From Gluconobacter frateurii (lineage in GTDB: Bacteria > Pseudomonadota > Alphaproteobacteria > Acetobacterales > Acetobacteraceae), in contig NZ_BEWN01000002.1 of the NCBI RefSeq assembly GCF_002723955.1, positions 496,001 through 560,000 on the forward strand: a DNA stretch of 64,000 bases. Reading direction: 5' to 3'. Positions 1 through 64,000 of the stretch are shown here, piece by piece. Position 1 is the first letter of the stretch. Each line of letters begins with the position of its first letter. The position numbers were made by a program, and so were the translations under genes. The notes under the pieces were generated by a model, which did not search any database, had not been told where the DNA came from, and saw only the letters and a list, made by a program, of their open reading frames with translations.

Positions 1-156
1 CTGATGCTTGGACGCTATCTGATCCGTGGACTGGCCGGGGTAACGGACCTGCAGGAAGGTCGGAAATGGCTGGAGCACGCCAAAGCCCAGGGAATTGCGG
101 ATGCTGAAGCAGAACTCGTCAATCTTGATGCGGCGGAGCCTGATGAGGATGATTGA
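1..156 (+). CDS. Sel1-repeat protein, C-terminal fragment (partial)
   Basis: The window opens inside a reading frame that gives 51 residues before a TGA at 154-156. The fragment contains a Sel1-like unit (LGRYLIRGLAG, then GRKWLEHAKAQGIADAEAEL) followed by an acidic tail ending EPDEDD. Sel1 repeats are TPR-like helical pairs used for protein-protein contacts. Only the last repeat is visible, so the number of repeats, any signal peptide and the start are unknown. The stop lies 6 bases before the GTG of the large glycosyltransferase, which suggests co-transcription. A role in polysaccharide assembly or glycosylation is inferred only from that neighbour. Confidence 0.6.
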   Translation: MMLGRYLIRGLAGVTDLQEGRKWLEHAKAQGIADAEAELVNLDAAEPDEDD

Positions 157-162
157 TCCGGC

Positions 163-3117
163 GTGACGTCCGACCAGAAGCATCCTGATCTCACAGGAAC
201 CACATCCAGCGCGGCTTTTAGTGGATATGGGCACGAAGTAACTCCCGAAGAGCGGGCCGAATGGCGGGAAGTCATGAGCGCCCGTGCGCAAGCGGCCTTT
301 CAACGGGGGCAGGATGCAATTCATGCCGGGGACTTGCAGGATGGCGTGTTCTGGCTGGAACGTGCCGAGAGGATGGCGCGGCAGAGCCCTAATGTCATCT
401 GGGCTTTGGCGATTGCTTTTCTGAACGTGGGACGCGTTCCGGACTGTCTGAAACGGATGGAGCGGCTTTACGGCAAATATGGTCTGCGGGAAGCGGCATT
501 TCTGTCAGTTGTCTGTCTTGTTCGACTGAATGAAACGACAGAGGCAACGTCCAGACTGGGGGCCGCATTATCGAAATTCCATATCCTGCCTGAGTTGAGG
601 CAATTGGCCGCACAACTGTCTCAAGCAACAGGACTACAAGGCTGGTGTACGGCTTCCAATGCTGGTTGGGTGGATGTGGAGGCATCTGGCAGCGTCCGGG
701 TGCTTCTTGATGGGGTAGAAATCGGACGGGGTAATTGCGGGCGCTATACGTTTCCGGAGGGCTGGCGAACCGCGCGGCGTCTGGAGGTTCGTGCTGGTCG
801 CAAGCATGCACTCGGGAGCCCGATTGATCTTCAGGCACTGATGCGTTGTGAATCGCTGGTGCGCGCAACGGCCAGAGGGTTAGAAGGATGGCTGTGGTTT
901 CCCTCAGAGCCAGAGCATGTCCCGTCCATTACCCTTTGGGATGGCAGGGTCATATTGGTGCCAGAGTTCGCGCCAGATGTGGACAGTGATGTTCCGCTGT
1001 CCAGGCCGCGTTCCTTCCTTCTTGATAAGAGCTTCACACCAAAAGGCGACTGTGGACCGCTCGTACTTCAGGACGAGCACGGGAGATCTCTCACGGGTGC
1101 ACCAGTAGATCCTGTGGTCGGACGACTCGTGTCTGGGAAGGGTAAACTTCCAAGACGTTTGTATCCAGTTCCTGTGAAATCCTGGGCTCACCGACCACGA
1201 GACGCCAGGATAACCACCGGATGTGCGGTCGTCATTCCTGTTTATCGTGATCTGGCAGGAACCACGGCCTGTTTGCGCAGTGTTCTGGAGACAGTGCCGC
1301 CGGGCATCGAAATCATTGTTGTAGATGATGCGACGCCGGAACCGAAGCTGGCCGATTTTCTGGATAATCTGGTGCAGGACAGTAAAATTACGCTTGTCCG
1401 GCATAAGTCCAATCAGGGGTTTCCGGCCTCGGCAAATGACGGAATGCGTCTGACAGCAGGCCGGGATGTTATCCTGCTGAACAGCGACACACTTGTATCT
1501 CCAGGGTGGATCGAGCGTCTGCGAGCGAGGCTGGCTTTCACGGATGTCGGGACTGTCACGCCTTTTTCAAACGATGCGAGTATTCTGTCCTATCCTTCCG
1601 TCGATGCGGAAAACGCTGTGCCTGATCAAGTCGAAGCGCGGAAACTGGATCTTCTGTGTCAGGCTCTCTTTTCGCGGGAAGAGGTGTGCATTGATCTGCC
1701 GACCGGAAATGGTTTCTGCATGGCGATTTCGGCTGAATGTCTGGCAGATACGGGGCTTTTCAGAGAAGACCTGTTTGCACAGGGTTATGGTGAGGAGAAT
1801 GACTTCTGTCTCCGAGCGTCAGCACAAGGATACCGGCATTTCCCAGCCCCCGATGTCTATGTGGCTCACATTGGGTCCACATCATTCGGGAGTAGTCGCA
1901 AAGCCCTGATGGGGCGTAATCTCGAAATTCTGAATGCCTTGCATCCGGGATACGATGAGAAGGTCGCCGAATTCATTGAAAGTGATCCACTCAGAGATTT
2001 CCGGCGGCAGATGGATCTGTCTCGGATGGATGATCTACGGGAAGAGCGTTCTTCCATCCTGTTGATCCAGCATGATGCGGGCGGTGGCGTAGGGCGTGTC
2101 GTCCGTCAGCGTGCGGAGATGTTTGAACAGCAGGATTTTCTGGCTCTGGCCCTTCGGCCAACATTCCTGGGCTGCAAATTGGAGTGGCCGTTGGAGAAGG
2201 AGAACTCTTTCCCGAATCTGGAGTTCACCCTTCCTGAAGAACTGCCGTTTTTGATTGCCGCCCTGTCACGGCTGAAAATCCATAGTATCGAGTGGCATCA
2301 TCTCGTGGGGCACGCGCCCTGTATTCGTACGCTTCATGAGGAATTGCGTGTGCCTTATGATGTGTTTGTCCACGATCATATCTGGTTCTGTCCGCGCATT
2401 TCGCTGCTGGATGGACATGGCCGCTATTGCGGAGAGCCGGATGTGGCAGGTTGTGAGACATGTATTGCGACATGGGGCAGTTATCTGGGAGAAAACCTCA
2501 AGGTTTCGGAGCTTGTGCTTCGGTCCGGGCAGGAGTTCGGCCGGGCTAACAGGTTAATGGTGCCCTCTCGCGATACTGCTCAAAGAATGGCGCGACATTT
2601 CCCTCAGAATCATTTTGTACCTGTCCCTCTCGAGGATGATCCCGTCCTTTTGTCAAATGTTTCAGGACAAAAGAGGGAAGTTTCTGGACGCCCTCTGCGG
2701 ATTTGTGTCGTAGGTGGGCTAAGTCGCTGGAAAGGATATGATATTCTGCTGGCGATGGCAGAATGCGTACGAAGCCTGTCGCTTCCAGTCGAGTTTGTTC
2801 TGGTGGGACATACGCCCGACGATGAAACTTTGATTGCAGCCGGGGTCAAGGTAACGGGAGAGTATCGGGAAGACGAGGCGCTGGACCTCATTCGTGAACA
2901 GAATGCCGACATTGGGTTTATTCCCTCTGTTTCTCCTGAGACCTGGTGCTACGCACTTGGAGTATTATGGAAAAGCGGCCTAGAGGTTCTGTGTTTCGAT
3001 ATTGGGGCGCAGTCCGAGCGAGTGCGTTTCAGTGGTGTGGGAGCGGTAGTCCCACTCGGGATGCCTGTCGAATTTCTTGTTAGTTTTATTTTGCGCCGCT
3101 GGGGGCCAGTAAGTTGA
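163..3117 (+). CDS. Multidomain glycosyltransferase (helical N-terminus + GT2 + GT4-like)
   Basis: Encodes 984 aa from a GTG. The N-terminal 150 or so residues look TPR-like (FQRGQDAIHAGDLQDGVFWLERAERMA). Two short beta-rich modules follow: one around residues 170-220 with VRVLLDGVEIG and one around 240-310 with GLEGWLWF. A GT-A fold GT2 domain runs from about 356 to 600, with VVIPVYRD, VVDDATPEP and the acidic motif LLNSDTLV near 439. From about 635 the sequence resembles a GT-B glycosyltransferase (GGGVGRVVRQRAE, then GGLSRWKGYDILL near 851). It is probably cytoplasmic and adds two sugars to a surface polysaccharide, or glycosylates a protein such as flagellin. Substrates cannot be read from the sequence. 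No frameshift is seen; fusion of two transferases to accessory modules is the notable feature. Confidence 0.8.
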   Translation: MTSDQKHPDLTGTTSSAAFSGYGHEVTPEERAEWREVMSARAQAAFQRGQDAIHAGDLQDGVFWLERAERMARQSPNVIWALAIAFLNVGRVPDCLKRMERLYGKYGLREAAFLSVVCLVRLNETTEATSRLGAALSKFHILPELRQLAAQLSQATGLQGWCTASNAGWVDVEASGSVRVLLDGVEIGRGNCGRYTFPEGWRTARRLEVRAGRKHALGSPIDLQALMRCESLVRATARGLEGWLWFPSEPEHVPSITLWDGRVILVPEFAPDVDSDVPLSRPRSFLLDKSFTPKGDCGPLVLQDEHGRSLTGAPVDPVVGRLVSGKGKLPRRLYPVPVKSWAHRPRDARITTGCAVVIPVYRDLAGTTACLRSVLETVPPGIEIIVVDDATPEPKLADFLDNLVQDSKITLVRHKSNQGFPASANDGMRLTAGRDVILLNSDTLVSPGWIERLRARLAFTDVGTVTPFSNDASILSYPSVDAENAVPDQVEARKLDLLCQALFSREEVCIDLPTGNGFCMAISAECLADTGLFREDLFAQGYGEENDFCLRASAQGYRHFPAPDVYVAHIGSTSFGSSRKALMGRNLEILNALHPGYDEKVAEFIESDPLRDFRRQMDLSRMDDLREERSSILLIQHDAGGGVGRVVRQRAEMFEQQDFLALALRPTFLGCKLEWPLEKENSFPNLEFTLPEELPFLIAALSRLKIHSIEWHHLVGHAPCIRTLHEELRVPYDVFVHDHIWFCPRISLLDGHGRYCGEPDVAGCETCIATWGSYLGENLKVSELVLRSGQEFGRANRLMVPSRDTAQRMARHFPQNHFVPVPLEDDPVLLSNVSGQKREVSGRPLRICVVGGLSRWKGYDILLAMAECVRSLSLPVEFVLVGHTPDDETLIAAGVKVTGEYREDEALDLIREQNADIGFIPSVSPETWCYALGVLWKSGLEVLCFDIGAQSERVRFSGVGAVVPLGMPVEFLVSFILRRWGPVS

Positions 3118-3251
3118 AGTGAACGGGGTTTACGCTTCGACTGGAAAGGGTAAATATAACCCAGAAACAATGCCTGTCTTGAACTGGCTGCCATAGCCGC
3201 TGGGCTTGAAAAGTTTTTCCTCCCGTACTGCGGGAACAAGTGGAGTAGGGA

Positions 3252-4163
3252 ATGTCAAAGACGGCTGAAGCACCAACGCAGAACCGGGTGATTGACCTCA
3301 AGTCTGGCGCTCACATGATGGTTCTCGATGCTGGAATTTTCTGCATCTTTCATGCCGCGGGACAGCCAGACCCTGGACCTGCGGGGCTTCCGGGTGTTCG
3401 GATCTCCCGGGCTCCGGGTACCCCGCCAGGAATCGTAACGGTCAGCACATTTGAAGAAGACGGCTGGATTGGGGGTGCCAACGGGGCGGCTCTGGTCCGT
3501 ATCACGCGTGGTCCTGCAGCCGTTCTTGTGACCACGTATCAGGAGCCGGGTAGCCCACACGACGCGCCAAAGATTCAAGTGGCGCAGCTTGCCGGCCCGA
3601 CATCTGTCAGTCCCGCTTCTGTTGCTGTCGCGCAGCCTGCACAGAAAGCCGCTGATCTGTCGGCCGCTCCGGCTGAAATTTCTGCTCATGTTCAGCGTGT
3701 TGGTGACGTCGCAGCACCGATCGGTGAATGGATGGGAACGCCCGGAAGCCAGTCATGGATCGAAGGTTTTGCCATTGCTCCGAAAAGCAGCATTCCTGCT
3801 TCTGACATTGAATATCAGGCAGTTCTGGGTAAGGGGTGGCTCTCTCCATGGTCTGAAGGGGGGCAGTATTGTGGCTCCCGTGGTATGGCGCTCCCTATTC
3901 TCGGCCTGCGCGTCCGCCTGAAGGGTGCATCGGCAGAAACGCATCACATTCGTCTGTCGTCCACTTTTACGGATGGCTCGCGCCTTGGTCCGCTCGACGG
4001 GACCGACGCGCTGGAAGCAGAAAGCCTCGCACCGCTGGAAGCCTTTCTGCTTGAAATCATCCCGAACGAGGGTGCTGAAGCTCCTGCTGCAAAAAGCGTG
4101 AAGACTTCCCGCGCCAAGTCGACAAAAGCGCCGGCAAAGCGCAAATCTGCGTCAGCAGACTGA
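3252..4163 (+). CDS. Hypothetical protein between glycosyltransferase genes
   Basis: Encodes 303 aa and I do not recognise the family. The ATG is preceded by a good SD (GGAGTAGGG). No signal peptide or membrane segment is visible. The N-terminal half (residues 10-115) is glycine- and valine-rich and looks like a beta domain (GVRISRAPGTPPG, GWIGGANGAALVRITRG). A low-complexity Ala/Pro linker follows. The second half (about 155-270) looks like a second beta domain containing IEGFAIAPKS and a tryptophan/glycine-rich stretch (GKGWLSPWSEGGQYCGSRG). The C-terminus is a Lys/Ala/Ser-rich basic tail. Being flanked by two glycosyltransferases suggests a role in glycan assembly, perhaps as a binding or scaffold protein, but no catalytic motif supports an enzyme call. 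Confidence 0.6.
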   Translation: MSKTAEAPTQNRVIDLKSGAHMMVLDAGIFCIFHAAGQPDPGPAGLPGVRISRAPGTPPGIVTVSTFEEDGWIGGANGAALVRITRGPAAVLVTTYQEPGSPHDAPKIQVAQLAGPTSVSPASVAVAQPAQKAADLSAAPAEISAHVQRVGDVAAPIGEWMGTPGSQSWIEGFAIAPKSSIPASDIEYQAVLGKGWLSPWSEGGQYCGSRGMALPILGLRVRLKGASAETHHIRLSSTFTDGSRLGPLDGTDALEAESLAPLEAFLLEIIPNEGAEAPAAKSVKTSRAKSTKAPAKRKSASAD

Positions 4164-4289
4164 TCTTGAATGGAGACTGGCTGCCTGAATGGGGAGCCAG
4201 GTTTCTCTGACTTTCAAAGATCAGGGAAGAGAAAAGCATTAGCTTTTTCAACCCTGAATCCAGGCACTCTTTAACGACCGGAATTTGGT

Positions 4290-5525
4290 GTGCGGTATCT
4301 CTTTGTCCATCAGAATTTTCCCGGTCAGTTTCTGCATTTTGTGCGTCACCTCCATGAGCAGGGGGGGCACGAAATCGTCTTTATTTCCGAAGCAAACGCA
4401 GGAGAAATTCCTGGAGTAAGGCGTGCTATCTACCGGGTGCCGCGTTTGCCTTCGTCTTCAACGCACCCGCATCTGCGGGAATTTGAATATGGACTTCTGC
4501 GCGCTGAGGCAGTCGCGACGGCAGCCAAGACGCTCAAAGGCCTTGGATATGTGCCGGATATCATCATCGGACATCATGGCTGGGGCGAGCTTCTGAACCT
4601 CGTGGATGTTTTTCCCGGCTGCCCGATTTTGGGATATTTTGAATTTTTTTATCACACTGATCGAAACGACGTCGGGTTCGATCCTGAGTTTCCGCCTGGC
4701 CCGGATCTGGCGGCGGCTGTCCGGGTAAAAAATGCCATAAATCTTCAGGCGCTTTCTTTGCCAAATGGCTATGGTCAGACCCCCACACAGTTTCAGAAAT
4801 CCACATATCCCGGCTGGGCGCAGGACAGGATTTCCCTTTTGCGGGAAGGCGTAAATCTTGAGCTTTGCCAGCCAGATGCTCAGGCACGTCGCCGTAATCT
4901 GGTCATCAATGGGGTGAAAATTTCCCCTCGTGATGCACTCGTGACTTATGTCGCGCGTAACCTTGAGCCTTATCGTGGCTTCCATAGTGTCATGCGTGCT
5001 CTTCCGCGTATTCTCACTGAGCGGCAGGACGCGCAAATCATTCTGGTTGGCGGAGATCAGGTCAGCTATGGTGCGCCGCCTCCGGACCGCGGAAGCTGGA
5101 AAGACATCATGCTCAAGGAGCTGGAAGGGAAACTGGATCTCAGTCGGGTGCATTTCGTCGGCAAAGTTGCTTACGACGATTTTCGCAGCCTGCTCAAGCG
5201 CTCGGACGCCCATCTGTATCTGACTTATCCTTTTGTCGCGTCGTGGTCCTTGCGAGAGGCCATGGCAACAGGCTGCCCGATCATCGGAAGTGATACGGCT
5301 CCGGTTAGCGAATTTATTACTGATGGTGTGACAGGCCGTCTTGTTCCATTCCTGGAGCCAGACCGGATTGCCGAGGTGGTCCTGGAATTACTGGAAGACC
5401 GAAAACAGGCTCGCCGCCTTGGGCAGGGTGCCAGGGGATATGCAGAGGCTGAACTGTCTCTGCAGGATTATCTAGAGCGATATGACAGGCTGGTAGAACA
5501 GGTTGTCAGCAGGCATAGCTGCTGA
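4290..5525 (+). CDS. GT4-family glycosyltransferase
   Basis: Encodes 411 aa from a GTG with no strong SD. The N-terminus RYLFVHQNFPGQFLHF is typical of the N-terminal domain of a GT4 subgroup. The C-terminal GT-B half has VTYVARNLEPYRGF near residue 225, ILVGGDQVSYG, VHFVGKVAYDDF and the nucleotide-sugar signature region SLREAMATGCPIIGSD with TAPVSEFI near 330-345. It probably transfers a sugar from an NDP-sugar onto a lipid- or protein-linked acceptor at the cytoplasmic face. It lies 126 bases after the 303-aa orphan, in a gap with only a weak CTGGCT/AGCCAG stem. Donor and acceptor are unknown. Confidence 0.8.
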   Translation: MRYLFVHQNFPGQFLHFVRHLHEQGGHEIVFISEANAGEIPGVRRAIYRVPRLPSSSTHPHLREFEYGLLRAEAVATAAKTLKGLGYVPDIIIGHHGWGELLNLVDVFPGCPILGYFEFFYHTDRNDVGFDPEFPPGPDLAAAVRVKNAINLQALSLPNGYGQTPTQFQKSTYPGWAQDRISLLREGVNLELCQPDAQARRRNLVINGVKISPRDALVTYVARNLEPYRGFHSVMRALPRILTERQDAQIILVGGDQVSYGAPPPDRGSWKDIMLKELEGKLDLSRVHFVGKVAYDDFRSLLKRSDAHLYLTYPFVASWSLREAMATGCPIIGSDTAPVSEFITDGVTGRLVPFLEPDRIAEVVLELLEDRKQARRLGQGARGYAEAELSLQDYLERYDRLVEQVVSRHSC

Positions 5526-5544
5526 CAATTTTCAATCGGCTATA

Positions 5545-6702
5545 TCAATGATGGTGCCATGAACCACTGGCATTTTTATAATGGACTTCATACTCTTCTA
5601 CAAAGTCATTGAAGCGATCCTGATTGTCTATGGAAACATCAGGAAGTTCTTCCCCGTGATTAACTTTCTGGAATATCGTCCGACTGACGGCTCGATTTAA
5701 AACACCTGGTCCTGTCTTGAAGGCAATATACAGGCCGGGGTGGCGGAAAGTATTGGCCCATGCTGTTAGAAGAGCATTTGAAATAATGGGGTGACTGGGG
5801 GCAGCGCCAAAAAAATCATTATGCAAGACGAAGTTGTGTGTGGTGAACAACTGGCAACTGGTAGGAACGAAGGCAAGATGGTCCCACGCATCATCAGATT
5901 TGATACGAAGGTCTGCATCAAGCCACCAGCCACCTTTGGCTGCAATGACATGCAACCGCAGAAGATCTGCGGCTTCTGCAGGATGCCGGGCTTGCTGGAA
6001 AAATTCGCAGGCTTCCCTGCCGTAATTTTCATACATCCACTGTGAAGCACTCTCATGGTCGAAGACGGTGAAATCCTCGCCTATAAGGTCTTGATGATAC
6101 TGAATATTTTCTCTGATTTCTAAAGGAGGATTACGATCCCAGTACATATAAAGATGATGCGGAATATTACAGTTTTTGTTGGACTTTTTCCCTGTATCCA
6201 GAGATTGCAACCACAACAAGGCTATTTCCAGATATAGCCTGTCTATTTCTTCTCCAGAATGAAAACCTTCATATGTATTACCAATAAGCTTTAGGCTTTT
6301 CTCAAAATCTTTCTCTCGCCATGCAGTGTTTACGCCACGAATATAATTTGCAAACGACGGTTCGATATTTTCAAGTTCTTGTATCTCTTCGGGAGGTAGG
6401 GGGAGGGATGCTTTCAGAAGACAAAGAAGGCGGACTTGAAGGAGAGACTGCGCCAGCGGGTACTCAGTCTGGCTTTTGGTATGGAGTTCAAAGGCCCGGC
6501 GGTAAAAAGAAGATGCTTCTCGAACATTGCTGTGGATATGAAGAATATTGGCAATTGCGAAGGCATGTTCGACCGTATCGGCCCCATGTCTCTCCAGATA
6601 GGCAATAGCCTGATCATCATGCGCAAGATCGTCTGTCGTGAAAGAAGGTGGTTCTTGATGATTGTTTTCAGTATTTTCACTCATGTTCCACGACTTCTTC
6701 AT
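5545..6702 (-). CDS. DXD-motif glycosyltransferase (GT32-like) with helical N-terminus
   Basis: Encodes 385 aa. Residues 30-150 look like TPR or helical repeats (ADTVEHAFAIANILHIHSNV). From about 180 the protein resembles DXD sugar-binding transferases: PHHLYMYWDRNPP, HPAEAADLLRLHVIAAKGG, then WWLDADLRI carrying the DXD. ATG 6684 is an alternative start, since neither start has a clear SD. The gene is visibly richer in A and T than its neighbours, with codons such as AAA, ATA and TTT more common, which suggests acquisition from elsewhere. It is convergent with the GT4 gene (19 bases between stops). Family assignment is good to the level of DXD glycosyltransferase; the substrate is unknown. 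Confidence 0.72.
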   Translation of the reverse strand: MKKSWNMSENTENNHQEPPSFTTDDLAHDDQAIAYLERHGADTVEHAFAIANILHIHSNVREASSFYRRAFELHTKSQTEYPLAQSLLQVRLLCLLKASLPLPPEEIQELENIEPSFANYIRGVNTAWREKDFEKSLKLIGNTYEGFHSGEEIDRLYLEIALLWLQSLDTGKKSNKNCNIPHHLYMYWDRNPPLEIRENIQYHQDLIGEDFTVFDHESASQWMYENYGREACEFFQQARHPAEAADLLRLHVIAAKGGWWLDADLRIKSDDAWDHLAFVPTSCQLFTTHNFVLHNDFFGAAPSHPIISNALLTAWANTFRHPGLYIAFKTGPGVLNRAVSRTIFQKVNHGEELPDVSIDNQDRFNDFVEEYEVHYKNASGSWHHH

Positions 6703-6899
6703 ATTTCATTAGAAATTGACAAAATCTTATCTAGAAACCTTTTTGATTGCCAGTGCTTCATTGTGAAAGCCTACCCGGCAACGAAAGTGATAATGGACAA
6801 CGACACATTCCATGGCCCTGACAGGTATGATAACGTTTCTATCATAGAGAATTACAGATACATCTGCGTCGCTGAGTAGATGTAACAGGAGTGGTCTGA

Positions 6900-7319
6900 A
6901 TGTCTTTCGAAATGCTTCCTGGCTTGCGTGACATCGTACATCGCTGGGTGGTGAAGAAAGATCCTACCCAGATGCCGTTGCGCTTGACCGACGAAGATAT
7001 CGAAGCCCTTGCAAAGGCGAGTATTGAGACGCTGCGACAGCGTGCTGTTGGAGGTCAGGCCTCAGAATGGGGTAATCTTCAGAAGCTGACAGGCTCTTGG
7101 ATTGTGCAGCGTGAGAGGGGGCAGATGCCCTTTGCCCTCACGACTGAAGAGTTACAGGGCTTTGTCAGGCTGGCGCTGGAGGGTTTGGTGACGCCAGTTA
7201 GGGTTCCAGCTGAGAGGCAGGATATTCCAGAAAGCCCTACTGAAGTTATTCGAAATATTGAGACTTTGGATATGGACGCATTTCGTTTTGCCAGAGAGCA
7301 TCTCGCCCGCTGTCTCTAA
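6900..7319 (+). CDS. Hypothetical 139-aa protein
   Basis: An SD (CAGGAG) lies about 10 bases upstream of the ATG. The protein is soluble, mostly helical and without cysteines, signal peptide or membrane segments. It contains an imperfect internal duplication: WVVKKDPTQMPLRLTDEDIEAL (about 17-38) resembles WIVQRERGQMPFALTTEELQGF (about 68-89). Each copy has a tryptophan, a charged stretch, QMP, a Leu-Thr and an acidic helix. I do not recognise the family. It sits in an AT-rich pocket between the DXD transferase and dps, divergent from the transferase, and is followed by a strong hairpin terminator. Confidence 0.55.
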   Translation: MSFEMLPGLRDIVHRWVVKKDPTQMPLRLTDEDIEALAKASIETLRQRAVGGQASEWGNLQKLTGSWIVQRERGQMPFALTTEELQGFVRLALEGLVTPVRVPAERQDIPESPTEVIRNIETLDMDAFRFAREHLARCL

Positions 7320-7353
7320 AAGAGCATACAATCTTTTTTTGAATAAGCATAAA

Positions 7354-7381
7354 AAAACGAGGCAGATTGCTGCCTCGTTTT
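7354..7381. terminator. Bidirectional rho-independent terminator
   Basis: Perfect 12-bp stem AAAACGAGGCAG / CTGCCTCGTTTT with loop ATTG, with A-runs on one side and T-runs on the other. It separates the 139-aa gene (plus) from dps (minus) and can serve both. Confidence 0.85.
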
Positions 7382-7407
7382 CTATCCATTTTGGAAGCGG
7401 TTGCTAA

Positions 7408-7947
7408 TCAGCTACGCTTGCCATCATGGTCGCCATCACGCATCTGGCCTGTGGGTTCCTGAACGTGCGCCTCAAGGAACCAGAGATGCTTGTCGAGCCC
7501 ACGGGAAACTTCCGTGAACAGATCGGAAGTATCATCGTCGCCGGCTTCATCCGTGATCTTGATGGCTTCACGAACGTTGTTGGCAACAGTCGCATAGCGA
7601 TCAATCAGAGCCGCGATATGATCTGCAACCCGGTAAATATCGGTTGGATAAGGCGTGCAGTTGCTGTTCTTTGCAACAGCCTGCACGGTCCCGTACGCTG
7701 TGCCGCCCAGTTGCGTTGCGCGTTCTGCCGTGGTGTCGACGAAGTCGTCAATGCTGGAGCGGAAGCCATCCAGCATTTCGTGTACGCCGATGAACTGCGG
7801 GCCCTTGAGATTCCAGTGAGCCTGCTTGGTGATCAGGGCAAGATCAATAAGATCTGCCAGTCGGGCATTCAGCGTCTCGATGGAGACGCTTTTGGTGTTG
7901 TCTGCCGTGTTGTTCTGCGTGACATGACGGTTGGACTTTGTAGCCAC
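7408..7947 (-). CDS. dps: Dps-family DNA-protection ferritin
   Basis: Translation from the GTG at 7947 gives 179 aa. I chose this start because a textbook AGGAG lies 7 bases upstream; a longer frame to 7989 lacks one. The family signature is clear: ITKQAHWNLKGPQFIGVHEMLDGF then DDFVDTTAERATQLGG supply the His, Asp and Glu ligands of the inter-subunit ferroxidase site. A glutamate/aspartate-rich C-terminal helix ends DHDGKRS. Dps dodecamers bind DNA and oxidise Fe(II) with peroxide, protecting DNA in stationary phase or oxidative stress. The length matches the family. No OxyR or other operator was identified. Confidence 0.93.
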   Translation of the reverse strand: MATKSNRHVTQNNTADNTKSVSIETLNARLADLIDLALITKQAHWNLKGPQFIGVHEMLDGFRSSIDDFVDTTAERATQLGGTAYGTVQAVAKNSNCTPYPTDIYRVADHIAALIDRYATVANNVREAIKITDEAGDDDTSDLFTEVSRGLDKHLWFLEAHVQEPTGQMRDGDHDGKRS

Positions 7948-8004
7948 GATAAATCTCCTGAAACAGGGTTCGTTATCCAGAAACGCCAAATTCCCAAATG
8001 GGTT

Positions 8005-10536
8005 TCATAGCGTCTCCGGATCCACGAGATCGAAGAACGGCTGGTGGTCCACTGTGAAATAGCGGGGGTAAGCCGGGTCACGTTCGAAAAGTGGGTTGTT
8101 GCTCCAACGGGCCAGCATCGTCTGGGTTTCATGAAAGAAGCGGGCTTCATGTTCTGGACGGTCATCGCTACCGCGGGAGAGGCTCTCATGGTGGTAAGCC
8201 ACGATTTCTGCACAGAAAATGATCCGGTAACCTGTATCACGGATCTTCAGGCACAGATCGACGTCGTTATAGGCGACGGTCAGTTCTTTCTCATCGAAGC
8301 CCCCGATTTCGCGGAAGACATCCGCACGGACAAGCATAGCGGCAGCCGTGACGGCTGTGACTTCGTGGGACAGCATGGTCCGCCCGATGAAACCATATTC
8401 AGAAACCGGATCGCCACGATGGACATGCGCGCCGATGCCCGCTGGTCCAACGATCACGCCCGCATGCTGGATGGTATCGTTCGGATACAGCAGCTTTGCG
8501 CCCACAGCCCCTACGTCAGGAGCGGCCAGGGCTTCCCCGATGGCGATGTGCAGCCAGTCCTTGTGTTCCACAAACACATCGTTGTTCATGAACATCAGGT
8601 AATCGGCGTTGGTCTGCTCAACGGCCAGATTGTTAAGGCGCGAGTAGTTAAAGGGTTCTTCAACAGTGAGGACGGACACCTGCGGGTGGGCCTGCATCTC
8701 TTCAATGAAGGCAGCCGTCTCGTCTTCCACCGACCAGTTGTTGACGAGAATGATGTCGAAAGCCTTGTAGGCTGTCTTGGTCAGAAGGGCTTCGACGCAC
8801 TGACGCGTCGTGTCCACCTGATCCTTGAACGGAATAATGATCCTGACTTTCGGCGTTTTCCGTGTCAGCCATTTGACGCCATAGAGCGTGAGGCCACGGA
8901 TGGACGACACTTTTGCTTTGACGCCGCGACGCTTGAGATGGTCATGAACGTAACGGACCCCCGCCTCGATGGCATAGGTCTTGTTGGCGACATTTACGGC
9001 TGTGGAGTTCGGTGTCTTGCGCCAGTGGTAAAGGATTTCCGGCACGTGGTAGATTTCTGAAGGCTTCAGGATTTCCGTCGCCCGCAGGATGAAGTCATGA
9101 TCCTGGGCGCCATCATAGTCGGACTTCAGGTGCCCGATGGCGCGCATGGTATCGGCCTCCACCATGGTCAGGTGGCAGACATAATTGCAGCCAAGCAGAT
9201 AGCGATAATTGAAGTCTGGCTTGAGATTTGGCTCCAGGAAGTAACCGGCCTGATCAATCTTGTCTTCATCAGAATAGAGCAGCTTTGCTCCGGTTTCCCG
9301 TGCCGCGCGGACCATAATTTCTACGGCGACGTCGACCATGAGGTCGTCATGGTCAAAGAAAACTACATATTTCCCGCGTGCAGCGTCCATGCCTGCATTG
9401 GTTGCGCCGGAGATGCCTGCATTCTTTTTCAGGGGGACTGCGCGAATGCGCTTATCTGCCTTGCAGAATCCTTCGATAATGGCTGTTGTCTGAGCGCATT
9501 TTCCTGCGTCATCGACAATGATCAGTTCCCAGTTCTGATAGGTCTGGGACAGGACGGAATTGATGGCGGCTTCAAAATCGCTCTTTAGAGGGCGATAGGT
9601 TGGGCAAAGGATGGAGACCAGAGGTTCTTCAAAGCCCTTTCCATCTTCAAGCTGCCTCTGACGGGCTGTTCGTTCGCGCAGAAGGGGATAGTATTTCTGG
9701 GCCCATCGGTTGTAGTCGCCAAGATTATAGCCTCGACGGGGTACCAGATCACGTACTTCCTGCCGAAGAGCGGATAGTTGACGATGCAGCCCGTCAATGA
9801 CGCCCAGCAAATCGACCAGGCGTGTTTCAAGAGCATCGTCTGCAAGAGACGTGACAAAGGGGCTGCCGTTGAGTTCGGCATTGTCTGGCAGCGTGACGAT
9901 TTTGAACTGACGGGGCGTACTGCCGCGCAGCCGCTGCGGAATAGGAATTTCGAAGCCGCAATTGGGGTCACAGCCGAGCACGGCGGCGACATCGCCGCGA
10001 TATCGATCGGCACGCGCCTGCGCAATCCGTACACCATCCACCATGACGGAAATCATGCAACCGCCATGCATCTCCGCACCTGGGCGGTCTGCTTTCAGAA
10101 GCCACCCTCTGAGAGCGCCCTGTTTAACGCCGTCTACAAAGCTCTGGTACTGGGGTTTGAATTTGTGCGTGAAGGTAACCACCGGGAGCGGAGGCTCTTC
10201 TGGATCCGCGAGGTTGGGCAGCGCGAGGACGGAGCGATCCGGAAGGCGGATGGAAAGCTCATGGGGCTTGCCGTCTATGTATTTGTCGGGCACGGAAAAT
10301 TCAAATCCGACCTTCGCAACAGGCAGGTTCAGAACTGCCTGAACATCCGCCCGTTCCACATCGCAGACCACCTGCAAGACTTCCTGCTGATCTATCAGTA
10401 CATGTAGTCGGGCAGGACCAATACCTCGTGTGTCGATTACCCATCCTTTAGCCTGACCGTCGACAAACTGGTCAAAATGTCCAAGGAAAACGCTGGCGGT
10501 AGGAGCTGGAGATTGAGGGATCGGCGGTTTGGTCAT
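8005..10536 (-). CDS. Bifunctional glycosyltransferase with two GT2 domains
   Basis: Encodes 843 aa; the ATG is preceded by GGGAG. The N-terminal 230 residues hold two beta-sandwich-like modules (DGQAKGWVIDTRG near 25 and GALRGWLLKADRPG near 145), each with a VxVDG-type strand. A short coiled coil follows (LHRQLSALRQEV). GT2 domain A starts about residue 307 (VSILCPTYRP, LIIVDDAG, LLYSDEDKID). GT2 domain B starts about 562 (VRIIIPFKDQ, ILVNNWS, LMFMNNDVFV). This is the arrangement of polysaccharide glycosyltransferases that add two residues. The accessory modules resemble those in the 984-aa transferase at the start of the window. Probably cytoplasmic or membrane-associated; substrate unknown. 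Confidence 0.85.
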   Translation of the reverse strand: MTKPPIPQSPAPTASVFLGHFDQFVDGQAKGWVIDTRGIGPARLHVLIDQQEVLQVVCDVERADVQAVLNLPVAKVGFEFSVPDKYIDGKPHELSIRLPDRSVLALPNLADPEEPPLPVVTFTHKFKPQYQSFVDGVKQGALRGWLLKADRPGAEMHGGCMISVMVDGVRIAQARADRYRGDVAAVLGCDPNCGFEIPIPQRLRGSTPRQFKIVTLPDNAELNGSPFVTSLADDALETRLVDLLGVIDGLHRQLSALRQEVRDLVPRRGYNLGDYNRWAQKYYPLLRERTARQRQLEDGKGFEEPLVSILCPTYRPLKSDFEAAINSVLSQTYQNWELIIVDDAGKCAQTTAIIEGFCKADKRIRAVPLKKNAGISGATNAGMDAARGKYVVFFDHDDLMVDVAVEIMVRAARETGAKLLYSDEDKIDQAGYFLEPNLKPDFNYRYLLGCNYVCHLTMVEADTMRAIGHLKSDYDGAQDHDFILRATEILKPSEIYHVPEILYHWRKTPNSTAVNVANKTYAIEAGVRYVHDHLKRRGVKAKVSSIRGLTLYGVKWLTRKTPKVRIIIPFKDQVDTTRQCVEALLTKTAYKAFDIILVNNWSVEDETAAFIEEMQAHPQVSVLTVEEPFNYSRLNNLAVEQTNADYLMFMNNDVFVEHKDWLHIAIGEALAAPDVGAVGAKLLYPNDTIQHAGVIVGPAGIGAHVHRGDPVSEYGFIGRTMLSHEVTAVTAAAMLVRADVFREIGGFDEKELTVAYNDVDLCLKIRDTGYRIIFCAEIVAYHHESLSRGSDDRPEHEARFFHETQTMLARWSNNPLFERDPAYPRYFTVDHQPFFDLVDPETL

Positions 10537-10667
10537 TTACTCTGTCTCCCAGGCGGCGCTTGCCTCAAATTCAGGGTCAGCGCGAAGATTTTCCGTGATC
10601 CTAAATGAGTTGTACGGGCATGTCTTCGGTAGCTCAGGAGTGGGCGGTAAAAAAAAATGTGTCGCGA

Positions 10668-10685
10668 ATGACATAAATCTTTCAT
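10668..10685 (+). promoter_or_regulatory. Candidate Pho box upstream of pstC
   Basis: ATGACAT-AAAT-CTTTCAT matches the PhoB box pattern CTGTCAT-N4-CTGTCAT at 11 of 14 half-site positions with the correct AT-rich 4-base spacer. It lies about 110 bases before pstC, in the 259-base gap after the divergent glycosyltransferase. PhoB is encoded in the same operon, so autoregulation is expected from the family. No convincing -10 was fixed. Confidence 0.5.
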
Positions 10686-10795
10686 GCCGCCTGTTGCACG
10701 CACCGGTTGTTCTTCCCGTTCCGGAAGGCTAATGCACGGAGATGGCGGTATGTGCCGTCAGTCTGCACCGTTATCACAGCCAGAGCCTTTGACGC

Positions 10796-11764
10796 ATGAC
10801 ACTTGCCCCAGCCAGGCAGCCCGACAAAGTCTCCGCTCCTGAATACAAGGAAAAGCGGAGCAGCGCGGATACCGCATTTCAGGCCATCGTTGGAGGATGC
10901 TCGCTTGTCGTGCTGATCGCTCTGGGCGGCCTGGTCGTTCTGATGGGGGTTGGTGGCCAGGAAGCCTTCAGGACTTTCGGGCTCGGCTTCACGTTTCGTG
11001 ATGTGTGGAACCCGGTTACGAATGATTATGGTGCGTGGGCCCCTCTTTTCGGCACGATTGTCAGTACGCTGATCGGTGTGCTGATTGCCATGCCTCTCGC
11101 GTTTGGAACGGCTTTCTGGCTCACCGCGATTGCGCCCCCCAAGATTGCGGCTGTTGTGGGAACGGCAGTTCAGCTGCTTGCAGCCGTGCCATCCATTATT
11201 TTTGGTATGTGGGGCTTCTTCACAATCGTGCCGTTTATGGCCCGGCATGTTCAGCCCTTCATGATGCATAACTTCCGGCATGTGCCTGGGATCAGCCTGC
11301 TGATCCACGGAGCCCCGTTTGGTACAGGTCTCATGACCGCAGGCATTGTCCTCGCCATGATGATTGCTCCCTTTATGACCGCCGTAATGCGGGATGTTTT
11401 CGGGGCGATGCCAGGAATGCTGCGTGAAAGTGCTTACGGACTGGGTGCGACGCGATGGGACGTCATGTGGAAAGTTGTTGTGCCCTGGTCCCGGACAGGA
11501 ATGATCGGCGCCACCGTTCTGGGAATGGGACGTGCGCTGGGTGAGACCATGGCGGTTACGTTTGTGATCGGAAACGTAACCTCTGTTGGGTGGTCGCTTT
11601 TTGCGCCCCGCAGCACCGTTGCTTCTTTGATTGCGCTCCAGTTTCCGGAAAGCCCGGTCGGATCCCTGAGACTGTCCTCCCTGCTGGCGCTTGGGTTCAT
11701 TCTCATGCTGCTGTCTTTCGCCAGCCTGTCTCTGGCCCGTATGCTGCGGAAGGACGGGAAATGA
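10796..11764 (+). CDS. pstC: Phosphate ABC transporter permease PstC
   Basis: Encodes 322 aa with six or more hydrophobic segments. The binding-protein-dependent permease (EAA-like) loop is seen as ESAYGLGATRWDVMWKVVVPW near residues 212-232, followed by GMGRALGETMAVTFVIGN, typical of PstC. It forms the inner-membrane channel with PstA for high-affinity phosphate uptake powered by PstB. It is the first gene of pstCAB-phoU-phoB-phoR and its stop overlaps the pstA start by 4 bases (ATGA), so translation is probably coupled. The periplasmic binding protein PstS, often the first gene, is absent from the preceding gap and must be encoded elsewhere. Confidence 0.94.
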   Translation: MTLAPARQPDKVSAPEYKEKRSSADTAFQAIVGGCSLVVLIALGGLVVLMGVGGQEAFRTFGLGFTFRDVWNPVTNDYGAWAPLFGTIVSTLIGVLIAMPLAFGTAFWLTAIAPPKIAAVVGTAVQLLAAVPSIIFGMWGFFTIVPFMARHVQPFMMHNFRHVPGISLLIHGAPFGTGLMTAGIVLAMMIAPFMTAVMRDVFGAMPGMLRESAYGLGATRWDVMWKVVVPWSRTGMIGATVLGMGRALGETMAVTFVIGNVTSVGWSLFAPRSTVASLIALQFPESPVGSLRLSSLLALGFILMLLSFASLSLARMLRKDGK

Positions 11765-12633
11765 GCGATATGACGACGTCATCCAGCGGCTGGGCTCCGA
11801 ACGCCAACGGCGCCCGCCGGCGCCGAATGGATCGGCTGGCAACACTGCTTGGAATGGTTGCGGCCGGCATTCTGGTGCTGGTCCTGACGTCTATTCTGTG
11901 GACGTTGCTGTCCCGGGGAATAACTGGCCTTTCTGCAGCTGCGATCATGAAGCCCATGGGGCCTCCGGGTTCTGGGGGCGGTCTGGCAAATGCCATTCTC
12001 GGTAGCCTGATCCAAACCTTTCTGGCTCTTCTGATTGCGACCCCGCTTGGACTGGGTTGTGGCATTTACCTCTCGGAATATGGAAACCGCCAGAACCGGT
12101 TCGCATCCTGCGTCCGTTTCGTCTCGGATGTTCTGATGTCGGTTCCTTCCATTCTGGTCGGGCTGTTCGTCTATCAGATTCTCGTTGCCCCGTTTGGACA
12201 TTTCTCGGCCTTTGCCGGGTCGGTCGCGCTCGCAATTCTTGCTGTTCCCATCATCGTTCGAACGACAGAAGACATGCTCCGGCTTGTGCCGATTGCAATG
12301 CGGGAAGCCGGGGCTGCGCTAGGGGCAACGCGGTGGCGTGTGACGCTGTTCCTGTGTCTGCGATCTGCCAAGACCGGCGTTCTGACCGGTATTCTTCTGG
12401 CATTGGCCCGCGTCAGTGGCGAAACGGCCCCCTTACTCTTTACATCTCTGGGCAACCAGAACTGGTCCTTCAGCCTGAACCGTCCGATGGCCAGCCTGCC
12501 CGTTACGATCTACCAGTATGCAGGGGCGTCCTACGAAGACTGGGTTCAGCTCGCATGGGCAGGCGCATTGCTCGTGACCATGGGTGTTCTGGCCATCAAT
12601 ATTGCCGTCCGTCTTTCGGCCCGCCGCGGATGA
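11761..12633 (+). CDS. pstA: Phosphate ABC transporter permease PstA
   Basis: Encodes 290 aa starting at the ATG that overlaps the pstC stop. After a short basic N-terminus ([11 protein letters not shown]) there are about six membrane segments. Family motifs include [23 protein letters not shown] and the permease loop [17 protein letters not shown], followed by [14 protein letters not shown]. It pairs with PstC in the membrane. Length and motif order are normal. Confidence 0.94.
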
Positions 12634-12650
12634 TTTTACAGGATTTCAAC

Positions 12651-13421
12651 ATGACCGAGACCAAGCCGCAGGTGGCCCTCGCTGTTCGCAACCTTAATTT
12701 CTACTACGGACAGAATCACGCCCTGCACGACATCAACATCGATTTTCCTGCCCGAAAGGTCACGGCGATGATTGGACCCAGCGGCTGTGGCAAGTCCACG
12801 CTGCTGCGTATTTTCAACCGTATGTATGACCTCTACCCAGGGCAGCGGGCGACAGGGGAAGTCCTGTTTGACGGGCGGAATATCCTTGAGACCGGCCTTG
12901 ATCTGAATATTCTGCGGGCCCGGATCGGCATGGTTTTTCAGAAGCCAACACCGTTTCCCATGTCGATCTATGACAACATCGCATTCGGTGTGCGTCTGCA
13001 TGAGCGTCTGAACAAGGCGGACATGGATGCCCGTGTGCAGGACGTTCTGACGCGTGTTGCCCTGTGGAATGAAGTCCGGGACCGTCTGAATGCTCCGGCG
13101 GCCGGTCTGTCTGGGGGTCAGCAGCAGCGCCTCTGCATTGCCCGTTCGATTGCCACGCGCCCGGAAGTGCTCCTGCTTGACGAGCCCACCTCCGCACTGG
13201 ATCCGATTTCGACGGCGCGTATCGAGGAATTGCTGGATGAACTCAAGGAAGAGTTCACGATTGCCATCGTGACCCACAACATGCAGCAGGCTGCACGCTG
13301 TGCGGATCAGGTTGCATTTTTCTATATGGGCCGTCTGATTGAAGTGGATACTGCGGATCGTATCTTCACGAACCCGCGCCAGCAGCAGACCCAGGACTAC
13401 ATCACCGGAAGATTTGGATAA
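12651..13421 (+). CDS. pstB: Phosphate ABC transporter ATPase PstB
   Basis: Encodes 256 aa from ATG 12651, which has AGGA 8 bases upstream. An in-frame ATG at 12630 overlapping the pstA stop (ATGA) is a plausible alternative that adds seven residues. All ABC motifs are present: Walker [11 protein letters not shown]-loop [10 protein letters not shown], signature LSGGQQQR, Walker [13 protein letters not shown] and switch His in THNMQQA. The wording [17 protein letters not shown] is diagnostic of PstB. It hydrolyses ATP at the cytoplasmic face to drive PstCA. Confidence 0.95.
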
Positions 13422-13427
13422 TCCGCC

Positions 13428-14150
13428 ATGGCTGACAGATCTCATATCGTCAAAAGCTACGAGCAGGAGCTGGGTCAGCTCCGGTCCATGATGTCCCAGA
13501 TGGGCGGCATCGTGGAAAACCAGGTGGCTCTCGCCCTCTCGGCTATCGCAGATCGAAACGAGGAGGCTGCCGATGCAGCCGCCCGTCAGGATCCGGATGT
13601 GGATGGCCTTGAGCGTGATGTCGAAAGTCTCGCCATCCGTCTTCTGGCCCTGCGCAGCCCGATGGCGAGCGATCTTCGTGAAATCGTTGCGGCTCTGAAG
13701 ATCACGGGCGATCTGGAGCGGATTGGCGATTATGCATCGTCCATTGCGCGCCGCTCCCTGCGGATCCGTGGTTCCGACGGTCAGATTTCTCTCTCTGGTC
13801 TGCGCAGCATGGGTCGTCTGGTTCAGGACAATCTGAGGCGTTCCATTGATGCCATCACTCAGCAGGATTCCAACCGGGCTATGGAAGTCTGGCATGCGGA
13901 TCGTGCCGTGGATGAGTATTACACGGCCCTGTTCCGTGAACTCGTCACGTACATGATGGAAGATCCGCGTAATATTCGGGCCTGCACGGAGCTTCTGTTC
14001 ATTGCCAAGAACCTTGAGCGGATTGGCGATCACGCGACCAATATCGCGGAGCGGGTCTTCTATGCCGTAACGGGTGACAATCTTCCCGCAGTTCGTCCCC
14101 GGGGCGGTCCGACATCCATCGACGCTGCCGCCGAGCCAGAAGACCGGTGA
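13428..14150 (+). CDS. phoU: Phosphate signalling regulator PhoU
   Basis: Encodes 240 aa, all helical. It carries the two PhoU repeats with metal-binding helices, DLREIVAALKITGDLERIGD near residues 80-100 and FIAKNLERIGDHATNI near 188-203. PhoU links the Pst transporter to the PhoR kinase and damps PhoB activation when phosphate is plentiful. It starts 6 bases after pstB and overlaps phoB by 4 bases. The usual length and both repeats are intact. Confidence 0.94.
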   Translation: MADRSHIVKSYEQELGQLRSMMSQMGGIVENQVALALSAIADRNEEAADAAARQDPDVDGLERDVESLAIRLLALRSPMASDLREIVAALKITGDLERIGDYASSIARRSLRIRGSDGQISLSGLRSMGRLVQDNLRRSIDAITQQDSNRAMEVWHADRAVDEYYTALFRELVTYMMEDPRNIRACTELLFIAKNLERIGDHATNIAERVFYAVTGDNLPAVRPRGGPTSIDAAAEPEDR

Positions 14151-14869
14151 GCGGGACGACGCAGGTAAGAGCAAAGGGCCTCATCCTCGTCGTTGAGGAT
14201 GATCCAGCCCTCTTGCTCATGATGCGATACAACCTCGAACAGCGAGGCTATCGTGTTGAATCCGCTCCCGATGCGGAAACAGCGCTTCAGTTTCTGGAAA
14301 CGGCTCGCCCCGATGCAGCCGTTCTGGACTGGATGCTGCCGGGTCTTTCCGGTCTGGATCTCTGCCGGCGTATTCGCAGCAATCCGGCCCTACGGGACCT
14401 TCCGGTTCTCCTGCTGACTGCTCGTTCTGGAGAGCAGGACGCGATCCGCGGTCTCGACACAGGCGCAGATGACTATCTGGTTAAGCCATGCAGCGTGGAT
14501 ACGCTTGATGCCCGCCTGCGCGCTTTGCTGCGGCGTCATCAGTCATCCTATGATGTTCTATCGTTTGCCGACATCACACTTGATCCTGAAACGCATCGTG
14601 TGGAGCGTGCGGGGCGTCTGCTTTCTCTTGGCCCGACCGAATATCGCCTTCTGGACCTTCTGATCCGCAATCCGCGCAAGGTCTTCTCGCGTGAAGATCT
14701 TCTCCGCCGGATCTGGGGTCAGAACATTCATGTGGAAATCCGCACGATTGACGTTCATATCCGCCGCCTTCGCAAGGCTATCAACGGCCCGAACGAGCCG
14801 GACCTTGTCCGTACGGTCCGGGCAGCGGGCTATGCTCTGGATGACGGTCCGGTCACGGACGGGCTTTAA
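14147..14869 (+). CDS. phoB: Phosphate response regulator PhoB (OmpR family)
   Basis: Encodes 240 aa from a GTG that overlaps the phoU stop. The receiver domain (about 8-125) has the acidic pair in VVEDDPA, the phospho-acceptor Asp in AVLDWMLPGLSGLDL, and LLTAR and DDYLVKPC. The winged-helix domain (about 140-235) has LGPTEYRLLDLL, VFSREDLL and DVHIRRLRKAI, ending LVRTVRAAGYAL. Phosphorylated PhoB activates Pho-box promoters, and a candidate box lies upstream of pstC. The neighbouring phoR supports PhoB over other OmpR-family members. Confidence 0.9.
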   Translation: MSGTTQVRAKGLILVVEDDPALLLMMRYNLEQRGYRVESAPDAETALQFLETARPDAAVLDWMLPGLSGLDLCRRIRSNPALRDLPVLLLTARSGEQDAIRGLDTGADDYLVKPCSVDTLDARLRALLRRHQSSYDVLSFADITLDPETHRVERAGRLLSLGPTEYRLLDLLIRNPRKVFSREDLLRRIWGQNIHVEIRTIDVHIRRLRKAINGPNEPDLVRTVRAAGYALDDGPVTDGL

Positions 14870-14872
14870 CGG

Positions 14873-16132
14873 GTGAGGACCGACAGTCTGGCAGCCATTT
14901 CCCATGACGGGCTGCCTCTCTGGGCTGGTCTGATCCTCGCAGGTGTTGCTGTTGTTGGCTGGGGATACGCGGCTCTGGCCTTTCGCCGCCGTACGATACC
15001 CGAGCCCGTCGTTCCTGAATTTCCCACGATGGGTCTCTCGCTTCCTTTGCCGGATGCTCCGCTCCCCATCGAGCTTTTTCCGGGCAGTGTGCTTCTGCTG
15101 GACAGGCTCGGGGCTGTGCTTCAGGCAAACGAAGAAGCCCTGATCCAGTTCGGAGACAGTGTTGGAGCCATTCTCAGGCATCCTGCTGCCCGTTCAGCGC
15201 TTTCTGCCGCCTTACGGGCCGAGCCTGAAGGAGCGGATGATCTTCCTCCTGTATGTTCTACAACCTTCACGCTGGATGTTCCCGTCCCCCGGACATTGCA
15301 TCTCTCGTTGAGAGGTCTTCCTGGGCCACAGGACCGTCATAAGCGCGTTCTTGTTGTGATGTCGGACCGGAGCGAGGCACAGGTGCTGGACAGGATGCGG
15401 CTGGATTTCGTAGCCCATGCCAGTCATGAACTGCGTACGCCCCTGGCATCTCTGAGCGGCTTTATTGATGCGCTCAGAGCTGGCGGCAGCACTATGGACG
15501 AGGGAACGCGCCTACAGTTTCTGGATATCATGGGACAGCAGTCGGCCCGTTTGAAACGGCTGATTGATCGGCTTCTCTATCTTTCCCGCGTTCAGGCACA
15601 CGAACACCAGCGCCCACGTGATGTCGTTGAAGTCGCGGATTTGATGGCGATTGTGCTTGGAGAAGTCGCCCCGCGCTTCGATGAGGATGGATGCACGCTT
15701 AATCTGGCTATTGAAGATGACCTGATCATCAAGGCGGATGAAGACGAGATGGTACAGGTGCTCCTGAACCTGATCGAAAATGCCCTGAAATATGGTCGGG
15801 AGCGGGAACGGCCCTTTTCTGTCACATTATTTGCCCGCAGGGCACCGGAACGCGATGACCGGTGGCCGGAAGACGGTGGCGTCCTTCTGGGCGTGGAGGA
15901 TAATGGGCGTGGCATGGAAGCGCATCATCTTCCACGCCTGACTGAACGCTTTTATCGGGTCGTGGACAAGGTGGAGCCTGCCCAACAGGGCACGGGTCTG
16001 GGCCTGTCCATCGTTCGGCATATTCTGGACCGTCACGGCGGCCGACTGCGCGTGGCGAGCGCTCCGGGGCGGGGGACAACGTGTCTTGTCTGGCTCCCGC
16101 CGGTGAGTGTCGTTCAATCTGAAACAGTGTGA
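14873..16132 (+). CDS. phoR: Phosphate sensor histidine kinase PhoR
   Basis: Encodes 419 aa from a GTG three bases after the phoB stop. One N-terminal membrane segment (about 14-36, ending AALAFRRR) is followed by a PAS-like region (about 60-160). The H-box is HASHELRTPLASLSGF near 180, the N-box LLNLIENALKYG, and the G boxes are VEDNGRGM and GTGLGLSIVRHIL. It autophosphorylates on His and passes phosphate to PhoB. With only one membrane helix it has no large periplasmic sensor, as is usual for PhoR, which reads the Pst/PhoU state. It ends just before a hairpin terminator. Confidence 0.9.
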   Translation: MRTDSLAAISHDGLPLWAGLILAGVAVVGWGYAALAFRRRTIPEPVVPEFPTMGLSLPLPDAPLPIELFPGSVLLLDRLGAVLQANEEALIQFGDSVGAILRHPAARSALSAALRAEPEGADDLPPVCSTTFTLDVPVPRTLHLSLRGLPGPQDRHKRVLVVMSDRSEAQVLDRMRLDFVAHASHELRTPLASLSGFIDALRAGGSTMDEGTRLQFLDIMGQQSARLKRLIDRLLYLSRVQAHEHQRPRDVVEVADLMAIVLGEVAPRFDEDGCTLNLAIEDDLIIKADEDEMVQVLLNLIENALKYGRERERPFSVTLFARRAPERDDRWPEDGGVLLGVEDNGRGMEAHHLPRLTERFYRVVDKVEPAQQGTGLGLSIVRHILDRHGGRLRVASAPGRGTTCLVWLPPVSVVQSETV

Positions 16133-16163
16133 TGGTTTTGGCCAGGTCCTAAGTCAGGCCAAA

Positions 16164-16187
16164 AAAACGCTCCCGAAGGAGCGTTTT
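16164..16187. terminator. Rho-independent terminator after phoR
   Basis: Stem AAAACGCTCC / GGAGCGTTTT, 10 bp with loop CGAA, preceded by further A residues and followed by TTTC. It lies between phoR (plus) and the amino acid permease (minus) and is symmetrical enough to serve both. Confidence 0.85.
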
Positions 16188-16202
16188 CAGATCAACTGCT
16201 TA

Positions 16203-17618
16203 TCAGGTTGTCTTGCGGGTCTTGCCCAGAAGAACCCATCCACCAACGAGCAGGAGTCCGATCAGCGGGGTGGCACCGATCGTGATGGTACCATCCGGAT
16301 AATCGAACGCAATCATGAGCAGTACGAACGCCAGAAAACCTAGTGTCACCCAGTTGGTAACTGGTGCGCCCGGCATGGCAAAGCCCGTGGGTGCAATGTC
16401 TCCACGGTTAATGGCCGCACGCAGGCGTTGCTGGCAGAGCAGAATGAACGACCAGGTGCTGATGATGCCAACGGCAGAGAAATTCAGGACGATTTCAAAG
16501 ACGCGGGCCGGAATCAGATAGTTCAGTCCGACGCCCACAAGATAGACCGCCAGTGTTGTGAGAATACCCATGTAAGGGACGGAACTTCGGTTCATCTTGG
16601 ACAGCATCTTTGGCCCGGAGCCGCCAAGTGCCAGTGCGCGAAGCACGCGGCCAGTGGAATAAAGTCCAGAATTCAGGCTGGAGAGAGCTGCTGTCAGAAC
16701 CACGATGTTCATGATCGTGCCGACGCCCGGAATGCCCAAAGCCTGGAAGAACGTCACGAACGGGCTGACGCCAGCGTGATAGGACGTCCAGGGCAGGAGG
16801 CACACCAGAAGGACTACGGATCCAACATAGAATAGCGCAATACGCCAGATTACGCTGTTGATGGCGCGGGGCAGAACTTCGCGGGCATCGTGGCACTCGC
16901 CTGCGGCCGTTCCAATCAGTTCAATGCCGGAATAGGCAAAGACAACGCCCTGAAGCAGAAGAAATGCCGGGATGATCCCGTGCGGGAACAGGCCGCCGTT
17001 TTCTGTGATGAGGTGAAGGCCGGTCGTGTGACCCCCCACGGGAACACGGCTACCGAGGATCAGCGTTCCTGCGATAAGGAAGGCTGCGAGTGCCACGACC
17101 TTGATGAGCGAGAACCAGAACTCCATTTCGCCAAAATAGCGGACGCCAATCATGTTCATGGTGCCAACGATTGCCAGCGCGCCAAGGGCGAACACCCATT
17201 GTGGCACGTCCACGAAAACGGCCCAGTAATGCATGTAGAGGGCGACGGCGGTGATATCGACGATACCCGTCATCGCCCAGTTCAGAAACGAGAGCCAGCC
17301 AGCCGCATAGGCAGCTTTCTCGCCCAGAAATTCGCGGGCATAAGTGACGAAGCTGCCGCTGGTCGGGCGGTACATGACCAGTTCGCCGAGGGCGCGGAGG
17401 ATCAGGAAGGAAAAGATACCGCAAACGGTATAGATCAACGCAAGGGAAGGTCCGGCGACCTGAAGGCGGGAGCCGGCGCCAAGGAACAGACCCGTACCGA
17501 TGGCGCCACCAATGGCGATCATCTGGATATGTCGACGACCGAGATCCTTGTGATACCCTTCCTCGCTGATGACATCTTCCGATGGGGGAGTGTAATCGTG
17601 AGCAGGGCTGGTCGTCAT
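16203..17618 (-). CDS. Amino acid permease (APC superfamily, AAT type)
   Basis: Encodes 471 aa from ATG 17618, chosen because AGGA lies 7 bases upstream; a longer frame to 17675 lacks an SD. Twelve hydrophobic segments are expected. The first begins QMIAIGGAIGTGLFLGAG, the TM1 signature of proton-coupled amino acid transporters of the GabP/ProY/AroP group. Other matches are PTSGSFVTYAREFLG and the TM6 region AYSGIELIGTAAGE. It would import an amino acid with protons across the inner membrane; the substrate cannot be chosen from sequence alone. It is monocistronic, with a terminator downstream. Confidence 0.88.
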   Translation of the reverse strand: MTTSPAHDYTPPSEDVISEEGYHKDLGRRHIQMIAIGGAIGTGLFLGAGSRLQVAGPSLALIYTVCGIFSFLILRALGELVMYRPTSGSFVTYAREFLGEKAAYAAGWLSFLNWAMTGIVDITAVALYMHYWAVFVDVPQWVFALGALAIVGTMNMIGVRYFGEMEFWFSLIKVVALAAFLIAGTLILGSRVPVGGHTTGLHLITENGGLFPHGIIPAFLLLQGVVFAYSGIELIGTAAGECHDAREVLPRAINSVIWRIALFYVGSVVLLVCLLPWTSYHAGVSPFVTFFQALGIPGVGTIMNIVVLTAALSSLNSGLYSTGRVLRALALGGSGPKMLSKMNRSSVPYMGILTTLAVYLVGVGLNYLIPARVFEIVLNFSAVGIISTWSFILLCQQRLRAAINRGDIAPTGFAMPGAPVTNWVTLGFLAFVLLMIAFDYPDGTITIGATPLIGLLLVGGWVLLGKTRKTT

Positions 17619-17787
17619 CTGCGCATCCTGAGAGCCGGGATCGGCGTGGTGAAACAATGTCTGGACAGGGATCACCTACACTTCATGCGTGGCAGGTATG
17701 TCCAATCTGCATGGGAACATACGGCAAACCACGCCTGTTGCCAACGCGCATTGAGTTTTCTTACGAAAACCCCGATTTATGAGTAAC

Positions 17788-19029
17788 TTAATGCCCCGGA
17801 GGGACCGCCATACAGGCCATCCCCTGTCCTGACAAAGTATTGCAGGCCTGAGCAGCACCTGAGCGGCTGATTCCTGCCAGTCTTGCCCTCCAGAAGCGTG
17901 TTCCGTGTGCGACAGTCGGCTGAATCTCGATGCGCGAAGCCTGAAGGGGAGAGAAGGCGCTCTGTCGGGCCATTGTGGCTGCGAAACGTGCCTGTCCGGG
18001 ATTTGCAAATGCGCCTACCTGAATACCCCAGTCTCCATAGCTTCCGGGAGTGCGATAGCTCACACTCATGGGCGTCAGGCCAGATGAAGCCCTGGCCGTT
18101 CGGGCAGGCGTGGGAATGACAGGCGCGGGGGGAAGGTTGCTGCTGGACGCATACTGAGGCGCTGCGGTTGCAGATGGCGGAGCAAGTTGACCGGATGGAG
18201 CGGGCGTCTGGATGCAGGTGGTATCCGGATCATAGGCACCGTTCGGGTCACAGGGGACCGCAGGTGGCAGATCTGGCGGCATGGTATCAGACGGAACGGA
18301 TGTGATGCGTCGACCCGCCCAGGCCTGCTGGACACTCTGTTGTGGAGGAGCGTAGCTGCTTGACGTCTGATTCATGGCCAACTGAGTGGAGGTATCGGGG
18401 GCTTCCGCCACCTCCATTGGAGACGCGTTGAGCTGAGTGGTTGAGGCATAGGCGGCGAGAGGGCCGGTCATGGCCACCTGCGTTCCCAGATGAGGAGTAA
18501 TGCTGGCGACATAATTGACGGTCTCGTTAGGGAGGGATCGCCCTTCATAGAGATAGTCTTCAAGGCGTTGCGGGCCAGCATTGTAGGCCGCCAGAAATGC
18601 AGGGGCGCCGTATTTGCGGGACAGGATCTGGATATAGCCCGTGCCTGCCATGATATTGTCGTGAGGTTCGTAGGGGTCAGATCCCAGTCCGAAGCGACTC
18701 TGCATTTCCGCATAGGTCTGGGGCATCAACTGCATCAGTCCCATGGCTCCGGCGCTGGATGTGATGGGTTGCCCGTTCAGGTACTGGTGACCCCCCGATT
18801 CCTGATGGATGACAGCGCGAATCCATGCTTCGGGAATCGAGAAGCGATTGGCAGCCTGCTGAATGTACGGCCCCCACGGATCACTTGCGGTTCCGGGTGC
18901 TTTGTAGGCGCCGTTTGCGGCGTAATACCGGTTGTAAGGGGACGTCTGGGAGGCGCAGCCGGAAAGGAGGAATCCGGCCATGCAAAGGGTTCCGGCATAG
19001 AGGAAAAGGTGCCTTTTCCGGGGCGTCAT
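17788..19029 (-). CDS. Lytic transglycosylase lipoprotein with SPOR domain
   Basis: Encodes 413 aa from ATG 19029. The lipobox is LLSGC (Cys25), preceded by a basic N-terminus. The SLT domain (about 50-190) has the catalytic Glu in AVIHQESGGHQ, plus GAMGLMQLMPQTYAEMQ and LAAYNAGPQRLEDYL. A long Pro/Ser/Ala/Gln-rich linker leads to a C-terminal SPOR-like domain (about 330-413, GDWGIQVGAFANPGQARFAA). It would cleave glycan strands to anhydro-muropeptides at the outer membrane, with SPOR binding denuded glycan at the septum. Position next to flagellar genes leaves open a role in making room for the flagellum, but SPOR favours division or general wall turnover. Long upstream in-frame sequence to 19236 lacks a signal peptide and is not used. 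Confidence 0.88.
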   Translation of the reverse strand: MTPRKRHLFLYAGTLCMAGFLLSGCASQTSPYNRYYAANGAYKAPGTASDPWGPYIQQAANRFSIPEAWIRAVIHQESGGHQYLNGQPITSSAGAMGLMQLMPQTYAEMQSRFGLGSDPYEPHDNIMAGTGYIQILSRKYGAPAFLAAYNAGPQRLEDYLYEGRSLPNETVNYVASITPHLGTQVAMTGPLAAYASTTQLNASPMEVAEAPDTSTQLAMNQTSSSYAPPQQSVQQAWAGRRITSVPSDTMPPDLPPAVPCDPNGAYDPDTTCIQTPAPSGQLAPPSATAAPQYASSSNLPPAPVIPTPARTARASSGLTPMSVSYRTPGSYGDWGIQVGAFANPGQARFAATMARQSAFSPLQASRIEIQPTVAHGTRFWRARLAGISRSGAAQACNTLSGQGMACMAVPPGH

Positions 19030-19092
19030 AAACCCAACGTTAATCTTTTGAACTGATGATGGGATCTGTCCGAAAGAGAAGGCAGATACACG

Positions 19093-19566
19093 GTGACGAC
19101 GGAGACTCCGGAACTTGAAACCCCTGCAAAGGGGGGCGGGAAGCGCAGGATCATCATGATTGCAGCGATCCTCTGCGTCCTGCTGGCCGGAGGAGGCGCA
19201 TTCGCCTGGCAGCACTTCCATCACCCTGCGTCCCATCCTGAAAAACCTGCCTCACAACCCGAAAAGCTGACGATCATCACCATTCCCACGATGGTGTCCA
19301 ATCTGGATACCGGTGAGGGTAGGGCGCGTTATATTCGGATCAGCGCGCGTCTTCAGGTTGAAGACAGCAAAGATACGGCAAAAATCGGGCCGTTAATGCC
19401 CCAGATCCAGGATGCCTTTCAGACCTGCCTGCATGGCATGCGTCCTGAAGAACTGTCGGGTGCCGGCATCTATCGCCTCAGGGAGACGCTTTTAGCGCAG
19501 GTTTCCAACATTCTTGCGCCTCTGCCGGTCCGGGATCTCTTCTTTGTAGAGTTGCTGGTGCAGTGA
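19093..19566 (+). CDS. fliL: Flagellar basal body-associated protein FliL
   Basis: Encodes 157 aa from a GTG. A short cytoplasmic basic tail (GGGKRR) is followed by one membrane helix (IIMIAAILCVLLAGGGAFAW, about 19-38) and a Pro/Glu linker. The C-terminal domain ends RLRETLLAQVSNILAPLPVRDLFFVELLVQ, the family's characteristic ending. FliL rings support the stators MotA/MotB around the motor. It overlaps fliM by 4 bases and opens a five-gene motility operon. The divergent transglycosylase starts about 63 bases upstream. Confidence 0.88.
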   Translation: MTTETPELETPAKGGGKRRIIMIAAILCVLLAGGGAFAWQHFHHPASHPEKPASQPEKLTIITIPTMVSNLDTGEGRARYIRISARLQVEDSKDTAKIGPLMPQIQDAFQTCLHGMRPEELSGAGIYRLRETLLAQVSNILAPLPVRDLFFVELLVQ

Positions 19567-20693
19567 CTGCGGAGGCGGCAAACATGGATGGCAGGCAGTC
19601 AGATCAGGTTTCGGAAGAGAACGGCGATATGCCGACTCCCAAATTTGCTCTCTCCATGGACGATCTCGGATTTCCGGAAGAGGATGACGGTACGGGCCGC
19701 ATTCTCAATCAGGCTGAAATCGACAGTCTGTTCGGAAGTGACGCCACTCTGAAGGGGGGTGGCGACGGGAATGGTCTGGAAAGACTGATCACGACGTCCT
19801 CCGTCTCCTATGAGCGTCTGCCCATGCTGGAGGTGGTCTTTGACCGTCTCGTTCGTATCCTGACGACAAGTCTGCGGAACTTTACCAGCGACAATGTTGA
19901 AGTTTCGATCGACCGCTTGAATTCCCTGCGGTTCGGGGATTATCTGGAGAATGTTTCCGGCCAGTCGATGTTCGCGGTCTTCAAGGCGGAAGAGTGGGAC
20001 AATTACGGAATTCTCATTCTCAGCTCTTCTCTGGTCTATAGCATTATTGATGCTCTGCTCGGCGGTCATGACCGTGTGCGGTCCGCAGTGGCTAGCGAAG
20101 GTCGTCCGGAGGGACGTCACCATACGGCGATTGAGCGGGCTCTGATCGAGCCGCTGATCCGTGTGATCCTGAGCGATCTTTCCATGAGTTTTAGCCCACT
20201 TTGTGCCGTGAATTTCCGGTTGGATCGTCTGGAGCTGAATTCCCGCTTTGCGACCATTTCACGCGCCACGAATGGCGTTGTCATGGCTCGGTTCGGGATC
20301 GACATGGATGGGCGGGGAGGTGACGTGGATCTGATCCTGCCTCATGCGACGCTCGAGCCTGTTCGTGAGATCCTTCTCCAGCAGTTCATGGGCGAAAAGT
20401 TCGGGCATGACGGGATCTGGGAAAGCCATCTCGCACAGGAACTCTGGAACACAGACGTGACCCTTGATGCTGTTCTGGAAGAGCAGACCATGAACCTTCA
20501 GGATATTCTGACCCTCTCCCCCGGGGATCGGCTCGTGCTGCGCCGCGACCCGACATCCCTTGTGCAGATGCGATGTGGCGGCAAGACGGTTTTCCGAGGG
20601 CGCGTCGGGAAAAAGCAGGGACATGTGGCTGTCCGTATCGAAGAAAATCTTATTGGGGGAGAGGCCGCTGAACGGCCCTCCGCCTATAGCTGA
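19563..20693 (+). CDS. fliM: Flagellar motor switch protein FliM
   Basis: Encodes 376 aa from GTG 19563; ATG 19584 is an alternative seven codons on. Residues 40-55 hold ILNQAEIDSLFGSD, the usual N-terminal FliM motif, near the CheY-P binding segment. The middle domain (about 80-270) has LPMLEVVFDRLVRILTTSLRNF and SLVYSIIDALLGG. The C-terminal SpoA-like domain contains LSPGDRLVLRRDPTSLVQMRCGGK. FliM builds the C-ring with FliG and FliN and sets the rotation sense. fliG and fliN are not in this window. Confidence 0.93.
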   Translation: MTAEAANMDGRQSDQVSEENGDMPTPKFALSMDDLGFPEEDDGTGRILNQAEIDSLFGSDATLKGGGDGNGLERLITTSSVSYERLPMLEVVFDRLVRILTTSLRNFTSDNVEVSIDRLNSLRFGDYLENVSGQSMFAVFKAEEWDNYGILILSSSLVYSIIDALLGGHDRVRSAVASEGRPEGRHHTAIERALIEPLIRVILSDLSMSFSPLCAVNFRLDRLELNSRFATISRATNGVVMARFGIDMDGRGGDVDLILPHATLEPVREILLQQFMGEKFGHDGIWESHLAQELWNTDVTLDAVLEEQTMNLQDILTLSPGDRLVLRRDPTSLVQMRCGGKTVFRGRVGKKQGHVAVRIEENLIGGEAAERPSAYS

Positions 20694-20710
20694 AAAGACG
20701 GAGCGTTTTC

Positions 20711-21214
20711 ATGGACAGGTTCCAGCTTGGGCTTGAAATCGCCCTGTCAGTACTGCTGCTGGTGACGATTTTCTACAGCCTCTATCTTGGTCGCGCACTC
20801 GCTGTGATCCGGCGTGACCGTGGGCAGCTTGATGCATTGATCATGAGCCTCGAAAGCAGCAGCGCGCAGGCGCAGTCAGGCATCGATCACCTTCGTCAGA
20901 CTACGGAGATGGTGGGACGTGCACTTGGGAAGACCGTAGAATCCGGAAAGGTGCTCAAGCATGAGCTGACGGCATTGTGCGAGCGCTCCGAAGCGGCTGC
21001 ACAGGTTCTTGAAGGCCGCACGCCAGCACCGAGGGAGCCAAGTCCGGCGGCTATGGCTTATGCGGATGAGGGAGACACAATGCCTCTACGGACCCCTCTG
21101 CGACCGCGAATGGATGAAGGGCGATTGGGTAGCGTAGGAGTAACCAAAAGCCCGGTCGGCAAAAGTGCGGCTGAACGCGAGCTTCTGCGCGCGCTTCGTC
21201 AGAAGCAGGGGTAA
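20711..21214 (+). CDS. DUF6468-like flagellar-operon protein
   Basis: Encodes 167 aa; the ATG follows GGAG. One N-terminal membrane helix (about 8-28, EIALSVLLLVTIFYSLYLG) leads into a cytoplasmic coiled-coil-like segment (about 35-100, IMSLESSSAQAQSGIDHLRQTTEMVG). A basic tail contains KSAAERELLRALRQKQG. The architecture and the place between fliM and a motE-like gene match the alphaproteobacterial DUF6468 proteins, whose function is not established. It may act in stator or C-ring assembly; that is inference from position. Confidence 0.65.
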   Translation: MDRFQLGLEIALSVLLLVTIFYSLYLGRALAVIRRDRGQLDALIMSLESSSAQAQSGIDHLRQTTEMVGRALGKTVESGKVLKHELTALCERSEAAAQVLEGRTPAPREPSPAAMAYADEGDTMPLRTPLRPRMDEGRLGSVGVTKSPVGKSAAERELLRALRQKQG

Positions 21215-21219
21215 ACAAA

Positions 21220-21945
21220 ATGTTTTTCCGCCTGCTCCATATCAGCTGTGGCCTGATGATCGTGCTTCTGGGCATCAAAGTTTACGATCTTGTTGAATAT
21301 GTTGGTGCCGAGCCTTCCACAGGGTCGTCGCTGGTTGCATCCGCTGTCGCGCAGCCCTCTGCGGCCCCTGTCTCTGCCGAGACGTCAACTCAGAAGGCCG
21401 ATACGTCGCCTTCAGTGGAAAAAAAGCCTGCGGCTGTTGCGGCTCCTGTGCCTGCCACAGCAGATCTCTGTAAGGCAGGAGGGTGCCAGGGAACGCCTCA
21501 GGCTCCCCAAAGCGTGGCCGCAGAAACCGTCGACCCCGCTTTGAAAGCAGAACTGAATGCGCGCCAGCAGGAACTGGACCGAAAGGCTGAGGCGCTTGAT
21601 GAGCGGCAGCGTCTGGTCGATGCCGGGGAAGAGGAGCTTCAGCGCCGGATGACGGCCCTACAGGCATCGCGGTCTCAGATCGAAGACAGCGAGCGTCATT
21701 CTGATGAGCTTTTGAACCAGGATACGGACCGGCTTGTAAAAATCTATGAGGCCATGAAGCCTGCTGATGCGGCTGTTATCTTCAATATTCTGGATCTCAG
21801 GGTGGGTGTTGGTCTGCTGAACCGCATGAGCTCTCGCAAGGCTTCCGCAATTATGGAAGCGATGTCACCGCAGCGAGCCATTCTTGCGACCCAGCTTCTT
21901 GCAAACATTCATGCTCATGCTGGCCCGCGTGGTATCAACGGATGA
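21220..21945 (+). CDS. MotE-like flagellar chaperone (MgtE N-domain fold)
   Basis: Encodes 241 aa, starting 5 bases after the previous stop. It has a signal-anchor helix (about 3-25), then an Ala/Pro/Val-rich periplasmic stretch containing DLCKAGGC. A coiled coil follows (ARQQELDRKAEALDERQRL, about 109-165). The C-terminal domain resembles the MgtE intracellular N domain: LVKIYEAMKPADAAVIFNIL and RKASAIMEAMSPQRAILATQLL. MotE in other alphaproteobacteria is a periplasmic chaperone of MotC. The fliL-fliM context supports that family here. It overlaps the next gene by 4 bases. Confidence 0.7.
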   Translation: MFFRLLHISCGLMIVLLGIKVYDLVEYVGAEPSTGSSLVASAVAQPSAAPVSAETSTQKADTSPSVEKKPAAVAAPVPATADLCKAGGCQGTPQAPQSVAAETVDPALKAELNARQQELDRKAEALDERQRLVDAGEEELQRRMTALQASRSQIEDSERHSDELLNQDTDRLVKIYEAMKPADAAVIFNILDLRVGVGLLNRMSSRKASAIMEAMSPQRAILATQLLANIHAHAGPRGING

Positions 21946-24398
21946 GCGTGCGGCGGATTTCTGCCTTGGCACTGATGCTGATGGCCTTTGCAGAAACTGC
22001 ACTTGCAGGGCCATCGGTATCGTCTGCGAAAGATATCTCTCTTCCGCCAGGATGGTCATTTTTGAATGATCCTTCTCCTCTTCTCTCTTCCAGCGTGCCG
22101 AAAGGAAACGATCAGGCCCAGAAAAACGGAGACAAGAAGGGCGCGAGCGTTGCCAAAATTGCTTCTCCACAGTCTTCGTCTGCCAGTCAGGACGTAACCG
22201 GTTTGTGGCTGCCCTTGGGGGAAAGAACCCCCATTGCGGCTTTTCGAAAAGGGGGACGTCTCGTTCTTGTGGCAGGGGGACGTCACCCTCTTGATACTGC
22301 GGCACTGGGCGGAATCGCCCCTTTTGGGGCCGTGCAAAGCCAGATTGTGGGTGCCACCACACTGGTGCGGATCAGTTGTCCGGTCGATGCGGCTCTTACA
22401 CTCAAACCTGTCGCCGGGGGATGGACGGTATCTCTGGCTTCTGAGTCTTCCAGCGCAATGCAACTGGGCCAGGAAGGGCCGGCGCTTACCTTCACGCCAC
22501 CTCAGACCAGTGATGCCATGCAGGTTCTCACATTTCAGGACCCTGACTCAGGGCGGCGTCTTTTGCTGGGGTTGGCGCAGAGTGGATCAGTATCGGATGC
22601 CATGGCTCGAAGGGGAGATGGGTTTGAGATCCGCCCCAGCCTGATTGGAGTAGTCGTTGCAGCGGATTCTGACGCGTTGGAGTTGCGACAGGCTTCCGGA
22701 AAATTCTTTCTGGATCGGATAGGGCCCGGAAGCATACCTCTTCTCGCGCAGGGAAAAATGGCAGCGTATGGAGCCTCAACAGCAGGGGTCAGGTTGGGAG
22801 AAGTATCTCCAGAAGCCCTTCAGTCCGCGGCATATCATGCGTGGATATCCGCTGCGACGTCTATTGCAGGGCAGAGGTTTGACGCCAGGATTCGTCTGGC
22901 TCAGGAGATGGCCCGTTTAGGGAATGGACCTGAGCTTGCCCAGATTCTTCAGACGGCGCTGGAGGATCAACCCGAGGGTATCGCCCGGTCCGATGTAAAA
23001 CGACTGCGGCAGATTGCTGCTGTTCTGAATATGCGCCCTGCGGAAGATCTGCGAAACGAGGAGGAAGGCTCCGCGCCTGAAGATCAGTTCTGGCGGGGAA
23101 TGGCGCGCACAGTCCCCTCAGGTGCAGGAAAGGCAGGATCAGATCAGGAGCGTGCGCAGGCTGCAAAGCTGATAGCAGCGGGTCTGCCATCAATTGCTTC
23201 ATACGCAAAGCCGTTGCGGCATCGTCTTCTTTCCCCAGCGGCCGAATGGGTTGTGCGGTTTGGAGATGGCGAAGACCGGACTGCTTTTCGAAACATGCCA
23301 GAAACTGCGGATACAGCCTTGGCCCATGCGCTGCTTGCTGCGCAGGATCATGATCCTGGTGCTGCGAAAAGGCTGGAGACACTTGCTGGGTCGCCGTCTC
23401 CAATGGTTTGGCCTGTAGCGCGGGAGGCGGGGCTAAGACTTGCGCTTGAGACGGGTCAGATGCAGCCCGGAGCAGTAGGTGAACGTCTGGATGCACTGAT
23501 GCCGGCTTTTCGGATGGCAGGTCGCGAGCGAGAGGCAAGGTTGCTGTCAGTGGACGCCTTTATAAAAGCAGGACAATGGCGGAAAGCCTTGCAGGCTGTT
23601 CAGGATGGTCAACAACTTTACGGTACGACAGCGTTTCCCGGTCGGGAGCGTTTATCTGATGTTGCTAAGGGAGTCGCCTCTCACTCACCGGATAAAGCAG
23701 ACGACGCGCTGACTGAAGCTGACCTTTTGAAAAAAGCGGTCCTTGCAGCCACGGGAGAGAATGGCATTCAGCTCAATTTCCTAAAGGCTCTTGCCAGCCG
23801 TTATGCGATTTTGGGTTTGCCCGCAGCTCAACGGGATACGCTTCAGGCTCTGCAGGAATTCCAGCAAGGCGAGGATGCTGAGAAGACAAATCTTCAGATT
23901 GCGCGGCTGGATTTAAACGCGGGAAATCTGGAGGCTGCACTGCACGCCCTTCCTCCCGAGGAGCCAGCAGGGATTAGGGCACTGCCGGGCGGCCATTCTG
24001 AAGCTTCTGAGGTCGTCCTTATCCGGGCGAAAATTGCGCTGGCTCAGCAGAATCCGCAAAAGGCGCTCGGATATTTGCAAGGTCGTTCGGAGCCGGACGC
24101 TCTGCAAATGCAGGCTGATATTCTGGAGCAGCAGAAAGACTGGGGAGGCGCAGTTGCAGTTCTAAAAAATCTGCTTCAGCCTTTGTTGTCGACCCCGAGC
24201 GGGACGCAAAGCCCATTGACGTCGGCAGAGAGCGATCTTGTATTGAGAATTGGAGCAGATGCATCCCGGGCACATGATGACGCAACGCTTGCTGTTCTGG
24301 GTAAGCAATTTTCTGCCAGAATGAGTGGGCAGCCCTCAGCTTCGATGTTCCGATTGTTAACAGAGGGGAAGGCGTCTTCACCTCCCGCGGGGGGGTGA
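21942..24398 (+). CDS. Large exported helical-repeat protein of the flagellar operon
   Basis: Encodes 818 aa with a signal peptide of about 22 residues (ISALALMLMAFAETALAG). After a Ser/Lys linker there is a beta-rich domain (about 80-300: AAFRKGGRLVLVAGGRH, LVRISCPVDAALTL). A long Ala/Leu/Gln-rich helical region with TPR-like units follows (about 320-800: AQQNPQKALGYLQGRSEPDALQMQADIL). It is probably periplasmic. The ATGA overlap with the motE-like gene argues for a motility role, and similar large TPR proteins occur in Rhodospirillales flagellar clusters, but I cannot name it. The gene ends 10 bases before a convergent tetR with no terminator visible. Confidence 0.65.
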   Translation: MSVRRISALALMLMAFAETALAGPSVSSAKDISLPPGWSFLNDPSPLLSSSVPKGNDQAQKNGDKKGASVAKIASPQSSSASQDVTGLWLPLGERTPIAAFRKGGRLVLVAGGRHPLDTAALGGIAPFGAVQSQIVGATTLVRISCPVDAALTLKPVAGGWTVSLASESSSAMQLGQEGPALTFTPPQTSDAMQVLTFQDPDSGRRLLLGLAQSGSVSDAMARRGDGFEIRPSLIGVVVAADSDALELRQASGKFFLDRIGPGSIPLLAQGKMAAYGASTAGVRLGEVSPEALQSAAYHAWISAATSIAGQRFDARIRLAQEMARLGNGPELAQILQTALEDQPEGIARSDVKRLRQIAAVLNMRPAEDLRNEEEGSAPEDQFWRGMARTVPSGAGKAGSDQERAQAAKLIAAGLPSIASYAKPLRHRLLSPAAEWVVRFGDGEDRTAFRNMPETADTALAHALLAAQDHDPGAAKRLETLAGSPSPMVWPVAREAGLRLALETGQMQPGAVGERLDALMPAFRMAGREREARLLSVDAFIKAGQWRKALQAVQDGQQLYGTTAFPGRERLSDVAKGVASHSPDKADDALTEADLLKKAVLAATGENGIQLNFLKALASRYAILGLPAAQRDTLQALQEFQQGEDAEKTNLQIARLDLNAGNLEAALHALPPEEPAGIRALPGGHSEASEVVLIRAKIALAQQNPQKALGYLQGRSEPDALQMQADILEQQKDWGGAVAVLKNLLQPLLSTPSGTQSPLTSAESDLVLRIGADASRAHDDATLAVLGKQFSARMSGQPSASMFRLLTEGKASSPPAGG

Positions 24399-24407
24399 GG
24401 GCCTCAT

Positions 24408-25073
24408 TTACTTTTGGTTGCTATGAGCCTTCAGGAACGTGTTGACCCCATACTCAATGAAGTGCGTAAGATTTTCACCTTCTTTGGGAGGCTTGCAATG
24501 AGTCAGATGCGCCAGAAGAGGCCCCCCAAGCGTCATGCTGAAAAGAAGATCTGCTGCTTCTTCCACGTCATTGATCTGAAGATCACCTGAATCGACATGC
24601 TTTGAGAGCAATTGTTGGACGGGAAGAGCACGTCCGGACAAATGGAACAGGTCTGCCACAATTTGACGCACAGCTGGATTGCGTGTGGTTTCAGTAATGA
24701 TGGACTTGAGAAGGCCCAGTCGCTCCTCGTTAAGAAGCTGTTCGGCAATCAAAAGCATCATCAATTGCAACTGCTTTTGTAACGGGTCTGTTTCTACAGG
24801 TGTGTAGGGGATAGGGGCAAAAAGTCGCTCAATGATGAGTGTTTCGAAAAGAGACTTTTTCGACTCAAAAAACTGGTAGAGCGTCTTTTTAGACATGCCA
24901 GAGCAGGAGGCGATGCTGTCCATGGACGCTGCATGGTATCCATGGGTCGTCAGCATTGAGCTCGCAGCGTTCAGGATACGCGTTCTGCGTTCCACATCGT
25001 CCAGCGTACTGTTCTGGTCGCAGCAGCGAAGCTTTCGGGCGTCGGACAGGGCGGCAGAACTGCTCAAGATCAA
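24408..25073 (-). CDS. TetR/AcrR-family repressor of the adjacent efflux operon
   Basis: Encodes up to 221 aa. No early ATG exists: TTG 25073 or TTG 25067 (the latter has GGAG six bases upstream) are the likely starts. The HTH domain is clear (about 30-75): RILNAASSMLTTHGYHAASMDSIASCSGMSKKTLYQFFESKKSLF has the order of TetR helices. The C-terminal ligand domain is variable and has four cysteines in the protein overall. The gene is divergent from the RND efflux operon, so it most likely represses that operon and itself from the dyads at 25116-25158. The inducer is unknown. Confidence 0.85.
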   Translation of the reverse strand: MILSSSAALSDARKLRCCDQNSTLDDVERRTRILNAASSMLTTHGYHAASMDSIASCSGMSKKTLYQFFESKKSLFETLIIERLFAPIPYTPVETDPLQKQLQLMMLLIAEQLLNEERLGLLKSIITETTRNPAVRQIVADLFHLSGRALPVQQLLSKHVDSGDLQINDVEEAADLLFSMTLGGPLLAHLTHCKPPKEGENLTHFIEYGVNTFLKAHSNQK

Positions 25074-25100
25074 CTCCGGGGATTATTCGTTCAAACCGAA

Positions 25101-25129
25101 TTGACGATCATCAAAGAAACCGGCTAGTT
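25101..25129 (+). promoter_or_regulatory. Possible promoter of the efflux operon
   Basis: TTGACG at 25101-25106 is a good -35. At 17 bases spacing lies CTAGTT (25124-25129), a weak -10. The -10 falls inside the first operator dyad, so repressor binding would block RNA polymerase. The assignment is tentative. Confidence 0.4.
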
Positions 25130-25158
25130 TCCAGCTCAACTGGAAACTGCGTGGTTTC
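25116..25158. promoter_or_regulatory. Tandem GAAAC-N6-GTTTC operator
   Basis: Two 16-base dyads, GAAACCGGCTAGTTTC (25116-25131) and GAAACTGCGTGGTTTC (25143-25158), are separated by 11 bases that are themselves CAG-N5-CTG. The whole 43-base block is therefore symmetrical about its centre. It lies between the divergent tetR and efflux genes and is the obvious repressor target. Confidence 0.75.
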
Positions 25159-25183
25159 TGTATCACAGGATAGCGGCTGTATC

Positions 25184-26398
25184 ATGCCTTCTTTTCAGAA
25201 AACATTCTTGATGTCCTCAACAGCTGCCGTCTCGGGGAAAGATCATCATCGGCGGCTGTCGTCTGGATTGGTGTTGCCTCTGCTTGTGGCGCCCCTTTTG
25301 CTGGCAGGCTGTCACAAAAAGCAGGCGATGCCTCAGATGCCGCCGCAATCTGTTGGCGTTCTCACGTTGCAAACCCAGCCTGTCACGCTGGAAACATCCC
25401 TTCCGGGCCGTACGGAAGCCTATGAGCAGGCGCAGATCCGACCGCAGGTTAACGGTGTGATTGTTTCGCGTGATTTTGAACAGGGGGCGGACGTCAAAGC
25501 GGGCCAGCAGCTCTTTCAGATCTACATTGCTCCATATCAGGCAGCCTACGATCAGGCCAAAGCCCAGCTTTTGAACGCTCAGGCGGCAGCAAGCCGTGCG
25601 TCAGGGCAGTTGCGGCGTTATGCGCCGCTCGTAAAAGCGCATGCTGTCAGTTCACAGGATTATGACAACACTCTGGCCACCGCTCGTGAAGCCGAGGCGC
25701 AGGTGGCACAGGCCAAAGCCAATCTGGAAGCAGCGGCCGTCAATCTCAATTATACGCATGTCCGTGCGCCGATTGATGGGCGCATTGGTCGTACGCTTTA
25801 CACGCCGGGCGCTTTGCTGACGGCTGGCCAGACGCAGCCGATTGCTGTCGTAACGCGGCTTGATCCGATCTATGTGGACGTCAATCTGGCTGCAGCGGAC
25901 ATGCTGCGTCTGAAGCACGAACTTGCGACGGGTCAGGTCGAGCGCAAGGGGGATGACGCTGCTGCTGTCGGCCTGAAGCTTGAAGACGATTCCGAATATC
26001 CGCAGCGCGGTAAGCTTCAGTTGTCGGAAGTCACGGTTGATCCGGCTACCGGTACTCTTGTCATGCGTGCTGTCTTCCCCAATCCGGATCATCTCCTGCT
26101 GCCAGGCATGTTCGTACACGCGCATGTTCGCGAAGGTATTGATCCGAACGGACTTCTGGTGCCCCAGGTTGCTGTACAGCGGGACTCCAAGGGTAATCCG
26201 TATGTCATGGTTGTCGATGCGAACAACAAGGTGCAGCAGCACAGCATTCAGACAAGCCGCACCATAGGAACCGACTGGCTTGTCACGGATGGCGTCAAGG
26301 CGGGCGACAAGGTTGTCGTGAATGGTCTTCAGAAGATTCAGCCGGGCGCGACTGTCGCACCTCAGGAAGCGCCTGCTCCTGCTGGAAAGGCCGGGTAA
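25184..26398 (+). CDS. RND efflux periplasmic adaptor (MFP, AcrA family)
   Basis: Encodes 404 aa from ATG 25184. A long n-region precedes a lipobox LLLAGC (Cys43), so it is an inner-membrane lipoprotein. It shows PGRTEAYEQAQIRPQVNGVI (lipoyl/barrel part), a long Ala/Gln coiled-coil hairpin (about 105-185), the second lipoyl half (YTHVRAPIDGRIGR) and a C-terminal membrane-proximal domain ending in KVVVNGLQKIQPGATV. It couples the RND pump to the outer-membrane channel. First gene of a four-gene operon controlled by the divergent TetR protein. Confidence 0.92.
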   Translation: MPSFQKTFLMSSTAAVSGKDHHRRLSSGLVLPLLVAPLLLAGCHKKQAMPQMPPQSVGVLTLQTQPVTLETSLPGRTEAYEQAQIRPQVNGVIVSRDFEQGADVKAGQQLFQIYIAPYQAAYDQAKAQLLNAQAAASRASGQLRRYAPLVKAHAVSSQDYDNTLATAREAEAQVAQAKANLEAAAVNLNYTHVRAPIDGRIGRTLYTPGALLTAGQTQPIAVVTRLDPIYVDVNLAAADMLRLKHELATGQVERKGDDAAAVGLKLEDDSEYPQRGKLQLSEVTVDPATGTLVMRAVFPNPDHLLLPGMFVHAHVREGIDPNGLLVPQVAVQRDSKGNPYVMVVDANNKVQQHSIQTSRTIGTDWLVTDGVKAGDKVVVNGLQKIQPGATVAPQEAPAPAGKAG

Positions 26399-26404
26399 CC
26401 GCAC

Positions 26405-29400
26405 ATGACGCTCTCACGCTTTTTTATTGATCGGCCGATCTTTGCCTGGGTCATCGGGCTGATCATCATGCTGGTCGGTGCGGTGGCTATCACCCGCATG
26501 CCGATCGCACAGTATCCGAGCATTGCGCCCCCGCAAATCGCCATTTCCGTCATGTATCCTGGTGCGTCTGCCGAGACGGTGAACAACACGGTTGTGCGCC
26601 CGATCCTGCAGCAGATGTATGGTCTGGATCATCTCGAATATCTGTCGGCTTCCTCCTATGCGAGTGGCCAGATGGAAATTGATCTGACCTTCGAGCAGGG
26701 CACCAACCCTGACATTGCGCAGGTTCAGGTTCAGAACAAGCTCCAGCTTGCACAGCCGCGTCTGCCGTCGGAAGTGACGGCTCAGGGTCTGAGTGTCACG
26801 AAGGCCACCAAGAACTTCATGATGGTTCTGGCCTTCATTTCCGAAGACGGCAGCATGTCCGGTCAGGACATTGCAGATTATGTGGCTTCCAACATTTCCG
26901 ATCCGCTGTCGCGTGTTTCGGGTGTGGGTGATCACACGCTGTTCGGTTCCGAATATGCGATGCGTATCTGGCTGGATCCCTCGAAGCTCTACAATTACGG
27001 CCTGACCGTCGGAGATGTGGAGGCAGCCATCCAGGCACAGAATATTCAGGTTTCTTCTGGTGAGCTTGGTGGTCTTCCAGCCAAAAAGGGCATTGGAATT
27101 GACGCGACGGTCATTGGTCCGACGCGCCTCAGTTCTCCTGAAGAATTCCAGAAAATTCTTCTGAAGGTTCAGCAGGATGGCAGCCAGGTTCGCCTGAGCG
27201 ATGTTGCACGCGTTGAACTTGGCGCACAGAGCTACGCGTTGGGCTCGATGTACAACAATCACCCTGCCGCTGCGATGGCTCTGAAGCTGGCGCCAGGTGC
27301 GAACCAGCTTCAGACGGAATCTGCCGTCCGTGCTCGTATGGGTGAACTCCAGCGTTATTTCCCGGCTGGTCTGAAGCTGGTCTATCCGCTCGATACCGAG
27401 CCGTTCATCACGCTCTCCATCAAGGAAGTCATCGAGACGCTCGCGGAAGCGATCGTGCTGGTGTTCCTCGTGATGCTGGTCTTCCTGCAGAACTTCCGTG
27501 CAACGCTGATCCCGACGATTGCCGTGCCGGTTGTGCTTCTGGGGACATTCGGCCTGCTGTCAGTGATGGGTTACAGTGTCAACACCCTGACCATGCTGGC
27601 CATGGTGCTGGCTGTTGGTCTGCTGGTGGACGATGCCATCGTCGTGGTTGAAAACGTCGAGCGCGTCATGACGGACAAGGGGCTTTCTCCAAAGGAAGCG
27701 GCTCGTGTGTCCATGGATGAAATCTCTGGCGCACTGATCGGTATCGTTCTGGTGCTGACGGCCGTGTTCCTGCCGATGGCCGCGTTTGGTGGTTCCACCG
27801 GCGTGATCTATCGCCAGTTTTCCATCACGATCGTTGCTGCGATGTGGCTCTCTGTCCTTGTGGCAATGGTCATGACGCCAGCGCTTTGCGGCTCGATGCT
27901 CAAGCCGACGCACAAGGGGCATGATCGTGGGCCGGCAGCCTGGTTCAACCGGACATTCGATCGGGTGACCAACGGTTATCTGGGTGGTGTAAAGCGGATG
28001 ATCCGCATGCCGGTCATCAGCATGATCGTGTTCGTTGTCGTTACTGCTGGTGTGGTGTTCCTGTTCAGCCGCGTTCCGGGCGGGTTCCTGCCGGATGAAG
28101 ATCAGGGCATCATTTTCGGCCAGGTCACGATGCGGAACAACGCCACACAGGAGCAGACTGCGGCCGTCAACAAGAAGGTCACGGACTATGTGCTGAAGAC
28201 GTATGGCAACTACGTCCAGTCGGTCTTCACCATGACGGGCTTCAGTTTCGCAGGGCAGGGTCAGACGGCGGGTGCGTTCTTCATCCGTATGAAGCCTTGG
28301 GATGAACGTCCGGGCTCGGCTCATACGACGATGACCGTTTCCCGCGAGATCATGATGCATTTCTGGATGGATCCGGATGCACAGATCTTTGCCGTGAACC
28401 CGCCTGCCGTGATGGAACTGGGTAACGCCACGGGTTTCGATCTGGAGCTGGAAGACACAGGCCATCTGGGACATGCGGCCCTGCTGGCTGCGCGTAATCA
28501 GGTTCTGATGGAAGCTGCCAAGAACCCGCTTCTGCAGGCTGTTCGTCCGCTCGGTATGGAAGATGCACCGCAGTTCAAGCTGGACATCAACCGTGAACGT
28601 GCGAATGCACTTGGTCTGACGAATGCGGACATCAACACGACGCTGGAAGGCGCTTTGGGCTCCATTTACGTCAACCAGTTCATGCGTGATGACCGTGTAA
28701 AGCAGGTCTATATTCAGGGTGAGCCCTGGGCTCGTATGACGCCTGAGGATCTGAACCGCTGGTATGTCCGCAATACGACTGGCACGATGGTTCCGTTTAA
28801 TGCGTTTGCATCCGGAACATGGGAGAGTGGGCCGCAGAAAGTCGAAGACTACAACGGCCTGAACTCATACGAAATTCAGGGTCAGCCGGCTGTGGGATCG
28901 AGTTCCGGTCAGGCCATGACGGAAATGGAGAAAATCCTCGCCAAGCTGCCGCGTGGCATTAGCTATGAATGGACTGGCCTGTCTTACGAGCAGCTGGCTT
29001 CCAGCGGATCGACCGGGCCGCTTTATGCCTTGGCCGCTGTTGTGATCCTGTTTTGTCTCGCAGCGCTGTATGAGAGCTGGGCCATCCCGTTTGCGGTGCT
29101 TCTGGTGCTGCCTCTGGGTGTGCTGGGCGCGATTGCGGCAACGCTGGGTCGTGATCTTTCCAATGACGTCTATTTCCAGGTTGGTCTGCTGACGACGGTT
29201 GGTCTCTCGGTGAAGAACGCGATCCTGATCGTGGAATTTGCCAAGGCCTTCTTCGAGGAGGGTCAGTCTCTTGAAGAATCCGTTCTGGAAGCGGGCAAGG
29301 AGCGTCTGCGCCCCATTCTCATGACGTCTATCGCCTTTGTGTGTGGTGTGTTCCCGCTTGCGATTGCGACGGGTGCCGGATCTGCTGCGCGTGTGGCGAT

Positions 29401-29581
29401 CGGAACCTGCGTTGTGGGTGGCATGGTGTCGGCAACCCTGCTGGCTATCTACTTCGTGCCGGTGTTCTTCGTGGTTGTTCTGCGTCTCTTCCGAGTGGTT
29501 CGTATCCGGGATCGCAAGAACCCATACGATCACCTGGATAATACTACGACACCCGCTATCGAAGGGGAGAAGGGCGCATGA
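26405..29581 (+). CDS. RND multidrug efflux transporter (HAE1/AcrB family)
   Basis: Encodes 1058 aa, the normal length. Start RFFIDRPIFAWVIGLIIMLVG is typical of TM1. TM4 carries the proton-relay pair in AVGLLVDDAIVVVENVERVM; TM10 has the Lys in GLSVKNAILIVEFAK. Twelve membrane segments and two large periplasmic loops are present. As a proton antiporter trimer in the inner membrane it expels hydrophobic drugs, solvents or organic acids. The ATG is 6 bases after the adaptor stop and its stop overlaps the outer-membrane factor start (ATGA). Substrates are not predictable from sequence. Confidence 0.95.
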   Translation: MTLSRFFIDRPIFAWVIGLIIMLVGAVAITRMPIAQYPSIAPPQIAISVMYPGASAETVNNTVVRPILQQMYGLDHLEYLSASSYASGQMEIDLTFEQGTNPDIAQVQVQNKLQLAQPRLPSEVTAQGLSVTKATKNFMMVLAFISEDGSMSGQDIADYVASNISDPLSRVSGVGDHTLFGSEYAMRIWLDPSKLYNYGLTVGDVEAAIQAQNIQVSSGELGGLPAKKGIGIDATVIGPTRLSSPEEFQKILLKVQQDGSQVRLSDVARVELGAQSYALGSMYNNHPAAAMALKLAPGANQLQTESAVRARMGELQRYFPAGLKLVYPLDTEPFITLSIKEVIETLAEAIVLVFLVMLVFLQNFRATLIPTIAVPVVLLGTFGLLSVMGYSVNTLTMLAMVLAVGLLVDDAIVVVENVERVMTDKGLSPKEAARVSMDEISGALIGIVLVLTAVFLPMAAFGGSTGVIYRQFSITIVAAMWLSVLVAMVMTPALCGSMLKPTHKGHDRGPAAWFNRTFDRVTNGYLGGVKRMIRMPVISMIVFVVVTAGVVFLFSRVPGGFLPDEDQGIIFGQVTMRNNATQEQTAAVNKKVTDYVLKTYGNYVQSVFTMTGFSFAGQGQTAGAFFIRMKPWDERPGSAHTTMTVSREIMMHFWMDPDAQIFAVNPPAVMELGNATGFDLELEDTGHLGHAALLAARNQVLMEAAKNPLLQAVRPLGMEDAPQFKLDINRERANALGLTNADINTTLEGALGSIYVNQFMRDDRVKQVYIQGEPWARMTPEDLNRWYVRNTTGTMVPFNAFASGTWESGPQKVEDYNGLNSYEIQGQPAVGSSSGQAMTEMEKILAKLPRGISYEWTGLSYEQLASSGSTGPLYALAAVVILFCLAALYESWAIPFAVLLVLPLGVLGAIAATLGRDLSNDVYFQVGLLTTVGLSVKNAILIVEFAKAFFEEGQSLEESVLEAGKERLRPILMTSIAFVCGVFPLAIATGAGSAARVAIGTCVVGGMVSATLLAIYFVPVFFVVVLRLFRVVRIRDRKNPYDHLDNTTTPAIEGEKGA

Positions 29582-31032
29582 AGGCCCGTCTTGGATTTGC
29601 CGCACTGCTGATGCTGTCAGGGTGCAATATGGCGCCTGTCTATCATCAGCCCACCCAGCCCATGCAGAACGCCTACCCGCAGGACACAGGCTCTAAAAAC
29701 GTCTCTTCGGCGGCCAAGGTCTATAATCTGGGCTGGGAAGATTTCTTCACGGACCCGCGCTTGAAAGCTCTGGTCCAACTGGGCCTGAGAAACAACCGGG
29801 ATCTGGCGGCTCAGGCTGCTGCCATTACGGTGGCGCGTGGGCAGTATGAAATTCAGAACGCGTCCCTGTTCCCGATCATCTCGGCTGGTGGGCAGGGCAT
29901 GTTCATGGCTCCGTCGAGCACGGCAGGCTTCTCTTTCGCACCAGGACTTGGCACCTCTATTTCCACTTTGAGGCTGTATCAGACGTCCATCGGATTTTCG
30001 TCTTATGAAGTCGATCTCTGGGGGCGGATCCGGAACCTGACGAAGCAGCAGGCTGAGACGGTTCTGAACAGTGTCGAGGGGGCGCGGAACGTTCTGATCA
30101 CGACGGTGTCCCAGATCGGCACGACCTACATCCAGTGGCTTGCGGATCGTGAGCAGCTTCGGGTCACGCGTGACACGCTAAAGTCCCAGCGCGATACGCT
30201 GCGCCTGACACAGCTCTCGTATGACAATGGCGAGACGGATGCCCTGACGCTGGCGCAGGTCAAGACGCAGGTCGAACAGGCTTCGGCCAATGAGGCGCAA
30301 TATACGCGTGCCGTGGCGGATGACGAGCATGCTCTTCAGGTTCTGGTTGGCGTGCCGTTGCCGGCTGATCTGCCGCCGCCGGCGCCGTTTGGCGCCCAGA
30401 CGATGATCAGTGATCTGCCTGAGGGGCTGCCGTCAGACCTTCTGGCCCAGCGTCCTGATATCGTAGCGGCTGAGCACACTCTGATTGGTGCCAATGCGAA
30501 TATTGGCGCCGCGCGGGCTGCATTCTTTCCGAAAGTGACACTGACGGCGTCCGAGGGCACAAGTTCGCTTCAGTTCCGCAAGCTGTTTACACCGGGCGCA
30601 GAGACTTGGACGGTCTCTCCGTCCATCAGTCTGCCAATCTTCACCTGGGGGCAGAGTGAGGGAAATCTGCGGATGGCGAAGGGGCAGAAGCTTCAGTACG
30701 CCGCGCAGTATGAAAAGACAGTGCAGACGGCCTTCCGGGAAGTGTCTGATGCACTGACGGCGCGTGAGACGTACACGGCGCAGGACCGGCATATGCAGGA
30801 ACTCGTCGGTCAGTCCCAGAAAGCTTATGATCTGGCCAAGATGCGTTATGACGCCGGAATCGACAGCTATCTGACCACGCTTGAGCAACAGCGTACGCTC
30901 TATCAGGCTCAGCAGAACGCCATTCTGGTTCAGGCCGCCCGTTTCCAGAACCTTGTCACATTGTATCGCGCACTGGGAGGTGGCTGGAGCCAGAAGACGG
31001 TTTCGCCTACAGTGCCTGCCGCAACGCACTGA
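29578..31032 (+). CDS. Outer-membrane efflux channel lipoprotein (NodT/OprM family)
   Basis: Encodes 484 aa. The lipobox LMLSGC puts the acylated Cys at position 16. Two outer-membrane-efflux repeats follow: first half with WEDFFTDPRLKALVQLGLRNNRDLAAQ, second with LAQRPDIVAAEHTLIGANANIGAARAAFFPKVTLTAS. Helical segments contain KTVQTAFREVSDALTARETY and YDAGIDSYLTTLEQQRTLYQAQ. It forms the TolC-like trimeric tunnel for the adaptor and pump encoded just upstream. Translation is probably coupled to the pump gene by the 4-base overlap. Confidence 0.93.
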   Translation: MKARLGFAALLMLSGCNMAPVYHQPTQPMQNAYPQDTGSKNVSSAAKVYNLGWEDFFTDPRLKALVQLGLRNNRDLAAQAAAITVARGQYEIQNASLFPIISAGGQGMFMAPSSTAGFSFAPGLGTSISTLRLYQTSIGFSSYEVDLWGRIRNLTKQQAETVLNSVEGARNVLITTVSQIGTTYIQWLADREQLRVTRDTLKSQRDTLRLTQLSYDNGETDALTLAQVKTQVEQASANEAQYTRAVADDEHALQVLVGVPLPADLPPPAPFGAQTMISDLPEGLPSDLLAQRPDIVAAEHTLIGANANIGAARAAFFPKVTLTASEGTSSLQFRKLFTPGAETWTVSPSISLPIFTWGQSEGNLRMAKGQKLQYAAQYEKTVQTAFREVSDALTARETYTAQDRHMQELVGQSQKAYDLAKMRYDAGIDSYLTTLEQQRTLYQAQQNAILVQAARFQNLVTLYRALGGGWSQKTVSPTVPAATH

Positions 31033-31044
31033 CCGGAGAGCATC

Positions 31045-31386
31045 ATGCGCAGGATCCTGACTTCCACATTGGCGGTTCTCGCCCTGACGGGCACCGCCGT
31101 CGCGCAGGATGCGGATGGGGACGGCCCGAAGAAGCCGGACATGCACGAACTGTATCGCAATTCCTCTCTTCCCCGGAGCCATGCCGATTTCAGCCGCTTC
31201 ACGTACCGGCCACCGGGGGACAAGGTCATTGAGCAACCAGATGCTTTCCGTCTGCTGTTCCGCACCCGTGATGGTCAGCCAGATGGTTACGCAGAACGTC
31301 GTGGCAATGCGGTGATCTATTATGATCGTTATGGCAAGGTCACGCATGTTCAGCCTCTGCCGGAAGACGATACAGCCTCCAACTGA
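31045..31386 (+). CDS. Small exported protein of the efflux operon
   Basis: Encodes 113 aa beginning 12 bases after the channel gene, with GGAG upstream. A signal peptide (RRILTSTLAVLALTGTAVAQ) is followed by a charged Asp/Gly/Lys/Pro stretch and a compact domain with YAERRGNAVIYYDRYGKVTHVQPL. The mature part is about 93 residues and has no cysteines. I do not recognise the family. Its place inside the operon, ahead of the terminator, suggests a periplasmic accessory to the pump, but nothing in the sequence proves this. Confidence 0.65.
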   Translation: MRRILTSTLAVLALTGTAVAQDADGDGPKKPDMHELYRNSSLPRSHADFSRFTYRPPGDKVIEQPDAFRLLFRTRDGQPDGYAERRGNAVIYYDRYGKVTHVQPLPEDDTASN

Positions 31387-31422
31387 GGCTGGACTTTTCG
31401 TTTGGTCCAGATGACTGGGCAG

Positions 31423-31459
31423 ACGGCGGGAGATGGGCAGAAAGCCTGTTTCCCGCCGT
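31423..31459 (+). terminator. Terminator of the efflux operon
   Basis: Stem ACGGCGGGA / TCCCGCCGT (9 bp) closes a 19-base loop. It is followed by TTGTGTTTGT, a modest U-rich tract, 37 bases after the stop of the small exported protein. Confidence 0.7.
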
Positions 31460-31555
31460 TTGTGTTTGTAGTGGGTTTGCCTGCGTACAGCGTTCAGGCC
31501 ATCATGCATTTTCCTTTTTTCTGCTGGCTAGGCTGGCATTTTCCCCGGGTTTCCG

Positions 31556-32695
31556 ATGACTGTTCCTGACATTGACCAGTTCCATGCCATTGCCATCAGC
31601 AGCCTTGCGCACAAACTGGCTGCCGAAGGGCGCAGCATCATTCACATGGAGTTTGGTCAGCCTTCGACCGGTGCGCCCCAAAAAGCTATTGAGCGGGCGC
31701 AGCATGTTCTTGCGACTGATCCGATGGGCTACTGGGAAAGCCAGCCCCTGAAGGAGCGCATCGCGCGCCATTATCAGGACATGTACGGTGCGACGGTTCA
31801 GGCCGATCAGGTTATTCTGACCTGTGGGGCTTCGCCTGCTCTGGTTCTTGCCCTGACAAGCAGCTTTGTTCCGGGGCAGAGGGTGGCGCTCGCCCGTCCG
31901 GGTTATGTGGCGTATCGCAATACGCTCCGGGCGCTTCACATGGAGGCCGTCGAGATCGAGTGTGGAGAGGCCGAGCGTTTCCAGCTTACGGCGGATGCTG
32001 TGGCCGCGATTAAGCCTGCGCCGGATGGTCTCATCATTGCCAGCCCGGCCAATCCGACAGGCACGATTCTTGGGGATGAAGAACTAAGGGCTATCCTGAA
32101 GGTCTGCCGCGATCGTGGTATCCGCGTGGTGTCAGATGAGATCTATCACGGCCTGAGCTATGGAGATCCGGCTCATTCCGTTCTGGAATATGAGCCGTCT
32201 GCCATGGTGGTGAACAGCTTCTCCAAATATTTCAGTATGGCGCCGTGGCGTCTCGGGTGGCTGGTGGTTCCCGTTGATCGGATTGATGCAGCGCGCGCTC
32301 GGATGGGCAATCTGTTCCTGACGCCTTCTGCGCTGAGCCAACATGCCGGACTTGTGGCTTTTGACTGCGTGGACGAGCTGGAAGGCCATCTCGACACTTA
32401 TCGCCGCAACAGAGACCTGTTGCTGGCGGCGATGCCGGAGATGGGGCTGACGCATATCGCGCCTCCTGATGGGGCGTTTTATATCTACGCGGATATCAGC
32501 CATCTCACGGATGCCAGTCTCGCTTTTTGCCGTCGGCTGCTGATCGAAACAGGCGTTGCGACTGCGCCGGGCGTGGACTTTGACCCGGTGAATGGGAACC
32601 GTTTCATGCGGTTCAGCTTTGCGGTGTCCACGGACCGGATTGAAGAGGCTGTGCGCCGTATGGTGCCCTGGTTTGCGGCTCAGCCCAGACGCTGA
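31556..32695 (+). CDS. PLP-dependent aminotransferase (class I/II)
   Basis: Encodes 379 aa. Fold-type I markers are present: ILTCGASPALVLAL (phosphate-binding), SPANPTGTIL, VVSDEIYHGLSYG and the PLP lysine in NSFSKYFSMAPWRLGW, with a C-terminal Arg in NRFMRFSFAVS that would bind the substrate carboxylate. It belongs to the aspartate/aromatic aminotransferase group; the donor-acceptor pair is uncertain. The gene stands alone on the plus strand. Its last 16 bases overlap the end of the convergent pnuT-like gene. Confidence 0.88.
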   Translation: MTVPDIDQFHAIAISSLAHKLAAEGRSIIHMEFGQPSTGAPQKAIERAQHVLATDPMGYWESQPLKERIARHYQDMYGATVQADQVILTCGASPALVLALTSSFVPGQRVALARPGYVAYRNTLRALHMEAVEIECGEAERFQLTADAVAAIKPAPDGLIIASPANPTGTILGDEELRAILKVCRDRGIRVVSDEIYHGLSYGDPAHSVLEYEPSAMVVNSFSKYFSMAPWRLGWLVVPVDRIDAARARMGNLFLTPSALSQHAGLVAFDCVDELEGHLDTYRRNRDLLLAAMPEMGLTHIAPPDGAFYIYADISHLTDASLAFCRRLLIETGVATAPGVDFDPVNGNRFMRFSFAVSTDRIEEAVRRMVPWFAAQPRR

Positions 32696-33255
32696 TCCGC
32701 CTGTTCAGCGGCTCGCCAGCGTAGAAGGCCCTGTAGAGCGAGTCCGATGAAAACCGCATACAGCACGGCGGTTGGGTACAGGTCGCGTGTGAGGAAGAGC
32801 AGCACGTACGCTGTGTCGATCACGAGCCACATCAGCCAGCTTGCGGTGTGGCGTCGGGCGGCCCAGAGCTGTGCCACGATGCTGTAACTGCTGAGCATGG
32901 CATCGGCGAGAGGTGTGGGGTCGTCCGTAAAGCGGGCGAGGCAGAACGCCCAGAGTCCGCCGCCGATAAGACCTGCCAACAAGCCGGCACTGGCCGTGTA
33001 GGCTGAGAGGGGCCGGATGTGGAGGGTAGCGTCTCCTTGCGAGCCATCTGTTTTCCACTGCCACCAGCCGTAAAACAGGCAGCCACAGAATACGGCTTGC
33101 AAGGCGGCATCCGCATAAAGCCGTGCTGCGAAGAACACCCAGCCATAAAGCACGGCAGCGATCAGTGAGACTGGCCAGCAGGCCATCTGGCGTTTCGCTG
33201 TCAGCCAGACACCTGCGGCGCTGAGAAGAGCGGCGAGAAGCTCGGTCAGGGACAT
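32680..33255 (-). CDS. pnuT: PnuC-family vitamin transporter, probably thiamine (PnuT)
   Basis: Encodes 191 aa with about seven hydrophobic segments. Family features are LTELLAALLSAAGVWLTAKRQMACWPVSLIAAVLYGWVFF at the start, FYGWWQWK, and the C-terminal WLMWLVIDTAYVLLFLTRDLYPTAVLYAVF, where the Trp-rich helices bind the vitamin in PnuC/PnuT structures. PnuC proteins act by facilitated diffusion and need a kinase for trapping. Membership of a TPP-riboswitch operon makes thiamine (PnuT) far more likely than nicotinamide riboside. The start overlaps the kinase gene by 10 bases. Last gene of the operon. Confidence 0.85.
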   Translation of the reverse strand: MSLTELLAALLSAAGVWLTAKRQMACWPVSLIAAVLYGWVFFAARLYADAALQAVFCGCLFYGWWQWKTDGSQGDATLHIRPLSAYTASAGLLAGLIGGGLWAFCLARFTDDPTPLADAMLSSYSIVAQLWAARRHTASWLMWLVIDTAYVLLFLTRDLYPTAVLYAVFIGLALQGLLRWRAAEQADQRLG

Positions 33256-34391
33256 GAAGCGGTCTGTTCCAGAGTGTTTTCAAGCCAGCTTAGAAGCGCC
33301 TGACCGTCTGGCCCTGCGAACCAGTGTGCATGACCGAGGAGATAGTCCGAATAGGCCACGGTTGCGGAAGCTTCGTCGTGCACGAGGGTGCGGTAATACG
33401 AGACTTCCGAGAGTGCGAATTCGACATGTACCAAGGGGAGAAACGCGACGACCAGTCTGCGCTCGGTCGGTGAAAGCGGATGGATGGAGTGATACCCGGC
33501 GAGCAGGGCTGTCAGTTGATCCCATGCCACTGTGTAATCTGGAGCAAGCCACGTAATGGCAGTGCGCTCGATGGCGACGGCGAGGTCATAGGCCGCGCAG
33601 GTCCGGTCTGACATACCGAAATCGAAAATTCCGCAGATCTCCGCTGTGGGATCGCTGGATGTCCAGAACTGGTTCGAGGGGTGCCAGTCTCCGTGTCCCC
33701 AGAGCGGTTCGATGTCGGGCAAAAGGGGTTTGAGACGGTCATAGAATGGGAGCAGGACTTTGAGATCCTGCTCCCATGACGGTGCTTGAAAGAGGGCGTT
33801 CAGTCCGGGTTGGGATTTGCCCCACTGGGCGAGACCCGCCTCAAGGTCTGGCTGGGTAATGGCCTGAAAACTGGAGAGCAGCAGGCGGTCATTCGGGCGC
33901 GCAGGGGCTGCGTATTCTTTTGAAGCGAGATGGAGACGCGCGAGTGCCCGTCCTGCCGTATGGGCTTGGTCAACGCAGAAAAACGGCTCCCAGGACTGAA
34001 CATCCCGATACAGGTCCGAGCCAGGAAGCGGGCGAAAGACTTCGTAAATCCAACCGTTTTCTTCCACGACAGAGCGACCCGTGCGATCTTTCAGCGGAAC
34101 GTGCAGCGGGAGGCCCTGTATAGCGAGATGCCTCATGAACGCATGTTCTTCCATGAGGGCGGTCTGATCGCGCAGGCGGGGATCATGCCGTTTGAGGAAC
34201 AGCACGGGTCCATTGGCCAGATTTATGAGGGCGGTCGCAGAAAAGGGGCGCTGGCCGTGCCACAGAAGAGTATCCGGGGTGAAGGCCAGAGCAAAGTGTT
34301 TCAGAACACGGCTTGCTTCATCCAGCGTCAGCGGCGGCCAATGCCGTTCAGCCTGCACACCCTTGACGCCGAACTGTCCGGGAACAGTCAC
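33246..34391 (-). CDS. APH-fold kinase, putative thiamine kinase
   Basis: From GTG 34391, 4 bases after the receptor stop, it encodes 381 aa. The start has no strong SD, so coupled translation is likely; an in-frame extension to 34466 would overlap the receptor. Kinase hallmarks are the N-lobe lysine region VLFLKRHDP, the Brenner-type catalytic loop GHGDWHPSNQF near residue 240 (Asp and Asn present), and the metal-binding IFDFGMSD near 260. These place it in the aminoglycoside phosphotransferase/homoserine-kinase-II/ThiK group. Its place between a TonB receptor and a PnuT-like permease under a TPP riboswitch suggests it phosphorylates incoming thiamine to TMP. Antibiotic modification is an unlikely alternative in this context. 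Confidence 0.75.
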   Translation of the reverse strand: MTVPGQFGVKGVQAERHWPPLTLDEASRVLKHFALAFTPDTLLWHGQRPFSATALINLANGPVLFLKRHDPRLRDQTALMEEHAFMRHLAIQGLPLHVPLKDRTGRSVVEENGWIYEVFRPLPGSDLYRDVQSWEPFFCVDQAHTAGRALARLHLASKEYAAPARPNDRLLLSSFQAITQPDLEAGLAQWGKSQPGLNALFQAPSWEQDLKVLLPFYDRLKPLLPDIEPLWGHGDWHPSNQFWTSSDPTAEICGIFDFGMSDRTCAAYDLAVAIERTAITWLAPDYTVAWDQLTALLAGYHSIHPLSPTERRLVVAFLPLVHVEFALSEVSYYRTLVHDEASATVAYSDYLLGHAHWFAGPDGQALLSWLENTLEQTASCP

Positions 34392-34395
34392 GAGT

Positions 34396-36771
34396 TCAGA
34401 AGCCTGTGGACGCTGTGAACAGGGCCGCGAAACCGCCGCCGACGTAATAACTCGGAGCGCTCCCACTGATCGTGCTGCCGTAAATACCGTTCGTGTCCTT
34501 TGCGTTCAGGGTCGGGCTGGCAACGCCGGAGAGGGAGCGCTCATTGGTGATGTTGATGAAGTTCAGGCGCAGGGTTGGTTTGTGCAGGCGAGACACATCA
34601 CCGAAGCGATAGCCGACGGAAATATCGCCAGTCGTACGGTCTGACATCCGCTCATCATTCATGAAGGTTGCGTATTGGTGCCCGGTGTAATGCAGGGTGG
34701 CGACGCCAAAGATATGCCCGTCATCGTAGCTGATGCCAGCCGCGGCCTGAAGTGTCGGGCTTCGAACGGCGATTCTGCCCTTGGTCGGCAGAAGGTCGCC
34801 GCCGGAGGCGATGTTGTTATCAATGGTGGCGTGTAGATACTCGCCCGAGACGTAAGGGCTAAAGTGGTGCCAGGGGCGGAGGCCGATTTCCACATCCACG
34901 CCGCGGGAGGTCTGGCCGCCGGCATTCATGGTCGTCTGAATGATGGAGCCGTTCTGGGAGGCCAACGTTGAGATCTGGCGGTTGGTAAAGTTGTAGTTGA
35001 ACAGCGTCAGGCTGCCGATGATCCATTGTCCTGTGCGGCGATATCCCAGTTCTTCTGAAATAGAATATTCGTTGCGGACGTCTGCGCTGCCTGTTGTCGC
35101 GAGTGCGCCGGAGGTTGGGTCATAGGTGTTGTAAAGGGCTGTCTGGTCAGGCGCGCGGAAATTGGTCGTGGCGTTGAAGAAGATCTGGTTCTGCTCATCA
35201 ATGCGCCAGCGGACGCCAAGACGCGGCAGAGGCTCCATGCTGTTGGATGCCACGCGATACTGGGGGCCGGGAACATTGTTCGTGCCAGCGCGGCTCATCA
35301 TGACGGCCTTGAAACCGGCTTCGATGGTCAGGCGATCATGCAGGAGCGAGATATGATCGCCCACATACAGTGCGTTGGTCTGGGAAATGGTGTGGAAGCT
35401 GCCGCCCAGCAGTTTCTGTCCGTTCGCAAGATGGATCAGGCTGCTGCTGTTTTCCGCCCAGATATCGCCTGAAGCGCCGGTCGCGGAAACGGTTGTGAAG
35501 GGCTGCTGCTCGTTGTCGTCTCCGTAATCATACCAGTAACCGAGGACGAAATCGTTCCAGCCGGTTTTGTAATGCAGGGTGGAATTGAATCCGGAGCGAT
35601 AACTGCGTTGCGTGTAGTTGGCACGCACGACAGCGGTGCCATCCTGTGCATTGGGCAGCGTGAGCGTGTCACTCAGGGGTTGGGTGCCGTTATAGAGACC
35701 GGTTTCCGTCAGTGTGGAGCCGCCCGGAACGTTGCCATAGGCGAACTGTGCGTAAGGTGTGACGTCTAGGGAAAGCTTATGCGTCAGATGCAGATGGACG
35801 GGCGCGCCTGCATAGAAGGTGCGTTCCGGGTCACGCCACAGACGCCAGTAATTAACGGCGTTGTCTGCGTTGGAGGCGTCATAATGGCCTGCAAGGTTGT
35901 TCGCGCCATGAATGCCATCGGCTTTCCAGCTTTCCATCGTAACCTGCGGATAATAGCTGGTGATGGTTGTATTGAAGGAGCCAATGAGGCTGGCGCGGTT
36001 GCCTTGACCCCATTCCTTCAGGAACTTGAAATCGACATGCTGGCGTTTGTCCCGCCCCGGCCCACGCCAGTTGTCGCTGGCGCTGTGGGAGTAGGATACA
36101 AAGCCACGAATGCCGGAATTGCCGATGTTGCCTGTTTCAAGGCGAATGAATTCGCGGTTGGTGTCGAAGGAGCCATAGGAGACGCTGGCGAAACCCCCGG
36201 CCTTTTGTGACGGATCGAGAAAGGACAGGCTCATCAGGCCACCGGCGGCGTTCAGGACGGGACTGTCCAGATCGGCCGCCCCTTGGGCGAGCGCGACCTG
36301 ACTGTAGTTCTCACTGTCAGCGAACTGGCTCGGATATCCGGAATAATAGGCGACATCGTTCAGCGGCGTGCCTTCCAGCACATAACCGATGGCGTCATTG
36401 TTCAGGCCGCGAACGGTCAGGTTGGTGTTGGGCGAAAAGCCGAACGGATCGGATGTGGCAACGTTGGCGCCGGGCAGCATGGAGGCAAGCTGATAGGCCG
36501 TCGCCATCGGGGGCTGCTTGTCCATGTAATCGCGGCTGACGGTGCTGATGGAGCGCACGCTGTTTTCCGGTCGGATCAGGCCACCGCCGGGCTGGTGCCC
36601 GGGCGCGCTGTCAGAGATGCGGTGAACGGTAATGTACTCGGTTTTCGGGGCACTGGAGGCAGGTGGAGTGAGGGCTGTGGTATCAGCCGCGCGCACCGTA
36701 CCAGCACACACAGTCAGGCCGAGCAGAACCGCAGGGACGGGACGCGGCCTGTATGAAAATCGGTTGCTCAT
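34396..36771 (-). CDS. TonB-dependent outer-membrane receptor, probably for thiamine
   Basis: Encodes 791 aa with a signal peptide (VLLGLTVCAGTVRAAD). The plug domain spans about 60-190 (RDYMDKQPPMATAYQLASMLPGANV, NLTVRGLNNDAIGYVLEGTPLND, LDSPVLNAAGGLMSL). The remaining 600 residues are the 22-strand barrel, with alternating aromatic strands and a C-terminal aromatic end (ALFTASTGF). It is powered by TonB-ExbBD. The TPP riboswitch 98 bases upstream and the co-transcribed kinase and PnuT genes point to thiamine or its phosphates as ligand. Similar riboswitch-linked receptors are known from genome comparisons; ligand proof is not in the sequence. Confidence 0.85.
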   Translation of the reverse strand: MSNRFSYRPRPVPAVLLGLTVCAGTVRAADTTALTPPASSAPKTEYITVHRISDSAPGHQPGGGLIRPENSVRSISTVSRDYMDKQPPMATAYQLASMLPGANVATSDPFGFSPNTNLTVRGLNNDAIGYVLEGTPLNDVAYYSGYPSQFADSENYSQVALAQGAADLDSPVLNAAGGLMSLSFLDPSQKAGGFASVSYGSFDTNREFIRLETGNIGNSGIRGFVSYSHSASDNWRGPGRDKRQHVDFKFLKEWGQGNRASLIGSFNTTITSYYPQVTMESWKADGIHGANNLAGHYDASNADNAVNYWRLWRDPERTFYAGAPVHLHLTHKLSLDVTPYAQFAYGNVPGGSTLTETGLYNGTQPLSDTLTLPNAQDGTAVVRANYTQRSYRSGFNSTLHYKTGWNDFVLGYWYDYGDDNEQQPFTTVSATGASGDIWAENSSSLIHLANGQKLLGGSFHTISQTNALYVGDHISLLHDRLTIEAGFKAVMMSRAGTNNVPGPQYRVASNSMEPLPRLGVRWRIDEQNQIFFNATTNFRAPDQTALYNTYDPTSGALATTGSADVRNEYSISEELGYRRTGQWIIGSLTLFNYNFTNRQISTLASQNGSIIQTTMNAGGQTSRGVDVEIGLRPWHHFSPYVSGEYLHATIDNNIASGGDLLPTKGRIAVRSPTLQAAAGISYDDGHIFGVATLHYTGHQYATFMNDERMSDRTTGDISVGYRFGDVSRLHKPTLRLNFINITNERSLSGVASPTLNAKDTNGIYGSTISGSAPSYYVGGGFAALFTASTGF

Positions 36772-36780
36772 GAACGTCGT

Positions 36781-36818
36781 GTCCCGCCTGCAAGACTACG
36801 ATCCCGCCCAGGCAGGAC
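36781..36818 (-). promoter_or_regulatory. SD-sequestering hairpin in the thiamine operon leader
   Basis: On the minus strand GTCCTGCCTG pairs over all 10 positions (one G-U) with CAGGCGGGAC. The second arm ends 9 bases before the receptor ATG and holds the only SD-like purine run (GGCGGGA). With TPP bound this stem could block translation. The first arm overlaps a stretch that can instead pair with the 3' end of the riboswitch. Confidence 0.55.
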
Positions 36819-36869
36819 AGGGACGACGAGAGACACCGAAAATCCAGTCTGTGGATCTGTCAGTAGCCA

Positions 36870-36982
36870 CCATCCCTCCGCCAGCATGAACTGGATCAGG
36901 TTCGATGGGTCACTGCGCCGGTCTGCCCCGCAACGGAACACACCCTCAGCAGTCTCTCAGCCCTTTGACAGGGCACCCCAAG
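36870..36982 (-). promoter_or_regulatory. TPP riboswitch (THI element)
   Basis: On the minus strand the element begins CTTGGGGTGCCC, continues with the conserved GGGCTGAGAG, and ends ACCC, GAACCTGATCCAG, GCTGGCGGAGGGA. These are the invariant blocks of the TPP-binding aptamer, including CUGAGA and the ACCUGAUC and GCGGAGGGA segments. It lies 98 bases before the TonB receptor start and should switch off the receptor-kinase-permease operon when thiamine pyrophosphate is abundant. Confidence 0.95.
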
Positions 36983-37184
36983 GTGAAGAAGCACTCCATC
37001 CATGGGAGACAGGGGAATGTCAATCAGGAACGTCTTCAAAACTTCGTCGATGGCGTGTGGCCATAACGGAGATGAGAAGCTCGCTTTCGTGGAATAACCC
37101 TCGACATCCAACGGAAGATTCCTGACAGTGGGTGGATGCCCGTCTGTCCGCCCATCTGTTGTATTTCAGTTCGAAGGATCGCCT

Positions 37185-38414
37185 GTGATCGGTGAGACCT
37201 TCCGTTCCCTGGGGCGCCCCAATTATCGTATCTGGGCCATGGGGTCCGTGTTTTCCAATATCGGAACATGGATGCAGCTTACGACCCAGGACTGGCTGGT
37301 CCTTACAGAACTGACAAACCACGATGCCATGGCTATCGGCATCGTCATGGCCCTTCAGCTCGCTCCCCCGCTTCTGCTTATCCTTTGGACCGGCCTCGTT
37401 GCGGATCGGGTTGAGAAACACAAATTCCTCCTGTTCACGCAGGCGGCACTGGGCACTCTGGCGGTTGGTCTTGGGCTTTTGGTCATTACAGGCACGGTTC
37501 GGCTGTGGCAGGTGGATCTGTTTGCTTTTCTCAGCGGCTGTGTGGCGGCGTTTGACAGTCCTATCCGGCAGACATTTGTCGGCGAGCTTGTGGGAGAGAA
37601 GGATCTCCCGAATGCGGTCGGCATCAACTCCATGTCCTATAATGCCGGGCGTATGATAGGCCCGGCAGTCGCCGGATTTTGCATTGCAGAGGTTGGGTCG
37701 GGCTGGTCCTTCATGCTGAATGGTCTGTCGTTTTTCGGTGTCACGGCCTCCCTTTTGCTCATCCGCAGGGATACTTTGTTCCGTTTTGAGCGTGCAAAGA
37801 AAAACGAGCGGAATGCTTTGACGAGTGGTCTGCGTTACGTCTGGGCGCGGGAAGACCTGCGAACCATTCTGGTGATGTTGTTTATCATTGGTGCTTTCGG
37901 GCTGAATTTTCCGATCTTTATTGCGACCATGGCCGTCAGTGTTTTCCATGTTGGTGCGCACGGTTACGGCGTTCTGAATTCTGCCATGGCGATCGGGACG
38001 CTGCTTGGCGGATTCCTGGCGGCACGTCGGGTGCAGGCAGATTTTGATGTGCTGCTGAGAGGCTCTGTGATTTTTGGCGTGGGCTGTCTGTTTGCGGCTC
38101 TGGCACCAGGGTACTGGATCTTTGCGCTGGCGCTTATCATTACGGGAATGTCGTCCCTGACCTTTACGGCAACCAGCAACAGCTTCATGCAGCTCTCCAG
38201 CGAACCTGCGATGCGCGGGCGTGTGCTGGCGATCCGCTTTGCTGTGTTTGCCGGTGCGTCTCCATTTGGGGCGCCTGTGGTGGGGTGGGTGGCCAATTCG
38301 TTTGGGCCGAGATGGTCGCTTGGGGTCGGGGCACTTTCAGGATTTCTGGCCGCGGGCGTGGCGTTGCTCTACATCACCCGTGTTCGCCAGCAGCAGAATG
38401 AGAAGCATCTGTGA
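37185..38414 (+). CDS. MFS exporter (EntS/MFS_3-like)
   Basis: From GTG 37185 (GAAGGA six bases upstream) it encodes 409 aa; a GTG at 37128 is an unsupported longer start. Twelve hydrophobic segments are expected. The beginning TFRSLGRPNYRIWAMGSVFSNIGTWMQ is typical of the MFS_3 group. The TM2-3 loop has the Asp/Arg motif LVADRVEKHKFL, and LSGCVAAFDSPIRQTFVGELV is a family hallmark. It would expel small molecules by proton antiport. It is divergent from the thiamine riboswitch, so it might share control, but it carries no aptamer. It overlaps the next gene by 4 bases. Confidence 0.82.
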   Translation: MIGETFRSLGRPNYRIWAMGSVFSNIGTWMQLTTQDWLVLTELTNHDAMAIGIVMALQLAPPLLLILWTGLVADRVEKHKFLLFTQAALGTLAVGLGLLVITGTVRLWQVDLFAFLSGCVAAFDSPIRQTFVGELVGEKDLPNAVGINSMSYNAGRMIGPAVAGFCIAEVGSGWSFMLNGLSFFGVTASLLLIRRDTLFRFERAKKNERNALTSGLRYVWAREDLRTILVMLFIIGAFGLNFPIFIATMAVSVFHVGAHGYGVLNSAMAIGTLLGGFLAARRVQADFDVLLRGSVIFGVGCLFAALAPGYWIFALALIITGMSSLTFTATSNSFMQLSSEPAMRGRVLAIRFAVFAGASPFGAPVVGWVANSFGPRWSLGVGALSGFLAAGVALLYITRVRQQQNEKHL

Positions 38415-39004
38415 AGCGCTCGCTTTTAAAAGCCGGGCTGGTAGCGCTTTGCGTTTTGGGCCTTCTGCTGACTGCTTGGTGCGGCGTTGTCGCGTGGTGC
38501 GGTGTGCGGTCTTCTGTTCAGCCTGCCGAAATGGCTGTGATCTTTGGAACGGCTGTCACGGATCAGGGGGTGCCGAAACCGGCCTTGCGGGATCGGTTGG
38601 AAAGCGGACTGGATCTCTGGAAAGAGCATCATGTGCGAACCTTGTTGGTCAGCGGTGCCGTCGAGACGGAAAACCATCAGGACGAAGCCGAGATCATGGC
38701 GCACTGGCTGGAGGCGCATGGTGTGCCAGCATCAGACATCATCGTAGATTCACAAGGCAACAACACCTGGCTCACCGCCTTGCATGTAGCGGAAGAATCT
38801 CCCGATGGCGCTGTTGTGGTCTCACAATGGTTTCACATCATGCGTGCGGAATGGGCCCTCCGCCATGCTGGCGTAAATCGGGTTTCAGGGGCGTATCCAC
38901 CACGGTTTCGCATTCCGGAACTCTGGTATCTGTTCCGGGAAGCGGTGGCACTGCCAGTTTATGCCCTGACGAAAACGCTACCTTCCAGAGATGGGGCTCA
39001 GTAA
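38411..39004 (+). CDS. DUF218 protein (YdcF/ElyC/SanA family)
   Basis: Encodes 197 aa from a GTG overlapping the MFS stop (GTGA). One N-terminal membrane helix (about 8-30) anchors a DUF218 domain: AVIFGTAVTDQGVPKPALRDRLE (core strand and nucleotide-like loop), TLLVSGAVE, EAEIMAHWLEAHGVPASDIIVD, NTWLTALH and VVVSQWFHIMRAEWALRHAGV. The family includes proteins affecting envelope integrity and vancomycin entry; the chemistry is unsettled. The domain probably faces the periplasm. Its 3' end overlaps the convergent AGE-family gene by 7 bases. Confidence 0.8.
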   Translation: MKRSLLKAGLVALCVLGLLLTAWCGVVAWCGVRSSVQPAEMAVIFGTAVTDQGVPKPALRDRLESGLDLWKEHHVRTLLVSGAVETENHQDEAEIMAHWLEAHGVPASDIIVDSQGNNTWLTALHVAEESPDGAVVVSQWFHIMRAEWALRHAGVNRVSGAYPPRFRIPELWYLFREAVALPVYALTKTLPSRDGAQ

Positions 39005-40257
39005 GGGACGCCAATCTGTTCAATCGCCGTGGCGAGCGACGGTGACAAAGGCATCATCGGAGCAAGGGTGGCCTGATAGGCGTGATACAGATCGCCTTTT
39101 CCCTTGTAGATATGTTCGGTGGGTTCGCCTTCAGGGCTGACTTCGTTGAACCAGCTTCCGAAATCGCGATCAATCAGGGTCGTATCGATATAGTCCCAGA
39201 TCGTTCTGTACCAGTGCTCGTAATGTGGATTACCGGTGCGCTTGTACAGGTTGATGGCGGCCGTCAGGGCTTCCGCGTGTGCCCAGTGCACACGGGATCG
39301 GATATGCGGCTTGTGCTCCCAGTCGATCGTGTAAACCATGCCGGGCAGGCCATCGACGTTCCAGCCGGTTTTCATGCCAGTCTCGAATAATGCCTGTGCA
39401 TCATGGAGCATCCAGCCGGGGGCTTTTTCTCCTCGGCGCAAAAGAGCGGCTTCCAGCTTCACGGTCAGATGGGACCATTCCACGAAATGTCCGGGCGTCA
39501 TGCCATAGGGGCGTAGGTCGTCTGTGGGTTTGTCTTCATGATAATTTCGCAGCAGATCCCAGTCCCGGCTGAAATGTTCTGGCATGGCAAAGCCTTGTTG
39601 GGACGCCAGGTCATGAACAAACTTCGTGACGATCCGCAGGGCGCGATGCAGCCATTTTACATCCCCGGTAACATCCGCGAGAGCCATAAAGGCTTCGGTG
39701 GAGTGCATGTTGCTGTTGGCACCGCGGTAGTTTTCTTCGTCTGACCAGTCGTCCGCGAAACTCTCGCGCATCACGCCTTCTTCTTCGGACCAGAAATGGG
39801 TCTCAATCTGATGGATGGCGTCCTTCAAAAGAGTATTCGCGTCTTCCACACCAATCAGCACTGCGGAGGACGCGGCCAAGGCAACGAACGCATGGAGATA
39901 GGCCTGTTTGCGATCATGAGGACGATCCGCAAAATGATTCCAGCCACCGTGTTCCTGGTCACGGAACGAGGTCAGGAGCGCATTCACGCCGTGTGCAACG
40001 AGGGGCGCGCTGCCCGGAATGCCCTGAAGTTCTGCTGTCGCATAAGCGTGGACGCAACGCGCGGTAAGGGTGGCTTCCGGCTTTGCGCCTTCTGGCAGAT
40101 GTCCCTCTAGATCCAACCCTGCAAAGCCGCCATCAATGCAGCCTTCCTTGCTGAAATCCAGCAGTCGGCGTCCCTGCATTTCGAGCCACGCCCGGTGGGA
40201 CGGCCGCCGGATCCAGGCGTCCCGGCTCAAAAGGCTCGGAGAAAGGCGATCGGACAT
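38998..40257 (-). CDS. AGE-family sugar epimerase/isomerase
   Basis: Encodes 419 aa with an (alpha/alpha)6-barrel pattern. Family motifs include GGFAGLDLEGH, KQAYLHAFVALAASSAVLIG, RGANSNMHSTEAFMALADVTG, GHFVEWSHLTVKLEAAL, HWAHAEALTAAINLYKRTG and KGDLYHAYQATLAPMMP. The conserved histidines and Glu are those used for proton abstraction in N-acylglucosamine 2-epimerase, cellobiose 2-epimerase and YihS-type aldose-ketose isomerase. NSNMHSTEA and HWAHAEA look closer to the mannose/YihS isomerase branch. Substrate not assigned. The gene is soluble, single, and divergent from rpe across 159 bases. Confidence 0.83.
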   Translation of the reverse strand: MSDRLSPSLLSRDAWIRRPSHRAWLEMQGRRLLDFSKEGCIDGGFAGLDLEGHLPEGAKPEATLTARCVHAYATAELQGIPGSAPLVAHGVNALLTSFRDQEHGGWNHFADRPHDRKQAYLHAFVALAASSAVLIGVEDANTLLKDAIHQIETHFWSEEEGVMRESFADDWSDEENYRGANSNMHSTEAFMALADVTGDVKWLHRALRIVTKFVHDLASQQGFAMPEHFSRDWDLLRNYHEDKPTDDLRPYGMTPGHFVEWSHLTVKLEAALLRRGEKAPGWMLHDAQALFETGMKTGWNVDGLPGMVYTIDWEHKPHIRSRVHWAHAEALTAAINLYKRTGNPHYEHWYRTIWDYIDTTLIDRDFGSWFNEVSPEGEPTEHIYKGKGDLYHAYQATLAPMMPLSPSLATAIEQIGVPY

Positions 40258-40416
40258 AAAAACTCCACACTGCGCTTGTAGTCATCAGACAGTGTCAATG
40301 AGGACGCATCAGAGACCATCGGGTTCCGGGATGTGTAAATGCTGTGTCGCTCACGAACACGCGGGCATGTGCGGAACTGTCTTGCGTCTGGAGTTTGCTT
40401 TGCCGATACATAGATC

Positions 40417-41091
40417 ATGACAGAACGATCCCCGATCATTGTCGCCCCCAGCCTGCTGGCTGCCGACTTCGCCCGTCTCGGAGATGAGATTGCATCCATC
40501 TCCCGTGCGCCCTGGTTGCATCTGGATGTGATGGACGGTCATTTCGTGCCGAACATCTCTTTCGGGCCACCGGTTATCGCTGCGTTGCGAAAGCACACGG
40601 ACGCGAAGTTCGACGTGCATCTGATGATTGACCCGGTGGACCCATATCTGGAAGCCACGGCAAAGGCCGGTGCGGATCACATCACGGTTCATGTGGAAAA
40701 TGCACCCCATGTGCATCGGACGCTCCAGACCATTCGGGCCCTGGGTTGTCGTCCCGGAATCGCGATCTGCCCTGCGACGCCGCCGGAAGCCCTGTCTCAG
40801 GTTCTGGATCTGGTGGACATCATTCTGGTTATGACCGTGAACCCGGGATTTGGGGGACAGAGTTTCCTGGAAAGCCAGCTTCCAAAGATCCGCACGCTGG
40901 CTCGCATGATCAAGGACAGTGGTCGGGATATTGTTCTGGCTGTCGATGGCGGAATTGATCCGACGACCGCGCCGCGTGTGGTTGAAGCGGGCGCCAGAAT
41001 GCTGGTCGCGGGGTCTGCGATTTTCGGGAAGCCGGATCGCGATGCCGCTATTCACGCCCTTGAAGGTCCCTTCAAGGAAGACAGCGCCTGA
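40417..41091 (+). CDS. rpe: Ribulose-phosphate 3-epimerase
   Basis: Encodes 224 aa, the usual length. The TIM-barrel enzyme has all active-site segments: APSLLAADFARLGDE, HLDVMDGHFVPNISFG (metal His and catalytic Asp), VHLMI, MTVNPGFGGQSF, and the second catalytic Asp in LAVDGGID. It interconverts ribulose 5-phosphate and xylulose 5-phosphate in the pentose phosphate pathway, the main sugar route in acetic acid bacteria lacking full glycolysis. Its stop overlaps the next ATG by one base (TGATG). Confidence 0.96.
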   Translation: MTERSPIIVAPSLLAADFARLGDEIASISRAPWLHLDVMDGHFVPNISFGPPVIAALRKHTDAKFDVHLMIDPVDPYLEATAKAGADHITVHVENAPHVHRTLQTIRALGCRPGIAICPATPPEALSQVLDLVDIILVMTVNPGFGGQSFLESQLPKIRTLARMIKDSGRDIVLAVDGGIDPTTAPRVVEAGARMLVAGSAIFGKPDRDAAIHALEGPFKEDSA

Positions 41092-42776
41092 TGCCCATTA
41101 GTCGCTGGATCAAGGACGCAAAGCTTTCATTCGCACGTTTGCCTGTTGGTGGTGCCGCCCTCGAAGGGCCGGTTTATGTTTATCGTGACCCGTGGAAGGG
41201 GGATGCCGAACAGGGCGCCCGCCTGGTCGCGGGTCGTTTCCGGTTTGATCGACAGGATTACGAGCTTCCGCGCGGCAAGTGGGAACGTGGTCCATGGCCG
41301 GAACCTGCAAAACAATGGCTGCACAGTTTCGCATGGCTCCGTGACCTTCGTACCCTTGGAAGCGACGACGCCCGTCTGACTGCACGCGCTTTGGTCGGGG
41401 ACTGGCTCGCGCATCCGCCGACCGACCCGCTGGTTAAAGACGCCTGCGTGACCGGGGCACGCCTGTCGTCTTGGCTGGCTAATCATGAGTTCTGTCTTGC
41501 GTCTGCTGACCGGAAACTTCAGCAGAAGCTGATGGAACGAATGCTGGTGGAAGGGCGGACCATTGCAGCCCTTTTGCCGCTGGAACCTCAGGGCTGGCGG
41601 GCTCTGACGGCTCTACGTGGCCTTTTGGCCGCAGCGCTGGCCATGCCGGATCATTCTGGTTTCATGACGCGGTTTCTGCGGTATCTACCCTCCGAAATCG
41701 AGCGTCTGATCCTGCCGGATGGCGCGGTGATCGAGCGTTCGCCGGAAGCGCAGTATCAGACAGCACGCGAATTGGCGGAAATGTCCGTCATGTTTCGTAC
41801 GGCCCATTCCAGTGTGCCTCCGGTTCTTGATATGGCGTTGGATCGGGTTTGTCCGGTTTTGCGGGCCATGCGTCATGGGGATGGCGGTCTGGCTGTGTTC
41901 AATGGTTCCCGTGAGCATCACAGTGCAGCCGTTGAAGATGTACTGGCGCAGGGATCGCGGCAGAAGCTGATTGCTCCCGCTATGCCGCAGGGGAAATTCA
42001 CCCGACTGGCGTTGGGGAAATCTCTTCTGATTGTTGATAACGGTGCACCAGCCCCTGCCGGATATGATCGCACAGCGCATGCAGGGACATTGTCTTTCGA
42101 GTTCTCGAACCAGCGTCATCGTCTGTTCGTTAACTGTGGCAGCGCACAGACAGGCGCATGGGAGCAGGCTTTGAGGGGCAGTGCCTCTCATACAGTGCTG
42201 GTCGCGGACGGTCTGTCTTCTTCGGATTTTGGTCCTGATGGACATGTGACCCGTCGCCCGGCGCACGTTACCTGCGAGCATCAGACCAGCGGCGAGGCTC
42301 ACTGGCTGGATCTGTCTCATGATGGGTATCATCCACCGCTGGGCGTGAAATGGACGCGGCGTCTGTATCTGGGAGCAGATGGAGAGGACCTGCGCGGACA
42401 GGAGGTGCTCGAAGGCGAGCGTGAAACACCTTTTGCTCTGCGGTTTCATATTCATCCGGACGTGCGCGTCACGCGGGATGATGAGGACATTATTCTTCAG
42501 GTGGGGGGCATGATCTGGCGCTTCCGCCAGAAGGGCGGGATGCTGTTGCTGGAAGATGACGTCTATCTGGCGCGTGGCCGACGGGAAGCGACGAAGCAGA
42601 TCGTGATTGCATCGCTGCGGAAGGTGGTTCCGGTTGTAGAAAAAGCCGAGACGGAAGGGTCAGAGAAGCAGGAAGACGTGAAGTCAGATGCGCCTAAATC
42701 CGAAATCCCGCCCACCAAACCGCTACAGACCGTATCGCAGACAGTGACATGGTTGCTGGAACGCATCCCGGAATAA
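41091..42776 (+). CDS. Heparinase II/III-like protein
   Basis: Encodes 561 aa. The first half (about 1-290) is helical (toroid-like) with WLHSFAWLRDLRTLGSDDARLTARALV and LILPDGAVIERSPEAQYQTARELAEM. The second half (about 300-510) is a beta-sandwich as in heparinase II/III proteins (LSFEFSNQRHRLFVNCGSAQTG, VKWTRRLYLGADGEDLRGQEV, RFHIHPDVRVTRDDEDIILQV). No signal peptide is seen, unusual for a polysaccharide lyase but common in the rpe-linked subgroup of alphaproteobacteria. The C-terminus is Lys/Glu-rich. It may act on a cell-made glycan; lyase activity is not certain. Confidence 0.82.
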   Translation: MPISRWIKDAKLSFARLPVGGAALEGPVYVYRDPWKGDAEQGARLVAGRFRFDRQDYELPRGKWERGPWPEPAKQWLHSFAWLRDLRTLGSDDARLTARALVGDWLAHPPTDPLVKDACVTGARLSSWLANHEFCLASADRKLQQKLMERMLVEGRTIAALLPLEPQGWRALTALRGLLAAALAMPDHSGFMTRFLRYLPSEIERLILPDGAVIERSPEAQYQTARELAEMSVMFRTAHSSVPPVLDMALDRVCPVLRAMRHGDGGLAVFNGSREHHSAAVEDVLAQGSRQKLIAPAMPQGKFTRLALGKSLLIVDNGAPAPAGYDRTAHAGTLSFEFSNQRHRLFVNCGSAQTGAWEQALRGSASHTVLVADGLSSSDFGPDGHVTRRPAHVTCEHQTSGEAHWLDLSHDGYHPPLGVKWTRRLYLGADGEDLRGQEVLEGERETPFALRFHIHPDVRVTRDDEDIILQVGGMIWRFRQKGGMLLLEDDVYLARGRREATKQIVIASLRKVVPVVEKAETEGSEKQEDVKSDAPKSEIPPTKPLQTVSQTVTWLLERIPE

Positions 42777-42786
42777 AGGTCGCTCT

Positions 42787-43905
42787 GTGAAAATCCTCGA
42801 AATCACGAATGTTGATTTCTCCCTGAGGCAATTCCTGTTTCCGTTGATGAAAGCGCTACGGGATGCCGGACATGACGTTCAGGGGGCGTGTGCAGAAGGG
42901 CCTCATCTGGCTCCGGTGCGCGCTGATGGGTTTGTTGTTCACGCGGTTCCGATGGCGCGGTCCTTGTCTCCGGTGGCGCAGCTTCGGGCGTTTGTGGCGC
43001 TCGTCCGGCTTATCCGGCGGGAAAAGCCGGATGTCGTGCATGGACATATGCCAATTAGCGGGATTCTGGCCCGGTTTGCCGCAAGGATCTGTGGCGTTCC
43101 GATCATCGCCTATACCTGCCATGGCTTTCTGTTCAATCAGCCTGGCTCATTGGCACGGCGTCTGCTGTCTATTGTTCTGGAATGGGCGGCAGGGCGCATT
43201 ACCACGCTTTACATGACCGTCTCTGTGGAAGAGGCGCGGGATGCGAGGCGACTGCATCTGAACAGTCATCCTCTTGCAATCGGTAATGGGCGTGACCCAC
43301 AGCGTTACCATGCGGATCCGTTGGTTCGGGCGCGCATTCGCAAGGAGTTGGGTGTTCCGGAAGATCGGCCTGTCGTGATCGTGGTGTCCCGTCTGGTCCG
43401 TCATAAAGGCCACCCGGAACTGCTCAGGGCCATGGAAGATGTGCCGGAAGCGGAGCTGTGGGTCGTGGGTGAGCGCCTGCCGTCCGATCATGGAGACGAT
43501 TTAGGGCCAGCCTTTGAAAGAGCCAGAGATCGGCTGGGCGACCGTTTGCGAATGTTGGGATATCGGGAGGATGTTCCGGATCTTCTGGCGGCGGCGGACG
43601 TGTTTGCGCTACCAAGCCACTTCGAAGGTCTGCCCATGTCCGTCATCGAAGCAATGCTGACGGAATTGCCAGTTGTTGCCACGGATGTTCGGGGCCCGCG
43701 GGAGCAGGTTGTGGACGGAGAAACCGGGTATCTGGTGCCGCCGGGTCTGTCAGCGCCATTATCCCGCGCCCTGAGGTCTCTGACGCAGGATCTGCCACGA
43801 GCCCGTACGATGGGGGAGCGCGGGCGGCAGCGGGCTGTTGCGTCTTATAGTGAAAAGCGGATCATGGATCGGGTTGTGCGGCTGATCGAGGTTGAGGGAC
43901 AATAA
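42787..43905 (+). CDS. GT4-family glycosyltransferase
   Basis: Encodes 372 aa from a GTG with AAAGG upstream, 10 bases after the heparinase-like gene. GT-B fold signs: KILEITNVDFSLRQFLFPLMKAL, RREKPDVVHGHMPISGILARFAA, VIVVSRLVRHKGHPELLRAME, LLAAADVFALPSHFEGLPMSVIEAM with the donor-binding glutamates, and GPREQVVDGETGYLVPPG. It probably builds a glycan that the preceding heparinase-like protein trims or modifies. Linkage to rpe looks like operon history rather than pathway. Confidence 0.88.
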   Translation: MKILEITNVDFSLRQFLFPLMKALRDAGHDVQGACAEGPHLAPVRADGFVVHAVPMARSLSPVAQLRAFVALVRLIRREKPDVVHGHMPISGILARFAARICGVPIIAYTCHGFLFNQPGSLARRLLSIVLEWAAGRITTLYMTVSVEEARDARRLHLNSHPLAIGNGRDPQRYHADPLVRARIRKELGVPEDRPVVIVVSRLVRHKGHPELLRAMEDVPEAELWVVGERLPSDHGDDLGPAFERARDRLGDRLRMLGYREDVPDLLAAADVFALPSHFEGLPMSVIEAMLTELPVVATDVRGPREQVVDGETGYLVPPGLSAPLSRALRSLTQDLPRARTMGERGRQRAVASYSEKRIMDRVVRLIEVEGQ

Positions 43906-44022
43906 GGCGGTGAACGGGGCATTTTGAAAAGTCTCTGGTATTCGCCCGTTATTCCGAAATGTTGATTTCCGCTCTTCAGAAAACGCACCAGAATAGATGT
44001 GTTCTATCTGGAGTGAGGGGCA

Positions 44023-45249
44023 ATGTCTGACGGAACGAAGGTTCAGACTGAAGAAAAAAGCCGGTCTGGTATTTCTCTGGCACGTAGACAGGTTCTGTCA
44101 GGAGTCGCCGGGTTAGCCTGTCTGGGCGCGGTCAAGGCCCGGGCAGCAGCCATGCCCGGAGCGGTAGAGCCACCGAGCGTTGTCAGTCAGCCGCCGCGTG
44201 CCTGGGGCCCGAAAGCGGGACCAAGTTACCTACCCGATCCGGACGTCATCGCGATTGATCCATCCTTCCGGGATCTGACGTATTTTGCCGCCCCCATTCG
44301 TCGGGTTTGGGATCAGGCGGGCTGGCTGGAGGGCCCTGCCTGGAGCAGCGAAGGACGTTTTCTGCTTCTGAGCGATGTCATTCGCTCCCGTGCGCTGCGC
44401 TATATCTGGGAAACCGGAGAGATCACGGATTTCCGGCCTGATGGCTATGCGGCCAACGGAAACTGCTTTGATTTCGACGGTCGGCTTGTCGTTTGCGAAG
44501 ACTTCTTCCGGCGTGTGGTTCGGTGGGAACATGACGGGAGCGTCAAGGTTCTTGCGGATAAGTTCGAAGGGAAGGGACTGAATTCGCCTAACGACGTGGT
44601 TCCACATCCAGATGGAAGCCTGTGGTTTACGGACCCCGGGTACGGGACGAACATCACGGAAGGTCACGCGGATGAACCCGGTGGGCCTACCAATCCGGAC
44701 GGGAAAATCCGCTGGAATATTGGCCGTGAACTGACGGGAGAAATTGGCGGAACGAAACGCCAGACTGACCATGTCTTTCGCATTGCACCGGATGGGACAT
44801 TGCAAGCTGTCTTGCAGGAAAAGGATCTGCATGACCCGAACGGCCTGTGTTTTTCTCCGGACTACAAGAAGCTGTATATCGTCTCGACGCCCAAAGGGCC
44901 GGGGCAGAAGGTGGGGGGCGATCAGGCGATCCACGTCTATGACGTGAACGGTAGCAGCCTTTCCAACGGGCGTATCTTTGCAGACATGAAGCTCAATGGA
45001 GCGCAGCTCAACCCGGATGGTATCCGCGTGGATGTATTCGGAAATCTGTGGTGTGGCGCATCGGGTCCGCTTGGCCTGTGCGGGGTTTTTGTTTTCAATC
45101 CAGCCGGCAAGCTGATTGGTCGACTTCGATTGCCGCAGGGGTGCTCGAACCTGACATTCGGTGGTCCGAAGCGCGACCATCTGTTCATGTGCGCGGCCGG
45201 GTCGCTCTTTGTGCTGCAGGTGGGCGTGCAGGGGTTTGCACCGTCCTGA
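44023..45249 (+). CDS. Exported SMP-30/gluconolactonase-family lactonase
   Basis: Encodes 408 aa; GAGGGG precedes the ATG. A Tat-type signal is visible: ARRQVLSGVAGLACLGAVKARAAA (arginine pair near residues 22-23), so folded export to the periplasm is likely. The six-bladed propeller contains the metal-binding Glu in WLEGPAW, Asn in GLNSPNDVVPHPDGSLWFTDPGYG, and DPNGLCFSPDYKKLYIV, plus the late Asp in LNPDGIRVD. In acetic acid bacteria such enzymes open glucono-delta-lactone made by periplasmic glucose dehydrogenase. Other lactones are possible. The gene is followed convergently by the DesR-like gene 19 bases on. Confidence 0.85.
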   Translation: MSDGTKVQTEEKSRSGISLARRQVLSGVAGLACLGAVKARAAAMPGAVEPPSVVSQPPRAWGPKAGPSYLPDPDVIAIDPSFRDLTYFAAPIRRVWDQAGWLEGPAWSSEGRFLLLSDVIRSRALRYIWETGEITDFRPDGYAANGNCFDFDGRLVVCEDFFRRVVRWEHDGSVKVLADKFEGKGLNSPNDVVPHPDGSLWFTDPGYGTNITEGHADEPGGPTNPDGKIRWNIGRELTGEIGGTKRQTDHVFRIAPDGTLQAVLQEKDLHDPNGLCFSPDYKKLYIVSTPKGPGQKVGGDQAIHVYDVNGSSLSNGRIFADMKLNGAQLNPDGIRVDVFGNLWCGASGPLGLCGVFVFNPAGKLIGRLRLPQGCSNLTFGGPKRDHLFMCAAGSLFVLQVGVQGFAPS

Positions 45250-45268
45250 ATGGGTATTGCGGCTGGTG

Positions 45269-45874
45269 TCAGAGCCAGCCGTTCTGCCTCGCAATACGTC
45301 CGGCTTCGATCCGGTTCCGGGCATCGAGTTTCTGTACGATTTCCGAGAAATAATTGCGGACGGTTCCAGCCGATAAGGACAGCTCTTCGGCAATGTCCTT
45401 GTTGGTGCGTCCCGCTTCAGCCAGACGCAGCATGGACCGCTCCCGGTCTGACAGTGGATCGGGAAGAGCATCCCAGACGGCTTCCGCCAGATCGGATGCG
45501 ATAGCCCGGCCACCAGCGGCCACCTTGCGGATGGCATTGGCCAGCTGGGTAATCGGGGCGTCCTTGAGCATATAGCCGCGCACGCCAGCCTGAAGCGCAC
45601 GACGCAGATAACCTGCCCGACCAAAGGTCGTCACGATCATGACGCGGCTGGGAAGCCCCTGTTCACGAACCTGCTCGGCCAGTTCAATGCCGGTCATGTT
45701 CGGCATCTCGATATCGGTGATGATGACGTCCGGCCGCAGGGTGGTGGCGAGTTGCAGGGCCTGTTGCCCGTCTGCTGCACGCCCGACGATCTGGATGTCT
45801 TCTTCCAGGCCAAGAAGAGCTTCAAACGCATCCAGAAGCATGGCCTGATCTTCAGCCAGAATGAGACGGATCAT
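45269..45874 (-). CDS. NarL/FixJ-family response regulator (DesR-like)
   Basis: Encodes 201 aa. The receiver domain has the acidic pair in LAEDQAM, phospho-Asp in DVIITDIEMPNMTGIEL, MIVTTFGRAGYLRRAL and Lys in GYMLKDAP. The C-terminal LuxR-type HTH (about 138-195) reads LSDRERSMLRLAEAGRTNKDIAEELSLSAGTVRNYFSEIVQKL. The closest family pattern is DesR/LiaR-type partners of HisKA_3 kinases. It overlaps its kinase gene by 4 bases. Targets probably include its own operon (dyad at 47602-47620); lipid desaturation as in Bacillus is not implied, since no desaturase is nearby. Confidence 0.88.
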   Translation of the reverse strand: MIRLILAEDQAMLLDAFEALLGLEEDIQIVGRAADGQQALQLATTLRPDVIITDIEMPNMTGIELAEQVREQGLPSRVMIVTTFGRAGYLRRALQAGVRGYMLKDAPITQLANAIRKVAAGGRAIASDLAEAVWDALPDPLSDRERSMLRLAEAGRTNKDIAEELSLSAGTVRNYFSEIVQKLDARNRIEAGRIARQNGWL

Positions 45875-46995
45875 GGGGTAATACTCGCTGTCAGTCGAAG
45901 GCCGCGGGGTGTGTGGCTCAGCATCAGGGAACCGCCTGCAGCGGCAAGACGTGTTCTCATGCCGCGCAAACCATTGCCTTCCTGGGGCGGTTCCGGGAGT
46001 CGTTCAGAATAGGACGCGCCATCGTCCTCGATCCGGATGGCGCAGGGTTGCCCCTGAGCGTCACAGTCGAAGCTGATGACGCAATGTTGTGCACCGGAAT
46101 GGCGGATCACGTTGGTGACAGCTTCACGAAGCGCCATGGCGAGAACACTGCTCTGCGGGTGGTCAGCCAGATGGTCGTCATGGTGAACAGTCAGTGTGAT
46201 GGACGCTGCTTCGAGGGCTTTGCGTGCGCGGTCCAGTTCATGCTGGAGGGAAGCGCCATTCATGCCCGTCACGGCATCGCGCACGTCTTTCAGGGACGTT
46301 CGGGCAATCTGCGTAATGTCCTGTAATTCGCGCCTGGCACGGTCTGGCTGTGTTTCAAACAGGCGGTTGGCAAGCTCGGCCTTGACGGAAATAACGGTCA
46401 GGGAATGACCCAGAAGGTCGTGCATGTCCCGCGCAATGCGCTCGCGCTCCGCGGTGGCGGCCAGTGTACGGATTTCATGCTGTGCTTTACGGAGCTGAAG
46501 ATTTTGAAGCCCCAGCTTCCACTGCATCCAGGTCCCGATATAGGTGATGACGCTGAAAAAGGCCCCGAAACTGGCATGGAGCATGGACTTGTCCTGCAAC
46601 CAGGCAAAGCCGAACAAGGTCCCCTGAAGTCCCAGAATTGTCAGAAGCGCTTGCCGCGGCTGTTGGAAGCACGCGCACATTGCTGTGGCATAGATGTTAA
46701 AGACCATCCAGTCTGCGTGCGTCCAAGATGTGGCAAAGCCCAGAAGTGCGGTGAAAATGATTTCGGGCAGGCCGTAGTAACGATCATTCCTGTAAGGTGC
46801 GAAATAGAGCAGCAGGAAGACGCCAATGGCTGCTACGGAAAAAAGGACGGCGGGAATGGTCGCTGATCCGTGGATCAGCCAGGGGATGGGATAGATCAGC
46901 AGATAGACGAGGTAAGAGACCCGGTACCGGTTGAAGCTCGGCCAGTTGTCTTCCTTGCTTCCGGGAAGAGGAATGAAGGTCTCTGGTGCCATCAT
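45871..46995 (-). CDS. Membrane sensor histidine kinase, HisKA_3 (DesK-like)
   Basis: Encodes 374 aa. About five membrane segments occupy residues 25-160, with little extracellular loop, which suggests sensing within the membrane. The HisKA_3 dimerisation box is ERERIARDMHDLLGHSLTVIS, with the phospho-His in DMHDLLGH, followed by SLKDVRDAVTGMNG. The ATPase part has LREAVTNVIRHSGA (N-box) and RIEDDGAS and GNGLRGMRTRLAAAGG (G boxes). It overlaps the upstream membrane protein gene and the downstream regulator gene by 4 bases each. Confidence 0.88.
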   Translation of the reverse strand: MMAPETFIPLPGSKEDNWPSFNRYRVSYLVYLLIYPIPWLIHGSATIPAVLFSVAAIGVFLLLYFAPYRNDRYYGLPEIIFTALLGFATSWTHADWMVFNIYATAMCACFQQPRQALLTILGLQGTLFGFAWLQDKSMLHASFGAFFSVITYIGTWMQWKLGLQNLQLRKAQHEIRTLAATAERERIARDMHDLLGHSLTVISVKAELANRLFETQPDRARRELQDITQIARTSLKDVRDAVTGMNGASLQHELDRARKALEAASITLTVHHDDHLADHPQSSVLAMALREAVTNVIRHSGAQHCVISFDCDAQGQPCAIRIEDDGASYSERLPEPPQEGNGLRGMRTRLAAAGGSLMLSHTPRGLRLTASITP

Positions 46996-47537
46996 GAGGG
47001 CAGAGCGTTCCTTGGCGGGACGGAGAACGTACCGGAATTGCGCAGACGCAGGACAGACCCGACCCAGATTGCCAGCGCGGTTCCGAACCCTGCGACTTCA
47101 AGATGTAGCGGTTCTGGCAGCAGGAAAGAAAGAGCGGAGATACCGACGATCACACCGCCCACGATGATATGGACCGGCTCCTGCATGGCCCGACCCATCG
47201 GGATATAGGACAGGCCGATGATGCAGCCGAGGAGCGGGTAGAGCAGTTCGGCGTGATGGGCGGAGCGGACGACGGTGATCATGACGGTGATGGCGACGAT
47301 CCGCATGATCTTGACGCGTTGCAGAAGGGCAGCGTCCTGTACAGCTTCCGGTCTGCACTGGATCAGGTCACGATAGGCAAATCCCGCCAGAAGTATCAGA
47401 CTGATGACGGCAAGTGACGCCACCACGACGGGTTTTGGAAGCTGGGCTGCCGTGGCCCCGCGTGTGGCCCAGATCGCTGCGAAGGCCAGACCCGCAGCGT
47501 CGGTGAAAAGGGCTTTCCAGTTCTTCTGACGTGTCAT
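46992..47537 (-). CDS. Small polytopic membrane protein of the DesKR-like operon
   Basis: From ATG 47537 (GGAG upstream) it encodes 181 aa; ATG 47552 and a longer frame to 47606 are alternatives. Four to five hydrophobic segments are visible (VVVASLAVISLILLAGFAY, MRIVAITVMITVV, YPLLGCIIGLSYIPMG, IIVGGVIVGISALSFLLPE). I do not recognise a family beyond resemblance to membrane proteins that precede DesK-type kinases. The ATGA overlap with the kinase gene suggests that it works with the sensor, perhaps as the membrane-stress detector. Confidence 0.6.
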   Translation of the reverse strand: MTRQKNWKALFTDAAGLAFAAIWATRGATAAQLPKPVVVASLAVISLILLAGFAYRDLIQCRPEAVQDAALLQRVKIMRIVAITVMITVVRSAHHAELLYPLLGCIIGLSYIPMGRAMQEPVHIIVGGVIVGISALSFLLPEPLHLEVAGFGTALAIWVGSVLRLRNSGTFSVPPRNALPS

Positions 47538-47553
47538 GACCAGGGACTCCATT

Positions 47554-47591
47554 GTTCCGGAAGAAGTATGACATGCGCCATGATCCGGAAC
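47554..47591. repeat. 8-bp inverted repeat upstream of the DesKR-like operon
   Basis: GTTCCGGA (47554-47561) and TCCGGAAC (47584-47591) flank 22 bases. The repeat sits just upstream of the chosen start of the membrane protein gene and could be an RNA stem or a dimer-binding site. No U-tract follows on the minus strand. Confidence 0.55.
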
Positions 47592-47601
47592 AGTGAGAGT
47601 G

Positions 47602-47620
47602 GTCATGATGTCCTCATGAC
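47602..47620. promoter_or_regulatory. Candidate response-regulator operator
   Basis: Perfect dyad GTCATGA-N5-TCATGAC upstream of the minus-strand two-component operon and just past the tyrS stop. NarL-family regulators bind such short dyads, so autoregulation is plausible. Confidence 0.5.
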
Positions 47621-47630
47621 ATCTGTCAGA

Positions 47631-48881
47631 TCAGACGGGACGGATAAGAATGTGCTTCTTTTTGCCGGAAGACACCTTCAGCGTGCCTTCTCGCAGATCC
47701 TCGAGCGTGAAGACCTGATTTTCGTCTGAAATGACGGCATCGTTCACACGGCCACCGCCCCCACGGATCAGGCGACGGGCCTCCCCACCACTGGCAGCCA
47801 GACCGGCTTCCTGAAATACGCGGAAGGCCGGAAGGCCTTCTGCCAGCATGTTGGCAGGCAGATCGATTTCCGGAAGAGCGGCCGTCGTGGAGCCCTGTTC
47901 GAAGACCTTACGGGCCGTCTCAGCAGCCTCTTCCGCAGCCGTGCGACCGTGACAGATGGCGGTCGCTTCTGTGGCGAGTGTTTTCTTGGCCTCGTTGATG
48001 TCTGCTCCTTCAAGCGCACCCAGACGCTCGCATTCCTCAACAGGCAGATCCGTGAAGAGTTTGAGGAAGCGGCCGACATCGGCGTCTTCCGTATTGCGCC
48101 AGAACTGCCAGTAATCGAAGACCGAGCGCTTTTCAGCGCGCAGCCATGTGGCCCCTTGCGCGGACTTACCCATCTTCACGCCGGAAGATGTGGTGACGAG
48201 AGGTGTGGTGAGGCCGAACACCTGCTTGCCATCGGTCCGACGCGTCAGGTCGATGCCGGCGACAATGTTGCCCCACTGGTCCGAGCCGCCCATCTGGAGC
48301 ACGGCACCATGGCGGCGGTTCAGTTCACGGAAGTCGTAGGACTGGAGGATGGAGTAATTGAACTCCAGAAACGTCAGCCCCTGCTCACGGTCCAGACGCT
48401 GCTTCACGCTCTCGAAAGACAGCATACGGCTGATGGAGAAATGAACGCCGACGTCCTGCAGCAGGTTGATGTAGGACAGTTTGTCCAGCCATTCCGCATT
48501 GTTAGCGAGGATCGCACCGCTGGACGGGTCTTCATCGCTGAAAGTGATGAACTGGCGCAGGGACTGCTCAATGCCAGCGATGTTGTGCGCGATGGTCTCG
48601 TTCGTCATGAGCGAACGGGCTTCGTCACGGAAGGACGGATCACCGATTTTGGCTGTTCCGCCGCCCATCAGGGCAATCGGGCGATGACCATGCTTCTGAA
48701 GTAGACGCAGCGCCATGATGGACATGGCATTACCGACATGCAGGGAGTCTGCCGTTGGATCGAAGCCTACATAGGCGGTGATCGGTCCAGCCTGCATGGC
48801 GGCATCGAGGGCATCGAGGTCGGTGCACTGGAAGATCAGGCCGCGTGCCTGGGCTTCGAGAAGGAACGGACTCTTGGGCAT
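47631..48881 (-). CDS. tyrS: Tyrosyl-tRNA synthetase
   Basis: From ATG 48881 it encodes 416 aa starting MPKSPFLLEAQARG, which fits other alphaproteobacterial TyrS; GTG 48902 would add seven residues. Class I signatures: YVGFDPTADSLHVGN (HIGH region), ALMGGGTAKIGDPS, MGGSDQWGNIVAG for tyrosine/AMP, and KMGKS as the KMSKS loop. The C-terminal S4-like RNA-binding domain has GGEARRLIRGGGGRVND. It charges tRNA-Tyr in the cytoplasm. No T-box is seen upstream, as expected for a Gram-negative. Confidence 0.96.
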   Translation of the reverse strand: MPKSPFLLEAQARGLIFQCTDLDALDAAMQAGPITAYVGFDPTADSLHVGNAMSIMALRLLQKHGHRPIALMGGGTAKIGDPSFRDEARSLMTNETIAHNIAGIEQSLRQFITFSDEDPSSGAILANNAEWLDKLSYINLLQDVGVHFSISRMLSFESVKQRLDREQGLTFLEFNYSILQSYDFRELNRRHGAVLQMGGSDQWGNIVAGIDLTRRTDGKQVFGLTTPLVTTSSGVKMGKSAQGATWLRAEKRSVFDYWQFWRNTEDADVGRFLKLFTDLPVEECERLGALEGADINEAKKTLATEATAICHGRTAAEEAAETARKVFEQGSTTAALPEIDLPANMLAEGLPAFRVFQEAGLAASGGEARRLIRGGGGRVNDAVISDENQVFTLEDLREGTLKVSSGKKKHILIRPV

Positions 48882-49034
48882 GGATCGGTCTTGCTGCTGC
48901 ACTGTCAGAAAAGAAGGGACGGACTGTCTATCATAACATCCGCAAAAGCACGACCGCGCGGTGTGTCGATACGGGGAGCACTATGATGGTCATGGTTTGT
49001 CGCTTGAACGGCTGAGCATCAGGCCATTAAGAGA

Positions 49035-49053
49035 TATGTTATATCGTAACATA
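49035..49053. promoter_or_regulatory. Dyad upstream of the large TonB receptor
   Basis: TATGTTA-TATCG-TAACATA, a 7-bp perfect inverted repeat, ends 22 bases before ATG 49076. Its right part and flank (49043-49057) match 14 of 15 bases with a segment overlapping the palindrome at the ABC transporter start (58766-58780). Confidence 0.5.
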
Positions 49054-49075
49054 ATGTCTGAGTGTGTATCCACAT

Positions 49076-51865
49076 ATGCGTGTCCGTTTCTTCCAGAAAG
49101 CTGTTCGTCCGCTTTATCCGGCTCTGGTGGGTGGCATGATGTGGAGCCCGGCTCTTCTGGCCGATGAGCGGACGGAGAGCGTGAAGTCCTCGAAGTCGGA
49201 AGATATTGTCGTCACGGGATCTTATCTGGGTGGTTCGGGCAATAAGACGGCTAATCCGGTTCAGATCATTTCAGCCAAAGATATTCAGAAGACCTCTGCC
49301 ATTTCCCTTGGAGATTATTTGACACGGCTCCCTTCTGTCGGTTCCTCGGGAACGCCGAATACGCGCACGAATGGCGGCGGTGGTGTCTCCTGCACGGACT
49401 TGCGAAATCTGGGGCAGGGACGTGTTCTGATCCTGATTGACGGCAAGCGCACGGCCATGAATGCGGGATCGGAATGTGTGGATCTCAATGCCATTCCCGT
49501 GCAGCAGATCGACCGGATTGAGATCCTGAAAGATGGTGGCTCCGAACTTTACGGAGCCGATGCTGTTTCGGGCGTCATCAATATCCGGCTGAAACATGAT
49601 CTGACAGGCGGAAACCTGACGATCAAGGGAGGCATCACGCAGTATGGCGATAGCCGTTCCGGGCTGATTTCCGGCTATAAGGGCTTCAATTTCGATCACG
49701 GGCGGGGCAACGTCACGCTGTTTGGTCAGTACGATACGACAGGACCGATTGCTTCTCGGGATCGTCAATGGGCGGCACTCCCGCAGAATGACAATCCTGC
49801 ATCGGGTACGCCGAGCTTCGGTTCTTCCATCATTCCATCAGGCGTGGCGCTCAACCCGGTTACGGGCAAGCGCATGGTGCCCGATGGGAAGGGTGGTTTC
49901 CGGGCCTTTCAGTCTTCGGATCTGTACAATTTTGCCGAAGGGTCAATGCTTCAGAACTATCATCAGAACGCGGCGCTTTCCGGTGATGCCCATTACGATC
50001 TGAACGCACACGTCACACTCTATTCCAACGTCCGGTATAGCCACACAGCGGCCTCCCGACAGCTTTCGCCGGCACCGGTGCAAGGCAGTATTCCACCATC
50101 CAGCCTTCCGTCCTCGTGGATTATTCCGGCTGATAGCCCCGATAACCCGTGGGGCAAGGATTATGCCGTGACAAAGAGGATGGAGGATGTCGGGTATCGG
50201 CAGAACGATTTCGCGGTTGATACCTGGACCGTCATGGGAGGGGCGAAGGGACGCATTGTCGGGGACTGGCAATATGATGCGTCCATGACCTATGGCGTCA
50301 GTCAGTTGACGGCGCAGACGCAGAACATGGTGAATTATCACCACCTGCTGGAAACGACCGGCACGGAACAGCTTGATCCGTCCAGTTCGTCGAGTGCGGT
50401 GCGATATAATCCGGACATTTGCGTGGCAGCGTCAGGATGCGTTCTGCAAAACCCGTTCGCGCCGTATTCGGAGCAAGCCGCGAATTACGTCCGGTTTACG
50501 CAGCGTGATCATGCGGATTACCAGATGCGGGACGTCAATCTGCGCTTTCACAATAACCATGTTCTAAGTCTGCCATACAGGCATGGCGGTCAGATTGGCC
50601 TGGCGCTTGGGATGGAGCACCGGAGCGAACAGCTCAGTTACAAGCCTGATCCCGTTGTGGAGCATGGGGATTCTACGGGTGCGACAACGGCTTATACGGG
50701 CGGCGGCTTTCATGTGACGGAAGGGTACGTTGAAGGGAAAATCCCGCTTCTCGAACATGCTTTTCTGGCACGGGACCTGACCTTGGATCTTCAGGGTCGT
50801 GTCTCGGCCTATAATACATTCGGGACGACGAAGAACTGGAAGGTCGGGCTGCACTGGGCGCCTGTTCAAGACATCGCGTTTCGCGCCACACTGGGAACGT
50901 CCTACCGGCAGCCAAGTATTTATAGTCTCTACGGGGGCCGCACGCTGAGCTATCCATCTGCGTCCGACCCATGCAGTCAGGCTGGAGCCTATGGAGCGCG
51001 GGCTGGAACGGTTCGGGCAAGGTGCCTGTCTGAAGGGATCAATCCGGAGACGTTCAGTTCGGCGTTCGTGGGGCAGTTGCCCACGCTCTCGGGTGGAAAC
51101 ACGGCACTGAAGCCGGAAACGGGTCGCACTTACACGATCGGAACAGTCGTCACACCGCACTGGGTGCCGCACCTCTCGCTGTCCGTCGAATACTGGCATT
51201 ACACGTTGCAGAACATGATTTCGGCACCGAGTACGCAGTATATTCTGGATGGATGCTATACGGGCACGGAGCCGCAGCTTTGCTCTCTTGTATCTCCGCG
51301 GTCCACAAGCGGGCAGCTTACGGCGGTTTCTGCCGTTCAGCAGAACCTTGGTGGCCTGCGGACAAACGGTCTGGATATCGATCTGACTTACCGGATGCGT
51401 CTGGGGCCGCAGGATAGTCTGTCTCTATCCGAAAACTATCAGCAGTTGATCGGGTATTTCCAGCAGTACACACCCGGTGGGGCATGGCGGAATTACACGG
51501 GACGACTGCTGTATCTGTCGGGCAGCGGGATGCCGCGGGAGCGGAGTTATACCACAGTTAGTTGGCAGCATGGCGCATTCAGCCTGACCTACATGGTGCA
51601 GTATATTGGCGGTATGCACTGGAATGACGGCACGAACGATCTGGCGCCGCAGACGGCCGGGCGCACGCGCTCGCCGGGCGTTTTCCTTCAGGATGTGACG
51701 CTGGGGTATCGGGCGGGACGATGGACGGTCAATACGGGCGTCAACAACTTGTTTAACTGTCAGCCGCCGTTCGTTGTCGATGGTGCATCCAACACAGCGG
51801 TCGCGCAATATTCGGGGTTTATTCCGGGCCGCTATGTGTTTGCTCAGGTTGGAGTGGATTTCTGA
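49076..51865 (+). CDS. TonB-dependent outer-membrane receptor
   Basis: From ATG 49076 it encodes 929 aa; GTG 49064 would add four residues. The signal peptide is RPLYPALVGGMMWSPALLADE. A TonB-box-like segment SEDIVVTGSYL is followed by the plug (about 50-170: GDYLTRLPSVGSSGTPNTRT, GRVLILIDGKRTAMNAG, IEILKDGGSELYGADAVSGVINI). Two plug cysteines (VSCTDL and GSECVDL) could form a disulfide. The barrel ends GRYVFAQVGVDF with terminal Phe. The ligand is not evident; siderophore, vitamin or carbohydrate are all possible. It faces sldA convergently. Confidence 0.9.
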   Translation: MRVRFFQKAVRPLYPALVGGMMWSPALLADERTESVKSSKSEDIVVTGSYLGGSGNKTANPVQIISAKDIQKTSAISLGDYLTRLPSVGSSGTPNTRTNGGGGVSCTDLRNLGQGRVLILIDGKRTAMNAGSECVDLNAIPVQQIDRIEILKDGGSELYGADAVSGVINIRLKHDLTGGNLTIKGGITQYGDSRSGLISGYKGFNFDHGRGNVTLFGQYDTTGPIASRDRQWAALPQNDNPASGTPSFGSSIIPSGVALNPVTGKRMVPDGKGGFRAFQSSDLYNFAEGSMLQNYHQNAALSGDAHYDLNAHVTLYSNVRYSHTAASRQLSPAPVQGSIPPSSLPSSWIIPADSPDNPWGKDYAVTKRMEDVGYRQNDFAVDTWTVMGGAKGRIVGDWQYDASMTYGVSQLTAQTQNMVNYHHLLETTGTEQLDPSSSSSAVRYNPDICVAASGCVLQNPFAPYSEQAANYVRFTQRDHADYQMRDVNLRFHNNHVLSLPYRHGGQIGLALGMEHRSEQLSYKPDPVVEHGDSTGATTAYTGGGFHVTEGYVEGKIPLLEHAFLARDLTLDLQGRVSAYNTFGTTKNWKVGLHWAPVQDIAFRATLGTSYRQPSIYSLYGGRTLSYPSASDPCSQAGAYGARAGTVRARCLSEGINPETFSSAFVGQLPTLSGGNTALKPETGRTYTIGTVVTPHWVPHLSLSVEYWHYTLQNMISAPSTQYILDGCYTGTEPQLCSLVSPRSTSGQLTAVSAVQQNLGGLRTNGLDIDLTYRMRLGPQDSLSLSENYQQLIGYFQQYTPGGAWRNYTGRLLYLSGSGMPRERSYTTVSWQHGAFSLTYMVQYIGGMHWNDGTNDLAPQTAGRTRSPGVFLQDVTLGYRAGRWTVNTGVNNLFNCQPPFVVDGASNTAVAQYSGFIPGRYVFAQVGVDF

Positions 51866-51908
51866 AGTTTTAAAGGGAGAAGCATCCCGGGTATTCAGTC
51901 TGGACTGA

Positions 51909-51936
51909 CCTGCCCGCATCGAGAAATGCGGGCAGG
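51909..51936. terminator. Hairpin between TonB receptor and sldA stops
   Basis: Perfect 11-bp stem CCTGCCCGCAT / ATGCGGGCAGG with loop CGAGAA between convergent stops. No U-tract follows on either strand, so it may block 3' exonucleases or polymerase rather than be a classical terminator. Confidence 0.6.
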
Positions 51937-51941
51937 GATCT

Positions 51942-54161
51942 TCAGTGCTTGATGGCATCTGGTAGAGCGTAAACCACAAGCTGGTCCGTGATCGGCGTCA
52001 TCATGAAATGATGGCCGCCAGCCATGATGGCAACATATTGGTGCCCGTTGGCCTCATACGTCATCGGGTTGGCCTGACCGCCACCCGGTAGCACCGCGCT
52101 CCACACGACCTTGCCGGTGTGTTCGTCAATGGCGCGGATCATGTTGTCTGTTGCCGCCGCAATGAAGATCAGGCCACCCGCCGTAACGACGGAACCGCCG
52201 TTATTCGGTGTACCAATCTCCCATGACAGACCCGTCGGCAGGCCCCACGGACCATTGGCACGCGCCGTACCGAGCGGATGCTGCCACAGCACCTTCTGGC
52301 CATGCTTCATGTCGATCGCTGTAATCATGCCGTAGGGCGGGCGATGGCACAGCATTTTGGTGACAGGATCCCAGAAGGGAGCAATGGCGATGGCATAGGG
52401 TGTGCCTTCCATCGGGCCGTTACCTTCTGCAGCTCCTGCGCCGGGCTTGTAGTTCGGATCATCAATTGGCATCAGCCCTAGAGAATCCGCCTTCTTGCGC
52501 GTGATGAGCTGTGCATACATGGGCGAGGCGTTCCAGTTCGCAATCAGGATGCCAGATTGCGGATCATAGGACATGGATCCCCAATCGCTTCCGCCATTGT
52601 TGCCGGGATACATGATCCATGGCTTGTCGAGACTTGGGGCTGTGAACTCACCATCATAATGCGCGCTGCGGAATTTGATGCGGCAGTAAAGCTGATCGAG
52701 GGGGGACATGCCCCACATGTCCTTTTCTTTCAGTTCCGGCATCCGGAGAGCGGGCATTCCGACGGACCATGGCTGCGTGGGTGCACGGCTGTCTCCCGGC
52801 ACATTCCCCGCAGGAGCCGGACGTTCCTCAACAGGAAGGATCGGCTTGCCGGTACGGCGGTCCAGAACGAAGGTCTGGCCACGTTTGGTCGGCACGATCA
52901 GGGCTGGTGTGGGCGTGTCGTCCGAACCGGGCATGTCCATCATCGTGACCTGAGAACCCATGTCATAGTCCCAGACGTCCTTGCGGGTCGTCTGATAGAC
53001 CCAACGTGGGGAGCCGCTCTTGACGTCCAGGGCCACCACGGATGTTGAAACTGCATTTTCCGCCGGGCTGCGCAGACCACTGAAATAATCCCCGGCAGAA
53101 TTACCTGTCGGGACGTAAACCAGCCCCTGTTCGTTATCGCCTGTCATGGTGGCCCAGGAGTTCGGCGTTCCACGGCTATAATGGCGGTTGCCCGTTGGCT
53201 GGCTGTGATCGTCCGGGTTGCCGACATCCCAGGCCCAGACGAATTTTCCACTTTCCGCATCATAGCCTCGGACCACGCCTGATGGTGCCCAGCGGCGCTG
53301 ACCGTCCAGCACTTCGTGGTTTACGACGACAACGCCGTTCACAACGGGTGGAGGCGCCGTCATGGCTACGAAGCCTGGAACGGATTCACCAAGGCCCTGC
53401 ATGAGATTGACCTGACCATTATGGCCAAAAGCCGGGCAGAACGCGCCGGTTGCCGCATCGACGGCGACGAGGCGCATGTCCAGTGTGCCTTCGATGATGC
53501 GATTATGGCACGGCTCGTCCTCCGGCACGACGGAAGACGTGAAATACGTCACGCCTTTGCAGGCGGCCGTGTAGGGAATGGCTTCATATTTGACGCCAAG
53601 GTTGCGACGCCAGATCTCCTTACCCGTCGCAGGATCGAGTTTTATGATGTCGTTCTGCGCCGAGCACATATAGAGGCCGTCCCCCACCTTGATCGGTGTG
53701 GTTTCTGCGGCCCATTTGTTGGCCTGTCCGGGGCGCGGATAGCTGCCGGTATGATACACGAACGCTGGTTCAAGGCGCTTTACGGTTTCCGGGTTCAGTT
53801 CTGTCAGCGGGGAATAGCGCGTGGCCTTGTCGTCCCGCCCATAAGCAGGCCAGTCCTCACGGGCCGGGGTTGCGCTCTGCTGCGGAGCCATGGCCGGGAC
53901 CTGCGAGGCATCGATCGACTCAATGTCCGGCAGATTGGCCGCATTCACGCCCGGAGCTTGAGGAGCATAGGGCGAAGGCCCTGCAAAGTAGCTTGAGTTG
54001 GGCGGCGTATTTTCCTTTGGTTCATCCGCATTGCCGGGGCCAGGAATGGTCGCGGAAGGCGGACCGCCTGACCCTGCGGGAGCGAACTGTGCGTTGGCAG
54101 CAAGCGGCGAACAGGCGAGAGCGAGGCCAGCGGCTGTTGCGAGAAGGTAAGACCGGCGCAT
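51942..54161 (-). CDS. sldA: PQQ-dependent polyol (sorbitol/glycerol) dehydrogenase, large subunit SldA
   Basis: Encodes 739 aa, the length of SldA. Signal peptide residues 1-24 end AANA. A Pro/Gly/Ser-rich N-terminal segment (GVNAANLPDIESIDASQVP) is characteristic. The eight-bladed propeller has PQQ-enzyme motifs: WPAYGRDDKATRYSPL, WAAETTPIKVGDGLYMCS, DPATGKEIWRRNLG, TPNSWATMTGDNEQGLVYVPTGN, RKDVWDYDMGSQ, DWGSMSYDPQSGILIANWN, GPWGLPTGLSWEIGTPNNGGS. It oxidises polyols (sorbitol to sorbose, glycerol to dihydroxyacetone, gluconate to 5-ketogluconate) in the periplasm using PQQ and Ca2+, passing electrons to ubiquinone. ATG overlaps the sldB stop by one base. The overall match to Gluconobacter SldA is from memory and strong. 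Confidence 0.94.
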   Translation of the reverse strand: MRRSYLLATAAGLALACSPLAANAQFAPAGSGGPPSATIPGPGNADEPKENTPPNSSYFAGPSPYAPQAPGVNAANLPDIESIDASQVPAMAPQQSATPAREDWPAYGRDDKATRYSPLTELNPETVKRLEPAFVYHTGSYPRPGQANKWAAETTPIKVGDGLYMCSAQNDIIKLDPATGKEIWRRNLGVKYEAIPYTAACKGVTYFTSSVVPEDEPCHNRIIEGTLDMRLVAVDAATGAFCPAFGHNGQVNLMQGLGESVPGFVAMTAPPPVVNGVVVVNHEVLDGQRRWAPSGVVRGYDAESGKFVWAWDVGNPDDHSQPTGNRHYSRGTPNSWATMTGDNEQGLVYVPTGNSAGDYFSGLRSPAENAVSTSVVALDVKSGSPRWVYQTTRKDVWDYDMGSQVTMMDMPGSDDTPTPALIVPTKRGQTFVLDRRTGKPILPVEERPAPAGNVPGDSRAPTQPWSVGMPALRMPELKEKDMWGMSPLDQLYCRIKFRSAHYDGEFTAPSLDKPWIMYPGNNGGSDWGSMSYDPQSGILIANWNASPMYAQLITRKKADSLGLMPIDDPNYKPGAGAAEGNGPMEGTPYAIAIAPFWDPVTKMLCHRPPYGMITAIDMKHGQKVLWQHPLGTARANGPWGLPTGLSWEIGTPNNGGSVVTAGGLIFIAAATDNMIRAIDEHTGKVVWSAVLPGGGQANPMTYEANGHQYVAIMAGGHHFMMTPITDQLVVYALPDAIKH

Positions 54162-54538
54162 CAGACGGCTCCTCTGAGAGTACGACGGCTTTCCATGCGA
54201 CGCAGGACCGGGATGGTCAGGGCGACGAGAATGCCGAGGATGGTCGGGCCGAAAGCACGGGGCAGAAGGTCAACGGGGCTAAAACCGACTTCCCAGAGGG
54301 ACCAGACCCAGGTGTAGGCCAGAGCAGCGAGATACAGGAATGCCCCGAGCGTGCGCCCCATGAGCATGAACACGCCACTGGCGACCAGCACGATGCCGCA
54401 GAGGACATAGTAGGTTGAGCCGCCCAGCATCGCGAGGTCACCGCCCGCGATAACGAAGAACAGGCCCACGAGAAGGATGACGACCCCCAGAAGCAGCGTC
54501 AGCCACTCCGTAAGAGTCCTGTTGTTAGTGATAGGCAT
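54161..54538 (-). CDS. sldB: Polyol dehydrogenase membrane subunit SldB
   Basis: Encodes 125 aa; AGGAG lies 9 bases before the ATG. About four to five membrane helices (WLTLLLGVVILLVGLFFVIAGG, YYVLCGIVLVASGVFMLMG, FLYLAALAYTWVWSLWEVG, ILGILVALTIPVL) correspond to the N-terminal membrane region of one-piece quinoprotein dehydrogenases such as glucose dehydrogenase. SldB anchors SldA, is needed for its activity, and helps pass electrons to ubiquinone. sldB directly before sldA is the known Gluconobacter order. The 87-base gap upstream may hold the sld promoter or be part of an oprB-sldBA transcript. Confidence 0.93.
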   Translation of the reverse strand: MPITNNRTLTEWLTLLLGVVILLVGLFFVIAGGDLAMLGGSTYYVLCGIVLVASGVFMLMGRTLGAFLYLAALAYTWVWSLWEVGFSPVDLLPRAFGPTILGILVALTIPVLRRMESRRTLRGAV

Positions 54539-54625
54539 GGAAAGTGTCTCCTGTAGAAGGTGAAGTTCGGTCGATCTGAAATGAATTTTGGGAATATTTC
54601 ACAATCACTTATCCGTATTGGGATC

Positions 54626-56182
54626 TTAGAAAGTAATTCCAGTCTCAAAATCCAGTATCAGTGGATTTTTGTACCGATTTGTTCCGCCTGTGCTCCAGAT
54701 GTACTGGGCTCCCGGACGAATCAGCAGCCAGGGGGTTGGGCGCCAGCCGTAGTTCAGTTCGATCGCATGTTCGCCGCTTGGGCGGTAAAGCCCTGTGGCA
54801 CCATCCTTCTGGAGTTGCGCGACCCAGTTGCTGATCTTGGCGTTGACCCAGAGGAACTTCATGCCAAGGCTGACCGTATCGTCCGGGCGGTTTTTGAATG
54901 TTCCTTTGCGGGTGAGGCCCCAGTCCACGAAATAGGGGGCGACAGCGGTTCTTGGATCGCCCCATGTGAAGGAGGCGAAGAACGACGTGCCACGATGGGA
55001 GTCCGCCGCGTCTCGTTGAAGCATCCGGTCAAACTGGAACCAGCCACCGAAGCGCCCACGTACTTTTGCTGTAGGCGCACTAACTAGATAGTTACTAGGA
55101 ATTTCAAACAATCCATACTGGGAGTATACGTTGTTGACCTGCGACGTATCCCAGTAGCCGCCGACCTTGATGTTGGTCTGGAGAGGCCCGCTGTAGTCGT
55201 CCTTTCCGCCTTGATGCCAGACAAGCTGGAACGGCAGGAATGTTCCGGTTGCGCCATGGAGGTTCAGCTTCCAGCCATTATGCGTGTTACCGATCGTCGG
55301 GTCGGCGGAATAGACGCCGAACTGGATGGAATAATGGTCGTTACCCGCCGGATAGAATTTTACCCACGCGCCGGGATGGGCGGTTGGGTAGTAGCCGTAA
55401 CCAGAGTTGTAGGCGATGGATTGCGGCATGCCGCAGATCGCGTTGGTCTGGAACTGGCAGTAGTTGTTCATGCCCCAGTACATGGACCATGTTTCGAAGT
55501 CGGTTTCGGAATTAATTTCACCCACCGTTGTCGCGACGTAGCGGTTCCAGTGCATTTCCCATGACAGCAGGGACAGGCGCACTGTAGGCGAGCCGTAAAT
55601 TTCCTGCGGGCTGTTCAGGGCCGGGAGTTTGGCGCCAAGTCCCTGTCCTGCACGGGAGGTCACGATGAAGTGGAAGAGGCCAATGCTGTAACCAGTTAGT
55701 TTCTTGAGGTCGAAATCGAAATTCAGGCCGATTTCGTGCGCATACCTCACGTTCTGGGATTTGCCGCCCATAGGGTTGCCGGCTGAATCCTGAAAGTAAT
55801 GACCTGTGATGTTGACGCCCTTGTCTGTCAGCCATGGTCGCCAGCCACCCCAGTTTCCTGTCATGGTGCTCTGCTTCATCCAGTCATGCAGGCTTGCTGG
55901 CAGAAAGCCTTCGTCGGTCGTCGCAGACTGTGACAGGTCACTTGTTCCTGGCCCCGCGGGTGTCGGGGTTACAGGTTTGGGCGCGGGCCGGATGGTTCGG
56001 ACGCGGTTCCTGGCATTGCTTTTCTGGTGAAGGGATTGCGGGTTTGATGATCCTGCATGTCCTTCCGTCGTGCCTGTTGATGAGGTTTGGGCATGTGCCT
56101 CACCGGATATCAGCGTGACCCCTGAGGTCATGGCGCAAACCAGCCCCAGGGATGTCACCCATTGTCTCGCAAACACCTGCAT
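54626..56182 (-). CDS. Carbohydrate-selective porin (OprB family)
   Basis: Encodes 518 aa with a signal peptide of about 31 residues ending GEAHA. A Pro/Thr/Ser-rich linker (APKPVTPTPAGPGTSDL) precedes the barrel, which starts near 95 with STMTGNWGGWRPWLTDKGVNITGHY, the typical OprB opening. Barrel strands carry paired aromatics (WEMHWNRYVATTVGEINSETDFETWSMYW) and the C-terminus ends LILDFETGITF with terminal Phe. It lets sugars or polyols cross the outer membrane. Its place just upstream of sldBA on the same strand suggests substrate supply to the dehydrogenase. No clear SD precedes the ATG. Confidence 0.88.
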   Translation of the reverse strand: MQVFARQWVTSLGLVCAMTSGVTLISGEAHAQTSSTGTTEGHAGSSNPQSLHQKSNARNRVRTIRPAPKPVTPTPAGPGTSDLSQSATTDEGFLPASLHDWMKQSTMTGNWGGWRPWLTDKGVNITGHYFQDSAGNPMGGKSQNVRYAHEIGLNFDFDLKKLTGYSIGLFHFIVTSRAGQGLGAKLPALNSPQEIYGSPTVRLSLLSWEMHWNRYVATTVGEINSETDFETWSMYWGMNNYCQFQTNAICGMPQSIAYNSGYGYYPTAHPGAWVKFYPAGNDHYSIQFGVYSADPTIGNTHNGWKLNLHGATGTFLPFQLVWHQGGKDDYSGPLQTNIKVGGYWDTSQVNNVYSQYGLFEIPSNYLVSAPTAKVRGRFGGWFQFDRMLQRDAADSHRGTSFFASFTWGDPRTAVAPYFVDWGLTRKGTFKNRPDDTVSLGMKFLWVNAKISNWVAQLQKDGATGLYRPSGEHAIELNYGWRPTPWLLIRPGAQYIWSTGGTNRYKNPLILDFETGITF

Positions 56183-56482
56183 AATTTTAACGGCTGTGAA
56201 CCGTGCCCCATTATCTGTTCGGGCGAATGGTCAAGTCCATTTCCCTGAGCGGGCATATTTCATGATAAATAATGACTGTTGAATGACAAGAATGAGAGGT
56301 TTTTGACAGCGGGTCAGGTGTAGACCCCAAGAAATATTACGACATAAAGTTGATATTATTTTTTCGCAGTTCTGAGCGGGGAAATATTTTGAAAATAATC
56401 AACGCCAATATTTATCACGCTTCTGTGTGTCTGGTGGACATTATATGCGGTTGCGTGCCGGTGGATGGGTTTGGATGCTCCC
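56183..56482. other. 300-base AT-rich intergenic region
   Basis: The gap lies between the 5' end of oprB and the 3' end of the ABC permease, both on the minus strand. It is clearly richer in A and T than its surroundings, especially 56270-56420, and should hold the oprB promoter. I see no convincing gene, RNA or strong hairpin in it. Confidence 0.6.
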
Positions 56483-57892
56483 TCACTCGTTGTCGTAAGG
56501 CCAGTCTGACCGGCTGATCCGATAGGGGGCAAAGAGATAGCTGAGAAATCCTAGGACAAGCGCTGTGATAGCCAGATACGCGGCATTTCTGAGGCTCAGC
56601 AGGAAAGGTGAGCAGAGCTGGATCAGGAGGACCGGGGCGAGGTTAAAGGCGAAAACAATCGATTTTGCCGGGGAGCGTAACAGCAGGAATGGCAAGGCAG
56701 AGCAGAGGGTCATGCCAACGGCCAGGACGATCAGGTCCAGCGCGTAATAAAAAGCAGTGGTAGGAAGAAGCGGTTTCAGGACAGCATAAGGCACAACAAG
56801 GCTGAGGACACGGATCGGTGTGACAATCAGCATGCGGGCCAGTTTGGCTTTGAAAACTGCCTGTACGAACTTTATCCGGCTTCCGAACCGCCCGGTGACG
56901 AGCAGAAGAGGCCAGTGTTGTCGGTCCAGCAGCCATTTGTCCCCGATCACCAGCATGACGCAGCCCGTGCCAACGGACTTAATCCATGCCGCGCCGAAAC
57001 TGCGATGGGAAAGAAAGGCCTCTATCATTGCAAAGACCGACAGGAACACGGGGATGAGGATCAGGCTTATCAGAATATCCGTTCTGAAAGTAACAGGGGC
57101 AGTGGGGGCAAGAAGCATCTGACGGAGCTGATAGGGCGTCAGGGGTTTCTGCGCGGAGGGTTCTACTGGGCCGGAGCGCGTACTTTCTACTGGAAGAGGC
57201 TGCTTATGCACAGATGGTGAAAGTGACTTGCTGTCGTGCAACCGGTTCGGGAGAGACAGGATACTTCCGATCAGCCCGATAAACAGAAAGATGCTGGCAG
57301 GGATGGTCAGAACAGCCGGCCGTGTCAGCATCCAGTAGGCAGCATTTGAAACGAATATCAGTGCAAACTGTCCCACCATCAGAGCTATGCCGAAGAAAAG
57401 AATGGCGCCCCCTTTTTTGCCAGATTGTTCACGCGGGGGGGCATACCACTGCACAGCGTAGGGAATGGCGTTGAACAGGATAAAGAACAGGGCGTCGTGA
57501 AACGGAACCGGGAGCAGACTCGTCAGACCTGCAAAACCCAGAATGGTAACGCTGGCAACAATGCTCGCGGCTCGGGCTTCGGCAAGCGCCAGCCCTGGAA
57601 TGGAAGGAGCCTGAGACCCGCCGATCTGGTTGTTCGCATGAAGCTGAAGAACGCTCTGGACGAGCATAATGACCAGGATGGCATTGAAAATATTGGCGTG
57701 TGACAGAGCCTGCGCCAGTGTTTCATGCCTGAGCAGAGCATGTATATTCCAGAGCGTCACTGCAGCAGCGACCACCCAGCACGCGAGCATAAGCAGCATA
57801 TAATTGCTGCGCAGGAACGTCGCGGTGAAGTAAAGGCCAAGCGCCCTGCGCAGATCCGACCATTCCAGCGGGGAGAGACGAAGCGATGCCAT
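56483..57892 (-). CDS. ABC transporter membrane protein
   Basis: Encodes 469 aa with ten or more hydrophobic segments, and no extracytoplasmic domain of note. Segments include LLMLACWVVAAAVTLWNIHALL, GFAGLTSLLPVPFHDALFFILFNAIPYAVQW, DILISLILIPVFLSVFAMIEAFL and YLAITALVLGFLSYLFAPYR. It resembles ABC-2-like export permeases but I cannot name a family. It starts 3 bases after the ATPase stop, so the pair is one operon. Direction is probably export, with an unknown substrate. Confidence 0.7.
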   Translation of the reverse strand: MASLRLSPLEWSDLRRALGLYFTATFLRSNYMLLMLACWVVAAAVTLWNIHALLRHETLAQALSHANIFNAILVIMLVQSVLQLHANNQIGGSQAPSIPGLALAEARAASIVASVTILGFAGLTSLLPVPFHDALFFILFNAIPYAVQWYAPPREQSGKKGGAILFFGIALMVGQFALIFVSNAAYWMLTRPAVLTIPASIFLFIGLIGSILSLPNRLHDSKSLSPSVHKQPLPVESTRSGPVEPSAQKPLTPYQLRQMLLAPTAPVTFRTDILISLILIPVFLSVFAMIEAFLSHRSFGAAWIKSVGTGCVMLVIGDKWLLDRQHWPLLLVTGRFGSRIKFVQAVFKAKLARMLIVTPIRVLSLVVPYAVLKPLLPTTAFYYALDLIVLAVGMTLCSALPFLLLRSPAKSIVFAFNLAPVLLIQLCSPFLLSLRNAAYLAITALVLGFLSYLFAPYRISRSDWPYDNE

Positions 57893-57895
57893 GGA

Positions 57896-58759
57896 TCAGG
57901 CAGCCCGTGTGGCGGTGATTTCAAGGAAGGCATCCTCGAAATCGGGTACGGAAATCGTTGTCCCTTCAGGCAGGATGACGTCTTCAGACCATCCATGCAC
58001 CAGCAACCCCGTTTCGCGCTGTCCGATGATCTGGAGGGGAAGATCATTGAGGATGTGTGGTGTCGCGTGATCCAGCCAGCGCGTTGTGGCGCGGAACACA
58101 TTGGTCGGGACATCCAGCACCAAGCACCCTTGACGCAGGAATAGCAGGCGGGAGCACAGGCGTTCCAGATCGGAAAGAATATGCGAGGAAATCAGAACGC
58201 TGGCCCCCGTGCGGCGCGCATAGTCTCCAAGCAGATTCATGAAATCCCGTCGGGCGTGCGGGTCCAGACTGGCGACGGGTTCATCCAGCACTAGAAAGTC
58301 CGGTTCGTGACGCATGGCCAGCAGGATTGCGAGGCGTTGGCGCTGACCTCCGGAGAGGCTTTTGACAATTTTCTTGGGATCCAGATCTGCCCAGCGGAGA
58401 AGGGCCGGGTCAATTGGTGGCAGCCTACCGTAGAACGCTCCAATGTAATCAATGAGCTTGCCAACGGTGAACGCCCCGAACCCCGTCATGGTTTGAGGAA
58501 CGAAACCGGTTTTGGCGCGCAGGTCTCTGGGAAGGTCCAGAACGTTCTGACCGAACAGGTCCACTGACCCCTTATCCGGTACAAGGAAGCCCATCAGGCA
58601 CCCGATAAGTGTGGACTTTCCCGCACCGTTTCTTCCGAGTAGCGCAACGGTCTCGCCGGGTTCCACAGTGAACGACACGCCATCAAGAGCTGTGAAGCTG
58701 CCGAAGCGCTTGGTGAGGTTCGTCACTCGGACAGGGAGGACGTCTTGCCGGATGTTCAT
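57896..58759 (-). CDS. ABC transporter ATP-binding protein
   Basis: Encodes 287 aa. Motifs: Walker A LLGRNGAGKSTLIG, Q-loop GFVPQTMTGFGAFTV, signature LSGGQRQRLAI, Walker B FLVLDEPVASLD and H-loop LISSHILSDLERL. The order and the DrrA/CcmA-like sequence suggest an ABC-2 exporter or YtrB-type ATPase. The ATG has no SD upstream and is covered by a perfect palindrome, so the mRNA may be leaderless or translation weak. It pairs with the membrane protein encoded downstream. Confidence 0.88.
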   Translation of the reverse strand: MNIRQDVLPVRVTNLTKRFGSFTALDGVSFTVEPGETVALLGRNGAGKSTLIGCLMGFLVPDKGSVDLFGQNVLDLPRDLRAKTGFVPQTMTGFGAFTVGKLIDYIGAFYGRLPPIDPALLRWADLDPKKIVKSLSGGQRQRLAILLAMRHEPDFLVLDEPVASLDPHARRDFMNLLGDYARRTGASVLISSHILSDLERLCSRLLFLRQGCLVLDVPTNVFRATTRWLDHATPHILNDLPLQIIGQRETGLLVHGWSEDVILPEGTTISVPDFEDAFLEITATRAA

Positions 58760-58775
58760 GTAACGATCGTTACAT
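58758..58775. promoter_or_regulatory. 18-bp perfect palindrome over the ABC ATPase start
   Basis: ATGTAACGATCGTTACAT is a perfect dyad that ends inside the ATPase start codon. On the minus strand TTGCTG and TATGTA, about 16 bases apart, make a possible promoter that ends in the dyad. A repressor of TetR or GntR type would fit, but no regulator gene is adjacent. Confidence 0.7.
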
Positions 58776-58805
58776 AATGTATATGATCCAGCAAGAGCTC
58801 CAAAA

Positions 58806-58844
58806 GAAAAGGCCCGCGTCCCGGAGGGCGCAGGCCTTTTTCTT
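58806..58844. terminator. Rho-independent terminator downstream of the hydrolase gene
   Basis: Stem GAAAAGGCC..GCG / CGC.GGCCTTTT with one mismatch and a GC-rich loop, A-rich on one side and T-rich on the other. It lies 21 bases past the stop of the minus-strand hydrolase and upstream of the ABC ATPase gene. Confidence 0.8.
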
Positions 58845-58864
58845 CATAAGACTGTCAGATTTGT

Positions 58865-59530
58865 TCAGTCAGCAGCCAGTGCGAGAGCCTTGCGGCCGCG
58901 CATGGTCATGACATGATCCTCCAGTGCTTCACCAACGCGGTCAGCCTGTTTGGCGAAGATATGGTCGGCATCGTCGAAGATACGATAATCGACCGTCACG
59001 TTCTTCTGCGTGTTCAGCTTGTCTACCAGTTTACGGATACCCGGCTCTGGTGCCATTTCGTCTTTGCCGCCGGCAATCATCAGGCCGCCGCAGGGGCATG
59101 GCGCGAGGAAGCCGAAGTCATAGTCATTGGCAGGAGGCGCAACGCTGATCCAGCCACTGATTTCCGGACGACGCATGAGAAGCTGCATGCCGACGAACGC
59201 ACCGAACGAATATCCTGCGATCCAAAGTTCGCTGGAGTTCGGGTTGACCATCTGCATCCAGTCAAGGGCTGCGGCTGCATCGGAGATCTCGCCGATGCCA
59301 CCGTCATAGCGACCCTGCGAACGGCCAACGCCGCGCGAATTGTAGCGCATGACCGAGAAGCCCATCTTCTCGAAATGGCGATACATCGTGTAGGTAATGC
59401 GGTTGTTCATGGTGCCGCCGTGGAGCGGATGGGGGTGCAGCACCAGGGCGAGGGGAGCGTTTGGTTCGCTGGAGTGGTGGTAACGACCCTCAAGCCGGCC
59501 ATCTGGGCCGGCGAACATCACTTCAGGCAT
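58865..59530 (-). CDS. Alpha/beta hydrolase (dienelactone-hydrolase-like)
   Basis: From ATG 59530 it encodes 221 aa beginning MPEVMFAGPDGRLEGRY; longer frames to 59710 lack support. Features: LALVLHPHPLHGGTMNN (oxyanion region), MRYNSRGVGRSQGRYD, nucleophile elbow IAGYSFGAFVG (Ser), and the acid/His in KDEMAPEP and DDADHIFAKQ. This group is widespread and mostly uncharacterised in alphaproteobacteria. Substrate may be a small ester or thioester. It is cytoplasmic and divergent from the desulfurase operon. Confidence 0.82.
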   Translation of the reverse strand: MPEVMFAGPDGRLEGRYHHSSEPNAPLALVLHPHPLHGGTMNNRITYTMYRHFEKMGFSVMRYNSRGVGRSQGRYDGGIGEISDAAAALDWMQMVNPNSSELWIAGYSFGAFVGMQLLMRRPEISGWISVAPPANDYDFGFLAPCPCGGLMIAGGKDEMAPEPGIRKLVDKLNTQKNVTVDYRIFDDADHIFAKQADRVGEALEDHVMTMRGRKALALAAD

Positions 59531-59667
59531 GTATACTCTCGCTCTATGTCCGGCAGGATTACGGCCCTGCCTTCCGGTGGGCGTCTGTATATCGAGTTGA
59601 AAGCCTGAATTTCCACCAAAATCGACTCGGGATTGCGATTCCTGCAACTCTGCACGATCTAGGGAAC

Positions 59668-60765
59668 ATGACGAACGCATCTGCTCCGACCTATCTTGAC
59701 GCCAATGCAACCGAGCCTCTGCGCCCCGCGGCGAGGGAGGCTGTGCTGGAAGGATTGATGCTGTCTGGCAATCCGTCTTCCGTCCATGCGGAGGGGCGTG
59801 AGGCCAGACGGTTTCTGGAAAATGCCCGGAGCCAGATCAGTGCCGGTTTTGGGCGGATTTCCGGGACTTGCGTGTTCACGTCCGGGGGGACGGAAGCGGA
59901 TGCGATGGCCATTCATGCGTTCGGGCGTGGGCGGCGCATCCTGATCGGCGCCACAGAACATGACGCGGTGCGCAAGGCGGCTCCTGAAGCAGACATTATT
60001 CCTGTGAACGGACAGGGTGTTCTGGACCTTGAATATCTACGGAAAAAACTGTCCGATGGTGTGCCGACATTGGTGTGTGTCATGTCCGCCAACAACGAAA
60101 CCGGTGTCCTTTCACCGTTGCGCGATGTGGCAACACTCTGCCGCGACTCGGGTGCGCATCTGCATGTGGATGCTGTTCAGAGTGCCGGACGCATTCCGTT
60201 TGAATTGACGGAGTGCAGTGTCGCCCTGTCGGGTCACAAGATGGGTGGTCCGAAGGGAGCGGGTGCGCTGCTTTTACCGCAGGATGAGCCGATTGATGCG
60301 CTGATGATCGGTGGAGGGCAGGAGCGTGGACGGCGTGGGGGCACACAGCCGCTGCCCGCAATTCTCGGTATGGCCGCTGCGTTTGAAGAGGCACAGAAGC
60401 AGGATTGGAGTCATGTTGATCGTCTGCGGGAGCGTGTTGAGCAGGTAGCTATGGAATCTGGGGCGCGTGTTGCCGGACGTGGGGCGCCGCGGCTGCCGAA
60501 TACCAGTTGTCTTATTCTGGATGGTGTCGCCGCTCAGGTGCAGCTTATGACGCTGGATCTGGACGGATTTTGCGTGTCCGCGGGTTCGGCATGCTCGTCC
60601 GGAAAGGTTTCGGCATCGCATGTTCTGACGGCCATGGGCGAAACGACAGGCGCCAGTCAGGCCATTCGCGTGTCGTTGCCCTGGGATGTGCGGGAAGAGC
60701 AGGTTGAGGCGTTCTGTGCGGCATATGAGCGCATGGCAGCGCGTCTGCGGAAGGCCATCTCATGA
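59668..60765 (+). CDS. Cysteine desulfurase (NifS/IscS family), first copy
   Basis: From ATG 59668 (AGGG upstream) it encodes 365 aa. PLP enzyme features: YLDANATEPL, GNPSSVHAEGREAR, FTSGGTEADAMAI, ATEHDAV (His), [23 protein letters not shown], the PLP lysine in LSGHKMGGPKGAG, and the persulfide cysteine in SAGSACSSGK. It removes sulfur from cysteine to give alanine and an enzyme persulfide. It appears intact. It overlaps the second copy by 4 bases, so both are made together; the pair may form hetero- or two homodimers, which cannot be decided here. Confidence 0.9.
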   Translation: MTNASAPTYLDANATEPLRPAAREAVLEGLMLSGNPSSVHAEGREARRFLENARSQISAGFGRISGTCVFTSGGTEADAMAIHAFGRGRRILIGATEHDAVRKAAPEADIIPVNGQGVLDLEYLRKKLSDGVPTLVCVMSANNETGVLSPLRDVATLCRDSGAHLHVDAVQSAGRIPFELTECSVALSGHKMGGPKGAGALLLPQDEPIDALMIGGGQERGRRGGTQPLPAILGMAAAFEEAQKQDWSHVDRLRERVEQVAMESGARVAGRGAPRLPNTSCLILDGVAAQVQLMTLDLDGFCVSAGSACSSGKVSASHVLTAMGETTGASQAIRVSLPWDVREEQVEAFCAAYERMAARLRKAIS

Positions 60766-61910
60766 TTTATCTGGACTACTTTTCGACCACGCCCTGCGAT
60801 CTGGCTGTCGTGGACGCGATGCTGCCGTGGTTTGCCGAGGATTATGGCAATCCGCATAGCGCGCACGGACCGGGACAGAAGGCAGCTCAGGCTGTGGAGC
60901 ACGCACGGCAGAATGTGGCTGATCTGTTGGGGGTGGAGGCGCGCGAACTGGTGTTCACGTCTGGTGCGACGGAAGCCAACAACCTCGCCATCAAGGGGGC
61001 TGTTCGGCATTTCAGGCGGATGGGTGATGAGCGACGCCGGGTTATTACGGTCGCCACAGAGCATAAATGCGTTCTGGAATCTGTTCGTGATCTGGAATCG
61101 GAAGGGTTTGAACCTGTCGTTCTGGGTGTAGATTCCCAAGGGCGGGTTGATCTTGCTGCGCTTGAGGAGGCTCTGGCGGTGCCAACGCTGCTCGTCAGCA
61201 TCATGGCCGCCAATAACGAGACCGGTGTGTTGCAGGATATTCCGGCTCTGTCACGAATCGTGCGGGGGGCAGGCGCCCTGTTTCACACCGATATGGCGCA
61301 GATGGCCGGGAAGCTTCCCGTCTCGTTGGCGGACGTCGATCTGGCGTCTTTTTCCGCTCACAAGATGTATGGTCCGAAAGGGATTGGCGCGTTGTATGTG
61401 CGGCGTCGGCCCCGTGTTCGGTTGCAGCCCCTTTTTTCGGGTGGGGGGCAGGAACGGGCGTTTCGTTCGGGGACGCTGCCCACACCTCTGGTTGTTGGTT
61501 TCGGGAAAGCAGCGGAACTGGCCGCGCAGAGACTGGAGGCTGATATTCAGCAGATTTCTGCACTGCGCGACGATCTCTGGAGCCAGATTAAAACGGCGCT
61601 CCCGGACTGCGCACTGAATGGCGGCGAGGCTACGCGATTACCGGGTGGGCTGAATATCTGTCTGCCGGATGGCGTTCGGGCAACAGACATCCTTGAACGC
61701 GTTCCGGAGGTCGCCATGTCTACGGGATCGGCCTGCTCGGCCGCGGAAATTACCCCGTCCTATGTGCTGACGGCGATGGGACTTTCTGCAGAGAAAGCAT
61801 CGCGGTGCTTGCGCCTGTCGGTCGGACGCTCTACCTCCAAGCCCGGTATTGACCGTGCGGCGGCTCTTTTGATCGAGGCTGTCCGTACCTGCCAACCTTC
61901 AAGAGACTGA
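60762..61910 (+). CDS. Cysteine desulfurase, second copy
   Basis: Encodes 382 aa. Motifs: [77 protein letters not shown] lysine in [17 protein letters not shown], and the catalytic cysteine in [17 protein letters not shown]. It is closer in wording to IscS than the first copy. It probably supplies sulfur to MnmA, encoded downstream, and perhaps to Fe-S assembly. Adjacent [2Fe-2S] ferredoxin supports a link to Fe-S work. No iscU, iscA or hscAB lies here, so full ISC assembly must be elsewhere. Confidence 0.92.
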
Positions 61911-61926
61911 AAAAGACGGACAGCCC

Positions 61927-62241
61927 ATGCCCAAGATGACCTTTATCGAACGTGACGGTTCCCGCCGTGAAGTTGACGCCCCTGTCGGCCTGTCGGTGCT
62001 GGAAATCGCCCACAAGCACGACATTGACCTTGAAGGTGCCTGTGAGGGTTCGCTGGCCTGCGCCACCTGTCATGTGATCGTGGACCCGGAATGGGCTGGC
62101 AAGCTGTCCGAGCCGACCGACGATGAAGAAGACATGCTCGATCTGGCGTTCGGCCTTGAGCAGACGTCCCGTCTGGGCTGCCAGATTGTCATGACCGAAG
62201 ATCTGGATGGCCTGACCGTTCAGCTTCCGAAGGCGGGCTGA
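61927..62241 (+). CDS. [2Fe-2S] ferredoxin (adrenodoxin type)
   Basis: Encodes 104 aa. The cluster cysteines are C39, C45 and C48 in [15 protein letters not shown] and C85 in RLGCQIV, the spacing of vertebrate-type (Isc-like) ferredoxins. It lies 16 bases after the second desulfurase and 5 bases before mnmA, so it belongs to the same operon. It probably supplies electrons for Fe-S or persulfide chemistry, as Fdx does in the ISC system. Length and motif are normal. Confidence 0.93.
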
Positions 62242-62246
62242 AGACC

Positions 62247-63329
62247 ATGCGTATCCTCGTTGCCATGTCGGGAGGCGTGGACAGCTCCGTAGTGGCCGCG
62301 CTTTTAAAACGGCAGGGCCACGAGGTGATTGGCGCGACACTCCAGCTTTACGATCACGGTCAGGCGTCAAAGCCGGGCGCGTGCTGTGCCGGGCGCGACA
62401 TCATGGATGCGCGCGCCGTGGCGGATAAGCTGGGCTTCCCGCATTACGTTATTGATGCGGAAAGCCGCTTCCGGGACAGTGTGATCGAGAACTTTGCGGA
62501 CGCCTATGCGCGCGGGGAAACCCCCGTGCCGTGCGTGGCCTGTAATCAGGGCGTGAAGTTCACTGATCTTCTGGGCATGGCGCGCGATCTGGGCTGTGAA
62601 GCCATGGCGACCGGGCATTATGTCCGTCGTGTGGAAGGCCCGGATGGCGCAGAAATGCACCGCCCCGTTGATGCGGAGCGGGACCAGACCTGGTTCCTGT
62701 TCGCGACGACGAAAGACCAGCTCGATTACCTGCGCTTTCCGCTTGGCGAAATGCCGGACAAGGCGCATGTGCGGGAACTGGCGCAGGAACTTGGGCTGGA
62801 AATCGCGGCCAAGCCGGACAGTCAGGATATCTGCTTCGTCCCGAGCGGGTCTTACGTCGATATCGTAGAAAAGCTGCGGCCCGAAATTCGGGGTGAGGGC
62901 GAAATCGTGGATGAACAGGGCAATGTCCTTGGTCATCATGAGGGCGTTGCGCGCTATACGGTCGGCCAGAGTAAGCGTCTCGGAGACATCCATACGGCTG
63001 TTGGCGAGCGCCAGATGGTGACGCGGATTGATGTGCCCAAGCGTCGGATTGTCGTGGGACCTCGCGTTCAGGCGACTGAAGTCGAGACCCGCAAGACGAT
63101 CCGTTTGCGAGATATGAACTGGCTGATGGATGCGCCCCCTGAAGGCGTGTCCTGCGGCGTGCAGATCCGTGCCCGTGAGAAGCTCCGAGATGCGGTTGTG
63201 AAGCCATTGGCGAACGGTGAGGCGCTCGTGGAGCTTCTGGAGCCAGCTATGCCGGCACCGGGGCAGGCCTGTGTTCTGTATGATGGAAGCCGTGTTCTGG
63301 GCGGCGGGTTTATTCTGGCGGGAGCATAA
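62247..63329 (+). CDS. mnmA: tRNA-specific 2-thiouridylase MnmA
   Basis: Encodes 360 aa. The PP-loop is VAMSGGVDSSVVAALL; the catalytic cysteines are in VPCVACNQGVKF (about 96-107) and QDICFVPSGSYVD (about 200), with LGEMPDKAHVRELA and YTVGQSKRLG as further family segments. It adenylates U34 of tRNA-Lys, tRNA-Glu and tRNA-Gln and adds sulfur from a desulfurase. No tusABCDE relay is seen here, so direct transfer from a desulfurase is likely; that is inference. Confidence 0.95.
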   Translation: MRILVAMSGGVDSSVVAALLKRQGHEVIGATLQLYDHGQASKPGACCAGRDIMDARAVADKLGFPHYVIDAESRFRDSVIENFADAYARGETPVPCVACNQGVKFTDLLGMARDLGCEAMATGHYVRRVEGPDGAEMHRPVDAERDQTWFLFATTKDQLDYLRFPLGEMPDKAHVRELAQELGLEIAAKPDSQDICFVPSGSYVDIVEKLRPEIRGEGEIVDEQGNVLGHHEGVARYTVGQSKRLGDIHTAVGERQMVTRIDVPKRRIVVGPRVQATEVETRKTIRLRDMNWLMDAPPEGVSCGVQIRAREKLRDAVVKPLANGEALVELLEPAMPAPGQACVLYDGSRVLGGGFILAGA

Positions 63330-63331
63330 GA

Positions 63332-63988
63332 ATGGCTGGCACACTTCTTATCGGATCAAGGCGCTACTCTTCCTGGTCCCTGCGAGGCTGGCTGGCCGTC
63401 AAGCTGGCGAAGCTGGATGTGGACGAGAAGGTCATTGCGCTCAAGGGCGGTGGCAAGACCACGGAAATCCACGCGCTGTCTCCCAACAAGCTGGTGCCGT
63501 ATTTGCAGCATGACGGCGCGCATGTCTGGGAAAGTCTGGCGATCTGTGAATACTGTGCCGAGTACGAGCCCGGTCTTTGGCCGCAGGACCGTGTGGTACG
63601 CGCCCACGCTCGGAGCATTAGCGCGCAGATGCATGCCGGTTTCCGCCCGATCCGGCAGAACTGCCCGATGGATGTGGAGCGCGTTCCTTCACCCCTGGCA
63701 GAGATCAGCGAAGATCTTGCCAAGGATGTTGCCCTGTTGAGCGAGACGCTGGAGGGCGCGCTTCTGCGGTCTGGTACGGCCACGCCTTATCTTTTCGGTG
63801 ACAGCCTGACCGTTGCGGACTGCATGTATGCGCCTGTCGCGATCCGCATTCACACCTATCAACTGGATGTCGATCCGGCCGTAAAGACATGGGTGCAGAC
63901 GCTGTTGGCGCACCCACTGATGCAGGAATGGTATGCTCTTGCAGTGGCTGAGCCTGCCGAATGGCGGCTGTCTTACGAGGACAAGTAA
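63332..63988 (+). CDS. Glutathione S-transferase family protein
   Basis: Encodes 218 aa starting 2 bases after the mnmA stop. The thioredoxin-like N-terminal half has SRRYSSWSLRGWLAV (the GSH-activating Ser/Tyr region), NKLVPYLQHDGAHVWESLAICEYCAE with the cis-Pro and the Glu-Ser pair that binds glutathione. The helical C-terminal half contains LFGDSLTVADCMYAPV, the N-capping box. Substrate is unknown. Co-transcription with sulfur genes is probably due to position rather than pathway. Twelve bases after the stop the window ends. Confidence 0.85.
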   Translation: MAGTLLIGSRRYSSWSLRGWLAVKLAKLDVDEKVIALKGGGKTTEIHALSPNKLVPYLQHDGAHVWESLAICEYCAEYEPGLWPQDRVVRAHARSISAQMHAGFRPIRQNCPMDVERVPSPLAEISEDLAKDVALLSETLEGALLRSGTATPYLFGDSLTVADCMYAPVAIRIHTYQLDVDPAVKTWVQTLLAHPLMQEWYALAVAEPAEWRLSYEDK

Positions 63989-64000
63989 GGCCTGCGGTTT

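Follow-up and report, generated by a model that had tools for sequence, protein, structure and literature searches.

A TPP-riboswitch operon in Gluconobacter frateurii joins a TonB receptor and a PnuC-family permease to a candidate thiamine kinase

How imported thiamine enters metabolism in acetic acid bacteria has been a puzzle, because the ThiL that they encode needs thiamine monophosphate as its substrate and a pyrophosphokinase that could act in one step is almost never present. A thiamine pyrophosphokinase (TPK) domain was found in only one (G040) of 249 host-family genomes, which itself lacks the kinase described here, and in none of 29 further genomes with kinase-bearing loci. One locus of Gluconobacter frateurii raises the question of whether a different kinase takes this step. 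On the minus strand of the 64-kb stretch of DNA analysed (the window), a TPP riboswitch, a TonB receptor gene, an APH-fold kinase gene and a PnuC/PnuT-family permease gene follow one another:

36856..36990, minus strand: TPP riboswitch aptamer (RF00059), 70.7 bits against a gathering threshold of 54.3, model positions 1-105
36772..36855, minus strand: leader from the aptamer to the receptor start, in which a predicted hairpin covers GGCGGGA
34396..36771, minus strand: TonB-dependent receptor of 791 aa, presumed thiamine receptor, with Plug (PF07715) and beta-barrel (PF00593) domains
33246..34391, minus strand: APH-fold small-molecule kinase of 381 aa with a GTG start, proposed thiamine kinase (PF01636)
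32680..33255, minus strand: PnuC-family permease (PnuT-like) of 191 aa (PF04973, TIGR01528)

Matches on the same strand and their spacing agree with the order given by a first-pass annotation, and its finer claims held as well. The GTG of the kinase at 34391 follows the receptor stop after 4 bases, the reading frames of kinase and permease share 10 bases, no clear Shine-Dalgarno sequence is seen by eye upstream of the GTG, and the motifs GHGDWHPSNQF and IFDFGMSD are both found in the kinase translation. Homologous genes are clustered in dozens of genomes, so the arrangement is not a chance one.

We consider it likely that this is a thiamine capture-and-trap operon, with uptake by receptor and permease, trapping by the kinase and completion by ThiL. 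Low TPP would permit expression through the riboswitch; the TonB receptor would carry thiamine through the outer membrane and the PnuT-type permease would equilibrate it over the inner membrane; the kinase would convert it to thiamine monophosphate, which could not leave the cell; and ThiL, encoded outside the operon, would convert the monophosphate to TPP. In this scheme we infer the substrates of the receptor, kinase and permease, the trapping role and the control at translation.

APH (PF01636) is the only Pfam match of the window kinase (E 1.3e-24, 87.7 bits against a cut-off of 23.2), and the predicted structure is a confident APH fold (mean pLDDT 92.9). Residues K67, E82, H233, D235, H237, N240 and D257, which we take to be the catalytic Lys, the Glu, the HxDxHxxN motif and the DFG-type Asp, are invariant in alignments of 29 and 36 sequences. 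The nearest family by both sequence and fold is the ThrB_alt homoserine kinase (PRK05231, TIGR00938), which shares the APH fold; on either measure the solved structure that matches best is the homoserine kinase 2ppq, and homoserine kinase models are the best of three NCBIfam matches in total. These matches favour an enzyme that is homoserine-kinase-like, or otherwise metabolic, and a mere companion of the uptake genes. The scores, however, lie far under the family cut-offs (55.3 against 271 for NF003558, 42 against 255.9 for TIGR00938), and all six genomes examined for one encode a true homoserine kinase elsewhere (351.6-394 bits against 271); ThrB_alt identity was therefore rejected. In the tree, homoserine kinases and operon kinases form separate groups, and since two gene orders and a fusion, described below, tie the kinase to the permease, a mere companion seems quite improbable.

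Identity with E. coli-type ThiK was also rejected (best BLASTP E 0.32, profile comparison probability 0.3%). None of the three NCBIfam matches is to a ThiK model, and the thiamine pyrophosphokinase domain PF04263 is absent from the window kinase and from its own genome.

The window permease matches PF04973 strongly (E 1.2e-45, 156 bits against a cut-off of 27.3), and its only solved match is the PnuC structure 4qtn. It also passes TIGR01528, the model for the nicotinamide riboside transporter PnuC, at 88.9 bits, which counts against the capture-and-trap reading; the models for this family do not tell PnuT and PnuC apart. This score favours a reading in which nicotinamide riboside is what the permease imports and the kinase phosphorylates, with the riboswitch incidental, and uptake by PnuC likewise requires a trapping kinase. 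Thiamine transporters of the PnuT type, members of the PnuC family, were reportedly described by Jaehme et al. in 2018 (cited in PMC7749635). The window protein resembles PnuT transporters as a small PF04973 integral membrane protein in a TPP-riboswitch context, and from that context we assign it as PnuT-like with thiamine as its probable substrate. The receptor exceeds the cut-offs of both its domain models (36.2 bits for PF07715, 92.9 bits for PF00593) and is presumed to be a thiamine receptor.

The TPP riboswitch at 36990-36856 on the minus strand, a complete aptamer, is the sole Rfam match in the window at gathering thresholds. Such an element precedes the operon in 13 of the 36 kinase-bearing genomes of the host family and, of 20 named Gluconobacter loci, 19 have one, which argues against its being incidental; as the operon is also kept together with ThiL where thiamine synthesis genes are not intact (see below), we regard nicotinamide riboside import as very improbable. 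The distribution of the riboswitch among kinase loci is nonetheless patchy. The annotation had looked to a genome survey for conservation of the kinase with the riboswitch: in 16 of the 36 genomes a TPP riboswitch does lie beside the kinase, but in the other 20 none was detected there, which goes partly against the annotation. None was found in 11 Acetobacter-type loci scanned, nor in 11 Burkholderiales and Zymomonas loci. When hidden elements were sought ahead of operons lacking a Rfam match, in 19 upstream stretches at E values up to 1, the positive control L072 (G066) alone was matched, and a crude pattern scan gave one match in L072 and another on the wrong strand of L081. The missing elements in many kinase loci count against the capture-and-trap reading.

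In the window leader (MFE -50.2, z -2.70 in 200 shuffles, 3 of them equally low), the predicted hairpin masks GGCGGGA, likely the Shine-Dalgarno sequence. Comparison of five close leaders showed a constant GCAGGCGGGAC arm and a facing arm that varies in four close relatives; ten more distant leaders, when folded, had no common terminator evident by eye. The hairpin might thus be a translational expression platform, an assignment that we make with low confidence and, given the variable arm and the distant leaders, as a guess.

The genome collection was scanned with the single motif W[GT]HGDWH, so that the survey covers motif-bearing relatives among the best 80 of 290. The order receptor-kinase-permease on one strand was seen in 24 of 32 fetched host-family loci; for all loci outside the Burkholderiales the count is 43 of 45. 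All 35 Burkholderiales loci have the order receptor-permease-kinase, and in one comparison their receptor had no significant similarity to that of the window (best E 0.2). In Robbsia (L134), one frame of 637 aa encodes both the permease (PF04973, residues 4-184) and the kinase (PF01636, residues 299-547); this fusion occurs in one of 107 loci with both genes, in a draft genome, and its single-sequence structure prediction (mean pLDDT 38.8) was set aside. A class-wide search of 385 genomes found the kinase (E 1e-20) in two, both of the host family, among the best five candidates of each genome; with at most five scored, it may miss some kinases.

Other partners also occur. In G049 and G080 the kinase is grouped with an ABC ATPase, an ABC permease and an NMT1/THI5-like binding protein; its neighbours in G001 are an ABC ATPase and permease. 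With an ABC transporter beside it in three genera, the role of the kinase is not bound to PnuT alone. These neighbours count against the capture-and-trap reading and speak for another, in which a precursor of thiamine, either HMP (the pyrimidine) or the thiazole alcohol, is imported by the transporters and phosphorylated by the kinase. The NMT1/THI5-like family is associated with pyrimidine precursors, and G001, which lacks thiC and keeps thiG and thiE, has a gene set that would also fit import of the pyrimidine precursor.

Thiamine synthesis genes bear on this choice. Among the 36 kinase-bearing genomes, thiC is missing in eight and broken in a ninth, G211. In five small genomes (G136, G032, G243, G070 and G211; listed completeness 99-100%), thiC, thiG and thiE are all missing or broken. 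These genomes could not turn a phosphorylated precursor into thiamine phosphate, unless via YjbQ, which can substitute for ThiE (PMC5613172), and precursor import as the function of the operon is accordingly unlikely. All five retain ThiL and a strong TPP riboswitch preceding the operon, and have no thiamine pyrophosphokinase. Since operon, riboswitch and ThiL are kept without these synthesis genes and without a pyrophosphokinase, the kinase is the best candidate for the step from thiamine to thiamine monophosphate. The only APH-family genes over the cut-off in G032, G243 and G211 are the true homoserine kinase and the operon kinase. G136 has one more, unassigned APH gene, and its receptor gene is fragmented, both of which count against the capture-and-trap reading. 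Parasaccharibacter is a genus associated with bees, as is Bombella (PMC9147383), and in three of the five genomes the kinase is 71-73% identical to the Bombella/Parasaccharibacter kinase; a term search of the main text of two Bombella genome papers returned no mention of thiamin.

The route proposed at the outset by the annotation, uptake by receptor and PnuT with a kinase trap, thus stands in part. The three genes in two orders, two unrelated receptors, the fusion and the retention of operon and ThiL where thiamine synthesis is lost give it good support from comparative genomics; the ABC neighbours show that it is not confined to PnuT, and phosphorylation of thiamine is the step that we infer.

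The classic comparative study is that of Rodionov et al. in 2002. Tnr3 is an enzyme of the thiamine pyrophosphokinase type. PMC5613172 describes OMthi-pnuT-tnr3 of gut Bacteroidetes, three genes that form one operon in most genomes studied, and terms Tnr3 a pyrophosphorylase. Like the present locus, the Bacteroides system (PMC5613172) combines TPP riboswitches, a TonB outer-membrane receptor, PnuT and a thiamine-phosphorylating enzyme. Here, in contrast to Tnr3, the enzyme is an APH-fold kinase with a proposed monophosphate product and dependence on ThiL, and we regard the operon as a variant of the Bacteroides route with a different kinase. E. coli makes thiamine monophosphate from thiamine with ThiK and then uses ThiL (PMC9247456). 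ThiK (YcfN) carries out the reaction proposed for the window kinase, yet a sequence relation between the two is undetectable by BLASTP or profile comparison; they belong to the same broad kinase superfamily. E. coli thiK is flanked by lpoB and nagZ; the 12 kb inspected around it contain no Pnu permease, and the only receptor there is the siderophore receptor fhuE, four genes off on the opposite strand. No description of the kinase was found in the titles and opening lines of abstracts among the literature matches listed by full-text searches, whose scope was mostly outside subscription papers.

Judged from sequence, vinegar-type bacteria probably import vitamin B1 through a receptor and a permease encoded together with a kinase, hitherto without an assigned role, that would trap it by phosphorylation. 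A wider reading, which we hold to be a serious possibility just short of probable, is that the kinases form a further, unnamed lineage of thiamine-phosphorylating enzymes dedicated to uptake, with no detectable relation to ThiK and no TPK domain, whose neighbours are PnuT, two unrelated TonB receptors and, in some genera, an ABC importer; the Robbsia fusion would then perform one vectorial import-phosphorylation step, a vitamin group-translocation system. That natural fusion offers a single protein for studying how transport and phosphorylation are coupled. If true, a permease-tied kinase would fill a missing step in vitamin B1 use, provide a testable gene and account for the ability of acetic acid bacteria that do not make thiamine to live on an external supply.

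The host genome (G000; 3.3 Mb, 99.97% complete) carries the operon on the minus strand, where a TPP riboswitch is followed by genes for a TonB receptor, an APH-family kinase and a PnuC-family permease:

36990-36856, minus strand, TPP riboswitch (Rfam, 70.7 bits)
36771-34396, minus strand, TonB receptor
34391-33246, minus strand, APH-fold kinase
33255-32680, minus strand, PnuC/PnuT-family permease

The tight spacing described in the first-pass annotation is correct: 4 bases separate the receptor stop from the GTG of the kinase, and kinase and permease overlap by 10 bases. The plus-strand flanks are a convergent aminotransferase and a divergent MFS exporter. The gene of an RND-type efflux outer-membrane protein, named by eye, lies close to the operon at 29578-31032, and such a gene was also seen by eye near the operon in three small relatives (L181, L182 and L183). 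At the DNA level, the receptor gene (34396-36771) shares ~93-94% identity with its counterparts in G. cerinus and Gluconobacter sp. Gdi (L108 and L093), and in the same comparison the adjoining kinase and permease show 69-71% identity and the flanking MFS gene 76%; the receptor gene seems to have been swapped between Gluconobacter species.

The first-pass annotation had read riboswitch, receptor, kinase and permease as one vitamin capture-and-trap route, and a genome survey supported the association of the three proteins. Among 249 genomes from the host's family, Acetobacteraceae, 39 had a kinase match at E <=1e-10; G056, G071 and G088 were dropped, reaching only ~1e-11 at 32-34% identity, and 36 genomes including the host were kept. 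Thirty-one of the 36 supplied the 32 loci that we examined, and receptor, kinase and permease occur in that order on one strand in 24 of the loci, two with fragmented genes (the receptor in L043 of G136; receptor and kinase in L062 of G126). The L062 splits are caused by frame changes (G126:C1:703429-706709) and reflect either operon decay or assembly errors; G126 retains thiC, thiG and thiE. The other loci were as follows:

L039, L041: kinase and permease, without a receptor of the window type
L053, L055: kinase plus receptor, accompanied by an ABC transporter
L056: kinase and ABC genes
L061, L063: short contigs
L064: second copy, in G169

A motif scan across 84,980 species genomes turned up 290 relatives, and the analysis went on with the best 80. 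Forty-five of these 80 belong to Acetobacteraceae or Zymomonas, with the receptor-kinase-permease order in 43; the remaining 35 belong to Burkholderiales, all in the order receptor-permease-kinase. Adjacency is not universal: in both Zymomonas loci and L051, the kinase match and the permease match lie ~0.45-0.8 kb apart. The Burkholderiales receptor is a Plug plus beta-barrel protein in all four loci scanned (L119, L122, L134 and L138), and that of L138 has no significant similarity to the window receptor (best E 0.2); two unrelated receptors thus accompany the same kinase and permease. Robbsia andropogonis (L134) encodes the permease and the kinase in a single open frame of 637 residues (PF04973 at 4-184, PF01636 at 299-547), the sole fusion among 107 loci with both genes and drawn from one draft genome.

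The closest named relative of the window kinase among the best 80 of the 290 is from Gluconobacter japonicus (89% identity), and the host is accordingly taken for a Gluconobacter. The top curated models of the window kinase are homoserine kinase, with scores far under the cut-offs, and direct comparison with E. coli ThiK detected no relation. The AlphaFold model (mean pLDDT 92.9) has homoserine kinase 2ppq as best fold match, followed by other APH-fold kinases. K67, E82, the loop residues H233, D235, H237 and N240, and D257 of a DFG-like motif, which we take to be the catalytic residues, do not vary across 29 family members or across another set of 36 sequences comprising the window and named genomes. 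A 49-row tree gathers the 41 operon kinases in one group (100/99), separate from five rows of homoserine kinase (ThrB) from the same family; the tree tool cautions that long branches meet.

The riboswitch does not always accompany the system, which counts against the first-pass annotation: none was found beside the operon in 20 of the 36 family genomes. It stands ahead of the receptor in 13, of which G118, G158 and G170 were placed solely by the riboswitch-kinase distance, and a TPP element lies beside the kinase in three more (G049, G080 and G128). Rescanning 18 of the 20 (all except G030 and G001) at E up to 1, over ~1.5-2 kb upstream of the receptor or, in G037 and G117, which showed no receptor, over ~4 kb ahead of the kinase, revealed none. 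Of the named loci, 19 of 20 from Gluconobacter have the riboswitch (the exception being L104), as do L163 and Bombella L164; none was found in 11 Acetobacter, Brytella and Acidomonas loci, nor in the 10 Burkholderiales loci and one Zymomonas locus scanned. A second long TPP element precedes thiC in the host (L002; G000:C1:329786-329935) at 44 bits, under the Rfam cut-off, and, judging by position, 17 of the 27 genomes in which thiC is intact have such a sub-threshold element ahead of it.

The leader separating the aptamer from the start codon has a predicted hairpin (z -2.70) over GGCGGGA, likely the ribosome site; in five close leaders, the arm on the GGCGGGA side is constant and the opposite arm varies. 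Since no terminator was seen in the operon leader, our guess is that the riboswitch would act on translation. The available text of an RNA-seq study of Gluconobacter oxydans 621H lists one TPP riboswitch, ahead of the phosphomethylpyrimidine synthase gene (thiC) and with signs of transcription termination, and none for this operon (PMC5756330).

Three loci (L053, L055 and L056) place a different permease, of the ABC type and with its ATPase, around the same kinase, two of them with a receptor and an NMT1/THI5-like binding protein. The order in G049 and G080 is ABC ATPase, ABC permease, kinase, TPP element (51.1 and 43 bits, under the cut-off), receptor and NMT1/THI5-like binding protein; in G001 it is ABC ATPase, ABC permease and kinase. 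An ABC importer does not need a trap. The gene set of G001, which has thiG and thiE but no thiC, would also suit an importer of the pyrimidine. Its place beside ABC transporters ties the kinase to B1-related import more broadly than to PnuT.

The substrate was approached by elimination. The ThiL model matches in 247 of the 249 family genomes (230 over the cut-off), and a thiamine pyrophosphokinase domain occurs in one, G040, which is without the kinase. That domain lies at 7472-8158 of L071, a 16 kb stretch that has no Rfam match, and no receptor or Pnu permease was seen there by eye. Among the 36 kinase-bearing genomes, thiC is missing in eight and broken in G211. Five genomes (G136, G032, G243, G070 and G211) have only partial thiG matches (<=25 bits); thiE is missing in G136, G243 and G070, a 19.7-bit fragment in G032 and broken in G211. 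The broken pieces of thiC and thiE in G211 (G211:C1:288681-290540) look like a recent loss of thiamine synthesis. All five carry a TPP riboswitch ahead of the operon (67.7-77.5 bits) and ThiL at E <=3.2e-84, over the cut-off in G136, G243, G070 and G211 among the matches listed. G136 is the weakest case because its receptor is in pieces, as neighboring genes also seem to be by eye. Judged by gene content, genomes without intact thiC, thiG and thiE are predicted to require external thiamine. G032, G243 and G211 have just two APH-family genes over the cut-off, those for homoserine kinase and for the operon kinase; an additional gene is present in G070 (weak) and in G136 (unassigned). By elimination, the operon kinase is the one candidate found there for converting thiamine to thiamine monophosphate.

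The enzyme of the Bacteroides OMthi-pnuT-tnr3 set is of the thiamine pyrophosphokinase kind. That set, likewise under TPP riboswitches, is the closest system described in the sources available; there, losing both the synthesis operon and a transport gene raised the thiamine requirement about tenfold above loss of synthesis alone (PMC5613172). PnuT transports thiamine by facilitated diffusion, according to the title of Jaehme et al., 2018 (cited in PMC7749635), and a trapping kinase would fit such transport. The logic is the same as in Bacteroides, but the enzyme here is a different and so far unassigned kinase; the new element would therefore be the kinase, not the uptake principle.
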